Positions 1-39,748 are shown, counted from the stretch's first letter. The stretch is DNA of 39,748 bases from Bdellovibrionales bacterium (GCA_023299885.1 JALZUS010000009.1:1-39748), one strand, 5' to 3'. Notes: a model not told the origin generated them from the sequence alone. Made by a program: numbers and translations.

Positions 1-888
1 GATTGGACAAACGAGCAGTTAAAAGAAAAAATGTTTCGTTTATCAAAAGCTATACTTCAAAAAAACAATGGTATGGGCCCAGATATTTTAGTGATGTCTG
101 AAGTCGAAAACATCCATGTGCTTGAGCAACTTAATTCTGATTACTTAAGGCAGGCTGGATACAGAGAGCCTGTATTAATTGAAGGGCCAGATAAGCGTGG
201 TATTGATGTAGCAATTTTAAGCCGCTTCCAGTTAGTAGATAAGCCTTTGCTTTCAGACGCTGACCTTTCTGATAATCATATAAGAGTTGATGAGGTAAGA
301 TACGGGCATAATGCAAAACTTCACGAGCTTAAGTTTGTAGAAGGTCTTTATGATTTACCAGCTAAAGAAGTAAGGCCTACGCGCGGTATCCTTGAGGCGA
401 GCTTTAAGTTGCCGCACAATGAAGAGCTAACAGTGCTTGCAGTGCATTTTCCTTCACAGGGGCATCCTCTGGGCTCTAGAAGGCAAGCGATGGACAAAGT
501 TAATAGCATATTAGCCTCTAAGCCAGCTTCAGAAAAAGTAATTACTGCGGGCGACTTTAACATTACTTCTTTAGAACAAAGAGAAAATAACTTTTATTCT
601 GAATGGGCTTCTCAGTGGGATATCTCTCATAAAGTAGGGTGCGGGGAGTGTGAAGGTACTTACTACTATCACAGAAAAACTCAGTGGTCTTTTTTAGATG
701 TAATTATGTTTAGCCAAAATTTACGTTCGGGGAGCATGACTTATGATGCAAGCTCTGTTGAAGTGCCTCATGCATCTACTTTTCAGGTAAACCGCTTTGG
801 GTCTCCATCACGTTTTAATAGTGGTAAATATCCTGATGGTGTTTCTGACCATTGGCCTATTTATGCAGAGCTAAAAATAGCCAATTAA
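1..888 (+). CDS. Endonuclease/exonuclease/phosphatase family protein (3' part; start outside window)
   Basis: The reading frame is open from base 1, so the ATG at 31 is probably internal and the gene begins upstream. Family hallmarks occur in the right order (numbering from ATG 31): the metal-binding glutamate in LVMSEVEN near residue 25, VLAVHFPSQGHPLGSRR near residue 140, AGDFNI near residue 172 (Asp and Asn of the active site) and the C-terminal catalytic SDHWPIYAEL near residue 271. These define the Mg-dependent fold shared by secreted nucleases, DNase I and sphingomyelinase-like phosphodiesterases. The substrate cannot be deduced; a secreted nuclease is plausible but the N-terminus that would carry a signal peptide is missing. 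Transcription ends at the hairpin at 911-938. Confidence 0.88.
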   Translation, partial: DWTNEQLKEKMFRLSKAILQKNNGMGPDILVMSEVENIHVLEQLNSDYLRQAGYREPVLIEGPDKRGIDVAILSRFQLVDKPLLSDADLSDNHIRVDEVRYGHNAKLHELKFVEGLYDLPAKEVRPTRGILEASFKLPHNEELTVLAVHFPSQGHPLGSRRQAMDKVNSILASKPASEKVITAGDFNITSLEQRENNFYSEWASQWDISHKVGCGECEGTYYYHRKTQWSFLDVIMFSQNLRSGSMTYDASSVEVPHASTFQVNRFGSPSRFNSGKYPDGVSDHWPIYAELKIAN

Positions 889-910
889 ACTAAGTAGTTT
901 TTAGGTATAA

Positions 911-938
911 AAAAAGCGAGTTTTGCGACTCGCTTTTT
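911..938. terminator. Bidirectional rho-independent terminator
   Basis: A ten-base stem (AAAAAGCGAG with CTCGCTTTTT, loop TTTTGCGA) is flanked by A and T runs. It can end transcription of the endonuclease gene on the plus strand and of the convergent HiPIP gene on the minus strand. Confidence 0.85.
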
Positions 939-960
939 TATTTTTAATAATTTAAAAAGA

Positions 961-1323
961 TTATGATTTTGCAACCCAGCTGTTGCAGCAGTAAGATTTT
1001 TTTACAATCTTATTTTTAAAAGCAACAAAGAGTTTGCATTCGCCACAGTCGCTGCCTTCGCTAGCTACATAGTATTGGCAGTTACCACAGTTTCCTACGG
1101 GTTTAGATGTAGAGCACTTTGCTACCTTTGCCGCATCATCATACTTAAATACATTGGTCATCATGCTGACTAACTGTTTATCGTCTTTGTCTTTGCCACT
1201 GATATCGATAGCTTTAGAGCAAGTTTCGTCTGCCTTTACGATAGATGAAACTCCAAAAACTCCTACAGCCCCGAGGGTAGCTGTTGTTTTATTAAAAAAA
1301 GACCTTCTGTTAAATTTCTTCAT
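961..1323 (-). CDS. High-potential iron-sulfur protein (HiPIP), Tat-exported
   Basis: This 120-residue protein starts with a twin-arginine signal (RRSFF at residues 6-10, then an Ala/Gly/Val-rich core), as expected for a HiPIP, which folds around a 4Fe-4S cluster before export. The C-terminal half matches the HiPIP pattern: CxxC at C79/C82 (NCGNCQYY), C96 in ECKLF and C113 in CCNSW. HiPIPs are small periplasmic electron carriers. Two cysteines are extra: C93, and C112 in the place where Trp usually precedes the last ligand. The start is supported by AAGGGG about 9 bases upstream. The gene is divergent from the protease at 1561, with 237 AT-rich bases between them in which I see no convincing promoter for this gene. 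Confidence 0.82.
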   Translation of the reverse strand: MKKFNRRSFFNKTTATLGAVGVFGVSSIVKADETCSKAIDISGKDKDDKQLVSMMTNVFKYDDAAKVAKCSTSKPVGNCGNCQYYVASEGSDCGECKLFVAFKNKIVKKSYCCNSWVAKS

Positions 1324-1547
1324 TAGGAACCCCTTATTATTGGTTTATTGTTTAAATATATCCTAAATGAAAACTAAGTGATAATGAAGTTTTATTTTGC
1401 CTGAACTGGTAATAAGCAGAGCCTCAAAGATTAAATATATACCTCATGTAACATAATATAACTTATCTAAAATATTTATGTATAAAACCTTGGCTCTTTT
1501 GAGGTCTATATATCACTACTTTTTTAGATTAATCCCATATGATCCGA

Positions 1548-1553
1548 TAATAT
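1548..1553 (+). promoter_or_regulatory. Possible -10 element of a leaderless protease transcript
   Basis: TAATAT lies eight bases before the protease ATG at 1561, and no Shine-Dalgarno sequence is visible between them. Transcription from this box would begin at or next to the ATG. The -35 region is not convincing, so this is only a candidate. Confidence 0.3.
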
Positions 1554-1560
1554 AGAGTCT

Positions 1561-3126
1561 ATGAAAACAATTAAAATCATTCTTATTTTTGCGGCTATGG
1601 CCTTAGTTTCTACCCTTTATACTAACTGTGATAGCGAATTATCTGGCCTAACAAAGCCATCTGTTTTTGGAGAGCTTCCTGACACAGAGGTTTGTCAAAA
1701 CTTAACCGTAGAGCAATCAGCTATTTACCAAGCTAGTACAAACTTAATTCCAGCATCATTAGGCCTATTTCAAGCTTCAAGTGTAAAATCGGCAGAAAGC
1801 TTAACTGGCGAAATGGCCATACAGATAGATAATGAATGTTTGCAAGAGCACTTAAGTGAATTTAAAGGCAGCACTTCAAAGCTAGTAAAGCGCTTTAGTA
1901 AAAAAATGAAACGTCAGGCCCACACTATTAACTTCAGTAAAGCTTCTAAAAAAGAAAAAAAACTATTTAATAAGATAAGGTCTTTAGGTTGTATTCAGTC
2001 TGTGGCTAAAAACCAAGAGTACAAATTAAGTTCAGTGGCCTCTACTTTTAATGATACTCGAGTACCTTTTCAAAACTATTTAGACTCTATTAATTATGTA
2101 GAGGGTTATGAAGGCTTTTTAAATACAACCCAAGGTATTCAACCTGATGATAAAAAAATTGTTGTGGCAGTTTTAGATGGAGGGTTGCACACAACTCACT
2201 CTGAATTTACTGGGCAGCTTTGGGCTAATAGTAATGGTGAGAATGGTATTAATATCCCAGGATTATCTACCTCAGAGGAGTCTGATATTAGTGATATCTC
2301 CCCTGATTCTCATGGTACGCATATTTCTGGTATGATAGCTGCTCTTCAAAATAACTCTAGTGGTATTGTTGGCGTAGCAGATGGTGCCGTAGAAATAATG
2401 ACAGTTAAAGTATTTAGACCAGATGGAGAAGGCGATGTTACAGCCTCTACGAGTAGTGTTATTGATGGTATTGAATGGGCTGTTAATAATGGAGCCAATA
2501 TAATTAACTTAAGTTTAAGCGCTGAAGTTTCTGGTGGTAATACAGACCCATTATTTGAAAATGCTATTGCCAATGCAGTTAACCAAGGCGTTCTTGTTAT
2601 TGTAGCCGCTGGTAATGGGGTTCCTGCCGGAAGACGCATTACTGAAACAGGTTTTGGCATTATCCCCGCTCGTTACGGTGGTAATTACCAAGGTATCTTA
2701 TCGGTAGGATCTTATGATGTTGTGGATGATGGCCTGAGTTTCTTTAGCCACTATAGTACTCAACATATAGAAATATCGGCGCCAGGAGCTTTTGATGAAA
2801 ACACAGGTCTTTTATCAACAGTTAAGCCTAGTAATAGCGGTATAGAGCAGTACAAACAACTTTCAGGCACCTCACAGTCGGCTCCTCTAGTGGCAGCCGG
2901 TGCTGCTTTATTTATGTCTTTGTTTCAAAAGTATTATGGAGTTTTACCAAGTCCTGCAATTACGGAAATGGCTTTAGTGAATTCTTCTGTTAAAGATGTA
3001 GGCCTTTCATCATTTTTTAAAGACGGTGCACGATTAGATGTAGGAGAGCTTTTTAATTATTCAGTGAATAACTTCTCTCAAATTGCAGAAGCTTACGGGG
3101 TAGATTCAAGTGGGTTATGCTTTTAA
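1561..3126 (+). CDS. Subtilisin-like serine protease (S8 family), exported
   Basis: This 521-residue protein has a full S8 catalytic set: Asp206 in VAVLDGG, His251 in DSHGTHISG, oxyanion Asn352 in VAAGNG and Ser438 in SGTSQSAP. An N-terminal hydrophobic segment (residues 4-20) followed by Cys23 looks like a signal peptide, possibly a lipoprotein signal with a poor lipobox (YTNC). Residues 85-165 form a charged region ahead of the catalytic domain that could be an inhibitor-type propeptide. Secreted subtilases are common in predatory and scavenging bacteria. The gene stands alone on its strand, and its last four bases overlap the end of the convergent gene at 3123-3401. No Shine-Dalgarno is visible before the ATG. 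Confidence 0.92.
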   Translation: MKTIKIILIFAAMALVSTLYTNCDSELSGLTKPSVFGELPDTEVCQNLTVEQSAIYQASTNLIPASLGLFQASSVKSAESLTGEMAIQIDNECLQEHLSEFKGSTSKLVKRFSKKMKRQAHTINFSKASKKEKKLFNKIRSLGCIQSVAKNQEYKLSSVASTFNDTRVPFQNYLDSINYVEGYEGFLNTTQGIQPDDKKIVVAVLDGGLHTTHSEFTGQLWANSNGENGINIPGLSTSEESDISDISPDSHGTHISGMIAALQNNSSGIVGVADGAVEIMTVKVFRPDGEGDVTASTSSVIDGIEWAVNNGANIINLSLSAEVSGGNTDPLFENAIANAVNQGVLVIVAAGNGVPAGRRITETGFGIIPARYGGNYQGILSVGSYDVVDDGLSFFSHYSTQHIEISAPGAFDENTGLLSTVKPSNSGIEQYKQLSGTSQSAPLVAAGAALFMSLFQKYYGVLPSPAITEMALVNSSVKDVGLSSFFKDGARLDVGELFNYSVNNFSQIAEAYGVDSSGLCF

Positions 3127-3401
3127 TAAAAGCTTATTAGCGATTGCGATTGAATTACAATCTTATTAGTAAAAGTACTATATTCTTTTGCAATGCTAGT
3201 TTTAAGGCCCTCTAGATTGGCGGCTTCAACAAAAGTTTGATTTAAGTTTCGGGTAGTTTTTAAAATAGACGATTTATTCTCATTAAATTTCTCTTCACTT
3301 ATATACAAATCAACAGCGAGGTTTTCGCCAGTAAAAGCTGGGCCAGTCTCCCCGGCCTCTTTATATCCTACTGAAATATTTTGTCTAAAAATAAGTGTCA
3401 T
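3123..3401 (-). CDS. Small protein of unknown function downstream of apt
   Basis: This 92-residue protein starts ten bases after the apt stop, on the same strand, with AAGG upstream of its ATG. It has no signal peptide or membrane segment. The pattern FRQNISVGYK, then NLAVDLYISEEKF, then LNQTF is loosely reminiscent of the 6-pyruvoyl-tetrahydropterin synthase/QueD fold. However, the zinc-binding histidines of that family are absent, so I do not assign a function. It is probably the last gene of the bamB-apt operon, and its stop overlaps the end of the convergent protease gene. Confidence 0.6.
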   Translation of the reverse strand: MTLIFRQNISVGYKEAGETGPAFTGENLAVDLYISEEKFNENKSSILKTTRNLNQTFVEAANLEGLKTSIAKEYSTFTNKIVIQSQSLISFY

Positions 3402-3411
3402 GCTTTAAGCC

Positions 3412-3927
3412 TTATGATTTTATTAAAGAAAATACAGGCGTATTGAGTTTATCTATACCTTTTAAGAAGCTCACCTCAATAACAAAAAGGGTTTTTATTA
3501 CCTTAGCTCCTGTCATTTTACATAAGGCTTCGGCGGCCTGTGCGGTGCCTCCTGTTGCAAGCACATCATCAACCAAAATAGCCTTTGAGTCGCTGCTTAG
3601 GTCATCCTTGTGGATCTGTAGTTCATCCTGGCCATATTCTAAATCATATTTATAGCTGTATATGGGCCTGGGCAATTTGCCTGGCTTTCTTATGAGAACT
3701 AATGGCTTATTAAGCTTTAATGCAATAGCTGAAGCCAGTATGAAGCCCCGGCTTTCTATGCCGACAATATGTGAAGCCTCTTTAGGTATTTTTTGAGTTA
3801 GCTGGTCTATTAAAAAAGCAAAAGCCTTTGGATCACTAAAACTAGAAGTGAGGTCTTTAAATAAAATGCCAGGCTTGGGGAAGTCTGGCACATCTGTAAT
3901 AGTTGATTTAAAAGCTTCTAAATTCAT
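3412..3927 (-). CDS. apt: Adenine phosphoribosyltransferase
   Basis: At 171 residues this matches the usual APRT length. It converts adenine and PRPP to AMP in cytoplasmic purine salvage. The start has the family signature DFPKPGILFKD (residues 15-25), VGIESRGF occurs near residue 55, and the PRPP-binding loop is ILVDDVLATGGTA (residues 117-129). The ATG overlaps the stop of the upstream exported-protein gene by four bases (ATGA), so translation is probably coupled. Its position behind bamB looks like operon co-location and not a functional tie. Confidence 0.95.
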   Translation of the reverse strand: MNLEAFKSTITDVPDFPKPGILFKDLTSSFSDPKAFAFLIDQLTQKIPKEASHIVGIESRGFILASAIALKLNKPLVLIRKPGKLPRPIYSYKYDLEYGQDELQIHKDDLSSDSKAILVDDVLATGGTAQAAEALCKMTGAKVIKTLFVIEVSFLKGIDKLNTPVFSLIKS

Positions 3928-4289
3928 CGTTTAAGCTTTTCAAATCCATACTCTATGGCTTTGTCTAAGTCCGCTTCTGAAATTTCGTAAATATTGATAT
4001 AGCCAGTGTGATTACCGCAAACAGTGGCTCTCATTTTACCATCATGTTTTCGTTCTTTTGCTATAACTTTAATATCATTAAGCTGTTTAGACATCTCATC
4101 CAATGTAAACCCTGTGTCTGCATGGCATTGCAAGCTGCCATCTTTCTTATAAACTTTTATAGTTTTTGCCATAGGGGCCTCAGTCTTTATATCTGTTGAT
4201 TTATTATCAATGGGCTTTGATGAAAAAGCTGTGCAAAATACAAACAAAGCCGGCAGTAGTATAATTAAAAAATTGTTTGTTTGTTTCAT
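3924..4289 (-). CDS. Small exported protein of unknown function
   Basis: This 121-residue protein has a hydrophobic N-terminus (residues 6-23) that reads as a signal peptide. VFC19 is not a proper lipobox, so cleavage in the AFSS region is as likely as lipidation. The mature part has two conserved-looking cysteine contexts, GSLQCHADTG near residue 52 and ATVCGNHTGYINIYEI near residue 90, which could form a disulfide in the periplasm. It sits four bases after bamB and overlaps apt by four bases, so it is co-transcribed with both. I do not recognise a named family. Confidence 0.72.
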   Translation of the reverse strand: MKQTNNFLIILLPALFVFCTAFSSKPIDNKSTDIKTEAPMAKTIKVYKKDGSLQCHADTGFTLDEMSKQLNDIKVIAKERKHDGKMRATVCGNHTGYINIYEISEADLDKAIEYGFEKLKR

Positions 4290-4293
4290 AATT

Positions 4294-5415
4294 CTACCAA
4301 CTCAATTCTTTTTCTTTTTTAACTTTTAAAGAGTATATTTTTGCGCTTTTAGATGCTGCAAAAATATTAGATTCTTCATCAATAATAAGGTCAGCAATTA
4401 TGCCTAATCCTGTAGAATATTTACTATAAGATTTATCGCTAAGGTTTAAGTTTACAATAGATCCTTGGGTTTCTGTAAAAAGAAGATGGTCATCATTAAT
4501 AACAGGTTTTGTAGTAACACCTTTTTTTGTTTTATAAAGGCTAACTACTTCTTTCCCTGTTTTTTTATTAGCAGATAAGACCTCGCCTTTGTCATTAGAA
4601 AAGTAAATTCGATCACCTTTAATGCTAGCTCCATAGCCTCCGCCTGCTTCTGTAGACCACAAAGTTTTTCCGTTAGTGGCGTTTAGGGCATAAAGGTTTC
4701 CATCATAACTATTTATATAAAGGCTTCCTTCACTTAATAATGGAGTAGCATCTAAATCATTTAATTTTATGTTTTTATTAAGCTGTGTTTTCCAAGCGAC
4801 AAGCCCATCAGATTTTTTTATAGCAATTAAATAGCCATCACTAGTTCCGACAAATGCGAAGTTGTTGTTAGTGACTGGCTGTGTTCCGCCTAGCATATTA
4901 ATAGCATTACTTTCTGAGCGATGTGTATAGGTCCACGCTTTTGAGCCATCTTTTTTGTTGATCGCGTATAGCTGGTCCTTATATGTAAAGACATAAAGTA
5001 TGTCAGAATCAATATTAGAATGAGGCATGCTTTGGTGATTAAAAGCTACAGACCAGTTTGTCTCACCTGAAGTTAGCTTTACAGAATACAGCTTACCTTG
5101 AGTCGATACATAATAAGCATTTTCTGAATCCACTGAAAGCCCGCTCGCCCCGCCTTTATGATGATTAGACCAAACTAGTTTGCCAGTTTTTTTATTGTAA
5201 GCATTCACAGAGTTAGTTGTGTTTGCATAGACAACAATTGGGCCGGCAGAAACAACAGAAGATAAAGAACCGGATACATCTAAGCTGGCTCCTCTATCTA
5301 AAACCATTTTTTGAGTATTATTAGACCAGCCTAACTTTAAAGGCACAGAATTATTTGTGCTTAAGCTGGCGCATGCTGATAAAAAACAAATGCTTGTAGC
5401 TAAGAGTAATTTCAT
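4294..5415 (-). CDS. bamB: Outer-membrane assembly lipoprotein BamB (PQQ-like beta-propeller)
   Basis: This 373-residue protein begins with a clear lipoprotein signal (LSAC, Cys15). The rest consists of propeller-blade repeats of the form G.LY.L....G...W, for example KLVWSNHHKG, GETNWSVAF, GSKAWTYTH, GLVAWKTQL and GKTLWSTEAG. BamB is the periplasmic scaffold lipoprotein of the BAM complex that inserts beta-barrel proteins into the outer membrane. Its ATG shares one base with the stop of the upstream YfgM-like gene (TAATG). The yfgM-bamB pairing is the same as in gammaproteobacteria and strengthens both assignments. Confidence 0.9.
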   Translation of the reverse strand: MKLLLATSICFLSACASLSTNNSVPLKLGWSNNTQKMVLDRGASLDVSGSLSSVVSAGPIVVYANTTNSVNAYNKKTGKLVWSNHHKGGASGLSVDSENAYYVSTQGKLYSVKLTSGETNWSVAFNHQSMPHSNIDSDILYVFTYKDQLYAINKKDGSKAWTYTHRSESNAINMLGGTQPVTNNNFAFVGTSDGYLIAIKKSDGLVAWKTQLNKNIKLNDLDATPLLSEGSLYINSYDGNLYALNATNGKTLWSTEAGGGYGASIKGDRIYFSNDKGEVLSANKKTGKEVVSLYKTKKGVTTKPVINDDHLLFTETQGSIVNLNLSDKSYSKYSTGLGIIADLIIDEESNIFAASKSAKIYSLKVKKEKELSW

Positions 5416-6170
5416 TATTGAGAGAACTCATACCAGTTAGTAAAAGAATTAGCCGTATCAGCAGATGCTGTTTTAGGGTGATCTTTTAATAGTTTATCAA
5501 AAACTTTCTTAGCGTCTTCTTTTTTATCTAATTTAACTAAAGCTAAGCCTTTGTTTTCCAAGGCTTGCGGAAAAAGGTAGCTTAGTTTCTTTGAGCTTAA
5601 AACTTTATCAAAAGAGCTAATGGCTGTGTCATAATTGCCTGCATCCATTTCAGTTACAGCTAGTTGGTATTGAGCTAAACCTTTTAAAAGTTGTGATTTA
5701 GAATTAGCTTTTAAAGTGTCTTCTAGTGATTTTTTAGCTTCTGCTATTTTTCCACCCTGGCTATAAATACTTGCAAGGTTAAGGCTGGCATAGGCTGCTG
5801 GCATTCCTTTGCTTGTTGAAGCTACTTTGTTGTAGCCAGCAATAATATCTTTATATTTTGTTTCCCACTCAGCGGCATCGACTTCTTTTTTAGGTTCAGT
5901 GAGTTGTTGAAAATAATTTGTCTGCCTTTCAGCATCAATGATCTTTTGATGAGCTTTAGTTACAGGAAACAATGAAGCCGCTGCTTTATCTAACTTTTTA
6001 TCGTTCATAGAGCTGAAACCTACCCAAACAAGTCCTAAAACGACAAAAGCCACAAAAAGCTTAAAAAACATTGAACCTTTTGATTCTAAAAATTTCCCAA
6101 ACTTTTCCATGTTTTGCATAAAAGCTTCTGCTTCTTTTGCTGCTGGATCTATTTTTTTATTTTTTGCCAT
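5415..6170 (-). CDS. YfgM-like TPR membrane protein
   Basis: This 251-residue protein has a charged cytoplasmic N-terminus, a single transmembrane helix (about residues 35-53) and a TPR-like periplasmic domain. The helical repeats are clearest near residues 120-230 (AYASLNLASIY, AQYQLAVTEMDAGNYDTA, LENKGLALVKLDKKEDA). This architecture and the adjacent bamB match YfgM, an ancillary subunit near SecYEG that helps periplasmic chaperones receive exported proteins. The coupled downstream gene is bamB; upstream, 63 bases separate it from leucine dehydrogenase on the same strand. Confidence 0.8.
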   Translation of the reverse strand: MAKNKKIDPAAKEAEAFMQNMEKFGKFLESKGSMFFKLFVAFVVLGLVWVGFSSMNDKKLDKAAASLFPVTKAHQKIIDAERQTNYFQQLTEPKKEVDAAEWETKYKDIIAGYNKVASTSKGMPAAYASLNLASIYSQGGKIAEAKKSLEDTLKANSKSQLLKGLAQYQLAVTEMDAGNYDTAISSFDKVLSSKKLSYLFPQALENKGLALVKLDKKEDAKKVFDKLLKDHPKTASADTANSFTNWYEFSQ

Positions 6171-6233
6171 TCTACTAATTCCTTTGTCTATTAATTCTTA
6201 ATATATCCTAGGCCTGTATGTTTGCCTAAATAT

Positions 6234-7352
6234 TTATTTCTGTCTTGATGTCATCTCTTTAAGTGTAGAAAAGGGGCGCGAAGTCCTACCGTGGTGGTGA
6301 GTTCTTAGTTTGCCAATCATACTTATTCTTTTTTCAGCCATTTTATTGGCTGCTATATGAGTAGCTACTCCCTCTTCTTCAGCAATCTTATAAACATGCA
6401 TAAGGTTGTCGTAAACTTGTACGGTTTTATCAAAAGCTCTATCTGAAGAATAGCCTTCAAGCTCAACAAAAACATTCATAAGCCCACCAGCATTAATAAC
6501 ATAATCAGGAGCGTATAAAATATTAAGCTCTCTTAAGGCGTCACCATGTCTAGACTCAGCCAATTGGTTGTTAGCGCCGCCCGCAACCACGCTACACTTT
6601 AAGCCTTCTATGCTTTTGTCATTAATGGCTGCGCCTAGCGCACAAGGAGCAAATACATCACAATCTGCTGTCATGATTTTATCTGGGTCCATAGTTTTTG
6701 CATTATACTTATCAGCCATTAATTTCACTTTATCTTTATCGATATCAGCAACAATAAGTTCAGCACCTTCTTTATGTAAAAATTCACAAAGATGTGAGCC
6801 TACATTGCCAAGGCCTTGAACCGCTACTTTTAAACCTTTAACAGAGTCCACGCCTAATCTTTGTTTTACAGAAGCCTTAACTCCCATAAAGGTTCCGTGG
6901 GCTGTGTAGGGGCTTGGGTCTCCAGAGCCACCAAAAGCTTTTGGTATGCCTGTCACATAAGGCGTTTCCATGAAAATATATTCCATGTCATTCACTGTAG
7001 TTCCAACATCTTCTGCTGTAATATAGCGTCCGTTTAAAGAGTTGATAAAAGTTCCGAAGGCTCTGAAAAGTCCTTCTGTTTTTTGAGTTTTAGGATCACC
7101 AATAATAACAGCTTTACCGCCACCTAAGTTAAGGCCAGCTGCAGATGCTTTATAAGTCATTCCTTTTGAAAGTCTTAAAACATCAATAAGTGCTTCTTCT
7201 TCTGTTTTGTAGTTCCACATTCTTGTGCCACCAAGTGCCGGACCCAATGATGTGTTGTGAATTCCAATTATAGCTTTTAAGCCAGTGTCTTTATCTCTGC
7301 AAAAAACAACCTGCTCATGCTCTCCATATTTATCTATAAGCTCAAATGACAT
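6234..7352 (-). CDS. Leucine dehydrogenase (Glu/Leu/Phe/Val dehydrogenase family)
   Basis: This 372-residue NAD-dependent amino acid dehydrogenase would interconvert leucine, valine or isoleucine and their 2-oxo acids. It follows Bacillus leucine dehydrogenase over its length: GPALGGTRMW (residues 37-46), substrate and catalytic lysines K68 and K80 (KGMTYK, LNLGGGK), NGRYITAEDVGTT, the Rossmann glycine motif QGLGNVG near residue 194 and APDYVINAGG near residue 280. The last 25 residues are a divergent His/Arg-rich tail. GGAG precedes the ATG at good distance. An organism living on prey or environmental protein would use it for amino acid catabolism or branched-chain fatty acid precursors; that is inference. 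Substrate range within the family is not decided by sequence alone. Confidence 0.9.
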   Translation of the reverse strand: MSFELIDKYGEHEQVVFCRDKDTGLKAIIGIHNTSLGPALGGTRMWNYKTEEEALIDVLRLSKGMTYKASAAGLNLGGGKAVIIGDPKTQKTEGLFRAFGTFINSLNGRYITAEDVGTTVNDMEYIFMETPYVTGIPKAFGGSGDPSPYTAHGTFMGVKASVKQRLGVDSVKGLKVAVQGLGNVGSHLCEFLHKEGAELIVADIDKDKVKLMADKYNAKTMDPDKIMTADCDVFAPCALGAAINDKSIEGLKCSVVAGGANNQLAESRHGDALRELNILYAPDYVINAGGLMNVFVELEGYSSDRAFDKTVQVYDNLMHVYKIAEEEGVATHIAANKMAEKRISMIGKLRTHHHGRTSRPFSTLKEMTSRQK

Positions 7353-7430
7353 GCTTACTCCGCTTTCGTAGATGGCCTAGTGGGCCATTATTCTTTTTGT
7401 TTAGTAAGCTTAAAGTAGGCCCTATAAAGG

Positions 7431-7456
7431 AGCAAGCTCTAAAAAGAGGGCTTGCT
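7431..7456. other. Inverted repeat between the DUF493 gene and leucine dehydrogenase
   Basis: AGCAAG..CTCT and AGAG..CTTGCT form an imperfect stem with a two-base bulge in the 189-base gap upstream of the dehydrogenase. There is no good T tract on either side, so it may be a weak terminator of the DUF493 gene or a leader structure. The rest of the gap holds nothing I recognise. Confidence 0.35.
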
Positions 7457-7541
7457 CTGTTATTGCACAAAGTTTGTGCTTGAAAGGTTTTTTAATATTT
7501 TTGATTGTTTAAATTAGTAGCTTTAAGTCTTAAAATTCAAC

Positions 7542-7829
7542 TTAAAGAGCTAAAAGGCCGTCTATGCTTTTAGCCATATCATAAACCTGTAATACGGCAT
7601 CAGCAGACTCCATAACAAGTGAAACAGTAAAGCTTATATACTTCCCTTTTTTAGAAAAATTAAGCTTTAGATTCTCGTAAGGAAACAGGCTTCTGACTTC
7701 ATTTTCTTTTTCATGAGGAACTATGAATTTAAAAGTGTATTCTGTGGGCCATTTGTAGGTGTGGTCGAGTAAAGCTTTTGCTTTGTCTACATTTTCTTGA
7801 TCAGTATCTTTTGATTTATCTTTACTCAT
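7542..7829 (-). CDS. DUF493/YbeD-family protein
   Basis: This 95-residue cytoplasmic protein fits the DUF493 (YbeD-like) pattern: YKWPTEYTFKFIV near residue 25, SKKGKYISFTVSLVMES near residue 59 and a C-terminal IDGLLAL. The family has an ACT-like ferredoxin fold; its role is not established in general. The ribosome-binding site is weak. It is divergent from the plus-strand ORF at 7971, with 141 bases between them. Confidence 0.82.
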   Translation of the reverse strand: MSKDKSKDTDQENVDKAKALLDHTYKWPTEYTFKFIVPHEKENEVRSLFPYENLKLNFSKKGKYISFTVSLVMESADAVLQVYDMAKSIDGLLAL

Positions 7830-7970
7830 TATTAGGACCGTACTTCTTGTTGATTTACATATACTTTTTTCAATACTACATCAGAAAAGCTCTATTGTCC
7901 TCTTAATGTAAAAAAGTGCTTGAAATAATATCAAAATACGACAACTTTAGAGGCTAAAGAGGCCCAAATC

Positions 7971-8042
7971 ATGAAGAGTAAATATATTATTGGCTTATTA
8001 GTTTTAGGCTTAGTGGCCATTATAGTTTATGGGTTGGTGTAA
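7971..8042 (+). CDS. Possible 23-residue single-TM protein upstream of yceD
   Basis: ATG at 7971 opens a 24-codon frame encoding MKSKYI followed by an unbroken hydrophobic helix (Ile, Leu, Val, Ala, Gly) and ending YGLV. AAAGAGG about eight bases upstream is a good ribosome-binding site. The stop (8040-8042) lies one base before the likely yceD ATG (8044), which has no ribosome-binding site of its own, so translational coupling is possible. It resembles tiny bacterial membrane proteins or leader peptides. No homologue can be claimed from reading alone. Confidence 0.5.
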   Translation: MKSKYIIGLLVLGLVAIIVYGLV

Positions 8043-8043
8043 C

Positions 8044-8610
8044 ATGTCTTTTTTACCTAAAAATCAAAACAAAATTAACTTAGAAGAGCTTCATAATGAT
8101 GGGCAAGATTTCGCCTTTACTCTTGAAGACAGCGGCCTCGCTGAAAGCTTAAAAGACTTAGATATTAAGAGTTTAGAGTGCAACTTTAACCTTATGCCTG
8201 CAGGTGATTTATACACTTTAACCGGGCAAATTAAATTTGAACCTAATTTGATCTGTTCTAAATGTGCTTTTGGGTTTTCAAAGCCAATAACAGAAAGCAT
8301 GAACGAGCTTTTTTATATAAAGACAGATGATTTACAAAAATCAGATAAGCGCAAAAAATCAGATTCTATTACTGGTAATGATATCTTTTGCAATGAACTG
8401 AATTCAAAATATTTGATCGTTTCTGAGTGGATTAGAGAGATTGTTGTTTCTGCAACCCCCTACTCTTCTACAGGAAAAGAAAACTGTGATGACACTTGTG
8501 ATAACTATCAAAAAGCAGTTAAAGAGGGCCTGTTTACCCCTGAGTCTGAGGCCAAAGCTGCAAATAATCCTTTTGCTGCTTTAGAGGGCTTAAAAAATAA
8601 GCTGAATTAG
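8044..8610 (+). CDS. yceD: YceD/DUF177-family ribosome-biogenesis protein
   Basis: I place the start at ATG 8044 (188 residues); an in-frame ATG at 8029 lies inside the upstream mini-ORF and would add five residues. The DUF177 signature is present: a CxxC pair at C71/C74 in LICSKCAFGFSKPI, followed by an acidic stretch and a C-terminal NPFAALEGLKNKL. YceD in E. coli and plants is linked to 23S rRNA accumulation and is almost always encoded directly before rpmF, as here (108 bases). Four additional cysteines lie in the second half. Confidence 0.85.
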   Translation: MSFLPKNQNKINLEELHNDGQDFAFTLEDSGLAESLKDLDIKSLECNFNLMPAGDLYTLTGQIKFEPNLICSKCAFGFSKPITESMNELFYIKTDDLQKSDKRKKSDSITGNDIFCNELNSKYLIVSEWIREIVVSATPYSSTGKENCDDTCDNYQKAVKEGLFTPESEAKAANNPFAALEGLKNKLN

Positions 8611-8663
8611 TAGCTTTTGTCTCTATACTACTTATTTTTTTGATTTGAGATCTATTTTTTTAC

Positions 8664-8692
8664 TTGCAACTGTTAGCCTGAAAAGGCATTAT
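8664..8692 (+). promoter_or_regulatory. Candidate sigma-70-type promoter for rpmF
   Basis: TTGCAA (8664-8669) and CATTAT (8687-8692) are separated by 17 bases and lie 25 bases before the rpmF ATG. Each box matches the consensus at four of six positions. A separate promoter for the ribosomal protein within the yceD-rpmF unit would be normal. Confidence 0.4.
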
Positions 8693-8717
8693 TCTTCTTT
8701 TAATGAAGAGGTAATTT

Positions 8718-8906
8718 ATGGCAAGTCCTAAAAGTAGAATTTCAAGATCTCGTCGCGGTATGCGTCGTTCACATAGTGCTCTAGAGGTAAAAGAGACACG
8801 CAAGTGTCCAACAACTGGTGAGATTCATCAGCCACATAAAGCTTTTAAAGCCTCTGACGGAGCTATTTACTACAAAGGTAAGCAAATTACACACTCTAAG
8901 TATTAA
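8718..8906 (+). CDS. rpmF: 50S ribosomal protein bL32
   Basis: This 62-residue protein has the bL32 start (MASPKSRISRSRRGMRRSH) and a CPTTGEIHQPHKAF...GAIYYKGKQI core. Only one cysteine remains, so this is the zinc-free form lacking the CxxC pairs. GAAGAGG precedes the ATG by about seven bases. The genomic context yceD-rpmF-fabH is classical except that plsX is missing between rpmF and fabH. Confidence 0.95.
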   Translation: MASPKSRISRSRRGMRRSHSALEVKETRKCPTTGEIHQPHKAFKASDGAIYYKGKQITHSKY

Positions 8907-8943
8907 GCTTAGAGTGCAACAAACAGCTCTAAGTATTAAGCTT
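8893..8943 (+). repeat. Tandem 17-bp repeat and small hairpin over the rpmF stop codon
   Basis: CTCTAAGTATTAAGCTT occurs exactly at 8894-8910 and again at 8927-8943. The first copy includes the rpmF stop (8904-8906) and, with flanking bases, forms a stem ACTCTAAG/CTTAGAGT (8893-8900 with 8908-8915). The second copy looks like a duplication of the gene end. Confidence 0.7.
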
Positions 8944-8962
8944 CTAAAGCTTTTTTAAATAT

Positions 8963-8991
8963 AAAACCTTGCTTAAATGCAGGGTTTTTTT
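8963..8991 (+). terminator. Rho-independent terminator after rpmF
   Basis: AAAACCTTGC pairs with GCAGGGTTTT (one G-U pair) around a six-base loop and runs into seven T residues. It separates yceD-rpmF from the fab genes. Confidence 0.85.
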
Positions 8992-9071
8992 ATGCCTAAA
9001 ACTAGGCCTATTTGCTTGCTTCTCAAATATAACTATTAAAAAATAGAAGAAACCAATCATTGGAGAGCGCT

Positions 9072-10070
9072 ATGAGTGTCCAACTTTATAAATCAAAAAT
9101 ATTAGGAACAGGTTCTTATTTGCCCGAAGGTTTAATTACCAACGAGTACTTAGAAAGTATTGTAGATACTAACGATCAATGGATTACAGAACGCACAGGA
9201 ATTAAAGTAAGGCATAAGGCTGCACCTGGCGAACTCACTTCAGACATGGCTGCTATTGCATGTAAAAATGCTATGGAAATGGCTGGAGTAACTCCTGATG
9301 AAATTGACCATATTCTTTTTGCGACAGTGACTCCCGATATGTTTATGCCTAACTGTGCCTGTATTTTACAGCAAAAAATAGGCGTTAAAAGAGGTATGGC
9401 TGTAGATTTATCAGCGGCCTGCACAGGTTTTGTTTATGGTTTATCAATGGCTGATCAATTTATTAAAACTGGTGCGGCTAATAAAATTTTAGTTGTTGGC
9501 GCAGAAATACTTCATCAGCGTGTGGATTACGAAGACAGAGGTACATGTATTTTATTTGGTGACGGCGCTGGGGCTGCAGTTGTGGGTAGGAATACTGACA
9601 ATGATGATGCCGATATTTTTGGCCATCACCTTATGGCTGATGGCAGTTTAGGCGAATTACTTTATATGCCTGCTGGTGGGTCTCAAGAGCCTATAACAGC
9701 TGAGTCTATAGCCAATAAGACAGATAAAATAAAAATGAATGGCCGCGAGATATTTAAAAGTGCCGTTAGGGCCATGAGCAACTGTTCTAAAGAAGTGCTT
9801 GCTCAAACAAATATTGATCCTGAAAATATCGATTGGGTGATTCCACATCAAGCTAATAAAAGAATTATTGAGGCTGTGGCTAATCGCTTTGGTATCTCTA
9901 TGGACAAAGTAGTTGTTGAAATTGAAGATATGGGAAATATTAGCTCAGCGACAATTCCGGTAGCTTTAGATAGAGCCGTTAGAGATGGTCGAATTAAGCG
10001 TGGACAAAACTTATTATTAACAGCTTTTGGTGGCGGCCTTACAAGTGGCAGCTTGGTAATGAAGTACTAA
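9072..10070 (+). CDS. fabH: Beta-ketoacyl-ACP synthase III
   Basis: This 332-residue enzyme condenses acyl-CoA with malonyl-ACP to start fatty acid synthesis. The catalytic triad is Cys117 (DLSAACTGF), His259 (IPHQANKRI) and Asn289 (GNISSATIP); LFGDGAGAAV and the C-terminal GGGLTSG loop are typical. I choose ATG 9072 because TGGAGAG sits just upstream; a TTG at 9060 would add four residues not typical of the family. It heads the fab block after the rpmF terminator, so a promoter should lie in 8992-9060; TTGCTT at 9012 with TATTAA at 9034 (16 bases apart) is a weak candidate. Confidence 0.95.
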   Translation: MSVQLYKSKILGTGSYLPEGLITNEYLESIVDTNDQWITERTGIKVRHKAAPGELTSDMAAIACKNAMEMAGVTPDEIDHILFATVTPDMFMPNCACILQQKIGVKRGMAVDLSAACTGFVYGLSMADQFIKTGAANKILVVGAEILHQRVDYEDRGTCILFGDGAGAAVVGRNTDNDDADIFGHHLMADGSLGELLYMPAGGSQEPITAESIANKTDKIKMNGREIFKSAVRAMSNCSKEVLAQTNIDPENIDWVIPHQANKRIIEAVANRFGISMDKVVVEIEDMGNISSATIPVALDRAVRDGRIKRGQNLLLTAFGGGLTSGSLVMKY

Positions 10071-10099
10071 TTATTGATTGAAATATGAGGAGTCATATT

Positions 10100-11059
10100 G
10101 TGGATTGTATCGGGTTATTTCCAGGGCAAGGAAGTCAGCATGTAGGAATGGGAAAGTTTTTATATGAAAACTTTGAACCCGCCAAGCATGTTTTTGAAGA
10201 AGCTTCTGACTCTATAAGTGTTGATTTAAAAAAACTTTGTTTTGAAGGTGATGAAAAAGTCTTGGCCTTAACGGAAAACACACAGCCAGCTTTAGTCACT
10301 GTGTCTATGGCTGTATGGCGTGTACTTAATGCTGAGTGTGAGCTTCCAATAAAATTTTTGGCAGGCCATTCTGTGGGCGAATACTCTGCTTTAGCTGCTT
10401 CAGGAGTGATGTCTTTAGCTGAAGCTGTTAGCAGTGTAAAAAAACGTGGACAGCTTATGCAGTCGGCTGTGCCAGTAGGCGAAGGTGGGATGCTTGCTGT
10501 TTTAGGTTTAACAGAGCCTCAGGTTTTATTTTTATGTGATGCTGTCCGTAAAAAGACAAATGCAGTTTTAGAGCCTGCAAACTTTAATTCTCCTGGGCAA
10601 ATTGTTATTAGTGGTGCTTCTGATGCTATTACTTATGCTGTTGAAAATACAAATAAAGAAATGTTTGGTGCAGAGGCACCTAGGCGTTTAAAGCTAATTC
10701 CTCTGAATGTGTCAGCACCTTTTCATTGCTCTATGATGTTGCCGGCTCAAGAAAAATTAGAAGAGCATCTTAATAGTATTGCGTTTAAAACCCCTAAAAA
10801 ACCTATTATTCAAAATGTTGCAGCAGCCCCTGTGTCTGGTGTAGAAGAAATTAAAAAAAATATTATAAAGCAATTAGCCTCCCCTGTTTTATGGGAGCAA
10901 AGTTTAAAAAGCATTACAGATCCAGCTCAATATAAGTTTTTAGAATTAGGCTCAGGTAAAGTTTTATCTGGATTGACTAAAAAAACTTTGGGAGCAGAGA
11001 TTAACTCATTTAATTTTAATACAATAGACGAACTAAAAACCTTTATAGAAACAATATAG
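10100..11059 (+). CDS. fabD: Malonyl-CoA:ACP transacylase
   Basis: The protein (319 residues from GTG 10100) transfers malonate from CoA to acyl carrier protein. GLFPGQGSQ (residues 5-13), the nucleophile Ser91 in GHSVGEYS, GQLMQ and the later APFHCSMM histidine are diagnostic. Start choice: an ATG at 10085 is in frame, but AGGAG (10088-10092) lies inside that extension, seven bases before GTG 10100, and the family begins directly with the GQGSQ strand. The shorter GTG form is therefore preferred. It follows fabH by 29 bases and precedes fabG by seven. Confidence 0.93.
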   Translation: MDCIGLFPGQGSQHVGMGKFLYENFEPAKHVFEEASDSISVDLKKLCFEGDEKVLALTENTQPALVTVSMAVWRVLNAECELPIKFLAGHSVGEYSALAASGVMSLAEAVSSVKKRGQLMQSAVPVGEGGMLAVLGLTEPQVLFLCDAVRKKTNAVLEPANFNSPGQIVISGASDAITYAVENTNKEMFGAEAPRRLKLIPLNVSAPFHCSMMLPAQEKLEEHLNSIAFKTPKKPIIQNVAAAPVSGVEEIKKNIIKQLASPVLWEQSLKSITDPAQYKFLELGSGKVLSGLTKKTLGAEINSFNFNTIDELKTFIETI

Positions 11060-11066
11060 GAATCAA

Positions 11067-11804
11067 ATGGACTTAAAAGGAAAGAAAATAATAGTAACAG
11101 GTGGAAGCCGTGGCATAGGCGCAGCTCTTTCAAAAGTTTTAGCAAGCTATGGAGCAAGTGTGGCCCTTACTTATTCTAGCAGCAAAGAAAAAGCTCAAAC
11201 TGTTTTAGAAAGCCTTTCTGGCGAAGGCCATTTATGTCTACAGCTTGATATATCTAATGAAGAATCTATAGATAAGTTTTTTTCTGAAATTAAAAAAACT
11301 TGGGGTCAAATAGATGGCCTCGTTAATAATGCAGGTATTACCAGAGACCAGCTATTGTTGAGATTAAAAACTGAAGATTTCGATGCTGTTATAAACACCA
11401 ACTTACGTGGTACTTTTTTATGCACTAAACTTGCTGTTAAAATGATGTTGAAGGCAAGGTCTGGATCTATAGTTTCAGTGACAAGTGTTATTGGGCAAAG
11501 AGGTAATTCTGGCCAGGCTAATTATGCTGCCAGCAAGGCAGGTATTGAGGCTTTTACTAAGTCTGTGGCTCAAGAAGTAGGCTCTAGAAATATACGTCTT
11601 AACTGTATTGCTCCTGGTTTTATAGAAACAGATATGACTGATATTATGGATGAAGCCACTAAAGCAGAATGGCTTAAGAATGTGCCTTTAAATAGACTTG
11701 GTGCCGGACAAGATATTGCTGATGCTACAGCTTTTTTGCTGTCAGATAAATCTACTTATGTAACAGGGCAGACTTTGTCCGTTAATGGTGGCTTACATAT
11801 GTAG
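11067..11804 (+). CDS. fabG: 3-oxoacyl-ACP reductase
   Basis: This 245-residue short-chain dehydrogenase has the NADPH loop TGGSRGIG (residues 11-18), NNAG near residue 87, and catalytic Ser140, Tyr153 and Lys157 (YAASK). The C-terminal VTGQTLSVNGG is typical of FabG. It reduces 3-oxoacyl-ACP in each elongation cycle. ATAGGAATCAA before the ATG offers a modest ribosome-binding site, and the position between fabD and acpP makes the assignment firm despite the broad SDR superfamily. Confidence 0.94.
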   Translation: MDLKGKKIIVTGGSRGIGAALSKVLASYGASVALTYSSSKEKAQTVLESLSGEGHLCLQLDISNEESIDKFFSEIKKTWGQIDGLVNNAGITRDQLLLRLKTEDFDAVINTNLRGTFLCTKLAVKMMLKARSGSIVSVTSVIGQRGNSGQANYAASKAGIEAFTKSVAQEVGSRNIRLNCIAPGFIETDMTDIMDEATKAEWLKNVPLNRLGAGQDIADATAFLLSDKSTYVTGQTLSVNGGLHM

Positions 11805-11875
11805 TCATTTTAAATGCATAGTTTAAAGGCACATATAACGCCCTGTTTACTATGTGTGTTTTATGCACTAAAAAA

Positions 11876-11905
11876 TTAGCCACAACTGGCAATAAATGAT
11901 GTAAT
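11876..11905 (+). promoter_or_regulatory. Weak candidate promoter for acpP
   Basis: TTAGCC and TGTAAT are 18 bases apart in the 144-base fabG-acpP gap, the only long gap inside the fab block. acpP is often expressed more strongly than its neighbours and has its own promoter in many bacteria. The -35 match is poor. The remainder of the gap contains a short inverted repeat CATAGT...ACTATG (near 11816 and 11850) of unknown meaning. Confidence 0.3.
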
Positions 11906-11948
11906 TATGTTTTAAATTAATGAATTAAATTTGTTAGACGGAGGAAAT

Positions 11949-12185
11949 ATGTCTGAATTACAAACTAGAGTAACAAAAATTATTGAAGAGCAACTTGGTG
12001 TAGAAAACGATAGAGTTAAGCCTGAGGCTTCATTTATCGATGACTTAGGAGCTGATAGCTTAGATATCGTAGAGCTTGTTATGGCCATGGAAGAAGAGTT
12101 CGACATGGAAATCCCTGACGAAGAAGCTGAAAAGCTAAAAACAGTTAACGATGTTATGACTTACGTTAACTCTAAAAACGCATAG
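11949..12185 (+). CDS. acpP: Acyl carrier protein
   Basis: This 78-residue acidic protein carries the 4'-phosphopantetheine site Ser37 in [13 protein letters not shown], followed by [17 protein letters not shown]. It is the cytoplasmic carrier for all fatty acid synthesis intermediates. The start is ATG 11949, preceded by a strong GGAGG (11940-11944); a TTG eighteen bases upstream is an unlikely alternative. fabF starts six bases after the stop. Confidence 0.97.
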
Positions 12186-12191
12186 TATTAA

Positions 12192-13448
12192 ATGTACGAA
12201 TTTGTACGTAAACGCCCTGATCAGCGAAAAGTCGTTGTTACAGGGCTTTCTATTATTAGCCCTATAGGTAATGATCTAAAAACAGCATGGGATAATGCTG
12301 TTAATGGAAAGCCTGGCGTCGGAACTATTTCTAGTTTTGACATATCAAACACTGCAGTGAAAATTGCTGGTGAAGTTAAAGGTTTTGACCCATTACAATT
12401 TATTGAAAAAAAAGAACTTAAAAAAATGGACCGTTTTGTCCAAATGTCTATCGCTTGTAGTGACATGGCAATTAAAGATTCTGGTTTAGATTTATCTGGT
12501 GATTTAGGTAATGAAATAGGTGCTTATATTGGTGTGGGCATAGGCGGCCTTCCTTATATTGAAGCCCAGCATAAGACATTTTTAGAAAAAGGCCCGCGTC
12601 GACTGTCCCCGTTTTTTATCCCATCAGTCATAACAAATATGGCTTCTGGTTTAGTAAGCATTCGCCATGGATTAAAAGGTCCAAACTTTTCTATTACGTC
12701 AGCTTGTGCTTCAGGCTCTCACTCTATTGGTGAGGCTGCAGAGCTTATAAGGCGTGGCCAAGCCAAAGCTATGATTGCTGGTGGTGCTGAGTCTTGTGTT
12801 TGCCCTATGGCTATTAATGGCTTTGCGGCTATGAAAGCTTTATCTACTAATAATGATAATCCAGAGCAAGCTAGCCGCCCTTGGGATGATGACAGAGATG
12901 GATTTGTTTTAGCTGAAGGCGCTGCCTTGTTAGTTTTAGAAGACTACGAGCATGCAGCACAGCGTGGCGCTAAAATTTATGGTGAAGTTAAGGGTTACGG
13001 AGCATCATCAGACGCTTATCATATTACAACACCATCACCTGCAGGAGCTGCCAGTGCTATTAATGCGGCAATTAAAGATGCAGAAATTAATGTAGAAGAT
13101 ATAGAATATGTTAATGCTCATGGGACAAGTACACCAGCTGGTGACCCTAATGAGTCTATGGTTTTAGAAGATGTATTTGGAGCTAGCGCAAAAAATCTTT
13201 GGGTGAGCTCTACAAAAAGTATGACGGGACATGGCCTTGGTGCTGCTGGTGCTATGGAATCTGTATTTAGCTTAATGGCTTTAAATACTGGGGTTGTCCC
13301 GCCAACAATTAACTTAGATAAACCAAGTGAAAACTGTATATTAGACTATGTACCTAAGGTGGCTCGTGAGAAAAATTTAACTCATGTGCTTAATAATAGT
13401 TTTGGTTTTGGTGGTACAAATTCATGTCTTATTTTTGGAAAGGTTTAG
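12192..13448 (+). CDS. fabF: Beta-ketoacyl-ACP synthase II
   Basis: This 418-residue condensing enzyme has the KAS I/II Cys-His-His triad: Cys172 (TSACASGSHS), His310 (NAHGTSTPAGD) and His347 (SMTGHGLGAAGAME). The C-terminal NNSFGFGGTN loop is also present. It elongates acyl-ACP, including C16 to C18. The order acpP-fabF is the common one. No clear ribosome-binding site precedes the ATG, so translation probably depends on coupling to acpP six bases upstream. Confidence 0.95.
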   Translation: MYEFVRKRPDQRKVVVTGLSIISPIGNDLKTAWDNAVNGKPGVGTISSFDISNTAVKIAGEVKGFDPLQFIEKKELKKMDRFVQMSIACSDMAIKDSGLDLSGDLGNEIGAYIGVGIGGLPYIEAQHKTFLEKGPRRLSPFFIPSVITNMASGLVSIRHGLKGPNFSITSACASGSHSIGEAAELIRRGQAKAMIAGGAESCVCPMAINGFAAMKALSTNNDNPEQASRPWDDDRDGFVLAEGAALLVLEDYEHAAQRGAKIYGEVKGYGASSDAYHITTPSPAGAASAINAAIKDAEINVEDIEYVNAHGTSTPAGDPNESMVLEDVFGASAKNLWVSSTKSMTGHGLGAAGAMESVFSLMALNTGVVPPTINLDKPSENCILDYVPKVAREKNLTHVLNNSFGFGGTNSCLIFGKV

Positions 13449-13454
13449 GCTGTT

Positions 13455-13895
13455 ATGTCTGTAAAAATATTTAAAGTAGATAGTTTGCCAACAGGTTTTG
13501 AAGGTTTGTTAGCTGATGCCTCAAAAGAGGGTTTTAGTTTTTTAGATAAAATGAAAACGGCTTGGGAGTCTGGAAGCAATAAATTCAACAAACAAGGTGA
13601 GCTTTTTTTAGCGGCTTTTGTTGATGGTGAACTTGCTGGTGTTGGTGGGCGAAGTATAGACCCACATATAGAAAACGGTTTAGTCGGAAGAGTGAGGCAC
13701 TTGTATGTGTCCCCTAGTTTCCGCAAGCAAGGTGTTGGCAAAGCTTTAGTCTCTGAAATTTTAAAAGAAGCTGAAGAGTTTTTTATGACTATGAGGTTAA
13801 GTACTGAAAATAGCGGCACTTCTGATTTCTGTAAAAAAGTAGGCTTTACAGAGGCCACAAAAGAACACCAAACCCACTTTATAGACTTAGATTAG
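13455..13895 (+). CDS. GNAT-family N-acetyltransferase
   Basis: This 146-residue protein has a GNAT acetyl-CoA-binding core: LAGVGGRSID, then VRHLYVSPSFRKQGVGKAL (residues 78-96, with the Q/RxxGxG/A pyrophosphate loop), and a C-terminal FCKKVGF. It starts six bases after fabF, so it ends the fab operon. The acceptor is unknown. Transcription runs into the bidirectional terminator at 13980-14009. Confidence 0.85.
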   Translation: MSVKIFKVDSLPTGFEGLLADASKEGFSFLDKMKTAWESGSNKFNKQGELFLAAFVDGELAGVGGRSIDPHIENGLVGRVRHLYVSPSFRKQGVGKALVSEILKEAEEFFMTMRLSTENSGTSDFCKKVGFTEATKEHQTHFIDLD

Positions 13896-13901
13896 TACGA
13901 C

Positions 13902-13954
13902 AACGCACAGCTTCGCAAAAAGGTACCAGGCAGCTATCTGCGAAACGTTGCGTT
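13902..13954 (+). repeat. Intergenic palindromic repeat, copy A
   Basis: AACGCA (13902-13907) pairs with TGCGTT (13949-13954), and inside it TTCGCA (13912-13917) pairs with TGCGAA (13939-13944), around a loop containing GGTACC. Bases 13913-13953 align without gaps to 15516-15556 (30 of 41 identical, same orientation). The structure resembles REP-type elements. I see no open reading frame in it. Confidence 0.65.
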
Positions 13955-13979
13955 AGATTCTTAGTTAGTTGCTAATGCA

Positions 13980-14009
13980 AAAAAAGCTGTGAGAAATCAC
14001 AGCTTTTTT
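13980..14009. terminator. Bidirectional terminator between the GNAT gene and the vWA-like gene
   Basis: A 13-base perfect stem (AAAAAAGCTGTGA with TCACAGCTTTTTT) is closed by a GAAA tetraloop, with T runs on both strands. It lies between convergent genes and can serve both. Confidence 0.9.
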
Positions 14010-14029
14010 ATTTTTGAGGTAGTTTTATT

Positions 14030-15337
14030 TTAGTTATTAAGTTGTCTATCAAATTTGGCAGGTGTGATAGAGTTAGTTCCAAGGCTATCATTTAAGCCTG
14101 GAGTATAGGCGCCTTTAAAGCTGATTGATTTAGTGTCAGCATCATAGCTGATTTCATCTGGGCTTAAAACTCTAACCATAGTTCCTTCTTCTTTGCCTTG
14201 TTTCCATTGGTACTCATCGCTTAATCTTAAAAGATTAACATTAGAAGCAGTTACTTTATCTGTAATTTTTCTAGTAACAGTTACTTTAATGTCATCAATG
14301 TTTTTTGGCTCACGACCTAAAACGATAACTGGCTCACCTTCAATTTTAATGATCTCTTCAGTGATTCCACTAAATACATCGCTAAAGTTGTCCATAATGC
14401 AGTATGGAGTTTGGCCAAGTAGCTCTGCAACTTTTTGCGGCCTTTCGCCTACAGAAAATATTCTTAAAGCGTTGGCATTATAAATAGCTTCTTGCTCTTC
14501 AGCCGTATAGCTATCATCTTCTACGAACTTAGGGTTTAAACCATTTGCAACAGCTTCAGATCTTGTGCAAGTTCCGGCTTCTGTACAAGCAGCTCGTACA
14601 GCTTCAACAGCTCTAACAGTACATGTGTCGCCTGTTTTACTGTCATCAGTAATAACAATAGGAGCAAAGATATGGTTATTGTCTTTAGAAAAGCCATTAA
14701 GCTCGGTTGCAATAGTAGCTGGTGATATTAATGCAGAATTATTTAAATAGCCCTTTAAGCCACTTTCTATTTGAGTAATGTTTAAATTTCCGCAAGCTTC
14801 GCCATCTTTTCTAGAGCAATCATCTTCGTTAGAAGCAAGAAGTGTTACTTTTATTGCGTCTAGATTTAGCTTTCCATCTTCTTTAATTTTTTTCCATGCA
14901 TTTACAGCAGACTCAAGGCCACGTTCATCAGTGTTGCCTTTGTCTCCTACTACATCTTTGTTAGTTTCAAAATCTAAGCAGTTTTTAATTTTAGCTACTA
15001 AAGCACTTTTACTAAGACCTTTAGTTTTAAAGCTTTCTTGAAGCTCTTGTAATTTATCATTTACTTTTATGTTAAAGGCATGTGTGCAAAAAACCTCTAC
15101 ATCGTTAGTTGATATGTTATTAACGAAGCTTGGGATATTTTTAATAAGTTGAGCATTTACAGATTTCATTGAAGACGTATGATCGGCAACGATAACCATT
15201 TGTACGGCTTGTGTCTGAACAGAGCCTTGTACAGTTGTTGACGCGCTTACAGGTAGTAACTCGATACTTGCGTCATGTCCTCCACAAGCAGCTAAAAGTA
15301 AACCCATTGATGATGTTGCTAGTAACTTTTTAATCAT
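14030..15337 (-). CDS. Lipoprotein with von Willebrand factor A-like domain
   Basis: This 435-residue protein has a lipoprotein signal ending LLAAC (Cys18) and, after a Ser/Thr/Gln-rich linker, a vWA-like strand VQMVIVADHTSS. Residues D52-x-T54-x-S56 form a MIDAS-type metal site with Thr in place of the usual first Ser. Later parts (VTLLASNEDDCSRKDGEACGN, IFAPIVITDDSK, IFSVGERPQ) fit the alternating strands and helices of such a domain. vWA lipoproteins commonly mediate surface binding or complex assembly. The ligand is unknown. AGGAG precedes the ATG. It lies downstream of the motor-like cluster on the same strand but 239 bases away, and it is bracketed by the two related repeats. Confidence 0.72.
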   Translation of the reverse strand: MIKKLLATSSMGLLLAACGGHDASIELLPVSASTTVQGSVQTQAVQMVIVADHTSSMKSVNAQLIKNIPSFVNNISTNDVEVFCTHAFNIKVNDKLQELQESFKTKGLSKSALVAKIKNCLDFETNKDVVGDKGNTDERGLESAVNAWKKIKEDGKLNLDAIKVTLLASNEDDCSRKDGEACGNLNITQIESGLKGYLNNSALISPATIATELNGFSKDNNHIFAPIVITDDSKTGDTCTVRAVEAVRAACTEAGTCTRSEAVANGLNPKFVEDDSYTAEEQEAIYNANALRIFSVGERPQKVAELLGQTPYCIMDNFSDVFSGITEEIIKIEGEPVIVLGREPKNIDDIKVTVTRKITDKVTASNVNLLRLSDEYQWKQGKEEGTMVRVLSPDEISYDADTKSISFKGAYTPGLNDSLGTNSITPAKFDRQLNN

Positions 15338-15515
15338 TATGCTCTCCTAAGCTTTAATTGGGATCTCAGTCCCTACACTTATTAAAGCAAAGAGAATACC
15401 AAGTTTTATAGCTTAGAAGGCTTTGTTTTAGATATGAGAGTCAGTTTTTAAGTTAGCTAAGCCGTTTAGCCGCAAATTGTTACTAGCTCTGGTGAATACC
15501 TAACGATGTAGAGTC

Positions 15516-15556
15516 TTGCAAAGAGGTATTAGGTTGTTCGCTGCCAAATGTTGCGT
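15516..15556 (+). repeat. Intergenic repeat, copy B
   Basis: TTGCAAAGAGGTATTAGG...GTTGCGT aligns without gaps to copy A at 13913-13953 (30 of 41 identical by hand count). Its inner stem is decayed. It lies in the 238-base gap between the TPR-like gene ending at 15576 and the vWA-like gene starting at 15337. The rest of that gap is unremarkable. Confidence 0.6.
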
Positions 15557-15575
15557 ATTTGCAGCGACGCTTATT

Positions 15576-17042
15576 CTACCTGATGGGTTTGATTTCACAG
15601 CGGCTTTTGATAGCGGCTTGAACTCCGCCTTTTTCATCTTTCCAGTTCTCGCCTAGGTAGCCCCAGCTGAGTTGGCTTTTTCCATAAAGTTTAAATGGAT
15701 TTATTCTTTTCTCTTTTATTTTCTTGCCTAAAGATCTAATTCTTATTTCATCACTAGAACGTGATAAAACTTCAAACTCTACAAGTTCTGCTTGGTTAAG
15801 AATGCTTTTTAGTTCTGTTTTTAGGTTTGCAAACCTGTACTTAAAATACTTATTAGAAAGAGCTTTGATAGCATCAATTCTACTATCTAAAGAGACAATT
15901 CTAGGTCTTGTTGTTTGCGAGTACTGTTTGTAGGCAAGCTTACTTGCTGCCGACTTATTCTTTTTAAATTGTTTTTTTAGAGCCTCTATAGCCTCTATTT
16001 CAGAAATATAGTTATTAATAGTGTTTTGCATTCTTAAGGCGTCAGGCTGGACACCTAAATATCTTAATACCTCTGTGGGGTAACCTTTATAGAGTTTTTT
16101 AGGTGATTTATTAATGCTATTTACAAAATGGTTATAAAGCTGATTTCCTTGTTTGTTTTTAATAATTTCATGAATAGATTTATAATGATTATTGATTATA
16201 TCTACAGATTTTTTTGCTTCAGGATAATGGCAAAGCTTTAAAAAGCTAATGCTTTGAGAAAGTAATAAGCTGGGTTTCCATGCTCTTTCAGATGTACTTT
16301 TTTGAACATAAAAAGCATTCCCTAAAGCCTTTGACTCCTTGTTTAGTGATAAGTATGTCCAACTCACTTCAGTTAAGCCTTCTGGCCAGATAGGGCTTGT
16401 AGCTCTTACTTTTTTATACGCTTTTTCAGCCGCCGAGTAGCGCCCGCCGGCATTTAAAAGCTTGCCTAAGCTTGAGTAGAGAATGTCACCAAATTTTAAA
16501 TCTTCATCTGAGAGTTTATTTTTGTCTTTGAGTCGAAAAATACTTTCTGCTTTTTGCATATATTTAAGTGCGCTTTTAACTTGTTTTTTATTGAGATGAG
16601 CCACTGAGCGCAAATAGTAGATAGAGTCATCAACCTCGCTGCCGCCTTGTAAGTTTCTAGTAATAGCTAATACAGAGTCATATTTACTTTGTAAATTATA
16701 GAGCTTGGCTTTTTCATTTATTAGGTAATTTCTAGCTTCGCCTTTTAAGCTTTTAAGGCTCATCTTGCTGACAATAGTATTTACTTTCTCTTCGTAGCCT
16801 GCTGGCGTTTGAGATAATATTTTTAATAAAGCCGCTTTATTGCTTGTACGCTTTGATAGCTGCCCTAAAACATTAAGCTTGTCAGTTGTAAGTTCGTATT
16901 CATTTAAGCATTTAGCAGTTATATAAGAGCCTTTTTGAGTATTATAAAATTTTGCAATCTCATCTATACAATTACTTTTTTTTGCAGCTTGGGATAGGCT
17001 GCATGATAAAGAAATAACTAATGCTAATAAAATACGAGTCAT
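15576..17042 (-). CDS. Exported TPR-like protein at the end of the Agl/Glt-like cluster
   Basis: This 488-residue protein has a signal peptide (MTRILLALVISLSCSLSQAA) and a helical, repeat-rich body. Segments such as SIYYLRSVAHLNKKQVKSAL (near 138) and LGKLLNAGGRYSAAEKAYKK (near 192) read as TPR units. The C-terminal third is coiled-coil-like and rich in Lys, Ser and Leu (residues 345-440). It starts nine bases after the outer-membrane beta-barrel gene, so the two are co-transcribed. A periplasmic scaffold role is inferred. It could correspond to one of the periplasmic TPR Glt proteins, but I cannot say which. Confidence 0.75.
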   Translation of the reverse strand: MTRILLALVISLSCSLSQAAKKSNCIDEIAKFYNTQKGSYITAKCLNEYELTTDKLNVLGQLSKRTSNKAALLKILSQTPAGYEEKVNTIVSKMSLKSLKGEARNYLINEKAKLYNLQSKYDSVLAITRNLQGGSEVDDSIYYLRSVAHLNKKQVKSALKYMQKAESIFRLKDKNKLSDEDLKFGDILYSSLGKLLNAGGRYSAAEKAYKKVRATSPIWPEGLTEVSWTYLSLNKESKALGNAFYVQKSTSERAWKPSLLLSQSISFLKLCHYPEAKKSVDIINNHYKSIHEIIKNKQGNQLYNHFVNSINKSPKKLYKGYPTEVLRYLGVQPDALRMQNTINNYISEIEAIEALKKQFKKNKSAASKLAYKQYSQTTRPRIVSLDSRIDAIKALSNKYFKYRFANLKTELKSILNQAELVEFEVLSRSSDEIRIRSLGKKIKEKRINPFKLYGKSQLSWGYLGENWKDEKGGVQAAIKSRCEIKPIR

Positions 17043-17051
17043 AAAAAATCC

Positions 17052-17768
17052 TTAAAATAAAATATTAATGCCAGCTTTTAAAACAGTGTCGTTAATTAAA
17101 CGGCTTCCTTCGTCATCGCCATCTTGAAAGCTTCTTATGTCTGAGTTGTACCAATTGTTTTCAAGATCAATTCTTAACGCGAATGACTTATTAAGATAAA
17201 AAAGCTGATGAACGCCAAAACCTGCAGAAATTGTAGATTGCTCACTGTCTTCTGCTTGAGTGATTTGCTCATAACTTACTAAGCCAACTCTTAAAGAAAA
17301 CATAAGGTCAAAGTAGATAAGGTTAGTGCCTAAGAGGCTCATTTTTGCATAGATAGGAGAATATAAAAGCTTTGCACCAAATGTATTAGTTGTGCGCCCA
17401 TATTCAAAAGTAGCGGCCCCTGTAGATTCATTATTTAGAGCCTCTTGAGCTTCACCATCTTCTAAAAAAGATTGAGTGTAATCAAGTTCTATACCTAGAT
17501 GCTCGTTAAAGAAATAACCAGCTGCAAAAGTAGCTGCAAATCCGTCACTATAAGGGTCGTTAATATGTAAGCCACCTAATAAAGAGATATTTAAGCGATT
17601 CTGTTTTGCAAAATACCTTTTTTGAATCACTCTGTACTCACCTTTGCTTGGTGACCAGTAATTATCGATAAGTTTTTTAGTATTTACTTTTTTTGCACGT
17701 CTTTTACTTTGTGCCATTGATGTATGTGCTGTCGCTAGTGTTAGCAAAACAATAATAATGTATTTCAT
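17052..17768 (-). CDS. Outer-membrane beta-barrel protein (myxobacterial-type OMP domain)
   Basis: I choose ATG 17768 (238 residues) because AAGGA lies about eight bases upstream and the protein then begins with a proper signal peptide (MKYIIIVLLTLATAHTSMAQ); a start at 17807 would add thirteen unsuited residues. After a short basic stretch, YRVIQKRYFAKQNRLNIS, LLGGLHINDPYSDGF and AAGYFFNEHLGIELDYTQS match the pattern of the outer-membrane beta-barrel domain common in Myxococcus and Bdellovibrio. The chain ends INILF, a C-terminal aromatic suited for BAM. It probably forms a small barrel serving as the outer-membrane part of the cluster. Confidence 0.82.
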   Translation of the reverse strand: MKYIIIVLLTLATAHTSMAQSKRRAKKVNTKKLIDNYWSPSKGEYRVIQKRYFAKQNRLNISLLGGLHINDPYSDGFAATFAAGYFFNEHLGIELDYTQSFLEDGEAQEALNNESTGAATFEYGRTTNTFGAKLLYSPIYAKMSLLGTNLIYFDLMFSLRVGLVSYEQITQAEDSEQSTISAGFGVHQLFYLNKSFALRIDLENNWYNSDIRSFQDGDDEGSRLINDTVLKAGINILF

Positions 17769-17839
17769 GATGAAGTCCTTCTCTTGCTTTAAAGGAAGGC
17801 TATCCATGCTCTCCTTGTAATCTTTTAATTCATTAAAAC

Positions 17840-19384
17840 TTAGTTCGTCTTTAAGTGAAATGGATATTCTACTTGAACCAAAGTCCCGCCTTTAGGTTTT
17901 GGAAATTGCCATTTCTTAATTGCATTGTTAATACATCCTGCCACTTTTGCATCTCTTAAAGTATTTCTACGTGAAGCAATAGTACTTACTCTACCACTAG
18001 AGTTTATAACAAAACGTGGCTCATAGACACCCTGAAGGCTTGGATTTAAGCCGAGTCTTCTGTTGTAACAGTAATTAATATCACCTTTATTTCTTCTGAT
18101 AACTCTTTCTATTTCTGCTCGGCTTAAACCGCCGGTAACAGTCATGTCATCACCTAGGCCTGAAACAATGCCTCTTTTGGAGTTACCGTTAGAGATACCC
18201 TCGCCAGTGCCCAGACCTTTGCCGTGTCCGCCAAGGCTTAATGTCCTTCCAGAGCCTAGTTTATAAGATCCAAGCCCATCGCCTTTACCGCCTTTGCCGC
18301 CAATACCAAGATCATCACCAGAACCAAAAGAACGGCCCTTTCTTCTTGAATCAAATGACCCTGCTACACCATTAGGTGTTGCCGTGGCAGATCCATAAGA
18401 TTTTGCTTTAGAGTTAATTCCTAAAGAGCCTGCAAGGTTAGCTAGAGAGCTCGTTTTGTTAGAATCAATAGCTGTTTTTCCTGAAATAGTTCCTTTTGAT
18501 TTTTTAGCACCAGATTTAGATTGGACTATTTTTTTAGAAACTGTACTTTTACTGCTATTGGCAGCAGACTTTTTAATACGCTTAGCTTTTACTTTAGGCC
18601 CTGCTACTTTAGGTTTAGAAGAGGCTTTTTTTGCAGTTGGTTTCACCGCTGCTTTAACTGGAGTGTCTTTAGGTGTTGTAAAGATTTTTTCACGTTTTTC
18701 CTGAAGCTTTGCTTGATCTATCTTAATAACATCAAGCTGTTTATTGCTATTTTTATAATCTTTTATCCATTTTAAGCCAAAATTTAACACTAATATAGCT
18801 ACTACTATGCCGGCATAAACTTTTAATGATTTTTTGATAGTATCTTTGTTTTCAGCTACAAAATCATTAACTTGCTTTTGCTCTAATGGGTTTACATAAA
18901 CTACACGAGTCTTATATTGAAGCCCCGATTCTTTTGATTCATGAGACTCCCAATCAGTAGAAAGCGGAGCTTTAATTTTAATAGTTTTGCTTCCGGCAGT
19001 GACCTTAATAACTTTTTTAAAAGGAAGGACATCAGTATGTACAACTCCGTTTGCTTGGTATGTCAGTAATTGAATTTGCTTAGTAGCACTGCGCTCTTTG
19101 CTAGTGAAATCAAAATCAGGAGATTTTATATCTACTAAAGACATCTCAATCTTAACATCCTTAGAGATAACCAATGCTTGCCCATTATTAACTTTTTTCT
19201 CAAACATCATCCAATCACCAGACTTGTTTGTTACTACTGATACTGAATTAAACTTGCTTTTTTCTTTTGAAATATTATGTAACACAGTAGGCTCTAAAAT
19301 TTGCACCTCTTTTTGGTTAGGATGAGCCGTTTTTGTAAGTACAAGTTTTCCATTTTTAAATATTTTTGCTACTAATAACTTCAT
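17840..19384 (-). CDS. AgmX/PglI (GltG/GltJ-like) trans-envelope linker protein
   Basis: This 514-residue protein has four parts: a cytoplasmic beta-rich N-terminal region (1-183); one transmembrane helix (186-205); a long periplasmic linker that is Lys/Ala/Ser-rich (225-300) then Gly-rich (325-405); and a C-terminal domain (419-514). The last begins LSRAEIERVIRRNKGDINYCYN and contains GVYEPRFVINSSGRVS and VAGCINNAIKKWQFP. This is the TonB-like AgmX/PglI C-terminal domain, with Cys439 and Cys484 able to form a disulfide. In Myxococcus GltG and GltJ have this layout and connect the AglRQS motor to the outer membrane. The start overlaps the preceding gene by one base (TAATG). Confidence 0.85.
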   Translation of the reverse strand: MKLLVAKIFKNGKLVLTKTAHPNQKEVQILEPTVLHNISKEKSKFNSVSVVTNKSGDWMMFEKKVNNGQALVISKDVKIEMSLVDIKSPDFDFTSKERSATKQIQLLTYQANGVVHTDVLPFKKVIKVTAGSKTIKIKAPLSTDWESHESKESGLQYKTRVVYVNPLEQKQVNDFVAENKDTIKKSLKVYAGIVVAILVLNFGLKWIKDYKNSNKQLDVIKIDQAKLQEKREKIFTTPKDTPVKAAVKPTAKKASSKPKVAGPKVKAKRIKKSAANSSKSTVSKKIVQSKSGAKKSKGTISGKTAIDSNKTSSLANLAGSLGINSKAKSYGSATATPNGVAGSFDSRRKGRSFGSGDDLGIGGKGGKGDGLGSYKLGSGRTLSLGGHGKGLGTGEGISNGNSKRGIVSGLGDDMTVTGGLSRAEIERVIRRNKGDINYCYNRRLGLNPSLQGVYEPRFVINSSGRVSTIASRRNTLRDAKVAGCINNAIKKWQFPKPKGGTLVQVEYPFHLKTN

Positions 19385-19641
19385 TAGTCTCTCCCAGTAA
19401 ATCTAGAGAGCTCATTCACTCTGTCTAAGTAATTACTATTTTGACTAAATATATAATCAAATTTATCAGGCTTAAGCTCTTTAATGACAGACCTCGATGA
19501 TTCAAAGCCTTCCCCGTATAATGTAGAGCCTCTGAATTTATGCTCCTTTTTATTTTCATAGCTTGAGCTGCCTTTTTTTACTTGGGCAAAAGAGCTCGTA
19601 CTTATAAATATAAGGCTTAACAGAATAAGAGCTTTCATCAT
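19384..19641 (-). CDS. Small exported protein within the Agl/Glt-like cluster
   Basis: This 85-residue protein has a signal peptide ending ISTSSFAQ (about residue 20) and a 65-residue polar mature part with no cysteine or membrane segment. GGGAG precedes the ATG. Its start overlaps the stop of the 934-residue TPR gene by four bases (ATGA), and its stop shares a base with the start of the AgmX/PglI-like gene, so all three are translationally coupled. I do not recognise a family. The position argues for a small periplasmic accessory of the machine. Confidence 0.75.
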   Translation of the reverse strand: MMKALILLSLIFISTSSFAQVKKGSSSYENKKEHKFRGSTLYGEGFESSRSVIKELKPDKFDYIFSQNSNYLDRVNELSRFTGRD

Positions 19642-22442
19642 ACTTTCTCCCTGATTTTTCTAACCTGTATTTTCATTCTAGTTTCTAAAGTTTTAAATTT
19701 TCTTTTGTAAGCTTTGCTTACTTTTTTATTGCTGCCCATATGGTCTTTAGCTAGCTCAGTAGCTTCTAAAAATGAGCCTCTTAAAACTTCTGCCACTTGA
19801 ATGAGTTCTTTCTTAGTTGAAGAAACGCTATTCGGTGAACCTTCAATTTTTAAGCTGTTCATATAATCAAATATCTCAATATAGGCTTTATTAATCTCAT
19901 AGAGCGACTTAACTGAAGACTCGCTATCATTGTAGTCTAATACTTCTTGATGCTTTCCAATAAACTTAGTTCCAGACCTTACAGCCTTTTCAACTAAGCT
20001 TTTTGCTTGAGTTGGGCTTAATATATCTCTTGTTTTTTTAAGTTCAAATTTAGCTATTTTAGTCCCTAAATGAGTAGCTCGCCCTTTAACTTCACTGCTT
20101 GCACTGCGGCTTTTTCTTATAGTTCTTATGTTTTGAGCCATTTTAGAATGTTTCTTAGATCTGTAAGCATACTCGGCCTCTTTGTACCAAGCTTCAGCTT
20201 TAAAAGGCTCTTTAGCTTCTCTTTTTAATGTAGCTAAAGAGTAAAGGTAAAATTTATGCTTTGGTTTTTCGACAAAATCAAAAAGCCTTTGGTGCATTTG
20301 CTCATTTACTTTTTCGTTATTAGATTTTAATAAAGCTGACACATTAGCTTGGGCCATTTTATAGTTTTTTGCCTTTATATAGTTATCTGTTTTAACCCAT
20401 TTCCAAGCCTGTTTGTTCACTGGGTCTGCACCCTCTAACAGCTGAGCTACTGTAGCGACATCATTGTATTTTTTCTTCTTTTTATAGATTTCAAGGGCCT
20501 GATTAAGCCCTCCTAAAGATTTTTCATTTTTTGGGTTTTGCTTATAATATTTTACATATTGATCTGCTGCCAATTTCCATGAATTGTCTTTTTTATAGTT
20601 AACAGCCATGTTCCATGACGCTTTAATTTTTTTATTAGGATCAAAACCTTTTGCAATAAAACCAGATAGGTATTCATTTGCTTTTTTATATTTTTTCTTT
20701 GACTCAAATTGCTCTGCTGCTTTGAAAAACGAGTCTTCATAGGCTAATTTTAACCCACGTAACCGTCTATGCTCTCTATTGAGTAGAACTAATTCACCTA
20801 AGTATCTGTTTGCACTTACATAATCTTTTTTATCTTCAAATATTTTCAGTGCACCATCTTGTGACTCTATGCCTTTTTTTGTGTTTGGGAATTTTTTACC
20901 TAAACTTATAAATACAGCTTGTGCTGGATCTAGTTGCCCTAGCTGGACATCTACCCTGGCAACTTTATAAAACATATTTAAGTACTGGCTGCCCCTTGGA
21001 TATTTTGTACCGTAAGTGCGTGTTAAGCTATTAAGCCTATTTCTTTGCTCTACGCTCCATTTATCATTAGTCACAGATTCTACCTGTGTTGCTACAGATG
21101 ATATCCACAAGTCTTCAGCTTTGTTGTCTGTCGTTAATGCGGCTGCTTGTTCATAGTGATGACTGGCTTTTGAATAGTTTTTCACTTCTCTATAAGTTTC
21201 TGCAGCTATATTATGAATCTTACTTTGTTTTATATTATCGCTGTTACCAAATAAAATTAAGCCTTCTGCAAGATTGGCTACAGCCGGAGCTATAGTAGCC
21301 GTTGATTTTGTTTTTTTAAGCCAAAGATTATACCATGTCTCTAAATGCGTTCGCGCTTGAGAAGATATTTTTTGCTTAGCTTCACTATCTTTCTTGTTAA
21401 TAGACTTATAGGCAATATTATAAAGCTTTGAAGATTCTATAAAGCGATCTTGGTTCTCTAGTGCGACAGCTCTATGAAGACTATATTCCCAGAGCCTACT
21501 TGAAGACCTATAATCTTTTAGTAATACATCAAGGATAGCTGACTCAGAATTAAAATCTGATTTATCTCTAAAAGCTACAGATTGCTCCAAAAGTACAGAT
21601 TCAAGATCATCTTTGTTTTTTGCTATAGATGAATAAAAGGCGTTTGCTTCTTGCCCTTTTTTAGCTTCAACAAAAAATATTGGAAGATCTGAAAGTACAT
21701 CTTCATACACGTCAAACTTTGAGCTAGAAGCTGCTGAAGCGTTTACGGCGGACTTCATGTCCGCTAATGCTGATTTGCTGTTGCCCATAAAATACTGCGT
21801 CCAAGCTCTTTTATAAATACTGTAAGCTCTTTCAGCAAAATTTTTGTCTGACTGAGCTACAGTATAGTATTTGTAAGCTTCCTTGTGATTCTTTCTTCCG
21901 TAGTAGATTTCACCTAAAGCATTGTTAATTTCTGATTTTCTTGGGGTATTTCTAAATTCTGACAAATACAGTTTAAAGTTTTCTATGGCTTTTTTTTCAT
22001 TATTTTTACCGCTATAAGCATTTGCTAAAAGGTAAAGAACATCTTCTCTTTTGCTGTACTTTGGGTATTTATTCTTAATAGCTTCTGTATTAACAATAAT
22101 TTGAGAAAGATAATTTGATATGCTTTTTAGATTTGTAAAATTAACCCCATTATCTAGAGTTTTATTTTTTTTATTAAAATCGACAAAGTATTTTGTCATT
22201 ACTTTTTTAAGATACAAGTCAGCAAGTCTATGCCTCACTTGTGGCTCAATGGCTGTACCCTGATGCTTTCTTATAAGGTTTTTAGCTTTTTCAATAGCTA
22301 AATCTTCATTGTGATGAGCAATAAATTCAACAGAAGTTGATTTCTTTTTGTTAAGCAGAAACTGTACAAAATCTTTTTGACCAGCAAAAACAGTTGATGT
22401 GCAAAAAACCACAAATAAAACTAAATTTAAATATATTCTCAT
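19638..22442 (-). CDS. Large exported TPR protein (GltE/AglT-like scaffold)
   Basis: This 934-residue protein has a signal peptide (residues 1-20, ending VFAG) and is helical repeat throughout. TPR-type units include YLLANAYSGKNNEKKAIENF (near 127), ALGEIYYGRKNHKEAYKYYT (near 166) and AETYREVKNYSKASHHYEQA (near 408). It is probably a periplasmic solenoid scaffold. In Myxococcus, TPR proteins (including GltE/AglT) accompany the Agl motor. The 139-base gap upstream is the longest inside the cluster; it has a small GGGA...TCCC inverted repeat but no promoter I trust. The four-base overlap with the 85-residue gene couples them. Confidence 0.8.
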   Translation of the reverse strand: MRIYLNLVLFVVFCTSTVFAGQKDFVQFLLNKKKSTSVEFIAHHNEDLAIEKAKNLIRKHQGTAIEPQVRHRLADLYLKKVMTKYFVDFNKKNKTLDNGVNFTNLKSISNYLSQIIVNTEAIKNKYPKYSKREDVLYLLANAYSGKNNEKKAIENFKLYLSEFRNTPRKSEINNALGEIYYGRKNHKEAYKYYTVAQSDKNFAERAYSIYKRAWTQYFMGNSKSALADMKSAVNASAASSSKFDVYEDVLSDLPIFFVEAKKGQEANAFYSSIAKNKDDLESVLLEQSVAFRDKSDFNSESAILDVLLKDYRSSSRLWEYSLHRAVALENQDRFIESSKLYNIAYKSINKKDSEAKQKISSQARTHLETWYNLWLKKTKSTATIAPAVANLAEGLILFGNSDNIKQSKIHNIAAETYREVKNYSKASHHYEQAAALTTDNKAEDLWISSVATQVESVTNDKWSVEQRNRLNSLTRTYGTKYPRGSQYLNMFYKVARVDVQLGQLDPAQAVFISLGKKFPNTKKGIESQDGALKIFEDKKDYVSANRYLGELVLLNREHRRLRGLKLAYEDSFFKAAEQFESKKKYKKANEYLSGFIAKGFDPNKKIKASWNMAVNYKKDNSWKLAADQYVKYYKQNPKNEKSLGGLNQALEIYKKKKKYNDVATVAQLLEGADPVNKQAWKWVKTDNYIKAKNYKMAQANVSALLKSNNEKVNEQMHQRLFDFVEKPKHKFYLYSLATLKREAKEPFKAEAWYKEAEYAYRSKKHSKMAQNIRTIRKSRSASSEVKGRATHLGTKIAKFELKKTRDILSPTQAKSLVEKAVRSGTKFIGKHQEVLDYNDSESSVKSLYEINKAYIEIFDYMNSLKIEGSPNSVSSTKKELIQVAEVLRGSFLEATELAKDHMGSNKKVSKAYKRKFKTLETRMKIQVRKIREKV

Positions 22443-22581
22443 AACGCCTACTTATCGGGAGTTTCCCTACTAATGTTGAGGCAAATAAAACACCAGTACC
22501 TTGGTCTAATTAGGCGATACCTAGCAAGTTGAAGTGAACTGTTTTTGTTAAAATTTTATACAGAGGGTTTATTGTGCTGTT

Positions 22582-23607
22582 TTAGAATTTTTTATTTATT
22601 TCAATACCATACTTATAAATAAAGTCTCCGGATCTATTTATTTCAGAGCCAAAAACACTATCAACTTGGTCTGGGAAATCAACAGTAAACCTATTATCTT
22701 CTTTTGAAATACCTAGCTGTAATAGAACTCCAGCTTTACCTAAATTAAATAACTTCTGGTCAAAATCTAAACCATACTCATCATAAAGCTTAGTATCTAA
22801 CTTTCTATATAACGACAGATTAGTGCTTTTATACGAAAAATCTAATGATGTGTTTATATAAGCGGCCTGCAAATCTTTTGTATTAGAATGCTTAAGCCCT
22901 AATTCGCCCGTAAAGCTTAGTTTGCTATTTTTATTTTTAAAAATATTTAAAGTTTTACCGACCCCTGCTGCTCCAGCAATCGTAATTCTTCCTGGAGCAT
23001 GCTCAATAACTTCATATTGAACACTTTGAAAACCATCACTCGTCTCTAAATTTCTTGCTAAATAATGAAATGTATCTTGTATAAATAAGGCGACACCAGG
23101 CTTGTCGTTGGCATAAGAAAGCTCAGTTTCAAAAACCAAAAAGTATTTATTTTTAATATTACGCTTTAATTTGATAATAGCGCCGTCGTTACTAATATTC
23201 TCTGTTCTTGTCTTTCCATTCTCTGCAAACACCGTAACGCTACCATCTGGAAGCACTGTTGGGGATAATCTTGAATATAAGCTAGAAAAAAACTCTATAG
23301 ACAGCTCTGCATTTTCATAACGCCTTAATGCTTCAATGCTAATTTCAAAAGTTTGACCTAAGTCATCTCCTTCTAGGTTATCAGATGGTTTTAAACCTAA
23401 AACCTGCCCTCCACCATGTAATAAATTATCATTTGTTGTTACTAGAGAAAAACTTGTGTCTTCTAGGCGGCCAAATTTAAACAAAGAGAACTCTTCGATT
23501 TGCTGACCGAGCTCTTGTGGTATTTCTATAGAATACTGAGCAGCTTCTTGAGCTTGGCTAGCTAGAGAAGCCATTAAAAACAAAAAAATAATCGTTATGA
23601 TTTTCAT
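22582..23607 (-). CDS. Exported beta-rich protein, putative outer-membrane protein
   Basis: This 341-residue protein has a signal peptide (MKIITIIFLFLMASLASQAQ). The mature chain alternates polar and hydrophobic residues, particularly in the last 120 residues (LSFTGELGLKHSN, YINTSLDFSYKSTNLSLYRK, GVLLQLGISKEDNRFTVDF), and ends in Phe, as in outer-membrane barrels. FGRLEDTSFSLVTTNDNLLH near residue 45 vaguely recalls the LpxR-type lipid A deacylase start, but the active-site pattern is not clear enough to call. It overlaps the stop of the ankyrin gene by four bases (ATGA). A second outer-membrane component of the machine is possible. Confidence 0.62.
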   Translation of the reverse strand: MKIITIIFLFLMASLASQAQEAAQYSIEIPQELGQQIEEFSLFKFGRLEDTSFSLVTTNDNLLHGGGQVLGLKPSDNLEGDDLGQTFEISIEALRRYENAELSIEFFSSLYSRLSPTVLPDGSVTVFAENGKTRTENISNDGAIIKLKRNIKNKYFLVFETELSYANDKPGVALFIQDTFHYLARNLETSDGFQSVQYEVIEHAPGRITIAGAAGVGKTLNIFKNKNSKLSFTGELGLKHSNTKDLQAAYINTSLDFSYKSTNLSLYRKLDTKLYDEYGLDFDQKLFNLGKAGVLLQLGISKEDNRFTVDFPDQVDSVFGSEINRSGDFIYKYGIEINKKF

Positions 23608-24623
23608 TTTAATACCTTTATCGCATTTTTGTTATTTGCATATATTGCTTTTTCTAGCGCAGTTTCGCTAGAGCTGTCTCTAATAGATTTTTGTGCTTTT
23701 CTTGAAATTAAGTATTCTAATTTTTCTATACTTCTGGCCATAGCATATTTCATCAATGCCGTCTCACCGAACTTTTTTTGGTAATCAATTGGGTAGCCAG
23801 CATCTAATAAGCGATCGGCAATATGCAAGTGACTTCCAGCAAGCGCTATGTCAAATAGAGTGCCATCATATGCTGCCTCATAATATTGGCTGCTGTTTTT
23901 CTCAAAAATTTGTTTATTATTGAATTCCATTAAATCCTCAAACAAGCCTACTCTTCCATATTTTATAACATGAGCTATCAACGTGTACCCAGAATTATCC
24001 ACAGAAAATAAATCTAAGCCAGCGTCTATTAATAACAATAGGGCCTGCCTATTATTACCAATAGCTATGTATTTAGAAACTGACTGTTTTAGTTGATTTC
24101 TGTGATTAGGGTCTACACCTAGCTCCAGCAATAAACTGACAGCAGTATTATTTCCGGCATAAGCTGCACTCATTAATGGTGTTCTTTTATAGTTATCTTC
24201 TAAATTAAAAGGGGGCTGCAAAGAAGTTAATAGTTTTCTATATTTTTCTTTATTTTCACTATTCACTTTTATAGCTATGCTATGCACAATGCTCTCGCCC
24301 CTATTGTTAACCAGTGATAAATCAGACTGTTTATATAAAAAGTTAATAAGCTTTATATTATGTCTTAAGTTTTTATTTTTTTTACTAATATTGCTCTGGC
24401 CCTCACCTATTATAGCCATCTGCAAAAGAGTTCTACCCTTTTTATCTTTTTGGTTAATATCAAAACCATGATTAAGGCAACTTTTAACAAGTTTTATATT
24501 TCCAAGATAAGCTCCGTTATGACACTGCTTGATGTTAGCTTTTTTATTTCCAATATCAGCAAATGCTAAAGATAGGAAACTAAATGTAATTGCTAATATA
24601 GAGATTGAGATTTTTTTTATCAT
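23604..24623 (-). CDS. Exported ankyrin-repeat protein
   Basis: This 339-residue protein has a signal peptide (about residues 1-22, ending LAFA) and at least six ankyrin-like units. Examples are GRTLLQMAIIGEG (near 64), KRTPLMSAAYAGNNTAVSLLL (near 146), GTLFDIALAGSHLHIADRLL (near 254) and GETALMKYAMARSIEKLEYL (near 284). The last repeat is cut off by the stop codon. Ankyrin repeats bind proteins; the signal peptide places this one in the periplasm or beyond. It starts nine bases after the second TolR-like gene and overlaps the next gene by four bases. No ankyrin protein belongs to the Glt set I know. Confidence 0.82.
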   Translation of the reverse strand: MIKKISISILAITFSFLSLAFADIGNKKANIKQCHNGAYLGNIKLVKSCLNHGFDINQKDKKGRTLLQMAIIGEGQSNISKKNKNLRHNIKLINFLYKQSDLSLVNNRGESIVHSIAIKVNSENKEKYRKLLTSLQPPFNLEDNYKRTPLMSAAYAGNNTAVSLLLELGVDPNHRNQLKQSVSKYIAIGNNRQALLLLIDAGLDLFSVDNSGYTLIAHVIKYGRVGLFEDLMEFNNKQIFEKNSSQYYEAAYDGTLFDIALAGSHLHIADRLLDAGYPIDYQKKFGETALMKYAMARSIEKLEYLISRKAQKSIRDSSSETALEKAIYANNKNAIKVLK

Positions 24624-24632
24624 ATCGTTTTC

Positions 24633-25112
24633 TTAGTTACCAGAAATTGAAGCGAGCTTAATGTCTGTGATTCCTGAAATGGCTAAAGTGTATATTATCT
24701 TCCTTAAAGTTTTATAAGGAACTGCTTTGTCAGGCTGTAAAACCCAAGTATGACCAGTTTTTTCTTTGAAGTCTTCTTGCTTAGATAGTTCTTGATAGAT
24801 AGTTTCAACAAAATCACTATCTTTTTTACTTAAGTCAGCCCTTAAAAACGTACCTCTTGATAATTTAGCTATAACTTGATCGTCTAACATAACTTGGTTT
24901 GCTGAAATAGCTATAGGTACTAATGTTTCAGTAACAATAGGCTGAGAGTACGACGTAATAGGTAGCTCTACGTTTTTTTCTTGTTTAATTTTATCAGTAG
25001 TGTTTGAAAACTGAACTAAAAAGAAAACCAATAGTATAGTAAAGGCATCTACAAGCGCTGTTAATTGTACGCTATGAGTTTTAACTGTTTTCTTTTTTCT
25101 ACGCTTAATCAT
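24633..25112 (-). CDS. TolR/ExbD-like proton-channel subunit (AglS-like)
   Basis: This 159-residue protein has a basic N-terminus (KRRKKKTVK), one transmembrane helix (about 17-36) and a periplasmic domain, the ExbD/TolR layout. Asp22 in LTALVDAFTILLVFF sits where ExbD/TolR place the protonatable aspartate essential for proton-motive-force use. It follows the first TolR-like gene by 47 bases and precedes the ankyrin gene by nine. In Myxococcus the AglQ and AglS pair plays this role with AglR. Confidence 0.85.
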   Translation of the reverse strand: MIKRRKKKTVKTHSVQLTALVDAFTILLVFFLVQFSNTTDKIKQEKNVELPITSYSQPIVTETLVPIAISANQVMLDDQVIAKLSRGTFLRADLSKKDSDFVETIYQELSKQEDFKEKTGHTWVLQPDKAVPYKTLRKIIYTLAISGITDIKLASISGN

Positions 25113-25159
25113 TGTGATATTCCTTTGATTGTTTGCCTTATTTAGTGATCTTTAATAAT

Positions 25160-25657
25160 TTATAAAATTCCAGTTAACGATACATCTTTAAAAAGAGGAG
25201 CTTTGTTTTCTGTATCTACTTTTTTACCTAGATCAAATACAGCGATAAGCTCATCGTAACTTACATTAGACTGAGGGTTGACCTTAAGAGATACAATCAT
25301 TGGCCAGTCATGCTTGATGTGCTTAAAAGTCTTTTCAAGCTTGTCGTAAGAAATTTGACCAGCACTATCATTAATATTGAATTTTTTTAATACTTTCTTA
25401 GATGTTTTAATAAGTATTGTGGCATTTCTATTGTTTGAAACAGTTAAAAAAGCAGATGGAGTTTCTTTTAATCCCTCTTTAGTTTCTTTTTGAGAGCTCT
25501 CTTGAACAAAAATTGAACTATCAAAACTTTGGACCTTATAAAAAGACACAGATAACAGGATCATTGGTATTAATGAAACCATAAGTGACAACATCGGAGC
25601 TAAATCGAGTTCTTTAACTTCTGCGCTTTTTCTTGATCTTCTTTTAAGTAAGTTCAT
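25160..25657 (-). CDS. TolR/ExbD-like subunit lacking the usual transmembrane Asp (AglQ-like position)
   Basis: This 165-residue protein has a basic N-terminus (NLLKRRSRK), a single transmembrane helix (about 20-40) and a periplasmic region ending in the YDELIAVFDLGKK pattern typical of ExbD family C-termini. The aligned motif PMLSLMVSL (residues 21-29) has Ser24 where TolR (PLLD) and ExbD (PFID) have Asp. The nearest acidic residues, Glu16 and Asp18, precede the helix. It lies 61 bases after the TolQ-like gene. It is probably a non-protonating partner in a mixed dimer; the alternative is that Asp18 has taken over. Confidence 0.8.
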   Translation of the reverse strand: MNLLKRRSRKSAEVKELDLAPMLSLMVSLIPMILLSVSFYKVQSFDSSIFVQESSQKETKEGLKETPSAFLTVSNNRNATILIKTSKKVLKKFNINDSAGQISYDKLEKTFKHIKHDWPMIVSLKVNPQSNVSYDELIAVFDLGKKVDTENKAPLFKDVSLTGIL

Positions 25658-25718
25658 TTTATTTCTCCTATATAAACTTTATCTACTTTTTAAACTGGTA
25701 TTTTTTAATTATTATGAC

Positions 25719-26357
25719 TTAAGAGAACACTCTTGCTTTTAATATATCAATAACAACAGAGGCTTGGTGTTGAGCTTGATCGACAAGATTGTTAAACCTA
25801 GAGTTCAGGTATGAAAACATTAGTAATATTGGGATGGCACAAGCTAAGCCCATGGCTGTAGTACTCATCGCCATAGAGATACCGTTTGATAAAGCCACTT
25901 GCTTAGCTTCAGCAGAAACAGTAGCTAATGCAGAGAAAGAGTAAATAAGGCCAACAATTGTACCTAATAGACCTACAAGAGTAGATACGTTAGCTAACAT
26001 TGGTAAGTAATCCATACGCTTAAATAATTCTGGCTCCATTTCACCTAAAGTTAATTCAACAGCATGGTACATAGACGCTTCGTCTCTATCAGCTCTTTCT
26101 AAAACAGCTTTTACAGCTTGAGCCGCAGGCATTTCTTTATTAGCGTCACAAAAAGTAATTGCTTTACCAATTTCATCTTTATAAACATATTCTTTAATTT
26201 TGCTTATAAACTGACCTGCATCTAACTTGTTCTTCATAAATAGTGACTTATATTTTTCAATAATAATTATGATAGCTACAATTCCAATTACTGAAATAAA
26301 TAGGCCTGGTAAACCACTTGATTTTAAGGCTGTAGTTATAGTTATTAATAGATCCAT
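25719..26357 (-). CDS. MotA/TolQ/ExbB-family proton channel subunit (AglR-like)
   Basis: This 212-residue inner-membrane protein has three helices in the TolQ/ExbB arrangement (about 15-33, 120-142 and 165-184). The family signature spans helix 2 (TLVGLLGTIVGLIYSF) and helix 3 (SNGISMAMSTTAMGLACAIP), with a cytoplasmic loop of about 85 residues between helices 1 and 2. It would form the pentameric ion channel with the two downstream TolR-like subunits. AAAGGAG lies before the ATG and a 19-base palindrome lies just upstream of it, so this is the first gene of the cluster. Confidence 0.9.
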   Translation of the reverse strand: MDLLITITTALKSSGLPGLFISVIGIVAIIIIIEKYKSLFMKNKLDAGQFISKIKEYVYKDEIGKAITFCDANKEMPAAQAVKAVLERADRDEASMYHAVELTLGEMEPELFKRMDYLPMLANVSTLVGLLGTIVGLIYSFSALATVSAEAKQVALSNGISMAMSTTAMGLACAIPILLMFSYLNSRFNNLVDQAQHQASVVIDILKARVFS

Positions 26358-26374
26358 GTTTTGCTCCTTTGTTT

Positions 26375-26393
26375 TTTAAGCATAATGCTTAAA
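26375..26393. promoter_or_regulatory. 19-bp perfect palindrome in the leader of the motor cluster
   Basis: TTTAAGCAT-A-ATGCTTAAA is a perfect inverted repeat with one central base, about 17 bases upstream of the AglR-like ATG and directly before its AAAGGAG. It could be an operator for a dimeric repressor or an mRNA hairpin near the ribosome-binding site. The remaining 26394-26524 part of the divergent gap shows no promoter I can defend for the minus strand. Confidence 0.5.
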
Positions 26394-26524
26394 TGTCTAT
26401 GGCACGCTCTAAGTGCATACCTCTATAAGAGCAAAGCTTGGACCAAGTAAAACCATGCTGTATGCAAAACAATCAAGGTTTAAGCCTGTTAAGAAAAAAC
26501 AGAGGCTGACTAGTTCCCTAGTAG

Positions 26525-26553
26525 TTGACGTAAATGGTCACTTTTGTTCATAT
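26525..26553 (+). promoter_or_regulatory. Candidate promoter for rpiB-glyA, possibly leaderless
   Basis: TTGACG (26525-26530, five of six consensus positions) is followed after 17 bases by TCATAT (26548-26553, three of six). The rpiB ATG is at 26559 and has no Shine-Dalgarno, so transcription from this promoter would begin at the start codon. Confidence 0.4.
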
Positions 26554-26558
26554 GAATT

Positions 26559-26990
26559 ATGAAAAAAATTCTAATTGCTTCAGACCATGCTGGATTTGAT
26601 TACAAACAATTAATAGTCCGTAAAAAAGAAGGACTATATATAGACATGGGCCCAGACTCAGACAACAGAGTCGACTATTCTGATTATGCAATAAACCTTT
26701 GCGAAAATGTTGCTACTGATCAGCTTGGTATTTTAATTTGCGGATCAGGCCAAGGCATGGCAATGGCCGCCAACAAGTATAAACATATAAGGGCTGCTCT
26801 CTGCCCTACAATCGATCATGCTAAAATGGCGCGTGCTCATAACAACGCTAATGTTTTGTGTATTGGAAGTCGCATGAACACTCTAGAGGAAGCTCTTGAA
26901 ATTATTGAAGTATTTAAAACTACAAAATTTGAAGGTGGAAGACATCTCGAACGAATTAACAAATTTTCTACCAGCACTGGAGACCTTTAA
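26559..26990 (+). CDS. rpiB: Ribose-5-phosphate isomerase B
   Basis: This 143-residue cytoplasmic enzyme interconverts ribose 5-phosphate and ribulose 5-phosphate. It starts [12 protein letters not shown] (Asp9, His10), has the catalytic cysteine loop [16 protein letters not shown] (Cys61) and [15 protein letters not shown] near residue 91, all typical of RpiB/LacAB. It overlaps glyA by one base (TAATG), an arrangement widespread in bacteria. No ribosome-binding site precedes the ATG. Confidence 0.95.
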
Positions 26991-28243
26991 TGAACATCCA
27001 TAACATAACCACGGAAAAAATTGCTTCCACTGACCCTGAAATCTCTGAAATACTTAATAAAGAATACATTAGACAAATAGATGGCTTAGAAATGATAGCT
27101 TCAGAAAACTACGCATCAGAAGCTGTTATGGCGGCGCAAGGCACAGTCCTTACTAATAAGTATGCAGAAGGTTACCCTGGAAAAAGGTATTATGGTGGTT
27201 GTGAAGAAGTTGATAAAGCCGAAACTATAGCCATCAACAGAGCTCTTAAAATTTTTGGAGCTGACCATGCAAATGTACAGCCTCACTCAGGCTCACAAGC
27301 TAATATGGCTGTTTATTTGGCTGCATTAAAACCTGGAGAAAAAGTTTTAGGCATGGATTTATCTCACGGTGGGCACCTTACACATGGTTCACCTGTAAAC
27401 TTTAGCGGCCTACTATTTAATGCCTGCCACTACGGCCTCAACAAAGACACTGGGCTTATCGATTATAACCAAATAGAAGATATAGCTACCAAAGAAAAGC
27501 CTAAGCTTATAATTGCGGGATACAGCGCTTACCCTCGACTATTAGACTTTAAAGCCTTTAAATTAATTGCTGATAAAGTTGGCGCAAAACTATTAGTTGA
27601 TATGGCACATTTTGCAGGACTGGTAGCATCAGGGCACCATGACTCCCCTGTGCCTTATGCTGATTACATTACTTCAACGACCCACAAAACCTTAAGAGGG
27701 CCAAGAGGCGGAATAATTTTATGTAAAGAAGAGTATGCTAAAAAAGTAAACTCGAGGATATTCCCAGGTATCCAAGGAGGGCCTCTGGAGCATGTCATTG
27801 CCGCTAAAGCTGTAGCTTTTGGCGAGTGCTTAAAACCCGACTTTAAAACTTATATAGGCCAAGTGATTATTAATGCAAAAACTTTAGGAGAGACACTTCT
27901 TTCTGATGGCTTTAAGCTGGTAACTGGTGGGACAGATAACCATCTTTTACTTATAGACTTATCTGAAAGAGAGATTACTGGAAAAGAAGCTGAGGAAGCT
28001 CTGGGAAAAGCTGGTATCACAGTAAATAAAAATACTGTGCCTAATGAAAAGCGAAGTCCATTTGTAACAAGCGGCGTCCGTATTGGCTCGCCAGCACTTA
28101 CCTCAAGAGGCATGAAAGAAGCAGAAATGATAAGGATTGCGCACTGGATTGCTGAAGCTATTAACAATTATAAGGATGAGGCATTATTAGCCCGCATAAA
28201 GTCTGATGTAAAAAACCTTACAAAAGACTTCCCTATTTACTAA
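26990..28243 (+). CDS. glyA: Serine hydroxymethyltransferase
   Basis: This 417-residue PLP enzyme converts serine and tetrahydrofolate to glycine and methylene-tetrahydrofolate. Diagnostic stretches are [11 protein letters not shown] (residues 33-43), [19 protein letters not shown]-type [12 protein letters not shown] (122-133) and the PLP lysine Lys233 in [13 protein letters not shown]. Full length for the family. Translation is coupled to rpiB through the TAATG overlap; the next gene begins 12 bases after the stop. Confidence 0.97.
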
Positions 28244-28255
28244 GAGTTTCATAGA

Positions 28256-28792
28256 ATGGTTTATATGCGCATACTTACTCTTCTTACTGCTTTTTTTATT
28301 TCTGCATGTAGCACTTTTGTTGGTCCAGGCTATCGTGGAACAAGCCATAACATAGGCACAACTAAACCAATTGTTATTAACAGGTCTGATTATAAACCTT
28401 TGCCTAGCGACTCATTACTTCTTGCTTGGCCTGTTGGCCAAGTTTCAATTACAAGTAAATTTAGAACAAGAAAACGTCCTAACCATAAAGGACTAGATTT
28501 AGATGGCGAAATGAATGACCCTTTATATGCTGCTGAATCTGGAACTGTTATCTTCTCTGGATGGCAAAGAGGCTTTGGAAGAGTTGTTAAAATTAAACAT
28601 CGCCAGACTCAAGCTATTACTTTATATGCTCATATGAATAAAATCCTTGTTAAAAAAGGACAGCAAGTAAAAAAACGTCAAAAGATAGGTAAGATGGGCC
28701 GCACTGGTCGTGCTACCGGTACACATCTTCATTTTGAAGTTATACATGACGGCAATCATATAAACCCTGAGTTTTACTTACCTTTACAATAA
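28256..28792 (+). CDS. M23 (LytM-type) peptidase lipoprotein
   Basis: This 178-residue protein has a lipoprotein signal with lipobox ISAC (Cys18); an in-frame ATG at 28265 gives a start three residues shorter that is equally possible. The C-terminal domain has the full zinc-peptidase set: His77 and Asp81 (HKGLD), His126 (YAHM), and His157 and His159 (THLHFE). M23 enzymes cut peptidoglycan cross-bridges, so this is an outer-membrane-anchored endopeptidase or NlpD-like factor. It follows glyA closely, which probably reflects transcription only. Confidence 0.88.
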   Translation: MVYMRILTLLTAFFISACSTFVGPGYRGTSHNIGTTKPIVINRSDYKPLPSDSLLLAWPVGQVSITSKFRTRKRPNHKGLDLDGEMNDPLYAAESGTVIFSGWQRGFGRVVKIKHRQTQAITLYAHMNKILVKKGQQVKKRQKIGKMGRTGRATGTHLHFEVIHDGNHINPEFYLPLQ

Positions 28793-28809
28793 TTATTGAT
28801 CTCAATATG

Positions 28810-28825
28810 AGACATTTTACTGTCT
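28810..28825 (+). repeat. Small perfect hairpin followed by GGCACC
   Basis: AGACA-TTTTAC-TGTCT is directly followed by GGCACC, in the 159-base gap between the two M23 genes. Without a T tract it is a poor terminator. Hairpin plus GGCACC recalls short palindromic repeats dispersed in many genomes; no second copy lies in this window. Confidence 0.4.
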
Positions 28826-28951
28826 GGCACCCCACTTGCTCTACTTATAAGTATGATGAAGTGGATAAAAAAGAAAACAGTTATAAAAAGCAAGATCAAC
28901 TCTTTAAAGGCCAATAGCTTTGAGCTGGGCATACTTAAAGGATCTTTTAGG

Positions 28952-30472
28952 ATGACAAAAATGGTCACTTTAAAAGAAATCAACAGCTTATTAAAAACAG
29001 GCCTAGTCTGTTTGTTTGTTATTTCATGTGGGCAACCAAGTGGAATACAAAAAAATGGTGATGACTATTTTCGATCAGAAAAGACAGTATTTACAGCTGA
29101 AGGTAAACTTCCTAAAACAATCACTGAAGACTCTCGAGTTATCCCCGTTCAAGATAAAGGCTTAGAAGAAGCCATTAAGGTAGAACCAATTTCTCAAGAA
29201 AGAATTAACTTTATTGAAGGAGTTAAAGATAACCTAGACAGCGACTTAACTCCTACAGAAGATGAGGTTTCTGGCCAACAGTCTGAGTGGGTAAAAAATA
29301 ATGTTATTGGGCTTCATAAAAAAATACAAAAATCACTTTACCTTATCAAAAATGATGAGCTTTCTTTAACTATCCAAACAAAGGATAATAAAGATATTTT
29401 TGTAACTGCATATGTTGACTATAACCTCTCTTATGAAGACTCGTCTGTCTATGAAAGCAGAAATGCCTTTTGGTTAAATAACCGACAAACTTTAACATCA
29501 ATTACATGTATGGATGAGGACTGTAGCGAGAGCTCTGTTGTTTTACTCGATAAAGAAACTGGCAAAAAGTTTGCTACACTTTATTCTGGAGCAGAAAGCT
29601 ACAACACTCTAACTAAAGATCAGCCTTCTGAAACTCAGGTAGACTTTATTGATATCATAACTAAAAAAGATGTGATTACTATTGAAAGAGCACAAAAAAG
29701 TATCCCAAAACTAGAGACGACCACTGAAGATGTTGAGATTGAAGAAAAAGAAGCTCTGTCGCCATTGGCACCTTTGCCGACAATAAAGCCTTCGCAGGAT
29801 GTGACATCAGAAGAAGACGCGCCTAAAGTTACTCATGAAGATACAAATGATGTTATTTCTGACGATGCTTTTAAAGAAATAACTAAGCAAGCTCCAAAAG
29901 AGCCTAAGAATTTAACAAATAATTTTATTTGGCCTATTGATGCTTCGCCAATCAAAACTAATAGCCCATTTGGCTTTAGAAAACTTTCTATTATTAAAAA
30001 CGGAAAACCTGTTCTTATTGATGATAATCATAAAGGCATGGATTTCGCTTACCCTCGCGGCACCCCTGTTATATCTATTGGCCATGGTATTGTTGAAAGT
30101 TCTAACAGCAAGCTTAAGGGCTTTGGCAATCAAGTTACAGTTAAATATATAGATAGCATTAATCCAAAAATAATCTACTTTGCTGTCTACGCACACTTAA
30201 AAGAACTTTCTTCTTTAAAAAAAGGGGATGAAGTAAAAATGGGTCAAAAAATTGGTGAAGTTGGTAACTCTGGGTTAAACAAAGAAAGTGCAGATAAAGG
30301 AAACCACCTACACCTGACTGTTTATAAGGATAAACTTAGCTCTAAGAGTAAAATTAACCCCATGGAAATACTTAACTATAGGTCAGATCTTGTCTGCTCT
30401 TCTTCGCAACATAAATCTAAGTGCGACAGCTACCACGATAATCATGACCATGATCATGACCTTAGCTCGTAG
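28952..30472 (+). CDS. M23 peptidase-family lipoprotein with His/Asp-rich tail
   Basis: I start at ATG 28952 (506 residues): AAAGGA lies nine bases upstream and a lipoprotein signal (LFVISC, Cys26) follows; the frame is open to ATG 28853, but that extension would bury the signal. Residues 40-310 form an acidic, Glu/Thr/Pro-rich region of unknown role. The C-terminal M23 domain (NFIWPIDASPIKTNSPFGFR onward) has HKGMD, YAHL and GNHLHLTVY, so all zinc ligands are there. The final residues HDNHDHDHD could bind metal. It is a likely envelope peptidoglycan hydrolase, the second in tandem. Confidence 0.85.
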   Translation: MTKMVTLKEINSLLKTGLVCLFVISCGQPSGIQKNGDDYFRSEKTVFTAEGKLPKTITEDSRVIPVQDKGLEEAIKVEPISQERINFIEGVKDNLDSDLTPTEDEVSGQQSEWVKNNVIGLHKKIQKSLYLIKNDELSLTIQTKDNKDIFVTAYVDYNLSYEDSSVYESRNAFWLNNRQTLTSITCMDEDCSESSVVLLDKETGKKFATLYSGAESYNTLTKDQPSETQVDFIDIITKKDVITIERAQKSIPKLETTTEDVEIEEKEALSPLAPLPTIKPSQDVTSEEDAPKVTHEDTNDVISDDAFKEITKQAPKEPKNLTNNFIWPIDASPIKTNSPFGFRKLSIIKNGKPVLIDDNHKGMDFAYPRGTPVISIGHGIVESSNSKLKGFGNQVTVKYIDSINPKIIYFAVYAHLKELSSLKKGDEVKMGQKIGEVGNSGLNKESADKGNHLHLTVYKDKLSSKSKINPMEILNYRSDLVCSSSQHKSKCDSYHDNHDHDHDLSS

Positions 30473-30487
30473 CATTTACCCTAACAC

Positions 30488-30520
30488 ATGGCTTTAGTCT
30501 AAGCGCTCTAGCCAAGCCAT
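30488..30520 (+). other. Inverted repeat between the M23 gene and dodecin
   Basis: ATGGCTT pairs with AAGCCAT around a 19-base interior that can pair further. There is no T tract, so termination is uncertain; it could instead fold in the dodecin leader. Confidence 0.35.
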
Positions 30521-30565
30521 CACTTATCTACAATAATAATTCTTCAACAAACAAGGAGAATCATT

Positions 30566-30769
30566 ATGTCTATCGTAAAAGTAATTGAAATCTTAGCTGA
30601 CTCACCAAACTCTTGGGAAGAAGCTACTAAAAATGCTGTATCTACAGCTTCTAAAACCGTCAAAAACATCAAATCAGTATGGGTTAAAGACCAATCTGCA
30701 GTAGTTAAGGACGGAGCTGTTACAGGCTTTAGAGTTACTTTAAAAGTTTCATTCTTAGTTAATAATTAA
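30566..30769 (+). CDS. Dodecin (flavin-binding)
   Basis: This 67-residue protein has the dodecin pattern: VKVIEILADSPNSWEEATKNAV, the flavin-stacking Trp39 with Gln43 in VWVKDQSA, and a C-terminal VTGFRVTLKVSF. Dodecins form hollow 12-mers that store or buffer flavins in the cytoplasm. AAGGAG precedes the ATG at good distance, and a GC-rich hairpin follows, so it is probably a monocistronic gene. Confidence 0.93.
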   Translation: MSIVKVIEILADSPNSWEEATKNAVSTASKTVKNIKSVWVKDQSAVVKDGAVTGFRVTLKVSFLVNN

Positions 30770-30777
30770 GACTTTAT

Positions 30778-30802
30778 AGGCCCGCAAACTGATAGCGGGC
30801 CT
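30778..30802 (+). terminator. Probable terminator after dodecin
   Basis: AGGCCCGC and GCGGGCCT form a perfect eight-base GC-rich stem with a nine-base loop, eight bases after the dodecin stop. The following T content is low, which lowers certainty. Confidence 0.6.
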
Positions 30803-30899
30803 AGTGCCATTTATAGACCATAATAATCATCTATTTGTAAACTCTTCCCTAACCATAAGCCAATTTGACTTTTTTTTTGAGAATGCTAAACCCCTCTTG

Positions 30900-31583
30900 A
30901 TGAAAGAAAACTTCTCCTTTTTATTATTTTGCTTTACGAGCCTATTTACCATTGTAAACCCAATGGGAACTGTACCTATTTTTAATGGGCTTTTTGATGA
31001 GCTCGACAAGCCTCATAAACTATATATTGCTAAACGTGTCTCTATTATTTCATGCATTGCAATGATAGGTTTTGCATTAGCTGGTAAATTTCTTTTTGCT
31101 TTTTTTAGTATTTCTATCGATGGCTTAAAAGTTGTAAGTGGTATTTTACTTTTTGTTGTGGGCTACGACATGTTACAAGCTCAAAAGGCGAGGACAAAAA
31201 AACTCACTGAAAACGAAAAGGAGCAAATTGATGAAATGGCCATCACTCCTTTGGCTATACCCTTAGTTTGTGGGCCTGGAGCCATTTCAGTAAGTATTTT
31301 ACTTTTTCAACAAAGCCATACAGAAATAAAAAAAGCCCTATTACTTTTATCTATAGTGTTAGTATCAATCACAACTTTTATATTTTTAGCTGCTGGCCAA
31401 AAAATACAAAAGTTTATGGGCCCTAGTGCTAATAAGGTTTTTACTAGAATTATGGGCCTAATAATTATGATGATTGCTGTTGAGTTTTTCTTTGCAGGAC
31501 TTAAGCCTTATATTCACCAATTAATGGATCCTGAAACTTCTGGACAACTTATTAAAGTACCAAGTTTTTTATCGCAAAATTAA
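30900..31583 (+). CDS. MarC-family integral membrane protein
   Basis: From ATG 30900 the protein has 227 residues and starts in the usual MarC way (FLLFCFTSLFTIVNPMGTVPIF, given from residue 6). It has about six transmembrane helices, the ITPLAIPLVCGPGAIS motif in the second half and a last helix GLIIMMIAVEFFFAGL. A GTG at 30804 is in frame but directly adjoins the dodecin hairpin and would add 32 residues not typical of the family. MarC proteins have no settled function; the old link to multiple antibiotic resistance has not held up. No clear ribosome-binding site. Confidence 0.87.
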   Translation: MKENFSFLLFCFTSLFTIVNPMGTVPIFNGLFDELDKPHKLYIAKRVSIISCIAMIGFALAGKFLFAFFSISIDGLKVVSGILLFVVGYDMLQAQKARTKKLTENEKEQIDEMAITPLAIPLVCGPGAISVSILLFQQSHTEIKKALLLLSIVLVSITTFIFLAAGQKIQKFMGPSANKVFTRIMGLIIMMIAVEFFFAGLKPYIHQLMDPETSGQLIKVPSFLSQN

Positions 31584-32054
31584 CTAACTTGGGTAAGGCA
31601 GTGGCGCTCTTGCCTCTTTGATAGCTACGGTTAATCGAGAAACGCATAATAAATTACCTTTATCGTCAGTTATCTGCGTTTCCCATACCTGTATACCTTT
31701 ACCAGCCCTTATTGGAGTTGCCACACCTATCGCATATCCTTTTGTTGCTGAGGTCAGGTGGTTAGCATTAATCTCTATACCTATTGCTACTTTATTTTTA
31801 CCTGCGTTCAAAGAAGCACCTATGCTTCCTAAAGTTTCTGCCAACACACATGAAGCTCCACCATGAAGTAGTCCCATAGGCTGCACTGTGCGCTCATCAA
31901 TAGGCATTCTAGCCACCATTTTTTGACCACTAACTTCAATAAATTCTATGCCTAAATGTTTTATCATTTGAGGGTGAAGGCTTTTATTATATTTAGTCGC
32001 TAATTCTTTAGACGCTTTTTTTTCTAACTCTGACTGTTGTGAAAACTTACTCAT
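31584..32054 (-). CDS. Hotdog-fold thioesterase (PaaI/YdiI-like)
   Basis: This 156-residue protein has the PaaI-type active-site pattern QPMGLLHGGASCVLAETLG (His64, Gly65, Gly66, catalytic Glu73) and the later strand IGIEINANHLTSATKG. The helix is similar to YdiI/MenI-type acyl-CoA hydrolases acting on aryl- or acyl-CoA. The substrate cannot be predicted. It converges directly with the MarC gene, the stops adjoining with no bases between them. Confidence 0.88.
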   Translation of the reverse strand: MSKFSQQSELEKKASKELATKYNKSLHPQMIKHLGIEFIEVSGQKMVARMPIDERTVQPMGLLHGGASCVLAETLGSIGASLNAGKNKVAIGIEINANHLTSATKGYAIGVATPIRAGKGIQVWETQITDDKGNLLCVSRLTVAIKEARAPLPYPS

Positions 32055-32207
32055 CCTTTAAAAATAGTTAATTTTAGCTTAGTTTCAAGAATTTTGTCTC
32101 ATTATGAGAAAAAACTAGAGTCTTAGCAAATATTATGTAACACAAATATAAAGTTAGGAGGTCATAATTCCGATGCAATATATAGAGAACTTTAAAGGAA
32201 TAAATGT

Positions 32208-33209
32208 ATGAAATTATTAACAGTTTTAATATTAGTGCCACTCGCATTACCAAGTGCAGTCTTCGCTAAAGCCACTGAGGCACAAGTCACTTGCAATAAA
32301 AAAATAGATAGAGTTATTGCTGACTCAAGAATAGCTATTCAATCTAAGCTATTTAACCATGAAGCTCTAAAAGTACAGCTACAAGAAAAATCAGAACTCA
32401 TTAGTGATAATAATAGCGATACCGCTACAAACGAAAAAATAGAGCGCTTAATATTTGAAATAGAAGAACTTGAAGGTGGTCTTAAACTTATTGAAAATAC
32501 AAGAAGCTCATATAAACAAAAAGTAAATTTTAATGTAACTAATAACAAAAATTTAGATAACAGCATTGAGTTAGCTAAAAGCATTAATAAAGTCTACCAC
32601 CTTTTAAACCTTCAACAGATTAACCTTGCTGGCAACAGATCTACAGTAGCGCATTTAGTCCAGTGCGAAGGCTTTAAAGAGATAGCGGCAAAAAACAAAA
32701 AGATATCAGAACAAAAGTTAGATCTATCAAAAATAGCAACCTGTAATGAAGCTCTAGAAGCTTATCTTTCAAAGTCTTCAGCTTTACTCAATAGCTCACT
32801 ACATTATACAAATGGAGCTACACTAAACAATCAGCTTGAGGGGTTTCAAAGTCTTGATAAAATTAATAAAGAGAAAAAAAATAACGGAGACTTTGCTGTT
32901 ACCAGTGATGGTTTAAACAAACTACTCTTTTTAATTACAGACAATATCAATCTTGCTAAAATTAAGAGTGCTGAAGAAGCTTATGAAAAAAGAAGGCTTC
33001 TAGATACAAGATATAAAAACATAAGAACACTGCATCAGCATATAACTAACCTTGAAGAAGTAGTTCTTCAAGATACAAAAAACAACCTAGCATCTCCTCA
33101 ACCTTACTTTTTAAAAGCTAAGCAACTTTGCGAAAAAAAGTCGGCCTCTAATAATCAACCTTCAAAAAGAGCTCGTAAAAAACCTAGAAAAACGAAAGCT
33201 AATAGGTAG
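32208..33209 (+). CDS. Exported coiled-coil protein of unknown function
   Basis: This 333-residue protein has a signal peptide (about 1-20, ending AVFA) and long helical, charged segments with heptad character (near 60-105 and 255-290). Four cysteines lie in the mature part, and the tail is strongly basic (KRARKKPRKTKANR). AAAGGA precedes the ATG. The next gene starts nine bases after the stop, so both probably act in the same place. No family recognised. The 153 bases before it, shared with the divergent thioesterase gene, contain AT-rich sequence but no convincing promoter. Confidence 0.7.
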   Translation: MKLLTVLILVPLALPSAVFAKATEAQVTCNKKIDRVIADSRIAIQSKLFNHEALKVQLQEKSELISDNNSDTATNEKIERLIFEIEELEGGLKLIENTRSSYKQKVNFNVTNNKNLDNSIELAKSINKVYHLLNLQQINLAGNRSTVAHLVQCEGFKEIAAKNKKISEQKLDLSKIATCNEALEAYLSKSSALLNSSLHYTNGATLNNQLEGFQSLDKINKEKKNNGDFAVTSDGLNKLLFLITDNINLAKIKSAEEAYEKRRLLDTRYKNIRTLHQHITNLEEVVLQDTKNNLASPQPYFLKAKQLCEKKSASNNQPSKRARKKPRKTKANR

Positions 33210-33217
33210 GATACAAT

Positions 33218-34108
33218 ATGAAAACACTAATAGTAACATTATTACTTACTGCACTATTTACTGCCTCTTGCAGCGATAAGCACAATCCTCAAGTACGTGG
33301 CCCACGAGGGGCACATAATATTCATGACCCTGCAGCCTTTGGCGACCCTGCTTTACATAACCCAGCTGGCTTCGGAGATCCTGCAGCCAATGACCCTTAT
33401 GCGCAGCAAGGTTTAAACACTTATGGCCAACAAAGACAGCCAGCGCAAATAGATAGTGGCCCAAAAAAAACCATTGAAGAGTACCGTAAAGTATTTGATG
33501 CGCCAGAAATTAAAAATAAAAATGAAGTTACCTTAGGAGAGTCTAAAAAGTCTGCAAGCAACCCTAACCAATGTGTCGCTGCTTATGAGTGGTCTTTTGA
33601 TGATAAAAACAGGAAGATCGCTGCTAAGTGCCCATTCGCATATTCTTATAATGATAAAAAACCCAGGCTTGCGCCTTGCTGTGTAGACTTTGAAAAAGAA
33701 GACACTATTGAGAATAAATGCAGCTCTGTGATCGCTAAACTTTTAGACACTACAAACAGCAAATACAAATCTTTACAAAACGAACTTAAGCTTCAACCAA
33801 CACTACAAGACAAGCTTCAGTTTATCTTGTCTAATGTTGTTAAAATGGATCCTGCCCTACTGAGGCCAAACTTTAAAAGCGAGACGAATAAGGTTTCTAA
33901 ACAAGGGCATCCTTTTTTAGACTTTTATGCTAACAACTGTGTTGATAAAGTCTCAGTATACAATCTAGAAAAGCCTTTTTTAGCTCCTAAAATATCTGCA
34001 GAAAGAGAATTAGCATCAGAAGAAAGTGAAGACTCTCTTAATAAGCGTGGAATATATACTGACCCCAACGACGCTTATCGAGCTACATTAGAAGCAGATG
34101 AGTACTAA
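33218..34108 (+). CDS. Lipoprotein with short HNP/GDP-type repeats, unknown function
   Basis: This 296-residue protein has a lipoprotein signal with lipobox TASC (Cys18). Residues 35-60 repeat a short unit (HDPAAFGDPALHNPAGFGDP). The central region has seven cysteines, including a CC pair, so disulfides are likely in the periplasm or on the surface. The gene is paired with the coiled-coil gene upstream and converges with the gene at 34117, eight bases apart, without a visible terminator. No family recognised. Confidence 0.7.
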   Translation: MKTLIVTLLLTALFTASCSDKHNPQVRGPRGAHNIHDPAAFGDPALHNPAGFGDPAANDPYAQQGLNTYGQQRQPAQIDSGPKKTIEEYRKVFDAPEIKNKNEVTLGESKKSASNPNQCVAAYEWSFDDKNRKIAAKCPFAYSYNDKKPRLAPCCVDFEKEDTIENKCSSVIAKLLDTTNSKYKSLQNELKLQPTLQDKLQFILSNVVKMDPALLRPNFKSETNKVSKQGHPFLDFYANNCVDKVSVYNLEKPFLAPKISAERELASEESEDSLNKRGIYTDPNDAYRATLEADEY

Positions 34109-34116
34109 AATTGAAT

Positions 34117-34638
34117 CTAAGGCTTAACAGTTATTTCCACATCGTAACCAGTAACTGATCCTAAGCGTGTACCATTTTTAGCCTTTAAGTGGATATCTCC
34201 ACTTAAAGTAGACATCTGACCTTCTTTTGTTTTTGGCAAAGAAGATATAAAGTAAGTCTCATCATTCCCTTTTTCTTTAACCTGTATATCTCCAGACTGA
34301 GATATACTAATTTTAAGGCTTCCAATATTCTGACTCCACCCCGGATTCACTTGTTTTTTAAGATAAAAATACTTATCGACTGTATCTCTTGTGCCCACAG
34401 AATTCCAATCCGCAAAGCTTAAAAACTCTCTGTCGGTATACTCTTTTGTATTGTCTTCGCTATCAATTACCATTGCTGTTTCTTTAATAGTAAATCCAGA
34501 TTTAAACAGATTAGAAACAAATTCAGATTGATTGGTCTTATAATGTGGAGTTAAATCGCCCCACACATCAGCTTTAATGTTAATTTCTAAGGCCCATACA
34601 GTCGGAGCAGCTAGTAAAATAAATAATATAGTTTTCAT
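34117..34638 (-). CDS. Small exported protein downstream of the giant surface protein
   Basis: This 173-residue protein has a short signal peptide (about 1-16, ending VWA) and a beta-rich mature part without cysteines. It starts 18 bases after the stop of the giant repeat-protein gene, with AAGAGA before the ATG, so the two are likely co-transcribed. It might assist export or anchoring of the big protein. No family recognised. Confidence 0.68.
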   Translation of the reverse strand: MKTILFILLAAPTVWALEINIKADVWGDLTPHYKTNQSEFVSNLFKSGFTIKETAMVIDSEDNTKEYTDREFLSFADWNSVGTRDTVDKYFYLKKQVNPGWSQNIGSLKISISQSGDIQVKEKGNDETYFISSLPKTKEGQMSTLSGDIHLKAKNGTRLGSVTGYDVEITVKP

Positions 34639-34656
34639 ATTTTCTCTTTTCTTTTT

Positions 34657-37600
34657 TTATTGATCTTGAGCTGCATTCCAAGCATCACAAAACTCTGTGC
34701 TACCTGCAGCACTACACCTTAATTTTGGAAACTGGCTATCAAGCTCTTCCCATACATTTGTAAAATCCCAGCTACTTAAAGGCGCATTAGCTGAGTCATA
34801 AAAATCACTTCTATTGGCTACAGGCGACCCACCTTGACTACCATCACACAAAGCTACATTACAATCCATACCTGAGTAATAGTGAGAGTTAGGGAAAACA
34901 TAAGACGCGACATTACCACCATGAAAAAAGTCAGCTCTTGCTGTAAAATCGAGTACCTCTAAACTTGCTGTAAAAGTGTTTATGATATTAATAGGATTTG
35001 TTATTGAATTTATAAGCCCAATAAAACCACCACCGTTTCTAAAGTTATTTCCTCCTTGGATACTACTTGTAGTATAAGCATTTGTGACATTTAACAGGCC
35101 AGCATTTCTAAGGCCAATATAGCCACCGGCGTAAAGTGATGAACCTGTCATTTCTGTTAAATCAATATCCATCTGAGAATAAGTATCTGTGATGTTTACA
35201 TTATTTCCATTAGCAGCAATGTAAGACGTGTAACCTATAAATCCACCAGCATAAGATCCTGTTGATACATTCTCCATAAACATTCTACCTTTAGCTGCAA
35301 AAGCTCTATTAATATTAACTGTGGCACCATCTAAAAGACTAATAATTTGACCTGTATGACCACCAACAACTTCACCTGATACAATCTTTTTAACATTAGC
35401 AAATGTATCATTAATATTAAAAGTATTTCCTTCTCTGATAATTATATAACTTACAAAGCCTCCAGCTCTTTCAGTACCGTTATCTGTAAGGTCTGTTTCT
35501 ACAAGCTCTGTTTCTGCAAATGAACGCTCAATAGTACCTACAGACCCAGCTATCGTTGACACAATATAACCCGCAAAACCACCAGCATACCTACTACCAA
35601 AGACAGAAGGACCTCTGTAAAAACCCTCTGTGATTCTAGAGCTATCATAAATAGAGCCAACAAAACCTCCGACAAAAGAGCCACCACTTTCAACACGGCC
35701 TCTTGCTTCAGAAAATTCTACAACAGCTTGATTTCTTTGAGTCCCAATAAAACCACCAGTATTACTGTCACTTGCTACTACGTCACCTGTAGCTAAGGAT
35801 CTAGATATATTACAGTTTTCATAAGCACCACCAATAAAGCCACCTACTGTTGCTGCGCTAATAGTATTGGCAAGGGTCTTATTATTTGAAAGGATACTAC
35901 TGCCTCTACACTGGCCAGCAAAACCACCCGTTACACTGAATGAGCCTTCTACTTCTCCAACAAAAGCTTCACTATCTGCAATAGTCCCAGCGTTATAGAC
36001 GATACCCGCAAAACCACCGACGTTAGTTCTGCCATTAACCCTAGGGATAGATGTTGATGATTCTGTAATAGAAGAATCATCTCCAGGAAAAGCTGTTTCG
36101 CTTGAATTCGACAATTGACCAACAAAACCACCGGCAATACTACCAGCTGTTGCTCCAGCTCGCCCTACAAAACTATTTTCATCGATAGGGATTACTTTTG
36201 ATCTTGTTACATGTGAATTTCTTTGAATATAACCAACAAAACCGGCCATATAGCTTTCATCACTATCTATAACCCCTACTTCAGCAACACTATCTTCAAT
36301 ACTTGAACCAGTTATCATAAGACCAACAAAACCAGCTGCATAATCACCACTTGTTGTAACTACTGGAGCCCTTGTCCTACCTCTTGAAATTCGTGTCCCT
36401 TGCTGTATAAGCCCCACAAATCCAGCCACATATGTACTCGTTGTTCTAGTACCTATTGGACTTACTTCATTTACTGTTGCATCTTCAACAACAACTGCAT
36501 CTCCTTCATTTTGACCCAGTTGACCTGCAAAGCCACCAATATAAAAAGTACCGCTCACTTCTTCTGTAAAGGTAGTTGCCTTTTTAATACTCGCTTGGTC
36601 ACGTGCAAGACCAACAAAACCTCCATTAGCATTTGCAGTTCCACTCACACTTTCTACATAGGTTGAAGAGTTTTCTATAGAGGTGTCGGCAGTCATAAGA
36701 CCAACAAAACCGCCATTCTGAAAAGTTCCTCGGACCTCAGTACCATAAGCTACTGAATTTTTTACGCTTGAATTTGCTACCATCACACCCACAAAACCAC
36801 CATTGGTGTCTTCGACACAAGATGGAGAGCCATAAGATGTTGCATACTCTACAGTTGCATTATCTTCCAATCGTCCCGCAAATCCTGCAGTTACTTCTCT
36901 GCAAGCTAAAAACTCAACATGAGCAGTAGAGTTAGTAATTTTATCACCTACGTTTCTTATCACGCCAGTGAACCCATATCGCCCTACAAAACCACCAATA
37001 CGAGTAGATAAAGCTGTTGGAGTATTTATTGTTACCCCTTCATGAACTTGGCATTGGTCAAAAATAATAGCACTACCTACATTAATACCTGCAGCTTCAC
37101 CAACAATTCCACCCCAATCTATGGCTCGAGCAGTTAAACCCTCTAAGCTTCCGCTATTATGACATTCTTGTACCAGTAGTGGCGCAGAAAGGTTTTGGAA
37201 GAAACCAAAAAGGCCTCCATAGTTTTCTGCTACGGCACCTGCTGGCTCTAGGCTTTTTATATCACCATAGTTATAAATTCTATTAAAGCTTGATGGTAAA
37301 TTAAATGTAGAACGACCTATAATACCACCCGCATCTGCACGTCGCCCTTTAATATCACCTCTGTTTATTAAGTTTTCTGCTGTGATACCACAATTTAAAC
37401 ATTCTCCAAGTATGCCACCAATTCTAGAAACAGAACTTGTACCTGTATATTCTACAGAGCCTTCATTAGTAATATTAGTCAGTGTTAACTCAGTGTTTGA
37501 ATTGGCATAACCAATCACACCACCAACACGAGTTTCAACGCTCGTAATCTGAGAAGTACCTGTAATTTTAACATTAGTAATCTCAGCTGTTGTTGACTGT

Positions 37601-39748
37601 GCAAAGTCTACCAAGTTTCCACAAAAAGCAGCCGTACAATTAATATTAGTGTTTTCTAATTCTAAGTCATAAATTTTAAAATTTCTAGATATACCAAAGA
37701 TACCATGTGTATTTGTATAGTTACTTATTTTTTTATCATTACCATCGTAATCACCTGTGAAAGCTGTCGTGGCACTGCCTATTGTCGGTGGTGTTTCACC
37801 CACCATATCAATATCTAAACATTGGCGATAGTATTTATCCCAATCCAAACTGCCATTTTCAGCAAGGTCAACAATCTGCTCTTTTGTACCTAAGAAATAA
37901 GGCCTAGCTTCAGTTCCGTCACCTGCTGCATTGTATCTAGTAATACCTGTGAAATCTCCATCACAACCTATATCCTGAACCGTTACATCTACAAAATCTG
38001 TATTATCATCTAAATTAGGGTCAGTTTGATCCATTGTGATATCAGTAGCAGCTATTGTATTAGTAATTGTCTCGCCTCGCCCAGCATCAAAATCAATATT
38101 ACAAACAATTTCTAAACTTGCTTCATCACCTACTGCAATAACTCCAACAGCCCACTCACCAGTAGCACTATCATAAGTACCTTGAGATGGGTTGTCGCTT
38201 ATATAAGTGGTATCTGTTGGGCACTCATCCGTAAGCTGTATATTTTCAGCCACTGCAGGGCCACTATTTGTTAATGCAATAGTATAAGTGTAATCCTCTT
38301 CTTCTGAAGGGTTATTATTATCTACAGTTTTTGTTACTGAAATATCAGCTTCGTTAGCAACAGTTATACTTTCTGATGAACCATCATTACCAGCATTAGA
38401 ATCTGTTTGATCCATACTTATATTAGCTGTTGTGATTTCATTAGTTATTGTATCGCTTGATGTACTAACATCCACTCTACAAATTAAATTAAGCTGTGCA
38501 AAAATCCCAGAGTCTAAACTCCCAATAGTCCACAAGCCTGTCGCATAAGAACCTTCATTGGTATCTGCTCTTACAAAGGTAGTATTGGCTGGACAAGCAT
38601 CAGCAACAGTCAAATTAGTTGCACGAGCTGGGCCATTGTTTCTTACATCTATAATCCATGTAAACTCTTGCCCTTCAGCTGGAGCCACATTACTAACTCT
38701 TTTTCCTGTCTGAATATCTGTCACATTATTAATAACAGTATCCACTTTCACTGAGTCATTGGAAGTATTAGAATCTGTTTGATTCATGCTTATGTTTGCA
38801 GTTGTAATAACATTTGTGATTGTGCTTTTTGAAGTGCCAGCATTCACTTTACAAATAAGCTCTAAACTTATCCCTGAACCGGTCCCTAAGTTACCAATGC
38901 TCCATGTCCCAGCCACATAACTGCTTGGTGCAACAGGGGCTGCACTTACAAAGGTTGTCCCAGCAGGACACTGATCTACAATCACCAAACTTGTTACTAA
39001 AGCAGGGCCATTATTAGTGGCGCCAACTCTATAAGTTAAATCATCACCTTCACTAGCCGTACTCACATTTACTGCTTTAGACAGCTCAACATCTACTAAG
39101 TTACTCACCACTATAGCTACTGCCGGCGGAATATTATTAGTGTTATTTATATCAATCTCTGAAGATGAGACAGAAGCAATTTCATTTGTAATCGTATTTG
39201 CACTAGTGCCTGAGTTAACATCACAATTTAGTTCTAATGTTGCAGAAGCCCCTACAGCTAACGCACCCACAGACCAATTTGGCGAAGAAAAACTACCTGC
39301 ACTTGGGTTTGCAGCATTAAACGTTGTACCTGCAGGACAACTATCTTCGACAACTACATTAGTAGCAACTTGAGGGCCAGCGTTTGAAACACCAAGAGTA
39401 TACCTAACAACGCCGCCTTCAGTAGGTGTGGACTTGTCTACTATTTTTGTTGTTGATAAATCAACGACAGCTGCTGCTACTTTTATATCTACAAAGTCTG
39501 AGTTATTGCTTGGGTCTACATCTGTTTGCGGAGTAGACACATTAACTACTGCCGTATTGTTAATAGTTTGTCCTGCTTGAGAAGTTTCTACTACACAAGT
39601 TAATATCATTACACCTGATGTATTTTTAGCAAGGCTTGGAATAAGCCAAACACCAGCAGCATATGCACCTGGCGTAACCGCTGGAACACCAACTACTGTT
39701 GTCCCCACTGGACACTCTTCTGTCACTGTTGCATTTACTGCTGTTGCG
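34657..39748 (-). CDS. Giant surface protein with DUF11 and GLUG-type repeats (5' end outside window)
   Basis: The frame stays open to the window end, so the gene starts upstream (the GTG at 39726 is internal) and at least 1696 residues are encoded here. Numbering from codon 39726, residues 1-580 hold one partial and four complete DUF11 beta-sandwich repeats. Each has DxxxxK.V, then TN.GPA....V.D.CPAGTTF, then a WSIG.L...... strand and ITN....... ending in TD.N..N. Next comes GDGTEARPYFLGTKEQIVDL, with the IDM...FTGDYDGNDKKISN entry motif of GLUG proteins, then about 25 units of the form xGGFVGxxxx...... (about 730-1570) and a C-terminal SSWDFTNVWEELDSQFPKLRC. These fit a secreted beta-helix stalk or adhesin. 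Confidence 0.87.
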   Translation of the reverse strand, partial: ATAVNATVTEECPVGTTVVGVPAVTPGAYAAGVWLIPSLAKNTSGVMILTCVVETSQAGQTINNTAVVNVSTPQTDVDPSNNSDFVDIKVAAAVVDLSTTKIVDKSTPTEGGVVRYTLGVSNAGPQVATNVVVEDSCPAGTTFNAANPSAGSFSSPNWSVGALAVGASATLELNCDVNSGTSANTITNEIASVSSSEIDINNTNNIPPAVAIVVSNLVDVELSKAVNVSTASEGDDLTYRVGATNNGPALVTSLVIVDQCPAGTTFVSAAPVAPSSYVAGTWSIGNLGTGSGISLELICKVNAGTSKSTITNVITTANISMNQTDSNTSNDSVKVDTVINNVTDIQTGKRVSNVAPAEGQEFTWIIDVRNNGPARATNLTVADACPANTTFVRADTNEGSYATGLWTIGSLDSGIFAQLNLICRVDVSTSSDTITNEITTANISMDQTDSNAGNDGSSESITVANEADISVTKTVDNNNPSEEEDYTYTIALTNSGPAVAENIQLTDECPTDTTYISDNPSQGTYDSATGEWAVGVIAVGDEASLEIVCNIDFDAGRGETITNTIAATDITMDQTDPNLDDNTDFVDVTVQDIGCDGDFTGITRYNAAGDGTEARPYFLGTKEQIVDLAENGSLDWDKYYRQCLDIDMVGETPPTIGSATTAFTGDYDGNDKKISNYTNTHGIFGISRNFKIYDLELENTNINCTAAFCGNLVDFAQSTTAEITNVKITGTSQITSVETRVGGVIGYANSNTELTLTNITNEGSVEYTGTSSVSRIGGILGECLNCGITAENLINRGDIKGRRADAGGIIGRSTFNLPSSFNRIYNYGDIKSLEPAGAVAENYGGLFGFFQNLSAPLLVQECHNSGSLEGLTARAIDWGGIVGEAAGINVGSAIIFDQCQVHEGVTINTPTALSTRIGGFVGRYGFTGVIRNVGDKITNSTAHVEFLACREVTAGFAGRLEDNATVEYATSYGSPSCVEDTNGGFVGVMVANSSVKNSVAYGTEVRGTFQNGGFVGLMTADTSIENSSTYVESVSGTANANGGFVGLARDQASIKKATTFTEEVSGTFYIGGFAGQLGQNEGDAVVVEDATVNEVSPIGTRTTSTYVAGFVGLIQQGTRISRGRTRAPVVTTSGDYAAGFVGLMITGSSIEDSVAEVGVIDSDESYMAGFVGYIQRNSHVTRSKVIPIDENSFVGRAGATAGSIAGGFVGQLSNSSETAFPGDDSSITESSTSIPRVNGRTNVGGFAGIVYNAGTIADSEAFVGEVEGSFSVTGGFAGQCRGSSILSNNKTLANTISAATVGGFIGGAYENCNISRSLATGDVVASDSNTGGFIGTQRNQAVVEFSEARGRVESGGSFVGGFVGSIYDSSRITEGFYRGPSVFGSRYAGGFAGYIVSTIAGSVGTIERSFAETELVETDLTDNGTERAGGFVSYIIIREGNTFNINDTFANVKKIVSGEVVGGHTGQIISLLDGATVNINRAFAAKGRMFMENVSTGSYAGGFIGYTSYIAANGNNVNITDTYSQMDIDLTEMTGSSLYAGGYIGLRNAGLLNVTNAYTTSSIQGGNNFRNGGGFIGLINSITNPINIINTFTASLEVLDFTARADFFHGGNVASYVFPNSHYYSGMDCNVALCDGSQGGSPVANRSDFYDSANAPLSSWDFTNVWEELDSQFPKLRCSAAGSTEFCDAWNAAQDQ

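Follow-up and report, generated by a model that had tools for sequence, protein, structure and literature searches.

Gene content and family assignment

The question raised by this locus was whether a tightly packed run of ten genes in a Bdellovibrionales bacterium encodes a gliding machine of the Agl/Glt kind, as the original prediction proposed, or a relative of that machine with a different role. The window, meaning the whole 39,748-nucleotide stretch that was analyzed, was a contig (C9) from a draft genome of 1.84 Mb and 92% completeness. Ten open reading frames were confirmed on the minus strand between positions 15576 and 26357, arranged on one strand as predicted. Neighboring frames overlapped by 1–4 bases or sat 9–61 bases apart, with a single larger spacer of 139 bases separating the 934-aa TPR gene from the 341-aa gene, and all ten frames were intact (Table 1). 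Promoter-like sites were no commoner than in shuffles, and the 139-base spacer upstream of the TPR gene was accordingly not credited with a promoter; terminator-like sites were only slightly commoner.

Table 1. Features of the cluster and of the adjoining lipoprotein gene, with positions counted in the window
Feature	Coordinates	Strand	Evidence
TolQ/AglR-like motor channel subunit, 212 aa	25719..26357	-	MotA_ExbB 3.8e-24; pore threonines kept
TolR1, first TolR/ExbD-like subunit, 165 aa	25160..25657	-	ExbD 1e-06; Ser at mid-membrane Asp site, Asp six residues earlier
TolR2, second TolR/ExbD-like subunit, 159 aa	24633..25112	-	ExbD 1.2e-12; mid-membrane Asp present
Exported ankyrin-repeat protein, 339 aa	23604..24623	-	Ank_2 2.8e-27; lineage-specific insertion
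Exported 341-aa protein	22582..23607	-	No family match; lineage-specific insertion
Exported TPR protein, 934 aa, GltD-type position	19638..22442	-	TPR profiles; homologues
Small exported protein, 85 aa, between TPR and GltG-like genes	19384..19641	-	44% identity to L036 7966-8223
GltG-like one-TM transducer, 514 aa	17840..19384	-	NF033768 97 bits, NF033760 4e-26; AgmX/PglI domain at 420-512
Outer-membrane beta-barrel, 251 aa, GltA/GltB-type	17052..17807	-	TIGR04565 76 bits vs cut-off 60
GltC-like exported TPR protein, 488 aa	15576..17042	-	NF033756 9.5e-16
VWA/MIDAS-like lipoprotein, 435 aa, proposed surface adhesin	14030..15337	-	Lipobox; AlphaFold pLDDT 74; integrin I-domain Z 14.8

Profile searches against Pfam and NCBIfam, a check of the kind proposed with the original prediction, returned matches to models for the motor, GltC, GltG, AgmX/PglI, OMP_myx_plus and ankyrin. 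The expected motor layout held, with one TolQ/ExbB-like gene (MotA_ExbB) and two TolR/ExbD-like genes (both ExbD) in one operon, as did the AgmX/PglI-type domain at the C-terminus of the 514-aa protein, which exceeded the NF033768 cut-off of 40 bits more than twofold. The prediction of one or two outer-membrane barrels was borne out for the 251-aa OMP_myx_plus protein (TIGR04565), while no match supported a barrel nature for the 341-aa protein.

The Agl/Glt core complex has been defined as gltC, D, E and G together with aglRQS (PMC3169522). In the cluster, a GltC-like TPR protein was accompanied by a second TPR protein in the GltD place, and a separate GltE-like gene was absent. The GltG-like and GltC-like proteins reached 91.7 bits on NF033760 and 57.6 bits on NF033756, far under the equivalog cut-offs of 650 and 450, and were therefore treated as homologues at the family level, with no orthologue call. 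The tail of the GltG-like protein was related to TonB_C (3.8e-05 for the sister-cluster protein), and a sequence search of the PDB with the GltG-like protein gave no match.

Comparison with the M. xanthus Agl/Glt system (aglRQS, gltA-K) was based on NCBIfam models and published papers, not on direct alignment of its proteins. By these means, the cluster shared with M. xanthus the one-TolQ, two-TolR motor, the GltC-like and GltG-like proteins, the AgmX/PglI tail, TPR proteins and an OMP_myx_plus barrel. Unlike the M. xanthus system, which is spread over three clusters, it was one contiguous cluster with two additional genes (ankyrin and 341-aa). No GltH, I, J, K set was identified in it: the GltJ match was confined to the shared C-terminal domain, and GltH, GltI and GltK models were not among the profile matches to the cluster proteins. 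From these sequence comparisons, we regard the locus as a confirmed member of the Agl/Glt-type core complex, and its orthology to the gliding machine of M. xanthus as not established. TolQ and TolR homologues also occur in Tol-Pal; unlike that system, the cluster had two TolR genes and no TolA, TolB or Pal, in agreement with the earlier argument that it is not Tol-Pal. A TolB homologue did occur beside a TolQ-like gene on contig C83, which represented a separate Tol-type locus.

Subtypes across Bdellovibrionales

Gene order was compared across relatives, and eight of the ten genes were homologous to and collinear with Agl/Glt-type clusters of Bdellovibrionales. These eight core genes (GltC-like, OMP_myx_plus barrel, GltG-like with its AgmX/PglI tail, small exported protein, TPR protein, two TolR-like and one TolQ-like) make up a full Agl/Glt-type set, arranged as is usual in Bdellovibrionales. 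Two further Agl/Glt clusters were found in the host genome, on contigs C2 (L012) and C65 (L013). The C2 type was general among relatives, with the order Q-R1-R2-TPR-small-GltG-barrel-GltC and usually a GYF_2/PilZ gene just upstream; the C65 type and a third type occurred in B. bacteriovorus kdesi and others. The host genome also gave a PilT match over its cut-off.

In FastTree phylogenies, for which support values are local only, a separate clade with support 1.0 united the window cluster with cluster L036 of genome G015, and the C2 type was its sister group. The subtype was recovered in 2 of the 141 genomes of the order by a profile search at E 1e-90, a strict threshold at which more diverged members could be missed. 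Cluster L036, which belongs to another genus, matched the eight core genes one for one, in unchanged order and at 31–55% identity, with the ankyrin and 341-aa genes both absent. This marked the 85-aa protein as standard equipment and the other two genes as a local insertion. The 85-aa protein had been proposed as a new element, a claim that failed, as nearly every such cluster has one; in the common clusters, a gene of this type occupied the same place between the TPR and GltG-like genes.

Other differences set the subtype apart. Its TPR protein was 934 aa long, versus a form of 1270 aa, or split into about 1000 + 310 aa, in the common cluster; missing from it was the extra stretch of ~300 aa of the common type, often a separate gene. 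The GYF_2/PilZ gene did not accompany the subtype. From sequence and gene order, the window cluster is best described as a rare subtype distinct from the common Bdellovibrionales cluster. A Pfam search found no FHA domain in the 514-aa GltG-like protein; FHA loss was rejected as a subtype mark, since one Bdellovibrio-type common cluster and the type-3 clusters were also without it.

The same core genes make up the tonB/agl operons of B. bacteriovorus, of which four have been described (Bd0412-0420, Bd0828-0838, Bd1473-1483 and Bd2368-2377; PMC2797640). The comparison covered three kdesi clusters (L093, L166 and L167), two of which had a VWA lipoprotein beside them. Neither the window subtype nor the ankyrin and 341-aa genes were among these three, and the common type has a GYF_2/PilZ gene beside TolQ, unlike the window cluster.

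The neighboring VWA lipoprotein

Downstream of the GltC-like gene, after a gap of 238 bases, the same strand carried a gene for a lipoprotein. Its AlphaFold model, built with 38 aligned relatives, superposed on an integrin alpha2 I domain with an rmsd of 3.0 over 182 residues and gave a Foldseek match of 2.5e-05, and the modeled product showed a VWA/integrin I-domain fold. The lipobox Cys and the first Asp were invariant. The lipobox and VWA domain are shared with the Bdellovibrio MIDAS adhesins (Bd0875 family, NF052240); unlike these, the window protein read DHTSS (DxTxS) where the canonical MIDAS is DxSxS, and it had no match to NF052240. The VWA proteins beside common clusters resembled the Bd0875 family (PMC11003981), matching NF052240 at 1e-12 to 1e-20, all under the 700-bit equivalog cut-off.

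A homologue of the window protein (27.8%, 1.9e-33) stood beside sister cluster L036 in G015, at the opposite cluster end and in divergent orientation, which indicated that the linkage outlived a rearrangement. With the family profile, 36 of the 61 clusters whose flanks were long enough had a VWA lipoprotein within 3 kb; in Bdellovibrio it usually lay one gene upstream of TolQ. The whole-genome background was about 6–19 VWA profile matches, some of them fragments, per 1.8–3.3 Mb genome. The locus should be extended beyond the ten genes to include this gene, and the recurrent VWA/MIDAS lipoprotein represents a candidate adhesin for several Agl/Glt-type clusters. A general link of MIDAS lipoproteins to these clusters was not stated in the literature cited here. 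In M. xanthus, the VWA lipoprotein of the system would be CglB, a VWA surface adhesin of gliding as described in a paper cited in PMC13104615.

In B. bacteriovorus, transposon insertions in Bd1481 (aglR) and in Bd1483 weaken biofilm predation (PMC2277423), and insertion in Bd0838 (AglS) abolishes prey attachment (PMC6561027). Bd1483 is a MIDAS lipoprotein, and its deletion caused no prey-invasion defect (PMC11003981). It lies two locus numbers from Bd1481, and from this gene order we infer that the common cluster of kdesi is the Bd1473-1483 operon.

Proposed function and alternatives

We favor, at a little better than even, the reading in which the locus specifies an Agl/Glt-type, proton-driven force machine that spans the envelope and moves or tensions a VWA surface adhesin. 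TolQ, TolR1 and TolR2 would form a proton-driven motor in the inner membrane, which would pull or turn the GltG-like one-TM transducer, whose AgmX/PglI (TonB_C-like) tail would carry the motion into the periplasm. There the TPR proteins, together with the small exported protein, may act as a force relay, and the OMP_myx_plus barrel as the outer-membrane exit that passes force to the outer face. The proposed cargo would be the neighboring VWA/MIDAS lipoprotein, gripping a surface or a prey cell, and the role could be gliding, attachment or transport. In favor of this reading stood the homology and gene order, the separate clade shared with G015, the VWA fold and its recurrent linkage, the retained TolQ threonines and TolR2 Asp, and the B. 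bacteriovorus insertion mutants. Against it stood the two other Agl/Glt clusters in the same genome, one of the common type, the DHTSS motif and missing NF052240 match of the window VWA protein, the normal prey invasion after bd1483 deletion, the sub-cut-off GltC and GltG matches and the lack of an identified GltH, I, J, K set.

An unlikely alternative is a Ton-like or Nfs-like system, which would supply energy for moving or assembling an outer-membrane polymer or substrate and involve no adhesin for motility. The Nfs spore-coat machinery of M. xanthus is the closest Glt paralogue and shares the AglRQS motor (PMC3169522, PMC3858216). The relation of the GltG-like tail to TonB_C would suit such a system, as would the action of Agl-Nfs in spore coat assembly (PMC3858216), the presence of the core complex in non-gliding bacteria (PMC3169522) and the occurrence of an exported ankyrin protein in a TonB receptor/ExbBD/TonB operon of G015. 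The repeated linkage to VWA/MIDAS lipoproteins spoke against it, and the cluster held no TonB-dependent receptor or polysaccharide genes; nor did it hold sporulation genes, which set it apart from Nfs in gene content.

That the locus is the gliding machine proper of its host, with the same role as Agl-Glt in M. xanthus, appears improbable. As of 2026, the literature still described the machine behind Bdellovibrio gliding as unidentified (PMC13104615). The family membership and the motor layout on which the original prediction relied have stood; the link to gliding itself stays hypothetical, given two further Agl/Glt clusters in the genome, a subtype in so few genomes and a common type that is general and also present in the host. 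With the common C2 cluster available, the window subtype is not the best gliding candidate even in its own genome. A decaying duplicate that kept its open frames and lost its role could explain the rarity, the shortened TPR protein, the missing FHA domain and the missing GYF/PilZ partner, yet it is very improbable in view of the intact, tightly packed frames, the retained TolR2 Asp and TolQ threonines and the same eight genes in another genus at such divergence.

An aspartate switch in TolR1

The pore threonines of TolQ were kept in the window, and the mid-membrane proton-carrying Asp of TolR2 was present in 98 of 98 homologues. TolR1 in the window had Ser at this mid-membrane position (position 0) and Asp at position −6, unlike M. 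xanthus AglQ and AglS, both of which have been described with the Asp (PMC9389320). The 86 distinct TolR1-type proteins compared included one ordinary ExbD. Asp at −6 was combined with Ala, Ser or Gly at 0 in 65 of them, Asn at −6 with Asp at 0 in 20, and Ser at −6 with Asp at 0 in a single protein; no further combination occurred. Loss of the mid-membrane Asp was therefore always paired with an Asp six residues earlier.

When mapped on a tree that used only TolQ and TolR2, each of the two sites required four changes, three of which were forced by supported branches. The sites switched together and in opposite directions in all three independent pairs, a number too small for a significant sign test, on a tree with long branches. 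In a second order of the phylum, the Asn/Asp state was found in 29 of 30 TolR1 proteins and both acids in one; the canonical state is thus probably ancestral.

This residue pattern suggests an axle of two unlike halves with the mid-membrane acid on one only. We propose more tentatively, at somewhat below even, an obligate hetero-axle in which one TolR-like subunit bears the mid-membrane proton acid and the acid of the other has moved six residues toward the helix start. If so, the motor would be an asymmetric one-acid ion motor, unlike the known two-acid 5:2 rotary motors, and the AglQ/AglS-type subunits of this lineage would pair as heterodimers. The coupled switch offers a way to test by point mutation whether AglQ and AglS dimerize with each other or each with itself, a question left open in PMC9389320.

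The inserted ankyrin and 341-aa genes

Both genes were inserted between the TPR and TolR2 genes, and the sequence comparisons point to their gain in the window lineage. The ankyrin protein had been predicted as a new element, and its absence from sister cluster L036 upheld this as a real lineage-specific insertion; no orthologue was found in 39 relatives. Exported ankyrin proteins as such were not rare, an idea refuted by the several relatives that carry them, though never within Glt clusters.

The 341-aa protein was likewise a real insertion. It had no Pfam or NCBIfam family match, and the remaining 140 genomes of the order held no homologue of it. Homologues were found in 30 genomes outside the order, nearly all of one family, and those inspected were exported proteins of about 470–490 aa that stood alone without Glt neighbors. 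AlphaFold modeling from the single sequence gave a pLDDT of 32. The rare subtype with these two additions illustrates how individual lineages refit machines of this kind. At locus L171 of G015, the gene for an exported, lipoprotein-like ankyrin protein had a TonB-dependent receptor gene on one side and ExbB/ExbD/TonB genes on the other, which makes it another case of an exported ankyrin paired with a motor of this kind.

Acid Sites of TolR1 and Genes Associated with Agl/Glt-Type Clusters

In TolR1, the first TolR/ExbD-like subunit (window 25160-25657), and its homologues in loci L012-L137, loss of the mid-membrane Asp was coupled to the gain of an Asp six residues earlier, and no exceptions to this coupling were found among the 86 proteins. 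One TolR1 homologue from another order (L244, G182:C23) carried Asp at both sites (RPDLVPIMDS) and is a possible intermediate of this acid switch.

A VWA/MIDAS lipoprotein gene repeatedly adjoined Agl/Glt-type clusters of three subtypes. In the same genome as the window, AgmX/PglI-tail proteins were also encoded singly, outside any Glt cluster. A Bdellovibrio-type Agl/Glt cluster was carried by a MAG contig labelled Streptomyces griseus (L131, CALQIT020000121.1), and the contig is therefore probably mislabelled or contaminated.

Coordinates of VWA/MIDAS lipoprotein genes adjoining Agl/Glt-type clusters and of stand-alone AgmX/PglI-tail proteins
Feature	Location	Length
VWA/MIDAS lipoprotein	window 14030-15337	
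VWA/MIDAS lipoprotein	L036 13043-14365	
VWA/MIDAS lipoprotein	L093 8333-9379	
VWA/MIDAS lipoprotein	L166 16289-17560	
AgmX/PglI-tail protein	G000:C32:6074-6346 (L009)	155 aa
AgmX/PglI-tail protein	G000:C25:22064-22336 (L010)	251 aa

In G015:C5 (L171 3966-11049), the gene of a probable ankyrin lipoprotein was flanked by a TonB-dependent receptor gene on one side and by ExbB/ExbD/DUF3450/TonB genes on the other, a second case of an exported ankyrin linked to an envelope motor of the ExbB/ExbD kind.

The ORFs of ~470-490 aa near 7.5 kb in L211-L216, for which a Pfam search returned no match, encode exported proteins of an uncharacterised family to which the 341-aa protein of the window is related. 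Another bacterial family within the phylum has such proteins in many of its genomes.
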